Shown: positions 1 through 64,000 of the stretch, piece by piece
Layout of the letters: every line of letters starts with the position of its first letter
Position numbering within the stretch: the first letter of the stretch is position 1
Source of the DNA: Coffea arabica
Lineage: Eukaryota; Streptophyta; Magnoliopsida; Gentianales; Rubiaceae
NCBI RefSeq assembly: GCF_036785885.1
Contig: NC_092317.1
Coordinates: forward strand, 1,490,501 to 1,554,500
DNA: 64,000 nucleotides
Direction: 5' to 3'
Notes under the pieces: model-generated
The model's database searches: none
What the model saw: the letters and a program-made list of their open reading frames with translations, nothing else
Told to the model about the DNA's origin: nothing
Made by a program: the position numbers and the translations under genes

Positions 1-1872
1 GTATCTTCCGTACCCCTTAGTCCACCCAAAACCCAAACCCACCCCTACCCTAACGTCAAATTATTTTTTGTCTCAATAATGCAACCAGTCAAGTACTACT
101 AGCACTGGTAGCGTGCATGATAGAGGAAAATGGGTAGCAAGCGAATTTGGAAGTCCAGTCAAGTATGGCCGCGTGTTTTACTGGGTCACGGAAGAGTCCC
201 CCACTGGTCCCTTTCCCTGGCTACTAAAAGGGTTTGGGTTGCTTTCTTCCGACCCACATTATATTCTTTTTTCTCTTTCTTTTTTTTTTAAAAAAAAAAA
301 AATTTATTCATTAAAGCAAATTAAAGGTTTACCAGAACAGTTGAGGAAGAAGCTCCTCCTTTTTTTTTAGAAAAAAAAAAAAAAAAAAAATCCCTCCCCC
401 AATCCCTCTTCTTCAAAATCGAAAATCTGTTAGCAAGCATGCCGTGAGGTGTGAAAGCGTTTGTGCTTTTCAACGTACTCCATAGGTGACAATTTTGTAC
501 AAAATACCATAATGACTTGCATAGTAATTTTTGTATCAAAAAAACGAAAAACAAAAGAAGTTTTTTGACTTTGTTTGGATAGAGTATTATTCCAAATAAT
601 TATTTGGAATAACTACTGCTGCTACGTTGCCATGTTCAACTCAACCTCAAAGGACAAAATGTGTATGGTAATTAGAGTTGGTGGGTCCTGAGAGCTTTCC
701 CTCAAAATGTATAAACAAATGATTAGTGGTAGAGGGCTAATCAACGATATGTTAAGGTTACATTATTATTACATCCTTCCTAATAATTTTTATTTTTTTG
801 TGCATGTAAAAGAGATTAATAATTTCTTTTTTCCGTGTTTAAAAGAAACCTCAAATTTTATAAGGAAAATGGAAATAGTTTTTTTAAAAAAATTGAAAGT
901 CAAATTATAAATTTCATGATTAATGTCCGTGAATTTGAGAATTTTTTTTCAGTCAAATTTCCCCTCTGATCTTCTTAGAATTGTAGAGGAGATAAGAGGG
1001 AAAAGTTGACGGTTAGAGTGTAAATTCTTATTTTGTTACCTAAAACTCGTCAATTCTCTAAAAAAATTTTTTTTTTTTTTGAGAATTTATTATCAATCCA
1101 CTGGTAGTGGACCCACCGTTGTTTTCATGCGGTGTGGTAGCTCCTCGTGAATTCCCGATGGCCATATCATATTCATATTCGTGTGTGGATTATTCTCTTT
1201 CCCTTTGTTTCGCCTATAACGGCTTATGCCAGTGACTCTGAGTGAGATGTGAGGACCATATAGCTGCCATTGCATGGGCCCGTTCGTTGATACTGACGTA
1301 GACAGGACCTGCTCAAAAATATGGGAATGGGCTCTACCTTGTTAAAAACCATCTCTTTGGGCTTTTTACATCATCCTCGCTTTACTTAGCGATGCGAGTG
1401 AGAGAGCGAGGGTACTCGCGCCTGGATAGCAAATTACTTGGGAATTTTTTTTTTATTAATTACATCATAAACAATGTTTTTATTTTTTAATTTATTTGTT
1501 TGTTTCATATATATCACATCACAAAAAAAAAAAAAAAAACTGTACTATTATTTTAAAAGAATTTTTCCAAGTCATCTTCAATCCAAACGGACTAAGCTTT
1601 AGCCAAGGGATTTAAGTATTCAACTTTTTTGTAATTTGCTTTTCTTCTTCTTCACGGGAGTTTACGGACAATCATATCGATGACAAGTCCGTAAACACAT
1701 ATAGTATTTCATTTGATATGTGCCTAAAAATATTTGACTTCGTATGTAATTTTGACGCTAACCATTCATTAGAATAGAGTGTTTACAGAAATTCAACCAT
1801 TTGCTTAGGGGAAAAAAATGACGCTGCATCCATTAATTAGACCCCTTCATTTGCCTTCTTAGCTTAAAGGAC
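1..1872. other. Intergenic DNA, no gene seen
   Basis: AT-rich sequence with many poly-A and poly-T runs. The short open frames here are low-complexity and show no family resemblance. The only structured item is the MITE fragment at 571-618, listed separately. A short C-rich stretch near 23-54 resembles degenerate telomere-type repeats but is too short to interpret. Confidence 0.6.
571..618. repeat. 5' end fragment of a MITE
   Basis: This stretch begins TTGTTTGGATAGAGTAT, the same 17 bases that open the complete MITE copy at 12654, and the similarity continues to about position 618. It contains a perfect 26-bp palindrome at 587-612 (TTATTCCAAATAA followed by its reverse complement). No matching 3' terminal repeat follows, so the copy is truncated. 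Confidence 0.6.
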
Positions 1873-2490
1873 TAGAGTTATAAACGAGTTGAATCGAATC
1901 GAGTATCTTATGTTTGAATTCTGTTCGTTAAGCCATTCGAACAATATTCATGTTTGTTCGTTAACTTTCAAACTTCAAACCTATGCTCGTATTCGACTCG
2001 TTAAGCAAAGTTCATGTTCAAATTCGAGTTCGTGTTCAACTCATTTAACATAAACGAGCCGTTCGTGAACATGTTCGAAAAGTTCAAATTCAGATTATTT
2101 TAAGTCTTAAATATGCCATACAAATCATTAATCATCCTAAAAAATAATTAAAGCACCAGGTGACTAAATTCTATTATTCATTAACTATATAACTAACATT
2201 AACATAAAAACAACAAATAAAACAAAGCAATTTGCCCTCCAAATATAAAAGTCTAGCCATAAAATTTGTCATATGACAATTATGTCCATGTTCGCGAACG
2301 TTCTTCAAAATTCGCGAACATACTCATGTTCGTGAACGTTCGTGAATATATTCGCGTTCGCTCGATTATTAATCGAACAAAAAATTCGTTTGAACTCGGT
2401 TCATTTAAGGTTTCGAACGAGCCTATCACGAACACGAATGAATCAAAATGAATCGAGCTACCGAACAGTTTGATTCGTTAAACAGCTCTA
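1873..2490. mobile_element. Non-autonomous hAT-type DNA transposon
   Basis: The element starts TAGAGTTATAAACGA and ends with a sequence whose reverse complement starts TAGAGCTGTTTAACGA, giving imperfect terminal inverted repeats. It is flanked by an exact 8-bp direct repeat, TAAAGGAC, at 1865-1872 and 2491-2498. An 8-bp target duplication with short TIRs opening on TAGAG fits the hAT superfamily. The interior is rich in short repeats of the type TTCGTGAACG and CGAAC in both orientations, as expected of subterminal transposase-binding repeats. No transposase is encoded, so it needs a partner element. The 61-residue open frame inside is repeat-derived. Confidence 0.8.
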
Positions 2491-2529
2491 TAAAGGACCC
2501 AGAAGAACTTACGCTTCATCCCCCTCATT

Positions 2530-3063
2530 GTGTGTAAGAAAGATCTCCAGTGTATTTATGTCGATCGGGATGGAAAAGTTAAAGTCCATCCAGTTGTGAT
2601 AAATTTGTTAGAGTATTTCGGAATAGCCAATAGAGGGGTTGGACTACCAATATCAAGAATTGGTACGGATTATCGAAGCTGTCCTTGTGTTGAGGTTCAT
2701 TTCTTCTTTCTTTTGTATTCTTTTTCTTTGTCCATTTTTTTTTGGCAATTTTTTGATTTAGTGATGAAAATTCTGAGACTAGCTAATAAGAGCCTGGACT
2801 TCGGCGCTATTCAATTAGTGAGGAAAAGAGAAATGCGTGTAATGTAAGTTCCTGATCAGGGCGATGACTGACCATTATGCAACTTACCATTGAATCTTTT
2901 TTTTTTATTCTTGCAAAGAATATATTAATCTGATGCAGTTAAAAAAAATTGGTTTCTTTCTTTGTTTGTTTTTTAATGATAGTTCCTTGAGAGGGACAGA
3001 TGAGCTGGCTAAGCATGTTAACACTCGGTTTGAGCGAGATCCCATTCAGAACCCAAATCATTG
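2530..3063 (+). pseudogene. Possible fragment of an unrecognised gene
   Basis: Two stretches read like protein-coding sequence in a low-complexity neighbourhood. From 2530 an open frame reads MCKKDLQCIYVDRDGKVKVH and continues for about 55 plausible residues, ending near a GT at about 2693. After a T-rich stretch and an AG at about 2985, a frame reads SLRGTDELAKHVNTRFERDP and stops at about 3063. I could not find a donor and acceptor that join the two in frame, so this may be a decayed gene or chance. I do not recognise the family. It lies just right of the hAT element at 1873-2490. Confidence 0.22.
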
Positions 3064-4071
3064 AAGAACAAACAAGACAATGACAAAACAAAAAATAATT
3101 TTCTAATTCCAGTTAAACATATCCTCCATCTCGTGAGACATCAATCCACATACAGCATATGATTGATTAAATATTGGGCTGCCCGACGCCTTAAACTATA
3201 GTTCATTTCCATATATTGCTTTAATTAATTACATGCACTTCACCCGAAATATTATACTACAGTACTAATTAGTTACTAATCTGAGAGGATGCCAAATAGG
3301 CACATGCATCGAATGGTGCTCCATAAATGCTCCACTCGTTTTCCTTTTTATTAATTCTCTTCGATTATTGTCTAATGACCTTTACATCTCAAGTTTAGGA
3401 ATTAGGATTAAAGAAAAAGTTGTTGCTGATTATAGTTCTAGAACCCAACTTTTTCCTTTACGATTGGAAATATTTTAATTATTCATATTTGGACATCGTG
3501 AAAGAACTTCGATTAAGACTAGTCAATCAAACATTAGTCGTCAGAATTTCTAAAATGGAAACAGGTCAGCATCTATCAGTGAACTTCTTATATATATATA
3601 TATATATAGTAAATTTTATATATACTGACAGCGTATACACTATCATCGTTGAATTCATGACATGTGTGCAAAAATTGAAATTCAAATGTTGCATAGTTAT
3701 CATTCATCCAATGCTGACAGTGTAGGAATGATTAATTCATATATATATATATCATTCTTCTCCTAGTTGTTAATTGGCTTAGATAGCGAATTCCTGTCAA
3801 TTTAATTTTCTTGTTAAAGAACCCTTGTTTGTAGACAAAGCCTCCATCTTCATTTGAATTTTTCCTGAAATCATAGATTAAATTTCAGGAATTTTTTCGG
3901 GTAGACTAGAAACTAGAAAGTAGTACTCAGCATTCTGATCTTGAAAACAGGGAAGGGTACGTAGTAGACTGGTGGATTGGGATGGTTAGGCAGCCATGCG
4001 GCCGGGTTGGCTCACTAGTTGTTTTTTGTTTTATATAGGAAGAAGCGAAAAGCAGAAATGTCAGAAATTTC

Positions 4072-4468
4072 TGCGATGGATGCTTGTTTTTCCCTTTCAT
4101 AACTCACAATTTTTTGTATGAGTGTTTCGATAAATGGACTCTGCGAAGACACTTCAAAAGCCGGCAACTTTTGAAGTGCTCCGCAGCACTTAACTACTAA
4201 ACCCCCCAAACCCCCCCAAGCGATGTGGGAACTTAACCCCACAGGGTGCCCCGCTGCTAAGAGATAAAGACCCCCCAGACTCCCCGAGACAGGTTTTTCC
4301 CTTTCATAACTCACAGTTTTTTGTATGAGTGTTTCGATAAATGGACTTTGCGAAGACACTTCAAAAGCCGGCAACTTTTGAAGTGCTCCGCAGCACTTAA
4401 CTACTAAACCCCCCAAACCCCCCCAAGCGATGTGGGAACTTAACCCCACAGGGTGCGATGGATGCTTG
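4072..4468 (-). mobile_element. Two-unit SINE-like retroposon with 15-bp target duplication
   Basis: The 15-base sequence TGCGATGGATGCTTG occurs at 4072-4086 and again at 4454-4468, flanking 367 bp. The insert is made of two nearly identical 160-bp units (4087-4246 and 4294-4453) separated by a 47-bp linker. Read on the minus strand, each unit starts CCCTGTGGGGTTAAG and ends GAAAGGGAAAAA, a short A-rich tail. The linker probably belongs to the second unit as its 5' end, so the array may be one full-length element of about 207 bp plus one 5'-truncated copy. A long target duplication with A-rich tails is the mark of LINE-driven retroposition. I see no clear tRNA-type A and B boxes, so the SINE family is unassigned. 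The 154-residue open frame across it is repeat translation. Confidence 0.65.
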
Positions 4469-4780
4469 CAGTTAAACAATTTTTGGAGGTTTACTGATCA
4501 TGAAATGATGAAGCAATTGAAGGACTAAAGGGTGGGAGAAAAAGTGAGGTAGGATGGATAATCTGCCTTTTAGCCATGAAGCTTGTCTCTGCTACAATTT
4601 AATCAATGACTCAATCATGTTACTGTAAATTTTGCAAAAGTTTTAAAAGAGGGGTCTACAAAAAGACTAGCTAGCAATTCAAAGCACCCACCGCATCATG
4701 ACTGAAAGAGAAAATTTTTACAACAAAAATAAATCAAACACCTCTGTCTCCCTCTCTCTTCCTTTCTTTCCATCTCTCTC

Positions 4781-4788
4781 TATAAATA
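4781..4788 (+). promoter_or_regulatory. Candidate TATA box for the IDD gene
   Basis: TATAAATA follows a CT-rich tract, a common core-promoter arrangement in plants. It lies about 950 bp before the IDD start codon, so the 5' leader would be long and might contain an intron. The distance makes the assignment uncertain. Confidence 0.3.
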
Positions 4789-5739
4789 TATACAAATCAA
4801 ACCCTCTTTTTACATGACTGCTTTTTCCACCTACTTTTTTAAGAGAAGGGAAAGGTGGTGGATTTGAGCTGAGCCAAAAAAGTGTGCTAAAAAAAAAAAA
4901 ATTGAACTTTGTTAAAAGCAAAGAAAAGATGAGATTTTTCTGGGGGTGGGAAGGCAACAAAAGAAAAGACAGAAAGTGCACGTCAGAGTTAGCCGTAGGG
5001 TTGTGGCCTTCTCTTGGGATGTGCTAGCAGCCAGCTCTGGACAAGAGTTTGAGGATTACAGAGCGATGCCTTCTCAATTCTCATCCACACCCATCCTTCT
5101 CTCTCCCATCTAAAAAAAGAAAAAGAAAAAGAAAAAGAAAAAACGGTCTTACTAGCTAGAAGCCCAGAAGTTGTTGGTTTGGTCTAGTTCAATACATGCT
5201 TTGTTCTTTTATGCGTGTGCTATAATTGGATTTTCTTGAATTTAGCAAGAAAAGCCATTGAATCATGATCAAGTAGCAGTAGTGGGTGAAGGGTGGTTGT
5301 CTTCTTTCTTTTCTTTTCTGTTTTCATCAAAAAACAAAACGTTGTCTCTTGGGTTGATGCCAAAGGAAGAAGAGAACATCGTCTCAGGAGAGGCTGCAGC
5401 TGAAGGCAAATTTTGGGATTCAAACAAACAAAGAGTCTTGCTTTGAAAAGAAAAAAAGAAAAGGAAAAAAAACGTATCTTTTTGCCGCTGTACCTGATTC
5501 CTCTTCTTCTCTCTTCTTCTCTTTCTCCATTTTCACCTGCTTTAATGCTTTTTTTCTAGGTCTCGATTTGTCTCTAGATCTCGCACACATATCTTTCTCT
5601 TACATGGTAGTACTACTAGTACTGCTTTAAATTTTAAGGTTTGTGACTCATGCTGCAATATCCCTTTAGATATCTTGAAAGTTTGCGATGATTAGAAGTA
5701 GCTGCTGATGTTAGCCAGCTCATATATATCATAAGACGA

Positions 5740-8001
5740 ATGATGAAAGGTCTGATAGTCCAGCAGCAACCAGCACAGCCCGTTATGGAGGAAAACATGT
5801 CTAATCTGACCTCTGCTTCTAATGAAGCTAGTGTTTCTTCTGTCAATAGAAATGATAATGGATCAGGAGGTAGCATATATCCACCACAGCAATACTTTGC
5901 TCCCCAAAATCAAACTCAGGTTGCTCAACCTCAGCAAGCAGTCAAGAAGAAGAGAAATCTGCCGGGCAATCCAGGTGCATCTTCATTAAATGAAAAAAAG
6001 ACTCGACTTTTGTTGGTTGTTATTCATCAGCGTTAAGTACAGTTACCTGTTAATGTTCTTGATTAATGCTAATTCTCTTTGTTTTTGGGAATGATTGAAT
6101 CAGACCCTGATGCGGAAGTGTTAGCTTTGTCTCCCAAGACTCTCTTGGCAACAAACAGATTCATTTGCGAAATTTGCAACAAAGGGTTTCAGAGGGATCA
6201 GAATCTTCAACTTCACAGAAGAGGTCATAATCTGCCATGGAAGCTGAAGCAGAGAACAAACAAGGAAGTAAAGAAGAAAGTATACGTGTGCCCAGAAGCT
6301 AGTTGTGTCCACCATGATCCGTCAAGGGCCCTTGGGGACCTAACCGGAATCAAGAAGCACTTTTGCAGAAAGCACGGTGAGAAGAAGTGGAAATGTGACA
6401 AATGCTCAAAGCGGTATGCAGTTCAATCAGACTGGAAAGCTCATTCCAAAACCTGTGGCACTAGGGAGTACAGATGTGACTGTGGAACCCTTTTCTCTAG
6501 GTAACTAACTGAACTCAATTCAACCCCTCCAAAATCATCAGAGTGGAAAGGAATTAAAATCCTTCAAACCGAAATCTTCCTATCTAATATTCGTTTTTTT
6601 AGATGTATATGGGATTTGATACACTTCTTATTTTCTAGCAGATAAAGTCCTTCGTTTTCTTTTCCTACTTTTTTTTCTTTTTCTGTGGTCTAATGCGTAT
6701 GGGGAGGATTATTTTACCAAATAGCCTCCTCAATTGAGGAAGCCAATTTTGTTCGCAACGCTTATTAATTGGTTTGTTGTTATTATGCGGCAAATGCAAA
6801 CAAAATTCTACTCACTGGAGAGAGACAGACAGCGGAAAAACCATACTAGTTAATGGACAGTGCATTATCTTGGCATGTTGTGATTGTTTTTGTTTTCTTG
6901 TTCATGTTTGGCTTAAAAAATTTCAGGAGGGACAGTTTTATCACACATAGAGCCTTTTGTGATGCACTAGCAGAAGAGAGTGCTAGAGCTATTCCGGGAA
7001 ATCCGCTCCTTTCCTCCCAAGCTGCTGGTGCTTCCACAGTACCCCGTCATGTGAACAACATCAATCCTCTTCAACAACAGTTCGGCAACCAGGATAATCC
7101 CCATTTATTTTCCCTTAAAAAAGAGCAACACACTTTTAATCTGAGGCCTGAAATTCCACCATGGCTAGCATGCTCTCCGATGCCAGCTGGAGCCGGACCA
7201 GGTCCCGGTCCACCACCAGTAGACCTCACTTCTTCAATCTTCCCATCCCCAAGACTGGGTCCAGGATTTTCAGAATGCCATCAAGAATTATCCCTCCATG
7301 AAAACCCTAACCCTAATCTTGGACCTAATCTTCCACCATTCCATCCCACGACCTCCCCACACATATCTGCAACTGCATTGCTGCAAAAAGCAGCTCAGAT
7401 GGGAGCAGCCATGGGCAGCAGCAAAGCAGGTGCAGGTGGTGCAGCTCCACCTGCAGTCATGCTGAACACTAGACCCCACCAAGCTCACGTGTCTGCTGCT
7501 GCTGCTGCTGATTCTGCTACCAATATTACAACTGGAAATTTTGGACTGAATTTGTCCTCACGTGAAGACTTGGCCGGTGGGACGTTTGTCAATGGCTTGG
7601 CTTCATATGGGAATAAAGCTGCAGACCCTGCTGCTGGTGGACCTCCACCTCCTCCTCCTCCTACTTCTTTTCTTCAAGATATGATGATGAACTCTCTTTC
7701 TTCTTCTTCTGCAACCACTGGATTTGAAGGCTCAACGTTTGAAGACGCATTTGGTGGGATTCTCAACCCGAAGAAGACATCAAACAGTTCCTTCATGAGG
7801 GCTAACGATAGTGAAGGTGGCGGCGGCGGCGGCGGAGGCATCGTGGGCGGCGGCAATGATCGCATGACGAGGGATTTTCTTGGTTTAAGGCCTCTTTCTC
7901 ACAGTGACATTTTTAATATTGCCGGTTTCGGTAATTGCATGAATACTACTGCTTCTAATGAGCATCATCAGAACGCATCTCAAAAGTCATGGCAAGGTTA
8001 G
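5740..8001 (+). CDS. IDD: INDETERMINATE DOMAIN (IDD) zinc-finger transcription factor
   Basis: Three exons, 5740-5974, 6104-6500 and 6927-8001, give 568 residues. IDD proteins are plant nuclear regulators; several act with GRAS proteins such as SCL3, DELLA and SHORT-ROOT. A basic KKKRNLPGNP stretch (about residues 70-78) serves as nuclear signal and family signature. Four fingers follow: C2H2 finger FICEICNKGF...H..H, a longer second C2H2 finger beginning YVCPEASC, then two C2HC fingers beginning WKCDKC and YRCDCG. The last intron splits the codon in FSR|RDSF inside finger 4, where the family usually has it. The C-terminal part carries the motifs SATALLQKAAQMG and TRDFLG, known in IDDs for partner binding. 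ENMSNLTSASNEASVSS near the start suggests the IDD4/5/7 group, but I cannot fix the orthologue. Glycine, proline and alanine runs in exon 3 come from short codon repeats. Confidence 0.95.
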
Positions 8002-8166
8002 ATTTTGATCACGGTACATGTTTAGCTTTTGAGGTAGCTCTAACTTGCTAGCCTTTTGAACATTCAATAGTTTAATATTCAGGGTTCATCTTCCAAAGGG
8101 AAGAAATGGATATTCTTGATCCTTGGAAACCCTAATATTTTAGCAATCTAGCAGACTTTTGCTTAG

Positions 8167-8194
8167 ATATATATATATATATATATATATATAT
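8167..8194. repeat. (AT)n microsatellite
   Basis: About 14 perfect AT dinucleotides, roughly 165 bp beyond the IDD stop codon and probably in or near its 3' untranslated region. Confidence 0.9.
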
Positions 8195-11100
8195 TACAGA
8201 CCTTTCGAGAATTAATGCTTGTAATCCTAAATCTGATAAGAGAAACCAAGAAAACACTGAGGCCATTTTTAGATTTTACAGATAATACTGCGTACTGTCT
8301 GCATAGTGGAAACCTGCAAAAACCATCCTTATTTTAGTAGTTTGTCACGTTACCCCAACCCCACACCATCTGACCCATATCCTGCCCCAAAAAGGAAAAA
8401 AAAATAAAAATCCAAAGTGATGTGAAACTTAAATAAAATGTTCTGCTAATTAATTATCTACTTGGTCAATTAATTTACTCGTTCCAGTTTTTGGATATAA
8501 ATTTGATGAACTCTTGGAAGGCGCAACTGTTACTTGGTTGCACTCGGTCCTATATGGATTGCATGATAAACTTTGCATGGTCTAGGAATGCTGAGAAAGA
8601 GGATCAATCCAGACTTGATCGATGACGTTTTCCAGTCCTGTTCAGACTCCAGAGCCAATAATTGATGAAGGACTGCAAGCTGTGATAGGTCTGGTAAAAA
8701 GTCAAATGTGATGCATGATTGTTATGGACTTTGGAGCCGGTGGGCTACGTACATATACATATTACATAGCTGCGGCTACATCCGACGTCCAAACTTTGGC
8801 AACGAGGAACGCATCCTCTCATGATTTCATTGCAATTACTGAGCACTAAATAACTTCAATGGCGTCCATTTAACAACTGTTTTTGATCGCTAATTATAAC
8901 TAACGCGCGATGCTCGAATTTGGTACGTAGCACTTGATCTTGAGAGGCAAAAATTAAACAATCAGCCCTGTGTATATATAGCTAGCTCGTTGATGGAAAG
9001 GACTAATATGATGAAAAGCAATTTAAAATGTCCTCCCTTTTTAGCCTAAACTTCCCTTTAAACTTTAAAGTGAGCGTGACAAGAATCTCAAAACGCATAT
9101 AATAATGTTTCCAGCTGAAAAAGAATGACATGATTGACCTATTTTTGTCCTGAAAATCAGTACTACCTCCGTCTTGCCTCTTGTTGCGTTGTATGGGGCG
9201 AAAGACACGCAGAATTTTGCTGAGTTTAAAAAGAGTTGATCCAAGTGGTAGTATGGTATGGAGCTGTGAAAAGTGAGCTGATCAGGGATATACTCACTGT
9301 GGTAGTATCAGCTCACTTGTAGTAAGGGTGATGAATCGAGGGGTACCCAAAAAAAAAAAAAAAAAGGGCATAGGATTCCTTTTACGTAGGAAAAGATTCG
9401 AAGAATGTGGTCTCAGACGGGCAAGTTAGCTGAGCCTGGCCTGGGTTTAGATATGCTGTTTACTTGCAAAACAAAAACAAGAGATGCCCTTTGACCCCTG
9501 ATGTGGACGCAGGTGGGCTACAATCTCGAGGCTCCACCCTCCCTTGCCCCGGGCCCCTCCTGACTCCCGTTTCGCATTTCATCATATGCCTCCTGTCCCT
9601 TGCATTTTCCAATTCCTTCGTGATTCGCATATGGCCTGGGAGGGATGTGCGTCTGGATCTTTAAGTTTCATGCGTAAGGATTTAACCGGAGTTGAATCCT
9701 GTTCCTCTACGTTCGAGAGTTGGTTCCAGGGGGACGATTGAGATCGAGCCAGGTCTTGTTAATTCGATCTCGAATCGTCCGTCCACTGGATGGATGACTG
9801 GACGGTGGTGCGTTTCTTCTGCGAAAATTCGCAGTCCAAACTAGCCAGCACCTTTAACCTTTTGCTGGAATATGCCTCCTGTCTCTTGCATTCTCCCATT
9901 CGTTCACGATCCGTATATGGGAGGGAGGGATACGTGTCCGGATCGGATCTTTAAGAATCAGACCATTATTTCATGCGTAAAGATTTAATAACTGGAGTTG
10001 ATTCTATCCCGAATCGTCCACTAGACGGTGCGTTTCTTCTGCCAAAATTCACGCCCCTAATGAGAATTTTAGGAATTAGACTCGCACCTTTTAGTTTTAA
10101 CCTTCGCTGAATGTATTACTAAAATGTTTTTCCGTTAATATCTAAGGAAACAAAAGGCAATTTTAAAATGTTACGTACTGCCTGCACGTGACTGCCGTAA
10201 TTCATTGTTGTTTCATGCGCCCGGCTGGCGACTCAAGTCCAACATTTATGCTTCCTTGGACTATGATCGGCGCATTAGATCTAGTGATTAATTAATTATG
10301 ATGTTGTCTTTAAGAATGAGCAGATGATTTCCTCAAAAAAAAAAAAAGAATGTGCATGTTTGTGGTTGTTTATATTTAACTTTTGGTGAAAACCATCCAC
10401 TATTAAATCTAAAATTTTTATGACAATTATTAAGAAATAAATTAACAGTAAAATTGCGAAAGTGTACCTGAATTCATATTGACAAACTGGCACTTGAATT
10501 CTTAAAGATTTTTTTTTTTGAGTGACCTTCCAGATCAACACGTATTTGCTATTCCCTAGAGAGAACCCTTTAATTTCTTTCTGGTATCTTTTTCTGACGA
10601 TGAGATATTAAGAAAGAGCTATTTTATGGTACTAGAAAATACGACAATAAGAATACGTGTGACTTGAGGATCAAAACTCTATTTATAGATAACTTTTCTG
10701 TTATCTTTTGAATTCCTATTTCAGCCCATCACAAAAATAAAAATTACCCTTAAAGCTCTACACATTAAAGACCCACGTCCTGTTAGATACATTAAAATTC
10801 AAATCATAATTGATCACTTTAATTGGATTTAATCTTATTTGACAGTTTACCACACATAATTATCCACATATAAGTCCAACGTTGGATTAAGGATCCAACA
10901 AAACGAGCAAACGATCGACTCTAACGATAATCAGTTCAACACTGTTCTTAGACCAAAACTGCGAAAGAAAACTATTCTGCCTTTTCATTTTTTCAGGAAA
11001 GTAAGAAAAATGGAATACTCGGACTGCAAAATGTCACTCTGCATCCACATGCCATGAGTCCCTGCGAAAATTCCACTCAAAAAGCAAGCCGTATTGTTAA

Positions 11101-12653
11101 ACGCAACGAACTTTCTTTTCTCTCAGATATTTGAGAAACTACAAATTGCAAATGGTAGGTCACGGTGGCGCTGGAAATTTCATGTCCGGTGGCTTTGGCT
11201 TTTTCTATATATTGAGAGTGGTTCTGGTTGTTAGGCACCTGTCGTTTTTAATATTTCAAAGAAGATACCAAAAATTCTAATTGCTTTTCAGTCCAGCACA
11301 AACAGCAAACCAACAACAAAGAGATTCCTCTGAAGCTTCTCACTCGGACACAAACAAAACTCTGAAGCTTCCCACTCGGACACAAACAAAGAGCTTAACT
11401 TGCTGTCTTAATACTTTTTTACTTTTCTCACAAATCCCTTTACGTGAATAGTCGCTATAGATGCGGTAACTTTTATATAAATATATTCTTCATAATTTGA
11501 CATTTTATTCATCAAGATACACACTTATTATATACTATTACCCTTTTCTCACTGTAATGCTAGCTGTTGTATCGTCTAAGAAGGTATATATATGGCTCGT
11601 TTATCATTTTTCTTTCTCTTGTTCACTTTCTTTTAAAAGTAAATACACCTGATAAGCAGATTGGATAGCTTTTTTTTTTTTCTTTTTTAATATACATTTC
11701 AAATTGTACGAATGTTTTTTTTTTTTGAGGGGGGGGGGGGGGGGGTAGGGATGGTGACCATTCCCTACGAAAGCATACATACATATGGGCTTGTTGTTGT
11801 TCATGCATGGACTCTGTACGTAATCAACTGATCATCTCATCTCAAGAGAGTGTAATTATTAGGTCGGAGATGCTTTTGGGAAATGTCAACCCAGGGAGTG
11901 TGGGTTTTCTTCCTTATTCAAGCCTTCGACAGAGAAAACACACTCGAGGGAATCATTACGCGGAGTGCTGCATGTACTCTGCTCTCACTCCACCATGACC
12001 ATGCATATATGCTTCACGCAGATTTGGACTTAGTGCCAGTCAAATTCTGCAGACATTAATAATCTGTGGAAATTAGAGACTACTGATTCAGAGATTCAAC
12101 TCAACAAGTGCGGGGGACAAAAACGATTGTAATTTTGTAAAAATAATACTCTCACCATCTCTTTCTTTATAAAGTTTTCAATTCTTCGACTGTGCAAGTG
12201 ATAAAGAAAAAAAAAAGATAATGAGATAATAATGGCTGTTAATATTTTCCACAAATTTTGTAAATTGATAACTCAATAATTAACAGACTCTATTTACATA
12301 GTACTCCATAGTATTGAAAGATGAAGTTTGCGTCTCTCCACAATTATGCACGCTTAATTGAGCATTATGTGTCATAAGTATTTGATTGATTGGAGCACAC
12401 TTAGGCCATGCAATGCAAAACAAGTCAATCAACTTGTCGCTTGTGTCATGAATTTCAGAGCTTGTAGAAGCACGTGGAAAGTACATCGAGAACAAACAAG
12501 ACAAAGTATTTCGTGTTGATGATGTTTTGATTGACTGGATACAGAATATTTTACAGGGTAGTTAAATTTCTTGACACGCAGCATTGTCTATTCTAAATGC
12601 AAATGAAATTTGGGAAGGAAAAAAAAAGCGCCTTCAAAATAATAATATTATAC
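8195..12653. other. Intergenic DNA, no gene seen
   Basis: About 4.5 kb without a convincing coding exon. It holds the imperfect tandem repeat at 9585-10112, poly-A and poly-T runs, a pure G run of about 18 bases near 11728-11745, and AT-rich filler. Open frames such as those near 11604-11998 cross homopolymers and have no family features. Confidence 0.6.
9585..10112. repeat. Imperfect tandem duplication of about 250 bp
   Basis: Two copies, about 9585-9868 and 9871-10112, share the same order of blocks: TGCCTCCTGTC, a TTGCAT block, a 'gggagggat' block, TTTCATGCGTAA with GATTTAA, 'ggagttgattc', a GGTGCGTTTCTTCTG block, and a CACCTTT...TTAACCTT block. Each copy has its own small insertions and substitutions, so the duplication is old. 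No coding potential is evident and I do not recognise the unit. Confidence 0.6.
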
Positions 12654-12826
12654 TTGTTTGGATAGAGTATAATTTGAAATATTATCTGGAATAATTACTG
12701 TAACATTTTTTGTGATGTGATGTATGTGAGATAAAAATTGGTTGGAAATGTAAAAAGATGGATTGAAAAATGTGTTTACGATGCAAACGAAATATTATTA
12801 TTTGAGATAAGGAGGTATCCAAACAA
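12654..12826. mobile_element. MITE, complete copy
   Basis: A 173-bp AT-rich element opens TTGTTTGGATA and closes TATCCAAACAA, an 11-bp perfect terminal inverted repeat. It encodes nothing. It is related in sequence and orientation to the copy at 12956-13139 and to the fragment at 571-618. No convincing target duplication is visible, so the superfamily is open. Confidence 0.7.
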
Positions 12827-12955
12827 ACCACCAATAAGAAATTCGTTAGGAAAGTGAATTTTTCAACACAAATACTTGTTTTGAGACAAAGGGTGGACTA
12901 GGTACACATCTTGATATTTTATTCACCATGCGTTACACAATTAATAACAAAGTAT

Positions 12956-13139
12956 GTGTTTGGATACAAAATTATTTGGAATAAAATTTTTGTTTATATA
13001 AAAAGTCACTGTTACACTTTTTATAATGTGATATATGTGAAATAAGAAGATAATTGGATAGATTAAAAAAAAACAGTTAAAAAAATGTGATTATAAAATT
13101 AAATAATTTTTTTTTACAAATAACAACATATCCAAACAA
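12956..13139. mobile_element. MITE, second diverged copy
   Basis: This copy opens GTGTTTGGATA and closes with CATATCCAAACAAT. Its interior matches the copy at 12654 in the same orientation, including the block 'taatgtgatatatgtga' against 'tgatgtgatgtatgtga'. It lies only about 130 bp from the first copy and is more diverged at its ends. Confidence 0.6.
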
Positions 13140-13316
13140 TCCAAATTTTGATGTGGAGCCCTCGTTGGCTTTGTAGACTGAAGATGGTATCACTAGTAAA
13201 GGAAGAAAGCTTGCCAGCTGTCCAGGGGCAAAGAGTAGCATTTCGGTCTCTCTTGAACGCAATCAAGCGTGACAAGCGAGAGCCGTCCACCCAATACGTT
13301 CAAGCTTACTTAGAAC

Positions 13317-14136
13317 TAGAGGTGGCAAATCAACCCACTTAACTAAATTTACCCATACCCGTCCATGAATAGATGGGTATGGGTATCTTAAATTTTTGTA
13401 TATGGGTATAAATGGGTTATCCAATAATACCCATTTATTAAATGGGTATTATTGGGTAACCCATCAAACCCAATTAACCCATTTAAAATTCTCTTCCCCT
13501 AAATCTCTTCTTTTCCCCCACCCATTTTTTTTCAAATTTTTCATTTTGTCATGATGTTAACTACTTTTGTTTTATTATTATTATTATTTGTTGGTTTTAT
13601 TTTATTATTTTGTTTTCTCTTCGTTTGTTAACTTGCTCATTTTTCGGCATTACTAATTTATGATAAATTTGAACCTCTTTTCTTATCTTTCTAAAATGAA
13701 ATTTTAAATTTATATACGGAAAAAATGTTAGGGGTTAAAAATTTTTGGATTAAATTTTTATATTAACTTTTATAGTACTTAGTTCAAATTTTTATATTCT
13801 TATTATTCAATTATTAAATAATATGTAATTTTGTGAAATAGAGTATAAATGAAAAAAATTTGGTAATTAGGCTTATTGAACATTATAAGTAAATATTTAA
13901 AACTAATGATGGATACAAAGAGCGGTATAAATTGATAACTTAGTTTGCAAAAATGAATTTAAATGAATTTATAAAAAATTAAAATAAATGGGTTATAAAT
14001 GGGTAATTGGGTTACCCAATTCATTTTTTGACTTACCCATTTATACCCATCTAATTAAATGGGTATAAATGGGTTGACTCACTTATACCCATTACCCAAC
14101 CCAAACCCGCCCAAGTCACCCATTTTGACACCTCTA
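13317..14136. mobile_element. Non-autonomous hAT-type element, 820 bp
   Basis: The element begins TAGAGGTGGCAAA and ends TTTTGACACCTCTA, an imperfect terminal inverted repeat typical of hAT elements. It is flanked by an exact 8-bp direct repeat, CTTAGAAC, at 13309-13316 and 14137-14144. About 170 bp inside each end is dense in repeats of AAATGGGTAT and its complement, a subterminal repeat layout known for hAT elements. The AT-rich centre has no open frame of note, so the element must have depended on a transposase made elsewhere. The intact target duplication and recognisable ends suggest moderate age. Confidence 0.85.
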
Positions 14137-15194
14137 CTTAGAACTAGTAGAAAAATTAAAAATTTTCTTTTTTCTTTTCTTTTCTTTCCTTTTTTTTCCT
14201 TCCTCTTCTCCCTTCTCCTGCCTCCTCACACCAGACCTTTCTTCCCCCTCCTTTCCACCACATTGTCAACCAGTAACACTACCACTAGCGGGTGGTCATT
14301 GGTCGGCTGTGGTAGCGCCAGTGGAGGTGCAAGCCGTGATGGTGGTTTGAGGCAAGGAGGATGAAGAAGAAGAAAGAAAAGAAGAAAAGTTTTATGTATT
14401 TTTAGATATTTTGAAATGTGTAATTAAAAAACTTAAGAAAAACTTTGAAGTGTTTTTAGAAGTTAATGTAAATAAAATTGTAAAAAAACTTGCCTACTAA
14501 AAACAAGCCTAAAAAACATGCTTCCAAGTAGACCCGTCATTTTTTTTTCCTATTTAGTTGTAAAAACATAAATACAAATTTATCAGTCACTTCGTAATTT
14601 TGGCATCTTGATTCTTCCTGCATGACTTAATAGTCATGACAGAATTTTTTTTTTTAAATGTCTAATCATGTTAACATTACTAACCTTTCAAAGTAAGTTG
14701 CAAGAGAGTAAATAATACTAAACATAACCTCCAGAAAATGAAACAGCCCTTCTGGGCTTTAGGATATGGGTTTCCCTGTCTGCCAAAAGCTGGAGAAAGT
14801 GATAAAAGTTCTCAGATTTGGACTTTGAACAAGTTGTGGGCTGACACTTTTATCCAATCCCCAAAACCCATCCGTGCAATACACAATTGAGAAGAGTACT
14901 CTGATAACAGGAATCCTTTCCCCCAAGACCAGCCCAAAAAATATATATATTTATTAATGACATAGTTATGAATTTACATTTTTGACCTCAAGCCAAATTT
15001 GGATTTTTGGGAAAATGGCACCAAAAAGCATGAAGAATGGCGTTGAGACAGATTTTACATGAGATGAGATGAAAGATAGACTGCCCAAAAGACCCGGCAA
15101 TGTTAGTCTTAGTAGCAGCAGCTGCACCAGTGGCAGTAGGAGGCCACCACCAGTAGCCGCCTCTGCCGGCGGAACAGTTATTAAACTTCTAACA
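14137..15194. other. Upstream region of the beta-galactosidase gene
   Basis: About 1 kb without a gene. It has a CT-rich stretch near 14165-14260 followed by a short GC-richer patch, then AT-rich DNA. The promoter of the downstream gene must lie here, but I see no well-placed TATA box. An in-frame ATG at 15069 precedes the chosen start by 42 codons. Confidence 0.5.
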
Positions 15195-18100
15195 ATGGCG
15201 AGAAAACAGAGCCGCCGGAGAACTGCAATTTTCATCCTCGTGATTTGTTTTGCGGCCTTGGGAACTCTGGCGCCAGTATTTGCTCCTTTGCCTTCTTCTC
15301 TCTCTTCTCGCTCCAATTCTCATCACAACCTTAAAAAGGTAAAATTCACTTTACTTCTCTTTGAGTTTGCTTAATTAACGTCCTGATTTTTATGGTTAGA
15401 ATATAATCTTGGCGTAATTAACTGTGATTAGAGTGATGGTCGAAGCTTCGAGATAGCGGATGACAAGTTCTGGAGAGATGGGGAGCAATTTCAGATAATT
15501 GGTGGGGACTTGCATTATTTTCGTGTTCTTCCCGAGGTAATTTTATTTGATCCTTTGTACACTAATACAGTCCGAACTTCGAAATTGTGACGGAAAGATT
15601 TAGATACTCGAAGTTTGGAGCTCAGAAATGATTTCAAATCTCTCTATCCTAGTTGTTATTGTTTTCAGACACTGTTACCTCACAGAATATTAAAACTGTA
15701 GAGTAAGACTAGTAGTAGTATCAGATAAATTTCATAACTATTGCATAAGTTGATTGAATTGCTAGTATGGAGCTTCAATTGCACAAGCTGTTAATTTTTC
15801 TTTTGAACTGTTGTTGTATGGGTTAGAAGAGTGAGTTTTGATTCGAATATTTGCTCTTATTCTATAAAGTCTTTTTTTTGTCAATTTTCATTTTTTATTT
15901 TTAAGTACTGGGAAGATAGACTGCTGAGAGCGAAGGCGTTGGGCTTGAATACCATTCAAACTTATGTTCCATGGAATTTGCACGAGCCAAGGCAAGGCGA
16001 ATTGGTATTTGAGGGCATTGCAGATATAATTTCATTTCTGAAACTCTGCCACAAATTGAATTTACTGGTTATGCTTCGAGCTGGGCCTTATATATGTGGA
16101 GGTCAGTTTTGCAATTTCCTGTTTTGAAGTTTTTTGTTAAAATGTAGGTCTGGATCTTCTTTTAGCAACTTCGTCATCGCAGATCAAGTTTAAAGCGTTG
16201 CTTTTGCTTCTGAACATTTAGTACTGGTACAATATGGTAGATAGAATTACTAGTGTATTATTTCTTTTTTTTTTTGAATCCCTGGTTCTCACTTGGGGTG
16301 ATTATCTTATGCAGAGTGGGATTTGGGTGGCTTTCCTGCATGGTTACTTGCCATTGAACCGGCACTTCGGCTGAGATCCTCTGACCCCCCTTTCCTTGAG
16401 TTGGTACGTCTCTATCAGTCATTTATAAATTGGCGAGGCAACATTTTTCCAGGGTGCATAAGATTTATAGCTTCTTATTCTCGTAGCTCAGCAGATATCA
16501 TAAATTATGGTAAATCTACAAGATTGATGACTTAATGAACCACATGTCTTTTATTTCTGCAATTGTCTGGATTGATGAGAAAAAAGTATGTAGAGGAACA
16601 AAGTTCCTGCATAAAGTATTCGTGGCGTAAATTACATAGAACTGATGTCCGAGTCTTTTCATGAACTTCAATAGGAGCTCTTTGATATAAAAATTGATAT
16701 ACATCTATTTGTTTGATAATTTTGATGCATCTATTTCACATCTAGTTTCTAAAATCTGTTTCCATTTATAAAATAGGTTGACAGCTGGTGGAATATCCTA
16801 CTTCCAAAAATGTCACCTCTTCTTTACACCAATGGAGGCCCTATCATTATGGTACAGGTGAGTGAAGCTCTTTTAAAGGATATTTTTTGGAATCAAGAAA
16901 TAGAAGCCAATTAGGTATGAGTTGCAGGACCTATGTGTCCGGTGATATAGTTTTCCATTCATGGCAGAAATAGTGGAAGAAAACAAATCTGGGTATGCTC
17001 AACTGTTAGTAGCTATTTGGATAGTGGACATATAAAGGTTTTATGAACAGTCCAAAAAGAAGTCCTGGATACTTAATTTACAATGTCACTGCACCAATAG
17101 ATAGCTTGGAAAGCCTAAATTTGACAGCATTTTCATTACTAACTCTTCTGTTACAAGTTTGATATCCTAAACTTCCATACTGAACACAGGCATTAACAAA
17201 CTTCACTGCAAAGTTGTCAGTGTCCATCAAATGTTTCAATAATTCTCCGAACATATATATCGATACCAATTTTGGTCATTCTCCAGAGTGTCCTGAAAAT
17301 CCTGATTTACCATCTCCACTTTGAAGTTTGACAGTCCTAGTAAAATGTGGTGTGTGAAAAATAACGTTTTCTTGATGCCACAAGATGCTTTCTTCTGCAG
17401 CCTCTTGTTCATTTAAATGATGCTGTATAGATTGGCCATTTCCTGATATGTAGAATATATGACAGATCGAAAATGAATTTGGTTCTTATGGGAATGACAA
17501 AGCTTACCTGCATCATTTGGTCAAATTAGCAAGAGGACACCTTGGAAATGATGTAATTCTGTAAGTTGTTTATTGTACTCGACTTCATGGTGATGCTGTA
17601 AGGTTATTCCACTATTTGGTTTTTCACTATATAGTGTTTATATTTGCTACAGTACACATATAGATAGGTTTTGCTTAACTTGAACTATTAAAGTGATTTG
17701 AAGTAAAATAAAAAGATAACAAAAAAAGTGGTTTGAAGTATTTGCTATGCCAGGATCACTGACTTTTAGTTTTACTGTCTTGGGCCAACTAATGGTAAGT
17801 TGATTGCTTGCAGGTATACAACAGATGGTGGTTCAAGGGAAACTCTTGAGAAAGGAACAATTTCTGGAGATGCTGTCTTTTCAGGTAAGGTTTCTCTTAA
17901 CAACTAGAATTTATCCAAGTTGAAATTGCAATCTCTGTAAACTTAATATGTGTAGTTGATGTTGATAATGTATAAACCTTGCTTCCGTGTAGATTCTGTA
18001 CTTCTGGTCTCTCTCACTCTCTCTCTCTCTCTCTCTCGGGTCATAAATAAGCTTGCTCTGCATCTGTAGCATCTTCGAAATTCTGTTGGTCAACTTATCA

Positions 18101-21100
18101 AAAAACAAAAAGACAAGATTTATTACTCTCTTGCCTTTTGACTTGAGAATTTTGGACAATTTTGATGTTTTTAATGAACTTTGTAGATTAGCATTGCTAG
18201 CACTGCCTATAGTTTGATTACTGGTTTTATGCATACAAGCTTTGTTAGTAAGTGATCATTGTTTTTTGCTTTAGCTGTGGACTTCACAACTGGGGATGAT
18301 CCAAGGCCGATATTTGCCTTGCAAAAGAAGTTCAATGAGCCAGGGAAATCACCACCTCTTTCTGCGTGAGTATTTTGCTTTAGTTTGTGTGTTTTTCCGA
18401 ACAGCTGTTCTCCATTACAGTGTAAATGTTATTTCTTCAGGGAATTTTATACTGGTTGGCTTGCACACTGGGGGGAGAAAATTGCAAGTACGAGTGCAAC
18501 TTTCACTGCAGATTCCCTAGAAAAGATTTTGTCAATGAATGCGTCTGTTGTGCTTTATGTATAGTTCTAAACTCAGACCTGTTTTGTGTGCCCATTGCTA
18601 CCTTATAGTGGAAAATTATTTTTCTGGTTTCCAGATGGCACATGGTGGAACAAACTTTGGATTTTACAATGGCGCCAATAGTGGTGCAGATGAGTCAGAC
18701 TACAAGCCTGATCTTACATCTTATGACTATGTGAGCGAGATTTTGACCTATTCATTTCGATATTAAGCTGAGTTGATGAGTTCTTCCTCATGAAATTCCC
18801 ATGGCTTTTCAATTAGGATGCACCTATTAGAGAATCTGGTGATGTGGATAATGCAAAGTACAAAGGTGAAGTTGAAACCTTGGCATCTTATAAATGTCCT
18901 TCAAGGATATCTCTGTAGAAAAGCATCCTTTTCCCGTTTTCTGTTTTGATATTTGATAAGATTGCATGGATATGAATGTTCATATATAATGGTCAAATGT
19001 CTGTAGACAGCATTTTTTTTGCAACTGCAGAGATATGTATCTAAAGGGTGACAAGTGATTAATTGGGATGATATGATCTTGAAAATTATCTTTCTCGTAG
19101 TTTGGTGATTCTGGACCATGGTGCACAGGTTGTTCCTGGTGCATCTCCCCTCCTTTTCCCCTTCGTCTTCCCTTTTTTTTTTTGGGAGAGGGGTTGCTGA
19201 TACATATTTGAATGCTTTATCCACAGATTACTACTTTTCCTCATTCTTTCTCTTGTACCAAAAGAAAGAGTAATCTTGGGTTACCTACACCATCCCTCCG
19301 AAGAAAATTCTTTTCTATGTATATTCAATAAAGCTATTGTTTTCTTAATAAAGCTGCCTGGTAGAATAAATCTGTTCTTTCCTGAATAAATCTGAATGGT
19401 ACTGCTTTCAGCTCTACAAAGAGTTATTTCAAAGTATACCGTGGAAGAGCCCACTTCAGTTCCTCCTGATAATCAAAGAGCCACATATGGACGTATAGAG
19501 TTACAGAAGTCAGCTTTCCTTTTTGATATAGTTGACTATCCAGAACTCATTTCAGTAGTTGAATCTGAAATCCCACTATCAATGGAGTCTGTCGGTCAGG
19601 TAGACTACAGTGAAGTTACTTTTTGCTTAAAATGCTTTTGTTATTGGTTCTTCCATTTAGTCAAATGGTGGATGATATGCTGCTTGTTTGCAATTTAATC
19701 TTACATTTCAGATGTTTGGCTTTGTACTATATGCATCTGAGTACACCTCAAAAGGCAATAGAAGTGTGTTGTCCATACCAAAGGTAAGCCCTTATTGCTT
19801 GTACTTGCAAGGCTTAAGTTAGTGGCCCTGTCTTGGTTCCTAGCTCTCTGTGAGTCTAAAGGTGCTTTTTGCCTTAAAAACTCCATATATCATTTACAAT
19901 TGACACAAATTAAGGAAGTTGAACATTACCAAAAAAAACCCTTATGGTAATGACTCCATGTTCCGTCCTATTGCAGGTGCATGACAGAGCTCAAGTGTTT
20001 ATATCATGTACTTCTGACGATAACAGGAAAAGACCAATTTACATTGGCACCATCTCAAGAGGGTCAAATCGAGCCATTGATCTTCCTCATTTTAATTGTG
20101 TCTCCCGAACAAAACTATATATTTTGGTACAGATTCTCTCTCTCTCTCTCTCTCTTGTCATCTGTTGGAGGCAGGTTTCTTTCTGATCACTGGTATTAAC
20201 TAGAACCAGAATCTGCTTGGTTTTCTGTTTCTTTAAGGTTCTTCAATACTATGTGAAGTTTATACATCAGCTTATGTAGCGTTCTTCTTCCTGTCCATTA
20301 CATGCATACTATTTGATGTCTGTATTGCTGAGGAAGTACATACTATTTGATGCATTCTCAGTTTATATGTCAGCATATGAAGTTTATACTATTTGAGGTC
20401 TGTATTGCTGAGGATATTTTCGGATTTTGCAATCAGCTAATTAGCTCAGTTTGGTCGCTAACAAATAATGCCAAAGTGGTGATTAGACATTGTGATTTGC
20501 TTCTCTGTGGTTGTGCTAAAATGTATGCTTCTGTCACGAATTGAAATGGTAATATTAATCATGTATGATTTTAACTTGTATATACCGCTAGAAAACCTTT
20601 AGAGCCCATTTTTTTAATCAATAAAGCACTTACATGATGGAACAGTGCACCCTCTTTTAGTTTTGTTTTCATACTGCTTTTTCCAGTATTGTTTTTGGCA
20701 TCAATGGTATGTTGTGATTTTCAGTTTGTTAACGCATATCTGTATTTGTAGGTTGAAAATATGGGTCGTCTGAATTATGGGCCATACATATTTGACAAGA
20801 AGGTAGAAATTCCTATGCTCCAATGAATCTTTAGTTTGATAATTTCTATGCCCTTCAGTGTAGTTTAGCTGGTGTTCTATTCTCATGATTCACCTGATGC
20901 TTTATATGCATTTTCAAACTTATGCAAAAATATTAATTATGGGTGGAGCTTTGTGCTTTAGGAATAATTTTGAAGCATGTTATTAGTGTTAAACTTGAAA
21001 CTCTTACTAAAACATTGCTAGTTATGAATGCATTTTTTGCTTTTTGTAGCTTTAACCTTCTTTACTTGCCTCTCATGTTATGTTGTGTAAACGACCGAAA

Positions 21101-22614
21101 TACTCTCTCGGTGACTTTCATATTGTAGCCAGTCACAGAAATTATATGACTTGGTCATTGTTTGTTAGGATTGTTGGAGGAGAAATAAGATGGGCTGATT
21201 AATTAAGCAAATAGAGAACCGGAGTTATTCGCACTTTTGATATCTGTTCTTCATGTGTCATTTGAGAAACAAACATTTTGCCCCTAATCAATGTGCCTGA
21301 TCATGCATATGTTGTGAGGTTACCCGTGTGAATTTAAAGTGCCATGTTTGGAGTATTGGTACTCGGTGATATGGGTCAGTCATGAAAAGGCCCATGGTTC
21401 ATAAAATGTGTAGTTTCTTCTTGGTGCTAATTTGTTTTTGGACAAAAAGTCATTAATGGAGTATTCTGTGCTGCAGGGCATTTTATCTTCTGTTTATGTG
21501 GGTGGAAGGCCTTTGTTTAAGTGGAGAATGCTTTCAATTCCTTTTCACAACCTAAATGAAGGCCGAAAAATCTCTTCCATTGTTTCAGATGCATATTCCA
21601 AGTTCATTAAAGTATCTTCACTCGAAGATCTGAATTATAGAAGACATAGTAAGTTGTAATTATTTAGATATCTGAATGCAAAAACTATATATTGCAGGAA
21701 GCAAGTGATGTACATTTAGCATCTATAGAATTTCAAAGCATGATAAGATTGAGAGCATTGCAAAGCGAATAGCGGCTTATTACCACCTGCATATTGTGCA
21801 GGGGATAATCTGGAGCCAACTTTCTACACGGGTCGATTTGCTATTGACCAAGTCAAAGACACGTACCTTTCTTTCAATGGGTGGAGTAAGGGGATTGCTT
21901 TTGTTAATGAATTTAATATTGGGCGATATTGGCCGGTAAAACATTCTTTGTTTAATTTATTGTCTTCTATTTCTTCTCACATTAATGTTGCTTGAGAATT
22001 CTTGAAAGCAAAATCTTCTGTTTGATCTTTTGCAGTCAGTTGGACCACAGTGTAACCTATACGTCCCAGCTCCAATACTTCGAGAGGGGGAAAATGTTGT
22101 GGTATTAAATCTCCCTACTTCATTTACCCATCCAGTAAAAGAGACATTGTCTTTATGAATTCACTTAAATGAGAAAACACAGGGAAAAAGTGCATGCTTA
22201 TGAAGTAATTGCTCTATTTCCTGTCTGGTATTACTTCATATCTTTTTCTTTCTTCAACTTCTTAGCTACTTGAATGCAGTTAATGTTTTGTTCATTTTTT
22301 TTATGGTCTCTTTATTGCACATCTGGCTAGTAGGCAGAATATGGGATGGTTAATTGATTCGTACTTCTGCTTTAATTCTTTTTCCAAAAACATTTTACGT
22401 TTATGTTTCTGCTATATGATTGTTTCCCATAAACTATTACTTTCAGATTTCATTGACCAGACTGTGCTGCTGAAGCACTTTAATGATTTTGATGCAACCA
22501 TCATGTTGTTGTCTTGACTTCATTCAGGTTATTCTGGAGTTAGAGTCTGCGAGCTCCAAGCTTTCTTTGAGCTCAACTGACCGGCCAGACTTCACTTGTG
22601 GTTCAATTGGTTGA
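15195..22614 (+). CDS. BGAL17: Beta-galactosidase, GH35 family (BGAL17-like)
   Basis: Nineteen exons: 15195-15338, 15432-15536, 15906-16101, 16315-16403, 16777-16857, 17466-17560, 17814-17884, 18275-18365, 18441-18558, 18635-18730, 18817-18865, 19412-19599, 19712-19783, 19977-20126, 20752-20802, 21477-21648, 21802-21935, 22036-22101, 22528-22614; 684 residues, every junction in frame. The family removes terminal beta-galactose from cell-wall or glycoprotein glycans. MARKQSRRR followed by a hydrophobic stretch (about residues 10-30) suggests a signal peptide or anchor. The GH35 signature [17 protein letters not shown] holds the expected acid/base Glu209; the expected nucleophile is Glu292 in [22 protein letters not shown] is also conserved. 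The single-gene BGAL17 clade is nearer animal GLB1 than other plant BGALs, and the length fits. I chose the second in-frame ATG because it sits directly before the hydrophobic segment. Confidence 0.95.
18010..18037. repeat. (CT)n microsatellite in a BGAL17 intron
   Basis: A run of CT dinucleotides with one interruption inside the intron between 17884 and 18275. A second CT run lies near 20133-20156 in a later intron. Confidence 0.85.
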
Positions 22615-23832
22615 AGATTGAATTAAGATACCGATATATGAGTTTCCTGATGACGGCGGGGTACTGAAGATGGTAGAATGGATCATGTGTAGGAGAAATA
22701 TTTTTGGCTGTTTAGTGCCTGAAGAGTTCAAGGAACTCTGCATATGGCCTAAACAGAAAATCTTCCAACCAGCAGTGTACATAAAAATGAGAGGAGAAAG
22801 TGGAAACCTACTTGTTCAGATGAAGGAGAGGGAGAGAGTTCTTGCAGTCAGCCAATACTACGCAACTTCGTAAGTGCCTCGTTGGGAAAAAATAGCTACG
22901 TGTGCTTCCAAGTGTTGGCTTTTATCAAATACATCTGTATCTGTATTTCTTGCTTACATCTGCAATGTAGCGTGCTGGTTGAGGAATTTGATCATTGTTT
23001 GGGCATTGTCCTATTCAAACGACTTTGTTGCCAATTTCTTTTGAGAAGTAATGGTTCTATTGCAAGTTCCGTTTCCCCGTCACAGTTCAATTTTCAAACT
23101 CTCAAACTCTCTTTCTTGGAGCAGAATGTTGGAGGCTCAAGATTCAAGACCGGAGATGTCTGGAGACTTCTTGTTCAGAAACATGATGCCATTTTGTGGC
23201 GTAAACATCTGTATATTTTTTTTTCTGTAATTGGAAATGGATTAGATGCTTCCTCAAACGGATAAGATCATGTTATAGGACATCTTTGGGGTAAACATGG
23301 GTTAATGACAGAAATCAATAGCCGCGGCATATACTACGATGCGTTCCACTTAATGCGGTATTAGTGCTTTAAGCCGCTACGATTTTTGTAGTCTGGGTTT
23401 TTTCAGAGTCCACCGTGTACATTAAGCACCCAAGCCCTTCCCCTTCCAAGATGTTAAGGAGAAATCTGGAGACAATAATAATAAAGCTTTTACTTTGAGC
23501 TACTAAATTACCAACTGATCATTGGAATGTGTTAGGAACAGTGTGAATTCATTTCCGTCCTCCGCCCATGAAAGAAAATAGCATGTCCATAGCTACCAAG
23601 AACATTCCGGCAAAATCCAAAATCAAATTACAAGACAACATGATATGAACAACTGCAGGACTACAAGATGTATGATTTGATTATCACTCGTACCCAAAGC
23701 TATGAAGAACTTTATTTCAGTGCATTCATATTATTATTGCAGTGTACAAGTTTCGCAAGGCCAAAACTTTCCAAGAAACTAACAGGGAATTCATCGCTTT
23801 ACCTAACACACAAGGTCCATCTACAACCAAAG
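22615..23832. other. 3' flanks of two convergent genes
   Basis: The beta-galactosidase gene (+) and the small gene at 23833-24033 (-) point at each other. Open frames at 22670-22873 and 22882-23265 have no family features and are likely untranslated sequence. An AATAAAG near 23479 could be the poly(A) signal of the beta-galactosidase transcript. No other gene is seen. Confidence 0.5.
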
Positions 23833-24033
23833 TCATTTTGATGGCTGTTTAGGAGAATCCTTTGATTCCTGCTTTGACCCTGACCTGGCTGCAGTTGCTG
23901 CAGCTGTCACGGCAGCAGCAGCTGCACCTACTTTTACACCACCTGCAGCTTTAAGAGCACCCGCAATTTTTGCAAATGCAGCTACTCCACCAACAAGGAT
24001 AGCTCTTAGGGCAACTGTTGGTTTTATCGTCAT
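23833..24033 (-). CDS. Small alanine-rich, possibly membrane-inserted plant protein
   Basis: A single coding exon gives 66 residues: MTIKPTVALRAILVGGVAAF, then alternating Ala/Gly/Val-rich segments, then a polar tail of Ser, Lys and Gln. The hydrophobic stretches (about residues 7-23 and 30-48) could span or lie in a membrane. Immediately upstream on the minus strand is a pyrimidine tract and TCAG|GTAGACC, a good acceptor, so an intron probably lies in the 5' leader. A candidate donor CAG|GTTCG at about 25687 would make that intron about 1.6 kb, with the first leader exon around 25688-25830. The protein resembles small uncharacterised proteins widespread in plants, but I do not know its function. 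The alternative is that the frame is chance; the good acceptor and alanine-biased composition argue against it. Confidence 0.65.
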   Translation of the reverse strand: MTIKPTVALRAILVGGVAAFAKIAGALKAAGGVKVGAAAAAVTAAATAARSGSKQESKDSPKQPSK

Positions 24034-24039
24034 AATGGT

Positions 24040-27000
24040 CTACCTGAGAAAAAGAATGCAGGTATTGCAATTCAAGCAGGTATATGTGAAATAGGACAAA
24101 AGATTTTGTAACAACCACCAAGGATAAATATAATAGAAGCTGAAATCACATGCAAGAAAGGTTAAAGCTGAAATCACATGCAAGACAAGATTATGTACCA
24201 AGTAAAGCTTTCCATACAATAACAGGAGAGAGCAGTTATCACATTGAGCAAAAAAGGAGTAGTCATATGACTCAAAAGATGCCAAAGTACTATTCAGGCA
24301 AACATAGTCCTGGGAGACCATTGCTAGTGGCTTGCTTAACCTTCTTCAAAAAGCATTCACAGCATGAGAAGAGATGTATTCTTACAGAACTAGTATAAGA
24401 TTCACTGTCTACCATTGCCACCAACAGGCAATAGCTATAGACTATAAGAATCAACACAGTTCCTTTTTTTTTTTTCTTGCTCGTTGAGGAAAAGTTGCAA
24501 AGACAAATTGTCAAGTAATGTTCTGCTGTAAATTAAGATGGGTAAATTACTCAAAACCTGAAAACAACAGTCTTGGACAATTCTTAGACATATCCAATGA
24601 ATGACTAGAGACTTCAGTAAGAGTGAAAGAACCACATGTTCTGACCTTCCTCTGTTTGAATGTGATGATATATTGTGCCTAATTTAGAGAACCTGCTCTA
24701 GTAAACTCCTGTAGATGAGGCATTAATGCCTCTTGCTGCAGCCTAGCAAGTTCCTTTTACATCTCATCACTGAAAATCCAAACAACCTAGCCAGCTCGTA
24801 TTATTTTACCAGAGAAACAAAAAACAAGACAACCCCTTCACTCACAAAGCAAGATGATCATGGAATTCCCAAATGAAAACTATTACCCCTTTGCCATATT
24901 TTTTCTCCTCCGACTTCCCAACCACATATGCTTAAAAGTAAGCACCACTGCAATTGACTGATGCACTTGCAATGCGTGAGACACAAAAGTAGTATGGCCT
25001 AGCAATGTATTAATAGGCCAGAAGCACTATAAATATGCCCAACAACTTGGATTTGGACTTGAAAGTCTTAAAATGGTTATACTTGGGTAATTTCGTTTTA
25101 ACAAGTTAAGCAATGTAGTACTCATGATTGCCGCACCTTTGCTCGCATCAATATATGCGCAGGGCAACAACCTCTATAGTCCATAAAGCTAGATCAACAT
25201 AACAAAATCTTGCGATCCTTAAACTAAGAAACAAAGATTCAAACTTCGATACCAATTGCTTGCAATAAAACAGTATTTTCTGCCTTTTAATCCTTCCCAG
25301 AGCCAGAGCTCAAGATTAACACTTTTCAGCTTCAATCAACTTTTACATCATATCCCATTACTCAGCTCTAATGTGGTACCAGTATAATCTAACAGAAGTT
25401 GGCAACTCAAAAAAAAAAAAAGAAAAAGAAAAAAAAACACACACACACACACACATAAATGCACTGGGTAATTACGCAGTAAAATCAGTGTTGCTTGGCA
25501 TTTCAGATGAGCTGTTAAATCTCATCTTATTTTAGCTGTATTCTCAAAGTTATTTTCAAGTACACAGCATCTATTTCCTGAATAAATGTTATACATAAAG
25601 AACACCATATGGAAACCCAAAAAAGGAGAGCTTCAAAGTTTCTATCAAGTTTACATAAAAATTGAATCTTCAACGTTATAATCGAACCTGAAATATCTGA
25701 AACTGGAGGGCCTCCACTAATTCTTCCGACGCTATGTAGATGAAAGAGAGGGAGAAGCTTTCACTGCTTTCCCTTTGGCCACCGTTTGGCCTTTGCCCTT
25801 CTCTCTCGGAAATGGAGTGGAGGTGAGCAAATGTCAGAGGGGACTCGCAGACGTCGGCGTTTAGTGACTCTTTTGGATTATATTCCAGTGCCCAAGATTT
25901 TATACATCATCGCCCTTTGCCCCTCGGAAGTTTCTCAAATTCCGGTCAACTTCGATTCTTGACTTGGAAAATGCATTTTTGCCTTTTGGTTTTAATGAGG
26001 TAAAATAAAACCAAGTTAGACAAAGCTCAATTTTATATGGCGTTTCTTATCTTTTTGGATAAAGAAAATAGTAATGCATTCTACTTAGTTTGGAGCAAAC
26101 TAGACAGACTTGAATATGTAAATTAGTCGAATTACATGTGTTTCTTGTCTTTAATATTAATATTTGTAGTTAAAAGTTGAATTGTAAATTTTAGTAGGAG
26201 AAAATTATGTTGCCTGTGATAAATGATTAAGCCACCTATTAGAAGAGGATTAAACAAAACTATGAAAAATAGCCGACTCCCACGAATAAATCATAAATAT
26301 GGAAACATGATAATTACCAACAAGAAGACCAGTACTTTTATACAATAGGAGACAGAAGTTAGTTTTGGAAGAAGAAATCAAAATTAAGAGATGACTTTGC
26401 ATAATGCACCTTTTAATAGTTGTTGTTCTTGCACCTAATTATTATTAGCCAGGCTCTGGACTGTGAGACATCCTTTTGTTCTACTACTGTTATAAGTATT
26501 ATTTTAACTCATCCAAAAGTCCTCGAGAATCGATTTGTAAAGATAGTATCACAAAATCCTTTTTAATAGTTCTGCACAAGGAATAGAAATTTTCTTCAAC
26601 AAGGTTGTTGATTAGTACTTAAAGCGATTAATATCATACCCTATACATACATATACATATTCAAGTTAGCACTATATATATATATATATCTTTTTTTATC
26701 AATTGTCATCCCTACTCCTATTCCAATCAGGGGAGGCTCAACTGAGCCTACGGGAGACCGATAAGGACAGAACCACCACCGGACCAGACTGGTGCACATC
26801 TGAATTTGAAGAAGAGCCATGAGAGTGGCAAAACCTTAAGGGCTTGGTGGTGGCCACCAGCCCAAGAGCCGGTGGTTATATATCTTCTTGTTTCCCTCTT
26901 GGATGGAAATGTTTGACATGCCAATTGACCAACTTGGCAAAACTTTCCCGACTATTATTGATCATTAATCTCACACACATACACACACACACATGCATGC

Positions 27001-27219
27001 ATGTCAGTCATTCAATGGAATGGTTGTTTCCTGATATTCCTCACAAACTTGTCAACCAACCCTTAAATCTCTCACCATTTTTACCATTTCATCTTGTGTT
27101 TCTTCCAAACGAGAAAAGAAGGGAGAAGCACCCAAAAGAAAGCCAAGATCAAGAAAGCTTTCGTTTCCATCCCCGCCGGAGACGCAGCCGAAATCTCACA
27201 CTCCTAAAAAGGAGAAAAC
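24040..27219. other. Leader intron of the small gene and LBD upstream region
   Basis: From 24040 to about 25687 lies the inferred 5' leader intron of the minus-strand small gene. From about 25830 to 27219 is the shared upstream region between that gene (-) and the LOB-domain gene (+). It contains an (AC)n run near 25437-25456 and an (AT)n run near 26669-26690. No additional coding exon is convincing. Confidence 0.5.
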
Positions 27220-28761
27220 ATGCATAACACCAACGTCCCCATTGCAAGGGTTAACACCACCCAGGCTTGCGCTGCTTGTAAGTACCAACGCAGGAAGTGC
27301 GCTCCTGACTGCATTCTGGCCCCTTATTTTCCTCATGATCGCCAAAGACAATTCCTCAATGCCCATAAATTATTTGGAGTTAGCAACATCACCAAGATAA
27401 TACGTATACTCGATCAACCTGAGAAAGACGCTGCCATGCGAACCATCATATTCCAATCCGATGTGCGTGCAAGTGATCCCGTTGGTGGGTGTTATCGGAT
27501 CATACGCCAGCTACAGCGCCAAATCGAATACACAAAGCTCGAGCTCGACTTCGTTCTTCATCAGCTCGCCCTGTGTCGAGCCCAAGCTCAAGCTCAAGCT
27601 CAAGTTCAGGCTCATCAACACCAACGCCAGCAGCAAATGTTAGTGCCGGCCGAGGATGCTACGGATTCCACTAGCCAATATTGTGACATGTTTGGCGCCG
27701 ATCCTTTGGGTTCGTACGAGCAGTTACACATAAATTATCATCATCTACAACCTCAACCTCCTCTCGACCAATACATTATCCAAAATGACAACAATGTCGC
27801 CTTGCAAGAAGTCGCTACGAATTCTTGGGGTATGCAGGGATCTTCATCGTCATCAATGATGCCCGTCACAACCAAGCAACATTCTGCTAATGACTGCAAC
27901 GATTTCAAGCCACTGTTTGATGGCATATCGGATGATCCACACGACTTCAGATTTGAATCTGAAGAACCGATTGATCATCGCAGGTTTGTACTCAAAAAAC
28001 TTGTGGATATGTTTATATATCGATGCTACAAAATCAGTACTAATATTTATAAGAAACTACTATGCGTGTGTGTATATGACCGACCATTAAATTGGATGCA
28101 AGTGAATGTACGCGTGTGTGTGTACATGTTTCACCAGCTTAGAAATGGCAGAGTGTATCCAGAAGATCGAAATATCCGTTATTAGATTAGGTAGGAAATG
28201 ATCACCAAATATGGACATCACAACCGGACATTATAACCAACAAGTATCCAAGATTCCAAACCCAAATTTCTTGACAGAGACCTCAGCAAAAACCAAGCTA
28301 AGCGCAATGAAAAGCCCCAATCTCCAGTATGTTACATGTAGCTGTATAGTAGAATTTTTCCAATGGCCAAAATAACAAGAAAGATAAGATGATTAGGCAG
28401 TCTGTTTGCTGATAAACAAAAGGGGATTAGGCCACCTAGCATATGTATTAGAGAAGAACAATGTGGGGCAAAATGTATAGAACAAGAAAATATGCCTCTT
28501 TATTTTTGGAAAATTTTCATCTCATTAATCATGTATGCCTCTTTTTTTTTTTTTTTTTTTTGCCTCTTTATTCCTTCTTCTACCTTTCTTGGTTAATTGA
28601 TAAATCCCTTTTTTTTTTTTTTTGATAGCGATGAGCAAGCAATGTTAAAAGGTGACCAAGCGGCTCTAAAGGAAGATGAAAGTTCATTCCATTGTGTTAG
28701 AGATCACCATGATCTCAAAGGTGCTCACTCATTGTTTACCCTCACCAAATGTAATACTTGA
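27220..28761 (+). CDS. LOB-domain (LBD) transcription factor
   Basis: Two exons, 27220-27983 and 28629-28761, give 298 residues. LBD proteins are plant-specific nuclear regulators of lateral organ and boundary development. The zinc-binding C-block CAACKYQRRKCAPDC (C-x2-C-x6-C-x3-C, about residues 17-31) is followed by the GAS block (FLNAHKLFGVSNITKII...) and a leucine-zipper-like coiled coil (IIRQLQRQIEYTKLELDF...), so this is a class I member. A glutamine/alanine repeat follows the zipper. The first exon stays open past its donor, but the better model splices AG|C at 27983 to 28629, where a long T tract and GATAG precede DEQAMLKGDQAALKEDES, ending HDLKGAHSLFTLTKCNT. That tail resembles the ends of LBD22-type proteins. 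The exact orthologue is uncertain. Confidence 0.9.
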
Positions 28762-29466
28762 AATTGCTGTCTGCAAACTTTTGCGGAAGAGTTTCAAGTT
28801 CGTAAATAGTCTACCATAGAATGTGGCATAGCCTATCGCTGTTTGGTGAATACCATTAAGAAATTTGTTGTAGCCCTCAGATATAAAGTTTACACACTAA
28901 AGAGGAAATAAGATTTCCATTTTTTCGTTCCTTGGAGAAAATTTAGCGAATATTTTCATTGCATAGTATATCAAAACGATCAAAGTCTTTTGTGGTATGG
29001 GAAACACTAAAGAATTATTCTCCACCCCAGGCCAGATAGGCAAATATAGTTGCATTTATTTAGAAAGCAATTTCCTCTCTTGCACGTGAGACAATCTTTT
29101 GCAAACCACACCCCCCCCCCCCTCTTTTACTTTCCAAATGTTTAGCTAATGACATCTTGATAGAGTTCTGTCTTCGTATATTGAATTCTGTAGTGACTAT
29201 GCCACATCATTATCAGGAAACAACCATCAGCGACTCCTCCTTTCTCCCCTAACATCTTGAAATTATAAATTAATTAACTCTTTCCATGCCCAATCTGATA
29301 AAGGGAGCTCCTGTTTTCTTCCATTAAAGAAGGGCTGAAGAGAAGCATTTTGCATGCAGCATAACTGCAGCTCAACAACAGACAAGTTTCCAGCCTCCCA
29401 GACCAGTTTCCAGTATTTTGCACTGGCATTTGATTTGCACGACCAAAAACACCGAGTTTTGCTCAA
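28762..29466. other. Convergent 3' flanks of LBD and HSP60 genes
   Basis: About 700 bp between the LBD stop codon (+) and the HSP60 stop codon (-). It holds the two 3' untranslated regions and a C run near 29109-29121. No gene is seen. Confidence 0.5.
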
Positions 29467-35573
<6,107 letters not shown>

Positions 35574-36111
35574 ACTATTATGATTCGCGAGAGAATAGAG
35601 AAAGATCCAAAGAGAGAGTGTTGGAAGGAAGGAGGGTTTAAGCGGGGGCCTAAAACCTCTCGTCGTCTAGCTTGGCTGGCTATAGCCTAAAATCAATCCC
35701 CGTTCATTTTTCTTGTCTCTGCTTATATTTTATTTATATTTATTCATTTCTTTATTATTGGTGCAGTTATTCTGGGGTGTGTTTTCACTCTTCACCAGCT
35801 TGGCTATTCTAGATTGGGCCTGAACCTAGAAGATCTTCACAATTGGATTTACTACTAAAATCGACAAACCCAAGGCCCATGAGAGGAGAGGTGGGGTATC
35901 AATCTTACGTGTCGGCGAAAAGCAAAGTTTTTGCATGGCTGGCAACCTCTAATTGGCTGATGACACTTACATTTCCGTTGGTCGACGTGGAAGTATGGAA
36001 CTCCCGTTCCAGTTGAATTTTCCTTTGTAAACCTAAACCGGCCCAGAAATGAATACGCAGACAACAATTGCACAGCCAACTGCTGAGAAGAAGAAGAGAA
36101 GAAGCTCCGAA
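35574..36111. promoter_or_regulatory. Short divergent promoter region, HSP60 / canopy gene
   Basis: Only 538 bp separate the two start codons. Three TGGGCC motifs are present: one direct at 35815-35820 and two reversed at 35874-35879 and 36040-36045. TGGGCY 'site II' elements are known from promoters of plant housekeeping, mitochondrial and ribosomal-protein genes. I see no TATA box and no good heat-shock element. Sharing of the promoter is inferred from the spacing. Confidence 0.55.
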
Positions 36112-38845
36112 ATGGCGGAGGACTCGTCGTCGCGGCTGGTTTTTGCCATTGCCTTACTGTCACTGTTTTCTGCCGGCCTTTCTATTGACGACAAATGTGC
36201 TGCTTGCACCGCCATTGCCGTCAGTGATCAATCTTCTTTTCTTTTCTTTTCTTTTCAAAAATTTGTTCTCCTTTATTGCTTCTATACAATATATTTCGCC
36301 AGTTTGTTCTTCAATTAATTTACGTTTTTGGATGCAAAATGGCTGGCGTTACAGTTCAGTCTCGTTGGTTCAACTGTTTTGATTTATTTTGCAGGAGGAG
36401 CTAGAGCGTGGTCTCATGAATGTAAGCTATTTTTATTTCCTAAAATTTACCTTTCTCTGGTGTTTAATAATTGTTTGTCTCGTTTAAGTGTAAATCTGGA
36501 CTTGGATTTGTCAAAATCTCATATAAGCATCGATATTTCTTTAATTTGGGATGAAAAGAAACGGTAGTATTGTCATAATCTCGGTTCAATATGGACTTGG
36601 TTTTGGGTTTATGTTACATTCAGATTTTGGTCCTCGATCATTGTAGCTGTCTATTACTTGAAAGATTTTTCATAGTAGCTGTGATAGCTGAAGAATAGAG
36701 AATAGCAAAAGGAAATAAATCACAGGCAGCCGAACTGTTTAGGAATCCCACCTATATTTCTTAGCATGTAACCTCAAGTCTGGTTGCCAATCCCCATGTG
36801 TAATAGCAAGAAAACTTCAAAGCCTTTTAGATTCAAGGCTTATTTGTCGGTTGGCTAGTTTATGGACTCGTCCGATGAAACTGGCAAGTTTAGGATGGAA
36901 TGAGAGAGACCCTTCTAATCATCTCCTTTGACTACACATTTGAAATCATATTCTGTGAAATTTTCTCTGAGGATTGATGGCATGCACCCCACAGGAAAGA
37001 CCAAGAAATCATCTGGATATGAGACACCGGTTGGATGCTAAAGGTCAGCGCCAAGGAAAGGTAATAGATTACAGGTATAGATCTTAACAGATTCTATCCT
37101 CATTCTGGTTGGAATTGTTGGTTGTGTTGTGTTGCATATTTTGTGCTTGTAATGTTTAAGGCCTTATAAAAGTTGAGCAGAGAATAGGTGATTACACTCA
37201 AAATGGGTTATGGTCACGATTAAGGTCTGCTCTCAGATTGAGTTGCCATAACACAATTTCGGTTTCAACTTGGAGAAACTATCATGGCACAATTTTAAAG
37301 TCTTTGGGTTCCACGATAAATTCAAATACTGTGTATGACATGTAAACTTGCTTCCTACCTTTTGTAATAGACAAACCCACTCCACGCACACTTGTACATA
37401 GTCTTCGCAACAACTTAAAAGAAAATCACTTTCTTTTTTCTTCCGGTAATCAAAGGAAGCATTTAGTCATCGCATTGTCTAATCTCTTACTGTTCAAGAT
37501 AACTTCTGATCTGGTGGACACTAAGTTGGCTGAATCCAGTTACCTGAACTCCAAATTTTCAATCAGAATCATCCTTGTGTGTGCTTGTGTATATGAAAGG
37601 CTGATAATTGCATGTCTACAATCTTTCAAACAGGGTAAGTGAATTGAGAGTGGTCGATCTTTTGGATGGGCTTTGTGAAAAGATGCAAGACTATACCCTT
37701 GAGAAGGTAGCATTTTCTAACTGACATCTTTGTTTGTGATCTCCACCTACAATTTAGTATTGCTTGTGTGTGTTTTACAACAAAGTTTGCTGTATTAGCA
37801 AAAAATTCCTTACGAATGATGTGAACAACTTGATAGTTTAGTCACACTTCCTGTGAGAATTTGCATCAATTATGATGATAATGCTTGTGCTTCAATTGGC
37901 AGGTAGACTCTAGCACACAAGTATGGATGAAAGTGGATAACTGGGACATCCTTAAAACCAGTAAGTATTTGATAATCACATGACTCTTTAGAGTACTTGA
38001 GCATATATCAGTCAATAACCATCATGCCTCTTAATAAAAAAATATCACTGTGGTTTAAGTTCATTTGACAAATCTGTTTCATTTACTAAAACGGCACAAG
38101 AAGGGATAACTGGACTACCTCTTGTTTAGCTTAATGACAAAGCGGGTTTGAAGTCCTGTGAGTTAAAAGAGTGTCTCTAACGCACTGGTAACACATGTTT
38201 GAGGTTTGGTTAAGATCTTACTACTTTCTGGTTTTGTGCAGATAAACAGGAAGCTCGAGCCTATTCAAAAGCTATATCCTCTTTCTGTGGAAGGTGAGAC
38301 ATGGAACAAGATGTAACTTCCTAAAAGGTCCTTTTCTTTTTCTTTCTATAATTTTATGTTGCACCACAGCTATTGCCTTGTAGTGTGCATTTTGCCCATC
38401 TTTGTTATGCGTAGACTTTGGTCATTCTGAAGCTTTTAACTGTGTGACTAGGTTACTTGAGGAAACTGAAGATGAGGTGAGCCACTTCTCCTTCCCTTGT
38501 CTATTTTAGTTTTGTTTGTGTGATGTCAATACTGATAGTGCCTGGAAAATAAAATTTATGACTGACCGACGTGAACGAATTGCTGTCAATTCTCAAATCA
38601 GTTGTCAGAATTGATAAAGAAAGGATCTGTTAAAGCTGGAAGTGTGAGCAAGGTTTTGTGTGAGGACCTTGGAAGATATTGCGATCAACCTAGGTAGTTT
38701 CAAGCCCTTACCATAATAGTTTTTCCAAGAGGGTGTAGTGTATTCCTTTTTTTGGGGGGGGAGAATGTACCAGTGTTGTGTATTAATTTAACAGTTTTTT
38801 AATTCTTGCAGTGACGATGATGGCAAAGTTATGGATGAGCTTTAA
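36112..38845 (+). CDS. Canopy/MSAP-type ER protein (DUF3456)
   Basis: Nine exons, 36112-36219, 36395-36421, 36995-37074, 37634-37706, 37903-37960, 38242-38293, 38452-38476, 38602-38693 and 38812-38845, give 182 residues. The N-terminus MAEDSSSRLVFAIALLSLFS is a signal peptide. The mature part has six cysteines (CAAC, GLCEKM, SSFCGR, VLCEDL, RYCDQ), the saposin-like pattern of canopy proteins (TLR4 regulator/MIR-interacting MSAP family; Arabidopsis At1g42480). Animal members assist folding and export of receptors in the ER; the plant role is little known. The protein ends KVMDEL, close to but not matching the usual [KH]DEL retention pattern. An in-frame ATG at 36049 would add 21 charged residues in front of the signal peptide, so I chose 36112. 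Confidence 0.9.
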
Positions 38846-40776
38846 GGGAATTGCATTAATTTCTTGTGTCAGGCAAAGAGAGAGGCTGACCTAATAACTG
38901 AATTTGCCATGGTATTCCTCATTAACAGCGAAAGACAAGGAAGAAGAGTTACAGCATTTTCTCTAGTTACTCAAGCCCCTCTTTTTCCCCCACCTTCAAA
39001 CTGCCACCCTGCCGTCTTCCCCTCTAATCTTGCTGCCATGATGCAGAACTTTTGAAACTTTACACTTGTAATTGTCCTCCTACGACCGGTTATCAATTAT
39101 CTGTTTGAACATTTTGGAACTTTTAACTGGACTGGAGCTGAAATGTACTCTCGTATTTCATTGAGCTTTTAATGTTTGTTGAGAGTCTTTTTTGCCATGT
39201 TTATGAAGCAAGATGAAATCCTCGGTAACTCAATTTGAATTAGCTTGCTGAAGCACATTAATGTACTGAAGCCCTTTTGGTAAGTTATGGTCTAGGCTAC
39301 ATGATCAATGAGATCATCACAGCCCAGCAGGTATTCTGGAGGAACTCTAGTCAAAGAAAAGAAAATGGATACCCAGCCGACTCAGCCCTCTTCAGTCTTT
39401 CATGCACACCCAAACTTTTCGGAGGAAAGAAACAAGAAATGAATAAATGTGTTACTTTGAGCTAGATTTTACACGGAAACGTGATTAGGCTTTGTAACTC
39501 TGGGCAACTTGAACTACAAATCCTCTAATTTATACGCTATATTCGTCTGTAACATTTAGTATTCAAAAATGTAGACACGAATACAATAAACACGGAAATG
39601 GTTTCGACATATGTATTCGGATAAATGTTAAATCAATCGAGAAGATACTTTAGGTGTAAAAAGTTAAATCTCAATGCACCAGTACATACTACATACATAT
39701 GTAGGCCTTATTTTCAATTTTGACATTTATCCTTCTTGCTTTGCCTCTCCCAGGTTTGATGTCAAAGGCACTTAATATATCACCATTTATATCTACATGC
39801 AGCCTTCTTATTTACCTCTTCCAAGTTTCTTAACAAAAGAGATTTTTTTTTTTTTTTTTTCAAAAACAAAAGAAAGAAAAATTTTACTCTTTTTTTTTTT
39901 TGGCCAAACAGATTATGAACTGTTTAAACTCACTATTATTTTAATTTTTAAATCCCTTCGTTACTCCCTTTTTTTTTTTTAAGTGTTAGGACTAAAATAG
40001 TTCGTTTTAGATGTTGGAGACTATATTGTGATTCTATAAAAATATGAGGGACTATTCTAGCAATTCAACCAACGGAGGCATTACGTTAGACGGATTTAGA
40101 CGCCGTTAACCGAACAGCTGTAATTCTTAACGCCATTCATGCAAAATTCGACGCACAAAGCCATTCCCCAATTCCTTCCCGGCAGACCTAATTTACGTGA
40201 ATCCATCCCCGTCCTTCTCTAATAAACCCAATTCCCGGACTTTTTTTCTTTTTTTGGGAAAAATATACTCGTATTCATAAAAAGCTGCAGTTTCAGTTCA
40301 GTTGGGCCCTCACCGGCGGTGGTCCTTTAGGTAATTCCTCTTTGATAAGCACGCTTGACTATTCTTCTTAGTTCTGATAATTTCTCGCTAGAAAGATTTT
40401 TCCCTTCACTTCTTTTTAGCTGAATTTTTTTAAACAGAAATGTAGATTTATGCTTAATTTACCTACGAGAACAGCTAATTGCATATTGTGTAGCATTTGA
40501 CACTTTTGGTTTGATTGGGAATATAAGTCTAACAGGTTGCTTGATTTGAGCTGTGATTGCATATGAATGGTTTTATAGGTGCAGCTTTAATGGGGACTAT
40601 GAAGATCGAACTCATTATTCATGCTGTTTTTTAAGATGGAGTTTCAGGTCAAATGAGTTAGGCTGTTACTTGGACGTCGTTCTGGATGGTTAACTCAATT
40701 TGTTCAAGTTAATATTTTGAAAGAAGAAACAAAAAAGAAAAAGGAGGGTTTAGCTATTTGGCCATTTTGATTTAGG
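38846..40776. other. Intergenic DNA and FRS 5' leader
   Basis: The first few hundred bases are probably the canopy 3' untranslated region. The rest is AT-rich with T runs (39841-39860, 39890-39900). Near 40320, CCTTTAG|GTAATT could be a donor of a leader intron for the FRS gene, but I cannot place the acceptor. No further gene is seen. Confidence 0.45.
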
Positions 40777-43707
40777 ATGGAGTCTAGTTCTGCTCCGGTA
40801 AACTCCAATTTTGAGCCTCGAGAAGATGTGGAGTTTGATTCTCATGAGGCAGCATATGAGTTATATAAAGAGTATGCCAAGTCTGTGGGGTTTGGTACGG
40901 CGAAATTGAGTAGTCGTCGTTCTAGGGCATCTAAGGAGTTCATTGATGCCAAGTTTTCGTGTATAAGATATGGAAATAAGCAACAGTCCGATGATGCTAT
41001 TAACCCAAGACCTTCCCCTAAGATAGGTTGTAAAGCAAGCATGCATGTGAAGAGGAGGCCGAATGGGAAGTGGTATATACATAGTTTTGTGAAGGAGCAT
41101 AATCATGACCTTTTGCCAGCTCAAGCTCATTTTTTTCGAAGTCATAGGAATGTTGATCCACTTAAGAACGATTCAAAAGTACGAAGAAGGAAGATTTTGG
41201 CTTCCATGACCAAACAATATGGTGTGTATCAGCCCTCTGGTCCAGTAGAGAATTTTATCCGGAATCAGCATGATAGAGGTCGGAGTTTGACTCTCGAAGA
41301 AGGAGATGGCCAGGGTTTGCTCGATTTTTTTATGCATATGCAGGAAGAAAATCCAAGGTTTTTCTATGCAGTAGATTTTAATGAAGAGCATCGACTGAGA
41401 AATGTGTTTTGGGTCGATGCTAAAGGTATAGATGATTATGCTTATTTTAGTGACGTCGTGTTGTTTGACACCACATATTTCTCAAACAAGTATAAGCTCC
41501 CTTTAGTTCTTTTTATTGGAGTGAACCATCATATCCAGCCCATATTGCTCGGTTGTGCATTGATTGCAGATGAAACTGTGTTTACATTCGCTTGGTTGAT
41601 GCAAACATGGTGCCTGGCAATGGGGGGCCATGGACCGCAAGTTCTACTGACTGATCAGAACCATTCAATGAAAGCAGCTGTTGCAGCTGTCTTTCCTGAT
41701 ACGCGTCACTATTTTAGCCTGTGGCAAGCATTGGATAAGATTCCCAGACAACCTCAATATCTTAACCTTTGGCATGAAACCTTTTTGGCAAAATTTAGGA
41801 AATGTATACACAAGTCATGGACTGAGGAGCAATTTGAAAAGAGGTGGTGGAAGTTGGTTGAAAGATTCAATCTTCGGGATGATCAGTGGATGCACTCACT
41901 CTATGAAAATCGCAGACTATGGGTGCCTACTTTCATGAGGGATTTCTCTTTTTCTGGTTTGTCTGTGGCTTCAAGATCTGAGAGCCCGAGCTCTTTCTTT
42001 GATAAATATGTACTTGCTGAAACTTCTTTGAAAGAATTTGTCAGACAATATCAGTTAGTCCTGGAAGACAGGTATGAAGAGGAAGCTAAAGCTAATTTTG
42101 ATGCTTGGCATGAAACACCCGAGTTGAAATCTCCTTCACCTTTTGAGAAACAAATGTCTCTTGTATATACTCATGAAATATTCAAGAAGTTTCAAGTGGA
42201 GGTGTTGGGAGCAGCTGCATGTCATCTCAAAAAAGAAAAAGAAGATGAGTCCAGTATAACATATGCTGTCAAAGATTTTGAAAATAATGAGGATTTTATG
42301 GTGGAGTGGAGTGAACAGAAATCAGAAATATATTGCTCGTGCCGCTCATTTCAATACAGAGGCTACCTATGTAGGCATGCCATTGTGGTTCTCCAAATGT
42401 CAGGTGTTTTTACCATCCCATCCAAATATATATTGCAGAGGTGGACAAATGCTGCCACAAGCAGGCATTCTATTAGCGAGAGATTGGATGAGGTACAGAA
42501 TAAGGTCCGTCGATACAATGACCTGTGTCGACGAGCCATAATATTGGGGGAAGAAGGGTCATTGTCTCAAGAGAGTTATAACATTGCAGTTGGTGCCATA
42601 AGAGAAGCTCAAAGACAATGTACAAGTGTGAGTAACTCTGCTGACAATAACTTGAGGACAGGCACCTCAACAGCACTAGCAATTCATGGTACTGAGGAAG
42701 CAAATCAAGGTGATATTGCAATGGATGTAGGGGAGGTGCGAGGTAATATGGTGACGCGGACGAATAAAAGCTCTAAGAGAGCACATTCTGGAAAAGAAAG
42801 AGAAAGTGAAGTCAGCAATTCTAATAGGAAAGGGAAGGTTAGTTATTCTCTATCTCCACTTTTAATTGGCTTTTCATGTTTGTCAAATTGTCTACTGTTT
42901 AATGAACTCCTGTCTGATATACTTTTTGTATACTGCAGGTGGCAATGGAGCCCGAAGCAGCAAATGTTGGGTCACATGGCGACTTTCACTCAGTGGTTTG
43001 TCATATATGCTCTCTAATCCTCTTATTTAACTAAAAAAATGTGGTTATGCTAGATTGTTAGGCTTGGAAAAGATGTTAGTTGTGATCATGTATGCGCATT
43101 GGGCAATCTATATGAAACATCTTAGACTTTTTGTTTTGATCTTCTATTCCTTTTGCAGAGAATTAAGACTATATTTTTTTCTCCCCCATAAAATATTTTG
43201 CTGACTGTAATATCTGGAAAATGTGGTGCAAATTTCAAGAGGAAAAAGAACTTATTAACTTGATTTATGTTCTATTAACTCGGTTATTAACTTATCACAT
43301 CTGGTGCGAGCAATTTTGGATTTATGCTCTATTGAATGGTGCATGAAACTTTCTTCTTTCTAGCACCTTGTTGGGTCTCTAAGCTGGCTTTGCTGAGTTG
43401 GTTTTGTGGTTATGCAAGCATTTTGTTCTAGGATTTGTAAAATTACATAAGATAATTCTCTTTGCGTGGAAAAATAAGTGAACAATGAACTAGTGGTAGG
43501 ATGCTTACACGATCAATCAACTTTGATTTTCAGCTTAAAATTGGATTCTGTATTGGAGGATGACTTATTAGTTTCCATGTTGAGCAGGATATGCCCAGTG
43601 GCTTGGAATATCCTGCCATGTATCCAAGATTTCTTACAACGCTGTTAAGAAGCGGTGACATGAGCAAGAGAAGTGTGGAAATGCTTGGCGAAATGTTGGA
43701 GGAATAA
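40777..43707 (+). CDS. FAR1-related sequence (FRS) transcription factor
   Basis: Three exons, 40777-42837, 42939-42995 and 43588-43707, give 745 residues. FHY3/FAR1/FRS proteins are plant transcription factors domesticated from a MULE transposase and act in light and developmental signalling. The FAR1 DNA-binding domain (about residues 20-112) has the zinc ligands in SCIRYG, GCKASM and EHNHD. The MULE transposase-like core (about 225-320) retains FDTTY and TDQ aspartates. The SWIM zinc finger is at about 515-540 (CSC...CRH). Exon 1 reads through its donor for 59 codons before a stop; splicing AAG|GTTAGT to the AG at 42938, then the third exon from 43588, adds a plausible tail ending LRSGDMSKRSVEMLGEMLEE. 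No terminal inverted repeats flank the gene, consistent with a fixed host gene. I cannot assign the exact FRS number. Confidence 0.92.
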
Positions 43708-45408
43708 AGCTGAATTTACCAAATCTAGTGGATGTTGAACTTACGAGAGAGCTTTTTGTCCCTGTTGCTGATGCTGGCTTTCTTTGATTCACTACATTTG
43801 GAATATGCATGATCGTTTGACCGGCATATTGCCACACTACAGAAGATGGAATCCAGCAGCATTGAAGACCAAGGGGCGGCAAGCTCTTCTCGCGTGTTGC
43901 TAGGAAACAAAATATACAAAAATCGATCGGTCAAGCACTAACCCCTTAGGATTTCAATCTTGGAAAAGAAAAAAAAAATCCAATTTTTGCAACTCTGCAT
44001 ACTCTTAACATCTTTCAGGACACAGTCTGTTTTGCCTGCTGAATCCTGGCTCTACTCCAATGCAAAAGCACCCTTCGTTTTTGAGTAGCATTAGGGGGTA
44101 CCACAAAGCATAAATGTACATACTGAGAACGTTTAGTCAGTGTTGTGGAGCTTACGACGGTGCTGATGCTCCGATGGTTTTTTTTTTTTTTATCTCAAAT
44201 TTTCGCAAAAATCGACCTGAAATAACAGGATTCTCAACCTTGTCGCATCCCACATATGGCCTAGGGGCAAATTCCCTGAAGAATCAACATCACGATTTTA
44301 AATCAGAAAAATCAACGTAAGAATAAAAAATGATAGTGCTCCATGATTGGAGAAAAAGAAATAAAGAAACACTGCAAAGTTGACAAAGACTAAACCGTGG
44401 CTCCACCGCAATTAGCTGGAGGCACCCAAGCCCCAGAGAGCAAGTAATGTGTGCTTGCTGTATTATCTAAGCCATAGCACATATTAATGACCAATCATAG
44501 GCTCAGCTTATCATCAAGGAATAATAATACGAATGAATGAATAATATTTATGTTCGTGTAATAACATTTGCTAACCTTATCCCCATCATTCATGTCTTTG
44601 CTCATGCTTCTTCAGATGCCAATTAATGACCAATTAACGAGCAGCTCGAAAGCTCGATTGAACTCGACTCGATAAGGCTCAAGTTCGACTCGTTAATTGT
44701 GGTAAACGAGTCGAGCTCGAACTCGAGATATGCTCATTTAATTAACAAGTCGAGTAAGCTCGACTCGTTTGTTATCCGAGTAGCTCGATTAGGCTCGACA
44801 AGAAAGGGTATATATGTCATTTCACAATTCAAAAATATAAAAATTGAAAATTATAGATTTTTATTGGGGTTAATTTGCATGAGCTCGAGCTCGGCTCGTT
44901 TGATGAGCCGAATCCGAACTTGATTCGAGTTAAGCTCGAGTCGAGCTTGGCAGCCAAATACTCGGTTCAATTAACAGCTCGGGTAAAGACTAGGTAGGCA
45001 TAGAATTTTGCATGGTGGGGTCTCTTCTTGTTTTCCTTTTATGTTTCAACTTCCTTCTTCGGACACACGTTAACTAACAAGTAGCAGACTGTATGACAGA
45101 AACCCATTTGGTTTGGTCAATAAATCATACTTATCATGGATCACCATGGAAGAATTGTCTAGAATTGTCTTTGGGAGAGGGGGGGGGGGCCACTCTCACG
45201 TCTGATGTCCAACCAGAAATTATTTTATGAGCATATGCTTATTGTTTTCTTCGTTTCTTTCTTTTCTTCTTTTTTTTTCTTTTCTTTTTTGTGGGGTAAA
45301 TTGAGCTTGCATTTCTTTACTCCACCGACAGAAAGCAATTTCCGGCCTACCAGCTGAGTGCTGGCTCATTTTGATCCCATTAACCTTCTTAAATATATAT
45401 ATATATAT
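43708..45408. other. FRS 3' flank and intergenic DNA
   Basis: The first few hundred bases are probably 3' untranslated sequence of the FRS gene. Apart from the CTCGA-rich relic at 44641-44990, I see only short low-complexity frames and a G run near 45180-45190. Confidence 0.5.
44641..44990. mobile_element. Relic of an hAT-like element with CTCGA repeats
   Basis: About 350 bp dense in CTCGA/TCGAG motifs on both strands: GAGCAGCTCGAAAGCTCGAT at the left and CAGCTCGGGTA at the right. The same type of subterminal repeat occurs in the hAT element at 1873-2490 and in the relic near 54775-55240. Ends are degenerate and no clear target duplication is visible. Confidence 0.45.
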
Positions 45409-45771
45409 AGTGAAACCTCTGTAAATTAATAACTTGAAAACTATACAAAGTCTAAGAAGTTTTAAATAATCAAGAGGCATCCATCTTGGGACCATGCACA
45501 ATCAATCTTGCAATCTCAGCTTAGACAACGGATGTTCCTGCATCTAAAGACAATAGTAAATTGTTTTCGACATTGCAAAATTCGTTCTGTGGAAGGAATA
45601 GCCTCAGAGAACTTAAATGATCCTTTAGATGAAAAAGACATTGATGATGATCTCAAAACGATAATCAATGATTTGGGCTACCGTAATAAAATGGATATAA
45701 ATTACCTATTGAATTTTTTGTGTGGAAATGATACTACAAGTTTAGAGGTTAAACTATACTTAAGCAGGTAG
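45409..45771 (+). mobile_element. Internally deleted pogo-type DNA transposon remnant
   Basis: The left end reads AGTGAAACCTCTGTAAATTA and sits in a TA-rich stretch; this matches the terminal repeat of plant pogo (Lemi1-like) elements, which insert at TA. About 80 bp further in, the frame 45508-45771 reads TIVNCFRHCKIRS, then an acidic segment DEKDIDDDL and LGYRNKMDINYLLNF. That is the C-terminal part of a pogo/Tigger DDE transposase, so most of the coding region is deleted. No matching right-hand terminal repeat was found before the (TA)n tract at 46015. Confidence 0.65.
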
Positions 45772-46014
45772 CGGGTTTCATTAAAATTTCGTAGTTCGTT
45801 TTGGGGGCATGACTAAGCCTAAAATTCTAATCCCTTCCTTTCTGTTTCTTCGTTTCAATAATGATGAAATAACGGATTAACGAAATTGCTTGCACGAATT
45901 ATAATCTTTTGGGATATGGAAATTTAGAAATGATATTCTGTTATTCCTTTGTGAAGTAAATTTTGCAAGATACTTCCAAAAAATGTTTAAGCACCAGTTA
46001 TTAGTTGTAAAAAG

Positions 46015-46068
<54 letters not shown>
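46015..46068. repeat. (TA)n microsatellite, about 27 units
   Basis: An uninterrupted TA dinucleotide tract of about 54 bp, the longest simple repeat in the window. Confidence 0.95.
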
Positions 46069-46070
<2 letters not shown>

Positions 46071-46572
46071 TAAGGGTGCTCCTTTGCGTAATTTTGAGTT
46101 ACCATTCAATTTGTAGAATCCATATTCAAAATATGTCGTCCCCCTACACTACATTTGGAAATGAGGGTACAAATTTGGCCCTTTCTTTGCAGCTACAAAT
46201 TTGATCATCTTTTGAAATCCATAATTGCCATAATTCCCAGTAAACGAAAGAGGCAAAGACATTGGCACAATCAAAATCACATATCAGTTTTTGAGATTAA
46301 TTTCACAAACAATTTTAAGTATGTATAGCAAAGAATTACCTCAATTTCTATCAAAACAAATTAAAAACAAACCCTATTTCCAACATAGATGTGCAACAAC
46401 AAAAAAAAAAAAAAACTATTCCCTAATAGAAACAAACCATATACCCACAAACCCAAAAAAAAAAATCAACGAACTACTAAAAAAAAAAAAAAAAAAGCTG
46501 TAGCAAACCACAAAATAGAAAATTAACAAAACTTTTTTTGTAAATGCTAACTCCCAAGAAATCTCTTTGAGC

Positions 46573-47349
46573 TTAGACCGTCCATTTCCAGATCTTGATT
46601 CGAAGGTCAACCTTACACTGGATATTGGATGTAGTCGCGGTGGTTGGCGCCTTTCCGGTGGGAACGGCAAGCTTGATCCCTTCACAGGTGACCTTTATTC
46701 CAACTTTCTTTGTTTTCAACCCTCCAACCTTCACTTTCACCTTAGTATTCAGCTGAACTTTCAAGGGCAAGCCGCCGTTCTGATTCTTTAAATCAGATTT
46801 TAACGTAGAAATCTGTGTAGCGTCCAAACTTTGACCTGAGCTGGAGATGACAGTTTTTAAAGTGGTAGTATTCTTAGTCCCGTGTTCGAAACTTGGGAAG
46901 GATCCATCACCAATGTCAACCCCGTCGGAGAGTACGGAAACATTGATGGGATCGTAAAAGAACTTGATTTTCTTATTGGGGTTGCGGGCAACGAGCGTGA
47001 AGTTGAATTTGGAGTTGACCCCAGTGGAGGTGAGGTTGAAGTGGGACAGTTGAAGGGAGGAGACGCTGAAGTTGGGGCGGTGGGGACGGTAGATAACCCA
47101 GAAGACGGCCCCGGCTACGGCGACGAGGACAAGGATGAGGATGATGAAGAGGGTTGTCCAGAGGCAGCAGGAACAGCAGCAGCTGCGGCTGTGGCGACGC
47201 TTGCTGAGTGATTGGGGGCGGTAGACAGGGCGCGTGGTGTTATTATAGAGCTGGCCTTTGGTGGGTGGAAATGTTGGGTTCACGGCTGCAGCGGTGGTAG
47301 TGGTGCCGTTGGCAGCGGCCTTGGCTGCCGGGTATACTCTATCTGCCAT
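46573..47349 (-). CDS. NHL13: NDR1/HIN1-like LEA_2 membrane protein (NHL13-like)
   Basis: An intronless gene of 258 residues. NHL proteins are plasma-membrane proteins linked to immunity; Arabidopsis NHL13 is required for full resistance to bacteria. The cytosolic N-terminus starts MADRVYPAAKAAANG and ends in a basic, cysteine-rich patch, RRHSRSCCCSCCLWTT, a candidate acylation site. One transmembrane helix follows (about residues 65-88), then YRPHRPNFSVSSLQLSHFNL and a LEA_2 domain to about residue 225 with possible N-glycosylation sites (NLT, NFT, NVS, NTT). The end KVDLRIKIWKWTV is typical of this subgroup. N-terminal alanine and threonine runs come from GCC/ACC repeats. The orthology to NHL13 rests on recalled similarity of the ends and the RPHRP junction. 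Confidence 0.9.
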   Translation of the reverse strand: MADRVYPAAKAAANGTTTTAAAVNPTFPPTKGQLYNNTTRPVYRPQSLSKRRHSRSCCCSCCLWTTLFIILILVLVAVAGAVFWVIYRPHRPNFSVSSLQLSHFNLTSTGVNSKFNFTLVARNPNKKIKFFYDPINVSVLSDGVDIGDGSFPSFEHGTKNTTTLKTVISSSGQSLDATQISTLKSDLKNQNGGLPLKVQLNTKVKVKVGGLKTKKVGIKVTCEGIKLAVPTGKAPTTATTSNIQCKVDLRIKIWKWTV

Positions 47350-47385
47350 CGTTTTGGTTTAACACTCTGTTGTTCCGGTCCCTGC

Positions 47386-47391
47386 CTTATA
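47386..47391 (-). promoter_or_regulatory. Candidate TATA box for the NHL13-like gene
   Basis: On the minus strand CATATAAGG lies 37-42 bases before the start codon. Transcription starting about 30 bases downstream would leave a 5' leader of only about 10 bases. The placement is tight, so a different start site further upstream remains possible. Confidence 0.4.
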
Positions 47392-50037
47392 TGGCTTGGC
47401 TTCTTTCTCTCTTACTGCTGAACTGTATTTGGAATCGGATTTTTCTTTCTTGAATGGATAGAAATACAGGCACAAATGCTATGTGTCTATATGTAGATTG
47501 CAGGAAAGAAATGGGGAAGGAAAGAGAGATGAGGGAGAATTGGAATTTTGAGTTTTCGGGGTGGAGGAGATGGATGGAAGGTAGAATGGCAATAGAAAAG
47601 TTAGGCGGGGAGAGGGACAAGAACTCTATAACAACTACTACAAATAATAGAAGGTCCAAGCTATAATTAGCTATTCGTAACTCTTAATCTAATGGATACG
47701 TCAACAGTAATTTTTTTTTTGTTTTTTTTTAAGGATATATATATTTTTATTGATTTAACAACTTTTCATTTTGCTTTTGCTTTTACAAATTTTTATGGCA
47801 GGAATTTGGTAGAGGAATAGGACGAAGAGTAGTCACTCTTTTAACCAAACTAGGAGGTATAAAACGCGCGATGCGCGTAGGTAATTAAAGACAATATGCC
47901 CTGCCAAATTTGCTAAATATGCGTGGGTAATAGTGCTTTGTGTTCCCAATCGAATTTAAAAAAAATGTTGAAATTATAAGTTTGATTACACTAATCGTTA
48001 GAAGATGAACATGGAGTGTGCAAAGCATACATTATTTAAGAGACTGGAATAATCTGTCAAATATGTAGATTAAGGGAGCAATTAAATTTCGGTGCATTGT
48101 TCTTTTATCCAGCATGGTATGCAAAATTTTTTTTTTTTTTTGTATCTAAATTTAGAGTTAAAAGAGAAAATCAATTTACTTGATATTCAAATTGAGAACG
48201 GTTGAATAAGAGTTCATTTAAGAGGATCACTAACTAATGAAACCGAAATGAATAACATTTTGAGTGTGTAAATTTTTAAGTTCAACCCAATCTTATGCTA
48301 ATTTCAGATTTGCGTAAAAAATGTCAAGCTACTTAAGTTTGAATTAATAAAATTATATTTGAGTTTGATTCAATAATGAATAAGCTTAATTTTAAAAGCT
48401 TTAGCAAATTGAATTATTCCTCAAATAATGACGTTGGTAAGATAAGAAACTCCTTAGACTGGATTCAAATGGATTAGATCCAAGAGTTTATAGTGCAATA
48501 TGTTCAAAATTGAAATTTAAGATGGAAAATTAGAATCGAGTATACGTTATTAGGCGAATGCACAACGGAATTAGTCCTTTAAATTTGAATCAATACTCAA
48601 AGTCTTAAGGGTTTGTATAACATTTATTGGCAAGATTTGAAATGAATGTGCTTAGATTTTTTACCCTTGTCAAAAACAAAAATCATAGAGGGATAACAAA
48701 GTCAAAGTTGGACCTTGTTAAATTTTTTTGGCTTGAATTCTATAACTAATCCAAGCTTGAAGATAAGCTCACTTACTGATTCAATATCAGTTAATAAGGT
48801 TTAAAAATACTTTTTTTTTGTTTATAATTCTTTGGGAACAAAGTACTTCAGTATTTCTAATTATTGCTTTAGCTGTAAAATTTGGAAAAGAACATTGATT
48901 TTTTGGTGCGGATAATCAAAAAAATTACTGTTTCCAAAGTGCTATAAACTTCAAGGTAATGCAAAGACTTCAAATCCATTACGTTACATGAACAGGGCAA
49001 CGATTCTGATAATGTAACTGGCTAGTGAACTGGATACGAAAAGCAAAAACTATAAACAGAAACTTAGTAGCTTGCAGGCTGAAACTTTATAAGCTGATGC
49101 TATACCTTTTTGGATTCATAACCTCTGCCTTCTGATGAACTTGCAAAAAGTAAATGAAAGCAATTAAAATTAATCCATTGCCGCATAAATAGTTGTAGCA
49201 AAGATAGATACATTTTTTGAAGAAGATACTACTGGGGAAAATAGAGCATAATCTTACATTGCATATGAACAGAAGCATTAAAACATCGAAAAGTACTGAT
49301 ATATTAAAATGCCAGATCATTGATACATTACAGAAATGCGTGTGATTAATTATGGCCTAATTGAGCTGAAGCTGAAAGTTAAAATGCCATGGATACATTT
49401 TTTCGATGCCTTTTCGATTGAATACAACAACAACAAAGGATGGTCAGCCCAAAGATTGGCAAATGCTCTTAGAATGCATTAACTTGAGTAGATATCACAA
49501 TGTAAAATATTCATGCGATTACAATCTTCCATTCATTAATTCGACCAAAAAAGGAAGAAAAAGAAAAGGACCTAACAGTCCTGTTCATAAAAGAATTGGA
49601 ACTTAAAAGTAAATGATATACGACAAAATATCCTACTACAGAAAATTTTGACCAAAAGAGAGAACACTCAGATAATTTTTCATCAGAGATACTGCAGTAG
49701 TTTACAACAACAAAGACAGACATGGATCTAGATAGCCTAGCATCCCAGCCAATCAGCAACTCAAAACAATATCAAATTGTAACTAAAAATGGCAAATCTC
49801 ATGTAACTGAACTGGGGTAACAAGCAACTGCTAGTATGATTAAACAAAAGAATTAGTTGCAAAATTGAATTTCTGGCTACAGTGTACAATTTACTGTTTA
49901 AGTTTAGCGTACACTATATAGAAAAATGATAAAAGCTTCCTGAAATGTGACATAAGAGAAAGCATCACTTAGAAACAATATTTGGCAGTAGTTCTGCAAT
50001 TTTACCATGATCAATACAAAAGTATGGAGAAACAAAC

Positions 50038-50175
50038 CTAAGAGACTTATTTAAATATGTAAGAATAACAAAAGACAAATCCTGAAACAGCTACAGCTGA
50101 TGGGTTTACACGCTTTTGTGAATGCAAAGGGCATAACATTCTATCTGGAGGCAGTGGAATTCCCTCCTTTGCAAC
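50038..50175 (-). pseudogene. PEX12: PEX12 fragment (RING-like end), decayed
   Basis: After an AG acceptor at 50176, the minus strand reads VAKEGIPLPPDRMLCPLHSQ, then KRVNPSAVAVSGFVFCYSYI and FK. This matches the C-terminal, RING-like part of peroxin 12, the peroxisome-membrane ubiquitin ligase subunit that recycles the PEX5 receptor. Compared with the family as I recall it, the CPLC zinc-ligand motif has become CPLH, a later cysteine in FCYSC has become tyrosine, and the reading frame meets stops where FKYVSQ is expected (TAA for the tyrosine, TAG for the glutamine). The earlier exons are absent. A distant trace of the following exon (RCPV) may lie near 48990-49010. This is a pseudogene fragment; its intron-containing flank shows it came from genomic DNA, not an mRNA copy. 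Confidence 0.7.
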
Positions 50176-50672
50176 CTGTTTCAAAATGAAGCAATAATCT
50201 GTGTGTGAATATCAAATGGCTATAGAAACACAAAGTTCATAAAGTCCTTTATATTTTTTCATCCCTATCATTTTCTTTCATTTTTTTTCAATTTGTGTAA
50301 GAAACCTTACCATTATACCATTTCTGCACCTATAATTGTTATTTTTTTTCCATTTATTACCATCAATGGTGCTCCCATGCAAAAAATTTCCAAGACTTGG
50401 CAATGAGTGAGCCATATGTGTCAGATAGGAATAACTAAAATATGGAAACTATTCATATGAAACATAACAATTACCATGACTTTCTCACAAGTCACAAAAG
50501 AATATCCTACATGCTAGAAAATATACAAAAGAATATCCCACATGCAAGAAAATATAGTCTTAACAAGCCCACCAACCATTCGTGGAACTTCCTACACATT
50601 AAAAGAAAATAACCTCACCTTTACCACTATTCCATCATCTGACATTCACATCAATAATGAAAGTCATGAATT

Positions 50673-53086
50673 TTATTCGTTATTATTATCATGACATGGG
50701 CACAAGGGGCACATGATAGCCAAGGCCTTGGTACTTGATAGCCAAGGCACATGATAGCCCTGGCACAAGTCAGTTAGAAGGCAGTACTCATTCTTGGCAT
50801 GGTATGTAGCCATCAAGCCTGCATGTTTATGAAAAGAGCAAAATCCATTAATCCATCTGTTTTGGTGTAGCCAAAATTGACAGCAGCATATATATCTTTT
50901 GCATCAGAATGGGTATAGAAGACGTCAACCAGGTTAGGTGTTAGCCATATAGAAGAAATAATTATCAGGAAGACAGAATCTTAACATGCTTTCATTGAGT
51001 TCCTTCTAAGATAAGAAGAATGGTATAACTGGCAAGTAACATGCTCAAGAAAGGATTCAAGCAACCAAGCTCTGGGAAAAATCCTAATGCAGACCAAAAC
51101 ATCTTTTTCACAAAATACTATCAGAAGCATACAGCTATAAGCTTATATTATTTAAATAAAAAAGTGGTAGGATATGGAAGAATCTTAGCATAGCCTGCAG
51201 TTTGGACATCAAAGCCCTCATCCTGCCAAATAACAAAGTTAGAAGGATGCCAAAAGATTTGAGTCTTATGACAAGCAAATTCATTGTACCTGCAATTCTC
51301 TAATAAGTGGCAAACTACCAGTAATAGAATAGGGCTTTACATGCACCACTGCCTCTTCAGTCATTTTACATAGGACATGGAAACCAGGGGATTGAAGGTT
51401 GCAAGCAACTCCAGAATTTGCCTCGTTGTAACTTAGTGTGATTATGAGGGTAAATAAATTGTAAAACTGAATATTACACAATGAGTACCGTACTGATATG
51501 CAAAGAAAACTGATTCCATAGGACCATCACCCTACTTCCATGCTTGAAATTATAATCTCAGGGTGCAATGCAATTCACAACATAAATACTTGATCAAGGA
51601 ATGTCTTTATTAGTGGAAGGCTGTTCCATCCCCTATGTGGAAACAGAAGTTCTCATGACATCGGCATTTTTTTCCCTTATGTTGTTTGCCATCAGTGCTG
51701 CCCATTCCAACTCCCAAGGAAAAAGATAAAAGAGAACCCCAACGTGATGAAGCATGTCTATGACAGGAAGCCCAAACCTAAATATCCTTCGATGAAATGC
51801 TTTCCAGTTTGCAAGAAAGATGTGGGACTTTCTTTTTTGTTTATTTGAACTTTGAAAGAGCATACTCAATTAAACTTCTGGAAAGTGGAAAGATAAGAAG
51901 TAGAAACTGTAGAAAATAAGGGAGCTTTGGTTCTGTGATCCCTCCTAGTCTCAGATGAAGCATGTGGCTTTGAGTATAATGAAAGACCATTTACAACAGA
52001 GAAGTCTTAGTTCAAGATCTAAAATGTAGAATTTATCCCATATTCATAGATTGTATCCAGGGACAGTTTTAACTTTTCTGTCAATTTACAAAAAACTTTT
52101 GCATTACATTGTTGACTGTTGGGCCTAATATGGTTTCTTGCAGTGTTTATAATCTTAGGATGTGTAATTACCTTATGCATACTTCTTCTCTGTATATCAA
52201 AATTTTCTTGAATTAGTGGATAAATGATTTTCAATTTGACAAACTACAATCCCCTTTTTCATTCCTACCAAATTTAAAGTGAAAGCAACAACCACTCAGC
52301 ATGCTTCTACTAAACAAAGCAGTCGACAAAGGCATACCTTCCCCTTAGGTTTTCATCTGGTAGCACATATTTTGAAACAGGGTCCCTAGTATCAAGCTTC
52401 TCAATATTTTCATTTATGTCTTCTACATACTCCTGTAACTTCTTCAGCACATCTGATACACTGTTGAGGAGTGAATAATATATACTGTCAAACTTTTGAA
52501 TTGTTACCTGAATATCCTTCTAAACTCAACTGGTAAAGCTACAGCAGACTAAGTATAGGAAGATAATTAGTTTAAGGCTAAAACATAAAAATGAAGAAGG
52601 CAAAGGAATTAATTGTGAAATATCATAATCTGATAAATTAAATCATCCACAATTTAGTAAGGAGAAAAAAGGAAAAAATTTCCACCTGTAAAATGGAGTC
52701 AACCTGCAAAAGTAAAGAGGCATTGTTAGAAGGGTTTAGAAGTTCAAGATCCTAAACAAGAATATATAAAGAAATATGTACCTAACATCCCCTGAAACTG
52801 TACATTCAGCTGGATTTGGTTAATTCCACCACCTGGATCTGTAATATAAAATGCTTATTCAGAAAAATGGAATTGGATTGGCTGCTTATGACAAGTCAAA
52901 TATCACACTTGTCCGAGTTCTTCCACAATGTGATCAAGACTTACAAGACCATTGAGTTGGTTTCATTGTTGATGGTGTTGCAAATCCATAAACTTGTTCC
53001 TTAGGATGAGGAGGGAAATCTTTATAGAACCATAATTGGATCTCTTTGAGTGCTTCCATTGCTAGCTCCAAGGGATTAATAATAGC
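50673..53086 (-). pseudogene. Acetylornithine deacetylase, C-terminal half, decayed
   Basis: Seven exon-like blocks with introns still in place: 53086-52945 (AIINPLELAMEALKEIQLWF...), 52838-52782 (PGGGINQI...), an 18-nt block 52703-52686 (LTPFY), 52460-52338 (SVSDVLKKLQEYVEDINENI...), about 51440-51290 (ANSGVACNLQSPGFHVLC...), 51222-51189 (DEGFDVQTAGY) and 50818-50673 (LMATYHAKNEYCLLTDLCQ). Order and content match plant acetylornithine deacetylase (Arabidopsis At4g17830), an M20-family metallopeptidase-like enzyme linked to ornithine synthesis. The N-terminal half, with most of the metal site, is missing. Damage seen: one base missing in the second block (ATCCAGCTGAATG where ATC CCA GCT is expected), a CTAAG where the donor GTAAG is expected at 51188, no good acceptor for the fifth block, and a scrambled C-terminus created by a local duplication. 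Confidence 0.8.
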
Positions 53087-53548
53087 CTACAGAAAAAGAA
53101 AACTACTAAATGGAACACATTCACAGGTTCTTCCCAGTAATGGAGCATTCTTAATGTGTATGAACTTGCAGCAGTATTCCTCTTCAATCCCTCCAAGTTA
53201 TTGTCCAGCTAAATTATCATAACATTAATTCATCTACAGCCAAGCCTATCCTATTTATTTTTGGTGCACTGTGATCACTTATAAAAGGTCTTTTATTCAA
53301 GGATTAAGTTATTGAATCAACAAAGACAAAATTTTTTATATTATATAATTAAAAGATAAGATGAATTCAGAAGCACTTTTTGATTTTAAATATAAAATAT
53401 AGCAAACAGAATTCCATCGATCTAATTCACGAACTTATAGGATAACTATCTTACAAAATATCAAGATAAATAATAAAATACAAAGCAGAAACCTGGAAAA
53501 AAGAAAAACAGAAAGCTACAAAAAACAGAGAATAAAAAATAAATTCAA

Positions 53549-53936
53549 AGAAAATATACATTGACAAAAAAATAAGAAAACAAACAGATACAAAAAACAA
53601 AGACCACTTTCGAAGGAAGAAAAATCTTATAAAAGGAAACATCCAACTACAAAAAAAAAAAAAAAAACATCACGGACACCAACAAAACATATAGTTGGCC
53701 TTAAAAATCCACATAAGCAAAAAAAAGGTAAAAAATACATTTTCAAAAAAAATATACAAAGAAATAAGACAACAAACAGATACAAAAAACAAAGACTACT
53801 TTCGAAGGAAAAAAAATCTCATAAAAGGCAACATCGAACTACCAAAAAAAAAAAGGACCACGAACACCAACAAAACATATAGTTGGCCTTAAAAATCCAC
53901 ATAAGCAAGAAAAAGGTAAAAAATACATTTTCAGAA
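53549..53936. repeat. Tandem repeat, two copies, period about 188 bp
   Basis: Shared blocks in the same order: CAAACAGATACAAAAAACAA, ACTTTCGAAGGAA, ATAAAAGG.AACATC, CACCAACAAAACATATAG, TTGGCCTTAAAAATCCACAT and AAGGTAAAAAATACATTTTC. The block ending AGTTGGCC recurs 188 bases later (53700 and 53888). The copies differ by scattered substitutions and by poly-A length. Confidence 0.85.
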
Positions 53937-54480
53937 AAACCATCGAACAAGAAAGACAAAATCTGTACAAAAACTCATTCGATAAACCATATACAAGAAG
54001 TTCCAACAAAAAGGGGAAAAAAGCCGAAGGAAAATCAAACCAGCAATAAATTCTAACAAGAAGTCATTATTTACTTGTTACAACAAGAAGCAAAAAAAAC
54101 AGTAAGAAACGCCCCCTTTTCTTTCCACCAGAAGCTAAAAAATAACTGGGAAAATAGCACAAAAAAAAACAAAAAGCATGAAACAGAACAATGGAGGCAA
54201 TACCTTAAAAAAGCAGAACAAAATCAGAAATGCTTACATCATGGCCATGGATATCTGATTGAAATCATGTTTTTTTTTTTTGTGGGAAATGGAGAAGAAT
54301 TGCCCAAAAATTTTCTAAAATTTAAGCGAGAATCCAGGAAACTTTAGCTTTGCAGTTGATCGGAGAAGGAGAGAGAGGTGATTGACAACTTCTTTGTAGA
54401 GGAGAGGGTATAAGTGGGCTGGAGTTGCGGCCTGGAGGGATATGAGAGAATTTTTTGTTGGAATTCTGCCTAACTGGAGC

Positions 54481-54700
54481 TGCGGTTTAGGGTTGAAAGG
54501 AAACAAAGGAAAAAGGAGGAAGAAATGGAGAGTAGGGAGAAGAAAGAAAGCGGCTGAGGTTTAGGGTTGAAAAGAAGACAATGGAAAAAGGAGGAGAGAG
54601 AAGGAATGGAGAGTGGCGTGAGTAGCACGAGGGCCGACGAAAAAAAGCCTGGCACGCGAGGAGCACGAGGGCCGACGAAAAAAAATGAGCCTCAGGCCGA
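54481..54700. repeat. Two nested short direct repeats
   Basis: A GGTTTAGGGTTGAAA...GGAAAAAGGAGGA block occurs at about 54484 and again at about 54559 (period about 75 bp). Then AGCACGAGGGCCGACGAAAA occurs at about 54625 and 54662. The region is GC-richer than its surroundings and could derive from a 5' leader on the minus strand, but I see no start codon context I trust. Confidence 0.5.
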
Positions 54701-54774
54701 TGAAAAGAGCCTCAGACCAAAACCCCCACTCGCTCTTATTCTATATATGTTGAAAATTGTCACTGAATGGCTGA

Positions 54775-55240
54775 TGGCTCGCGGGCCGCTCGCTCGCGAG
54801 ATACTCGGATTGATCGAATTCGAATTCGAGTTCAAATTACTCGACAAAGAAAACAAGTTGAGTTTCGAGCATTATTATGTGTTACTCGAGTGCTCGTCGA
54901 ATAGCTCGAGTATTTCTTATTATTTATACAATATATTAATTATGATTATGAAATGACCAATAAGGGTATATAATTTACTCCCGTCGTTCCAATTATTTAG
55001 TCATATTTGGGAAATTCAACTTTTTAAAAATAGTGGTTTGATTGTAATATTTGTGCTTCTTTTTTTAATTTTACTCCCATAAATTCAAATTTTAAATTTG
55101 AATGGTAACATACATATGATTAGAAAAAAGGGTTATCACTGCTCGATCGAACTCGAATTCAAACTTGAGTAGTACCCTTATTCTTCGAGTTTGAGCTCGA
55201 GTTGGGTGCCACTAGAACTCGACTAGACTTGAGAGCACCC
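54775..55240. mobile_element. Relic of an hAT-like element with CTCGA repeats
   Basis: The segment is rich in TCGAG/CTCGA motifs near both edges, with an AT-rich centre. The right end reads CTTGAGAGCACCCCT, whose reverse complement AGGGGTGCTCTCAAG looks like an hAT terminal repeat. The left terminal repeat is missing or unrecognisable, and no target duplication was found. It encodes no transposase. Confidence 0.4.
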
Positions 55241-55689
55241 CTCACCACTTCGACGCAAAAATTGTCACTTTTGTTAAAAACGTGTTTTGTTCAATTATTG
55301 AACATTTTCTATAGCGGTTACCGAAACCAAAATTTGTTATTAAGAGTGAGTAATCAATGTAGTGTATATAATATTCGAAAATTGGAAATTTGTTTAACTT
55401 ATTTTTACATATGTTGACTAGAAAAATCGTGCATTAAGCTTGATCAAACTTACTAGTGGCTTATGCAGAATGATAATAATATGTAAATTTGGAAAACAAA
55501 GTCAAAGAGAAGATTGAATTGAACAGGGCATCTGAATTAATTCTCTCTCTTAAAACGTTTTAAATAGTAGCTCAAAAAATTGAAAGATGTGTGATTATTA
55601 TCTTAAATTGAAGTTGTCTCCACAAAATTTCATACTAATGATGACGCATTTATGAGCAAATCACAACCATAACTCTTTATCTCTTCCTT

Positions 55690-55975
55690 TTTTTTTTTTT
55701 TTTTGATATACTCTGAACGTGGAGTGGACGCTCCTCCGCAGCAATTGGACATGCGATTTGCAGGGGCGTTTCCCCATCACCAACTATAGTGAGCTTATGA
55801 ATTGTGAGGTTAAGACTTTGTGCGGAATCCCCATCATATTTTGTGTGTGGAAGCAGTTGTTAACCACGTGTGAGAGCAATCCATCGTATAGGCGCTCGAC
55901 TCCCCATTTACGCCCGCACATCAAACCAATCTAATTCGCATCACTGTACTGAAATTTGAGATTCTACTACTTTTC
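55690..55975 (-). repeat. Possible A-tailed retroposed sequence
   Basis: Read on the minus strand, about 270 bp of GC-richer, non-repetitive sequence ends in a run of about 18 A residues (T run at 55690-55707 on the plus strand). It stands out sharply from AT-rich flanks. I do not recognise the sequence, and no target duplication was found, so its origin is open. The 71-residue frame on the plus strand has no family features. Confidence 0.3.
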
Positions 55976-57737
55976 GTTGTAAACAATAAAGGAATCAATA
56001 TTCTATATATACTGACACATACTTTAAATTTAAATTTAAAATCTAAAATTCGCATATATATCATGCATTCAATCGTAACAATAGATGCACTGTTAGTCAG
56101 TCAGTATATATAAGATTTACTCAATAATAATAAAAAAAAATCTTTTGCTTTGCAGGCTATAGTTCTGGCCTAAACAAATCATAGCCCCGAAGACTTAATG
56201 CTACTAATCTACTTCATTCACCAAACTTAACTTCAAAATAACTCCTTATTCGTACAAAATGTTGTATAATGGTAAACAAGAAATCCACAAATTATTCGCA
56301 CTCGAGATCAGTCTCAATAATACGAAACAAAGACAAATTCAAAACATATAAATGATCAAGCAAAGCTTAATCGATCCAACTAAGCTCAAGTCAACCACAG
56401 TCCCTATGTTAGGGTTCAAATTCTCCGTTCTTTCTCCTTGCGTCTTAAATCTTCTTACTCCTCATGTGCCAGGGAAAAATTATTTGAAAAAAAAAAAAAA
56501 AAAGGTCCCTACGTTAGGATGTGCTAAAATTTAATATTGCATGGGGCAAGAATTAGTGGGATAGGGATGGTGAAGGGTCCATTTGGTGGTGTGATTTTTC
56601 ACGTCTTAAAGTGCACCAACGCAATAAGTTGGGCAAGGGAAGTAGGCAATTGGAGAAGTACCTGATCTGATCCGATGAAAGATTCAAACAATTTGATTTA
56701 CTAATAATGAAGTTGGAGGGGAACCCAACACCATCCACGACCTAATTTCTGAGTGTTCTTGTTCATGTAACTTGCTTTTGCAAGCAATTTCTACGACCTT
56801 GTTGACTGAATGAATAGTAGGCATTTGTTTATTTAACTAATAATTTACCATTCATATTGCAACCGCGTGATAATGCCTTAGTGGTTTGGGTTCTCCAGTC
56901 CAGTGTTTACATACGGCAGGCAGTTCTTCTTGATTTTCTAAGATAAACCGTGTTCATCTTAGAGCGCGTGTCAACTGTCAAGATAATAAATGGTCTTCCT
57001 TTTTCCTTTTTCCTTTTTTTTTTTTTGGCAAAAATCTACTTATGCGTTGCCAAAATGTGACTTCGATCATGGGTATGTGGATTGCGATTTTCCTCAGAAA
57101 AATTGTTTGGTTTTCCGTGAACATATTTTTCTATCACCTTTTTATTTCACATATATTAAATTGTTACAGTAATTTTTCTACAGAAAATCCAGAAAAATGC
57201 ATTTGGAGCAGCATTTTTCAAAATTAGCAAAATAAATTCTTTGATATTTGTACACCCGTTGTTTACTATCAAACCCCCCCCCCCCCCCCAAATAAACAAA
57301 AAAAAATAATAAAAAATAAAAAGCCTAGTTACTCAATAAAATTCTCAAGTTATTAGTCTACCCTGTTTTCAGCTCCCAGTTTCTGCCCCCTAAATGGGCG
57401 GTCAATAATGAACTTAGATAGTATAAAATGTGCTAGTTGGATCTAAAGACCAGGTGTGCTTAGAAAGGGTCCAATGGGAGGTAATTTTAATATATTGAGG
57501 ACCAATTGCTTGAAAATTGAAGTCTTTTAACTAAGCTTGGAAATTTAACTTTAAGCCTTATTTCAGCAATTTGCTCCTTATTGGTTCTTTTGGCAAACTG
57601 GCTTCTTACTTTTTATACTGATTTTGACGTTGATGATAGGAACTTGTCTTTGACTAAGCAAAATACATATATATGTGTGTGTGTTGGAAATTAAATTGTA
57701 GGCTGTTGTCTTTTTTTTTTTTTTAGGTTTTCATAGG
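55976..57737. other. Intergenic DNA, no gene seen
   Basis: AT-rich DNA with homopolymers, including a pure C run of about 17 bases near 57275-57290. No exon-like sequence or element ends were found. Confidence 0.55.
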
Positions 57738-58222
57738 ATGGCAAAGGAATTTCTCTATAACAACTTGTACATTTTGAATAACTCAGCACTTTGGGTTTGC
57801 CATGTTGGACAAATATTGAACCGCATGTCACAAACCGCAATTCCGACATTCTATTGTGCCCTGCATAATCATCGAAAGGATCTTGGAGACCCACCAAAGT
57901 ACGAAAGTCAGGATCTTTCAGAAAATGGATTCCTATTCGAAGAGTGCATGACTGCATAGATAAGCTCACACTAACCCGTCAATTTGGGATCCAATTCGAG
58001 ATTTTTCTTGAGAGGTATCGTGAAAGAATTGGAATTCCTCTTTCCTACATAAAACACATTATGGTTACCTTGTTGCATAATTTCTTGCCATCAAGCAGGA
58101 CTATAGTACAAGTAAATCATTTTCTGCAAGTTCAAAACCGAAATAACGCATTAGGACACAATGAATGCACCATTACCATTAGCACTTTTCATAAACTTCG
58201 TCCTAGAAAGGGAATACTTTAA
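57738..58222. other. Unplaced high-complexity stretch, possibly organelle-derived
   Basis: About 480 bp of balanced-composition sequence bounded by low-complexity DNA. It is open for long stretches on both strands: plus-strand frames 57738-57959 and 57944-58222, and a minus-strand frame 57969-57691 that reads GIHFLKDPDFRTLVGLQDPF. Open frames on both strands without homopolymers are what a recently inserted plastid or mitochondrial fragment can look like. I could not match it to a specific organelle gene, and it could instead be part of an unrecognised transposon. Confidence 0.25.
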
Positions 58223-58968
58223 AAGTCGAACCAACGATCTCATAACTAATTCCTTCAATTATTGTCTAAAAAATAAAAAATCGGAATAATGTTGTTCTGA
58301 CATGGATATGGTATGAAATTATATGCCTGCCAAGTTTACTCAACCTGATAGGGAAGAAAATTTTTTTTAAAAATGCTGGGCTGCCGGTGTTAGTCAGCCC
58401 GGCAGCCAAGCTGACAAAAATTTTTTTTTTTTTAAAATATGATGGCCTTTGCGTGCATCTTTGATTCCTTGTTTGCCAGTAATTAGCCGTCTTTTAAATA
58501 TGATGGCCTTCGTGGTCAGCTTGGAGGAAATTCACTTTCCCATTTCCGAAATTCCCGGGTTCTGCTGACGATGAAGAAGAAAAAGAACCATTGAAACCAA
58601 ACCAAGTGAGTAGAAAACTGTGGCCTTGCAAGCCGAAACCATACCCGTGTCAGAATAATATAGTTTCGTTTTTTTATTTTTTGGACAATAATAGATGGAA
58701 TTAGCCTTTCCCTCATCATGTAACAGGCAAAATCGAATCTACTTTATTCTGGTCTCCCAAGTGGAACAGGTGTCCGTTTTTCAGCACTAAGTATGGGTCT
58801 GGACCTGCAAACGCATTAAGATTTTAGGTTAAGGACTGGACATTAGACAGTAGGCTTAAGTGCTTTTTGAGGAAACCAGTAAGTGAGCCCAATATGTGCT
58901 GGACCTCAAGTGATTCTGTTCAAGTTAGACTGCAGTACATACCAATTGGACAGAACCAACCGAAGGCT
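58223..58968. other. Intergenic DNA with a short GC-rich hairpin
   Basis: A perfect 9-bp inverted repeat GGCTGCCGG/CCGGCAGCC lies near 58380-58410. It is followed by a direct repeat of the block AAATATGATGGCCTT at about 58436 and 58496. No gene is seen. Confidence 0.4.
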
Positions 58969-59092
58969 CACAATTGAGTAGTTCCGATCTTTAAAGATTC
59001 AATAGTTCAGATTGTACTTTATTATTTCATCAAATTGTGCGGTACAATTTGGACTATTGAATCTTTAAAAATCGGATCAATCCAAATTGTGG
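58969..59092. repeat. Foldback element (long imperfect hairpin)
   Basis: Two arms of about 50 bp (58969-59017 and 59042-59092) are inverted copies of each other with a few mismatches and one-base gaps, around a 24-base loop. Both arms contain TTTAAAGATTCAATAGT or its complement, and the outer ends are CACAATT and AATTGTG. The form suits a small foldback MITE; a hairpin RNA precursor is an alternative. No target duplication is evident. Confidence 0.65.
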
Positions 59093-62000
59093 CCCCAAGC
59101 AGAAGGATCAACTGAACCCATGTTTGCTTGCCCGGGTTAAATCCCCTAACCTGCTCACTGCTGAGTGCTGAGAGGCAGTCTGCCATTACCTTGCACGGCC
59201 TGGAGTCCTCCAAATGTCAAAAGAACAAAAGAAAAGGAAAGATTGAAATGGCCCATTATTAGAAGAGAAGTTTTTCATTTCCATTTCCACCCAAAATAAT
59301 AATAATGAAATCGGATAAAAAATTATGGAGAAAAAGATTCGGATCCAGCATTGGAATGAAATCGTAAAAGAGAGCAAATAAGGACTAAATCGACATTTTT
59401 CAGTTAAATTGACACGATTAATGCATTTTGAAGTCCGAGATCCTTGGAAGGATAACAAAAGGGCATCCTCTCAAATTTGGATGGAATGCTACTATTGTTT
59501 GTTTGATCTAGCAAATACCATGGTACCAAAATGTATTTTGGGGCGCGTGTATTACGCTTAAATGCACTAAAATTCTTATGATGCACTCGACAATTTCTTC
59601 TGCTCAATAATACTCTTCGGGAAAAGTGACCCTAGAAAGAATACAAATCGACAAAAAGGTTGTCAGTGTAAATTCTAGGATAGGAGGAGAACTACGCAAT
59701 AACTGAAACTGGCTCAGCCAAAATTGCCAGAAAGATACCCAATTCAGTTCAACACGTGCTCAGTTACACCTATGCGGGGCAGGGCAGCTGTCAGATCAAC
59801 TGTCTCTGAAAAATAATGTAATTTTTTTTTGTACGTTTTGTAATTCTATATGCTAAAAGGAAAGTGCACGCGGCGTATCGCACGAGTGCTTGGTACCGGT
59901 GTTTAGATAGATAAATTGATAAGAAATAGTCATGAAATATGACAATTCATGTTTGAAATTATGCATGTGAAAAGAAAAAAAAAAAAGCAAAGTGTATCAT
60001 ATAACCTATCTCGCACCTTAAAAAGAATCAGTTAATAAAGAATCTGTGACATCACAAAATCCATAATCCTCCCACTTCCAGAAAATGTTTTCATTTTCAA
60101 CAGAAACAAACTCCTATTAAAAACCAAGGTTTAAACTTGTCAATTCTCTATCTTATAAACTTAACAGTTATCAGATGCCATGTGACCTCCTTTTAGCTCA
60201 GGTAAACAATCCGTCCAAAGTTGAAGAAATAATTTAAAAATGGAGGAAATAAGCCTAGGCAAAATCTAGATAGTATTTGTACGGACAATAAAAAGTGAAA
60301 AAAAGATAATAAGAACGAAAACATATCTAAATTTAGACAGACCCTAAAAGGAGATTGCATGGATAGATAATGGATAGATTTTTCATGGCAAAATCTAGAT
60401 GCCACGTGTCGTGTGGTTTGCATGTGTTTGTGTATTTTGTACGTGGTGCAAAAAAGATTTCAAAATAAGTTCCCAATCCAAAAATATCAATAAGTCTCCA
60501 TAAATCAAAGATTTTAATGTACCGTAATGAAGACATTTTAGTAAACATACTCAAACACATGCTGGCCTAAGTTGTACCCAAAAGCTTTACAAAAATCCCA
60601 CATTTCTCAAAAGTTCATATCCATGTGGTTGAAATTTCATTCATTTTTTTATCAAAACTCAGTCTTATATAGGATAAGAAAATTTATTGTACATTCTTAC
60701 AGCAGAGGTGTGATATTCTGTTAATGTTCACGTGGATTCTATATGTAATAATTACGTCTTTATTGTGAAATTTTACTAAGCAATTCACATAAAATTATAT
60801 TTTATTAAAAAAATATTATATTATTTCGAATAATTATCACCAGCAGTTTGCCAATTACACCGACGCCATGCTTGAGACCCCCGTGTCAGCCTCATTTTGT
60901 CCTGACGCAGCCCTGTGGTGTCCAACACCACATTCCAAAATCAAGATCAACTACCTAAACCAAGGCACCATCCTGTTCAAGAGTGGCAGGTGGGACAGTC
61001 CAAAATCCACTCTGCAACAAAAATTCAACCTTGATTGAGTTATAATAACCATTTTTTTCCATCCCATAATGCCCACTAGAATCATTCTGTATCTGTCGTT
61101 CCTACAGTTGTCTACACACTCAGCATTATATACTAGTTTGGTATTCAATTTTACATATAAAATGCTAGGTGATGTGAAACATTTATAGCCAATTCAATGG
61201 CTAGGATATGAAGGCCCAACGGCAGATTGTACATGTCTGTCGTCCTAGCATAAATTCAAAGCTGTACTATTCTTGAGTCAGTGTCTCACTGTTACCGCTC
61301 TTCGAGCCTTTGCTCGCACACACGTAAATTTCTGTTACAATGAATAAAATTAATTTAACATTTCGATAAAAAAAAAAGTTGTGATTGTTGTTGGTCATGC
61401 TCTTCAAATAGATGTGAATATGGAAATGTTGAATTAACCTGTGATTTAATGAGAAACGGGAAGAAATAAAGCCCAGCATCCAATTGAGACTTGTCCTTCT
61501 GATCTGATTTGTGATCTCGCCCAGCATCCAAAGGGTGGTGGCATATCATGTAATTTGCCTATATTACTCTATGCAAGAATAAGCAGCGTGTTTTGAAAAA
61601 CTCAAAAAAGAGATATACCTTGGTAGTAGTTCTAACTTTGACCTTTGAGCTTTTTTTTTTTTTTTTTTCTCTGAAGGAACTTTGACCTTTGAGTTTAAGC
61701 GCAACTTTTCAAGTTGGTAAAGCAATATTATATAGGAATATACGTTTTAGTGTTTGTAATCTCAATTGCAGCGATGATCATAAAGTGCAATTACTGGAAG
61801 AGGTGTTAGGCAAGTCCACCTGGATTAAATCCATAAACTGACCAGTTTCAATATTTCCTTTTTATTATATATTCTCTCCATTGGATGTCTTCTTTCAACC
61901 CCACCAGACTTTTCTTTACATTGTAGAGGCTGTACATGGCATCTGCAAGTCTTTTACTGTTTCTGCAGCATCTGCTTTTTTGTTTGATCAGTTTTAGTAT

Positions 62001-62362
62001 TGTTTAAGTGACTTATGTAAACTGATAACATTTCATTACCACAATCAGTATTGAATCTCTGAGAGCTTAGTCTCAATCAACAGTAAACAGAAAAACAGCT
62101 AGTAATTCTGGGGGTTCTTTGGAGCTCCACCTAACTCTGTTCCAATGTTTCCACTGCCTCACCTTCTTCTCATTACTTCACCAGTACCATCCGTGGGTCT
62201 CCAAGTACAGTCAGTGTCTTGTACCTTAATCTGAGCTACACCACATGTAGCCTTTCAGTGTATTAGAAAAATGAATTATTGTTTCTTTAAATTCTGAAAT
62301 TGTTGGCTGAGATAAAAGAAAGTTCTTGATGCTTGAACTTACTGGACTCTTTCTTGAGCTAA
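59093..62362. other. Intergenic DNA and ALE2-type upstream region
   Basis: About 3.3 kb with no convincing exon. Open frames on the minus strand (for example 59186-59458 and 61267-61527) are low-complexity. The last few hundred bases before 62363 probably hold the promoter and 5' leader of the receptor-kinase gene; I see no clear TATA box. Confidence 0.5.
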
Positions 62363-64000
62363 ATGGGGATGCTTTTGGCTTTCATGTCGCTCAGTTATTT
62401 CATAATTCTCAGCCCATTGCCAGTTCAAGGATCTGCAGGTAATGATTTGCTTTTAGTGAGAGTGTTTTTCTAGATCAGTTTTTTCTGAAATTTCCCTTTT
62501 GATCCGTGTAATTCTTTTTAGCCCTTAATTTATTTCATCCTTTTGGCGATTACCAGTGCGCCAATCATGATTTTCAGGCTAAATATTAGCTGTCTACAAT
62601 TATGCAGAAAGACTCGTGCTTGTCAATGTTGTTTGGAGTTGATATCTTTGATAAAGTTTTTCAGTCATTTCTCAGCTTAACTAACGTACAATCTCAATTC
62701 ATTAGCTGGAATGGACCAATAAAACTCTCGTATTATCTCAAGAATAACAGAGAACAGTGCTACATTCTTTGAAATATAAACTTATTAGCAATGCATTCGT
62801 TTGGCATTCTGGTGGTCCGATGGTTTATAGAGAGTTGATCTTATTAGTTACTACCATCATTGTACAAGTTAATAGTTTAGTAAAAATGCTTGATTCGAAA
62901 ACTCTACCATTACACTGTCGTTCTAGAAGTAGGCATAACAGCTCGATCAGCTGGCTTATTCTGGTCTTGTTGCACGAAAAGAGAAGGGAGGAGACTCCCG
63001 ATTCATGAAGGAGGGCTTAAGTGATCCACATTTGTAAAGCTGCAGAAACCACTTGCATTCGCACTTGTCGATAGTATAATATAGCTTGTCATATTGCTTT
63101 TGCTAATGTAATGTTTCAGCACCACTTCCCCAGCCAACATTAACTTTTCCAACCATTGGCCAAAAGAGGCATGGAGGTCTTTCTGCAGCACCTCAATCTA
63201 AAGCCTTCAGCTATCCAGCACATGTTTATTACCCTCCAAGAACTGGTACTTGCTTAAATTCATTTTCAATGCTAACTCGAGAACTAGGAAAACCAATTTT
63301 TCATGACATCTGCAATACTTTAATTTTTCATTTGCAGTGCTCAATCAACACAAACACTTCAATGCAACTTCACACAGACACCATTTTAAGAAACCAACGA
63401 ATGGTTATGTTTCTTCACCGACAGCCTCATTTCATAGAAACCACTGGAAGAGAAACAGGTTCAGCAAATTTCCTCGTGAACCATATGATCAGCTTTCTCC
63501 ACTGGCATCTAGTCCGAAAGGTAGGTTAAAATGACCTTGACCTCTTCTCCTCTCTCGGTAAAGCTCGCAGCACAAGGGCCTTGCAGTCTTGCTAGGGTCA
63601 AACAAAATTTATGTTGTCTGATTTGAAAATATGCACCAAAGAACCTGTAATTATGCTAGTTTTTTTTTCTGTTCTGTTAGATACATGGCATGCAGTCTCC
63701 CCGTCTCAGCCTCCTCTTCCGTCAGCAGAGGGCAAGGGTGCACCAGCACTTGTGCCATCACCAGCAATACCAGCGAGTCAACTTAGAAGTATGTGAATAT
63801 TGATTTTGGTCCTTACACATTCATGTGGTTCTACATTGATGCATTATTAACAAATATTTTGCTAATTTGATCATGCATTTTCTCTACAAGTGCCAAGACC
63901 TAGACCTATAATCTCTCCCTCAAGTTCTTCAACAAGAAAGACCATAAAGGCTCCATCACCATCTCCAATTTTGACACTCCCTCCTCCACCTCCTAATCAC
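62363..64000 (+). CDS. Receptor-like kinase N-terminus (ALE2-like), partial
   Basis: The first five exons of a gene that runs off the right edge: 62363-62438, 63120-63245, 63338-63520, 63681-63788 and 63891 to the window end; 201 residues so far, all junctions in frame. The start MGMLLAFMSLSYFIILSPLP with VQGSA is a signal peptide. The extracellular part is rich in Pro, Ser and His (APLPQPTLTFPTIG, HKHFNATSHRHHF, LPSAEGKGAPALVPSP, ILTLPPPPPNH). This layout of small exons encoding Pro/His-rich segments resembles ALE2, a plant receptor-like serine/threonine kinase that acts in epidermal and cuticle formation. The kinase domain would lie beyond the window, so the kinase call rests on N-terminal resemblance only. 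A proline-rich cell-wall protein is the main alternative. Confidence 0.65.

Follow-up and report, generated by a model that had tools for sequence, protein, structure and literature searches.

A candidate gene-capturing Helitron holding intron-bearing pieces of acetylornithine deacetylase and, probably, PEX12

Introduction

Where a Helitron-like terminus lies downstream of broken pieces of two unrelated plant genes, do terminus and pieces belong to one mobile element, or have they come to lie together by other routes? The locus considered here sits on the minus strand of a 64-kb stretch of DNA, the whole of which is called the window; its BIRD-IDD, LOB, FAR1/MULE-type and LEA_2 genes mark it as plant DNA. 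A first-pass annotation had proposed a Helitron at 47850-53361 that had captured parts of acetylornithine deacetylase (NAOD) and PEX12. We favor, with a probability of roughly 0.58, the reading that an old non-autonomous gene-capturing Helitron of ~5.5 kb (or 7.1 kb) lies on the minus strand and contains the NAOD and PEX12 pieces.

A Helitron-type 3’ end

In its minus-strand orientation, the candidate element ends in CTAG (47850..47853) with T as the next base at 47849, and a 15-nt hairpin with a stem of 6 bp and a loop of 3 nt (47864..47878) lies 10 nt ahead of the CTAG. The passages on termini in two Helitron studies describe a CTRR end (mostly CTAG), a GC-rich hairpin 10–15 nt from that end, and insertion between A and T (PMC4683698, PMC6591975). 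Both the CTRR terminus (CTAG, 47853-47850) and the GC-rich hairpin (15 nt, spacing 10 nt) of a canonical plant Helitron are thus found here. The hairpin stands at the short limit in length, inside the 15–20 nt given in the relevant passage of PMC4683698 and one short of the 16–20 nt given in that of PMC6591975. Folded as single-stranded DNA, the hairpin stretch, selected for this test because the hairpin lies there, reaches -7.1 kcal/mol (z -3.4), whereas shuffles average -2.37 and 0 of 200 fold as well. The earlier claim of a Helitron-type 3’ end on this strand, with hairpin and CTAG/T exactly at 47850, therefore holds.

How often such an end arises by chance depends on the definition. Under a strict one (CTAGT, a 6-bp stem containing 5 or more G/C, spacing 2–16 nt), the window contains a single 3’ end compared with 3 in total over 60 first-order simulated windows, a chance rate of about 1 per 20 windows for an end that was picked after it had been sighted. 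A looser one (CTRRT, stems of at least 6 with at least 60% G/C, spacing 5–16 nt) yields 3 ends in the window versus a mean of 0.63 over 30 shuffles. The other two ends obtained with the looser definition, at 41658 and 41696, are inside the FAR1/MULE-type reading frame. The hairpin-CTAGT pattern gave 0 matches in viral contigs. Because a markedly strong 3’ hairpin is reported for only 9 of 35 Helitrons in the portion of a maize study that bears on this point (PMC2575219), the hairpin is neither universal among Helitrons nor proof of one.

Beyond the hairpin extends an AT-rich tail (47890..49000, minus strand), with 25–30% GC in the five 200-nt bins from 49000 to 48001, which is possibly the Helitron’s own sequence. 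Low GC also occurs outside the tail, at 24% in two bins spanning 53600-53201. Element positions 5180-5233 (window ~48124-48177) form another, weak inverted repeat, which was dropped, since 129 of 200 shuffles fold equally well.

Broken pieces of two genes

Upstream of the 3’ end, and sense in the element’s orientation, lie the NAOD pieces and a PEX12-like exon. Reading frames delimit seven exon-like NAOD pieces between 53086 and 50748 on the minus strand, in the same orientation as the 3’ end and with introns retained, which we take to be the C-terminal half of a plant acetylornithine deacetylase, in order. Exon A (52945..53086, 142 nt) is placed by reading frames, Pfam, and splice sites. Exon B (52782..52838, 57 nt) is one base out of frame, as seen from exon phases that do not sum, the expected reading across it being our assumption. 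A micro-exon, C (52686..52703, 18 nt), is placed by its splice sites and exon D (52338..52460, 123 nt) by reading frames and splice sites, as is exon E (51290..51427), whose 5’ boundary is uncertain and whose acceptor is not placeable. The splice sites also define exon F (51189..51222, 34 nt), and exon G (50748..50818), placed by splice sites and repeats, is the final recognizable part and merges into short local repeats (50708-50764). With splice sites placed by eye, the acceptor is AG in 7 of 7 cases (exons A, B, C, D, F, G and the PEX12-like exon) and the donor is GT in 6 of 7 (A, B, C, D, E and the PEX12-like exon), exon F having CT instead.

When joined by hand, with X marking the frameshift, the NAOD exons match the Pfam family M20_dimer (E 1.5e-6; 28.6 bits versus a cut-off of 21) and, far under the NCBIfam cut-off, the NCBIfam DapE-ArgE profile (E 8e-4). 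Their single match in PDB is unrelated (E 0.13), and the 16 pattern matches to NAOD in bacterial and archaeal genome contigs comprise 0 relatives. The pieces are genomic, intron-bearing copies and not retrocopies, and they are broken. The intron-containing NAOD fragments described in the first-pass annotation are accordingly present, with the M20_dimer match and the splice sites in their support.

The second gene is represented by one exon (50038..50175, minus strand), located by reading frames and a pairwise match, which we take to resemble the PEX12 RING region; the identity is mostly presumed. Two in-frame stops interrupt it, and a zinc-binding cysteine has been substituted in the pairwise alignment, with a second such substitution judged by eye. 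The fragment shares 9 of 23 residues with a solved PEX12 RING, a weak match whose E value, 0.001, applies to this one pairwise comparison. An approximate plant PEX12 tail ranks the solved PEX12 RING first (E 2.5e-4) and an unrelated RING protein next (E 6.5e-4), among the 60 matches listed of 62. Alone, the fragment has 0 matches in Pfam and 0 in PDB; its 43 pattern matches in viral contigs and 373 in bacterial and archaeal genome contigs include 0 relatives. The second gene is likely PEX12, short of proof, as judged from its resemblance to the protein and the weak 23-residue match. Of what had been claimed for PEX12, a broken exon in the same orientation stands, and its name is less firm. Another exon-like stretch, 49140-49105, was weighed as a third captured piece and matched to no gene.

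Candidate 5’ ends

Seven AT-rich TC...TATAAA sites are present on the window’s minus strand, and three of them are preceded by A (54945, 53361 and 53356). Two of the seven form a candidate 5’ terminus at 53329..53361, with A/TC at 53357/53356 or 53362/53361, and score a weak 6 and 8, respectively, out of a maximum of 13 against the maize consensus as it appears in the relevant part of PMC2267711. An alternative candidate terminus, at 54912..54945 with A/TC at 54945, is also one of the seven and scores 10/13. Position 49208, likewise A/TC and 10/13, is outside the set of seven. Because 299 of the 3824 TC sites scored reach at least 10, the commonest score being 7, the maize-consensus score discriminates little and cannot decide among the candidates. 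An A precedes all four named candidates, which were picked partly for that, and a T follows the 3’ end.

The resulting element would measure 5507 bp (53356), 5512 bp (53361), 7096 bp (54945) or 1359 bp (49208), and a start at the last of these would exclude the gene pieces. The candidate non-autonomous Helitron is given here as 47850..53356 on the minus strand, with a supported 3’ end and a candidate 5’ end. The 5’ limit given previously, 53361, is one of several candidates and scores 8/13, against 10 for both 54945 and 49208.

Coding content and surroundings

Six-frame Pfam scans of 47850-53361 found neither a Rep/helicase nor an RPA, and the same scans missed the split NAOD exons. Because NAOD escaped them, absence in these scans is weak evidence. 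The Rep/helicase of an autonomous Helitron was not found in 47850-53361 by scans of this limited sensitivity, and the view that the element holds no transposase is supported but not proven. The three minus frames of this interval, at E up to 1, gave one listing, DUF948 (E 0.26, under its cut-off), and the three plus frames, at E up to 0.1, gave 0 families. A six-frame scan of the upstream flank (53357-58000) also gave 0 families. The missing N-terminal domains of NAOD and PEX12 had no Pfam match in 47850-53361 or 53357-58000, with the same limited sensitivity, and a PDB search with one minus frame of the element, out of three, gave 0 matches.

Elsewhere in the 64-kb window there is no second copy of any element part, the 10 weak matches reaching at best 17 nt (E 0.078). 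Scans of the window gave 0 Rfam matches and 0 tRNAs. A LEA_2-type gene is located ~0.5 kb downstream of the 47850 terminus in the minus-strand reading.

One element or several

In the favored reading, a Helitron would have picked up, along with introns, a genomic piece of NAOD and one of PEX12 during one or several rolling-circle transpositions for which Rep/helicase would have been supplied from elsewhere; it would then have inserted between A and T, ~0.5 kb upstream of the LEA_2-type gene. Capture may have been stepwise, and the source genes would be NAOD and, probably, PEX12. A stepwise route is the view taken for maize Helitrons in the passage concerned (PMC3288121). As first proposed, the gene-capturing Helitron fits the 3’ terminus and the intron-bearing pieces in one orientation; those pieces would lie inside an element that begins at 53356, 53361 or 54945, and a start at 49208 would omit them.

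That shorter start leads to the main rival, a short Helitron such as 49208-47850 (1359 bp) lying beside or within an older pseudogene segment, itself the product of duplication or of another transposon. We regard it as rather unlikely, even though 49208 scores above 53356 and 53361 and the AT-rich block begins near 49000, a position compatible with either view. Non-autonomous Helitrons of that size are known, the Mothra elements measuring 1252-2741 bp in the part of PMC4683698 that lists them. Two neighbors would, however, call for a second explanation of why two unrelated broken pieces lie directly upstream in one orientation, and 49208 is not among the seven AT-rich TC...TATAAA sites. It is also conceivable that NAOD and PEX12 are true neighbors in a decayed ancestral or duplicated locus and that the Helitron-like end is fortuitous. 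The retained introns, the sense-to-sense arrangement of the two pieces and a chance rate of ~1 in 20 per window for the 3’ end all suit such a locus. Yet each gene is only partly recognizable, within ~3 kb; hairpin, spacing, CTAG and T agree together; and in Arabidopsis NAOD and PEX12 reside on separate chromosomes. A decayed locus is thus the less plausible of the two, and we consider it improbable.

Pieces of host genes are also carried by Pack-MULEs, according to the part of PMC13317346 that concerns them, and by CACTA elements, judging from the title of a reference in that paper. Either type of transposon could in principle hold the pieces seen here, but the long terminal inverted repeats of a Pack-MULE were not found between the flanks. 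With low-complexity filtering, inverted matches between 53201-58000 and 44001-48100 reach at most 21 nt (E 0.70), and the flank-joining inverted pairs, among the 25 pairs listed of 397, have A/T-rich low-complexity arms. A transposon of this sort is very improbable as the carrier.

Relation to known Helitrons

The captured-gene Helitron that we favor most resembles the maize HelA and HelB elements, as far as the passages of PMC3288121 and PMC2267711 describe them, in its CTAG end, its 3’ hairpin, the T that follows, several gene pieces and the lack of a detected transposase. Mean lengths of 6357 bp for helA, which holds 0-12 gene pieces, and 4629 bp for helB are given in the relevant part of PMC3288121, and the element here would be of similar length if it began at 53356, 53361 or 54945. 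It differs from them in that the maize consensus does not single out any of its 5’ candidates, and, as far as known, in its captured genes. Mothra, as presented in part of PMC4683698, shares the 3’ hairpin, the CTAG and, with the candidate as scanned here, the lack of a detected Rep/helicase; however, Mothra comprises short, high-copy elements that carry blocks of tandem repeats, whereas the candidate lacks a second copy in the 64-kb window.

The gene-capturing kind of Helitron is well known, and the NAOD/PEX12 pair may be unreported in the literature searched. Full-text searches returned nothing for NAOD, PEX12 and plant together. Neither PEX12 among the best-matching literature on Helitrons and gene capture nor acetylornithine deacetylase among that on Helitrons was found. 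Helitron with peroxin led to a firefly genome only, by its listing; words for the element’s sequence had no match, and Helitron with crop names gave none relevant by title among the best-matching papers. If the favored reading is true, this is one more plant Helitron that shuffles pieces of unrelated genes, and the understanding of Helitrons is unchanged by it. For annotation, the NAOD and PEX12 pieces here should not be called genes.

A more elaborate version, in which an element beginning at 54945 carries three pieces in one orientation and gives rise to a spliced chimeric transcript running toward the LEA_2-type gene, would amount to a newly assembled transcription unit; we find this far-fetched. 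The third piece in that version, accompanying the NAOD and PEX12 exons, would be a stretch at ~54640-54200 that resembles a promoter and leader and contains a splice donor. A T-rich 192-bp unit occurs in two copies at 53564-53939, outside the element if its start is 53356 and inside it if its start is 54945.

Short tandem repeats on the minus strand (50494–50556 and 50708–50767) lie at or past the end of the similarity to acetylornithine deacetylase (NAOD) in the candidate Helitron, and might represent either filler at a capture junction or simple slippage. Further along the same strand, positions 49140–49105 resemble an exon with a GT donor at its end; this stretch is possibly a third captured piece, beside the NAOD pieces and the exon read as the PEX12 RING region.

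Upstream of the NAOD pieces, a pyrimidine-rich minus-strand stretch at 54640–54200 resembles a 5' leader; it leads into a GTAAG-like donor and a region that is rich in T and looks like an intron. The flank containing it (53357–58000) returned no Pfam matches in six frames, and the stretch may represent either the orphaned 5' part of some gene or an additional captured piece. Also in this flank, CTCGAG and TTCGAGT-like words are abundant across 54810–55240, a pattern that resembles a different plant transposon. A 192-bp unit is present twice in tandem at 53564–53939 (90% matches; T-rich on the minus strand), barely beyond the near candidates for the 5' end (53356 and 53361, minus strand), on their outer side.

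Elsewhere in the window, a minus-strand open frame of 160 aa (4015–4497), in which a segment of ~45 aa is duplicated internally, has no Pfam match at E 0.001. The LEA_2 gene (46573–47358, minus strand) shares its strand with the Helitron-type 3' end, and its frame starts ~0.5 kb downstream from that end.
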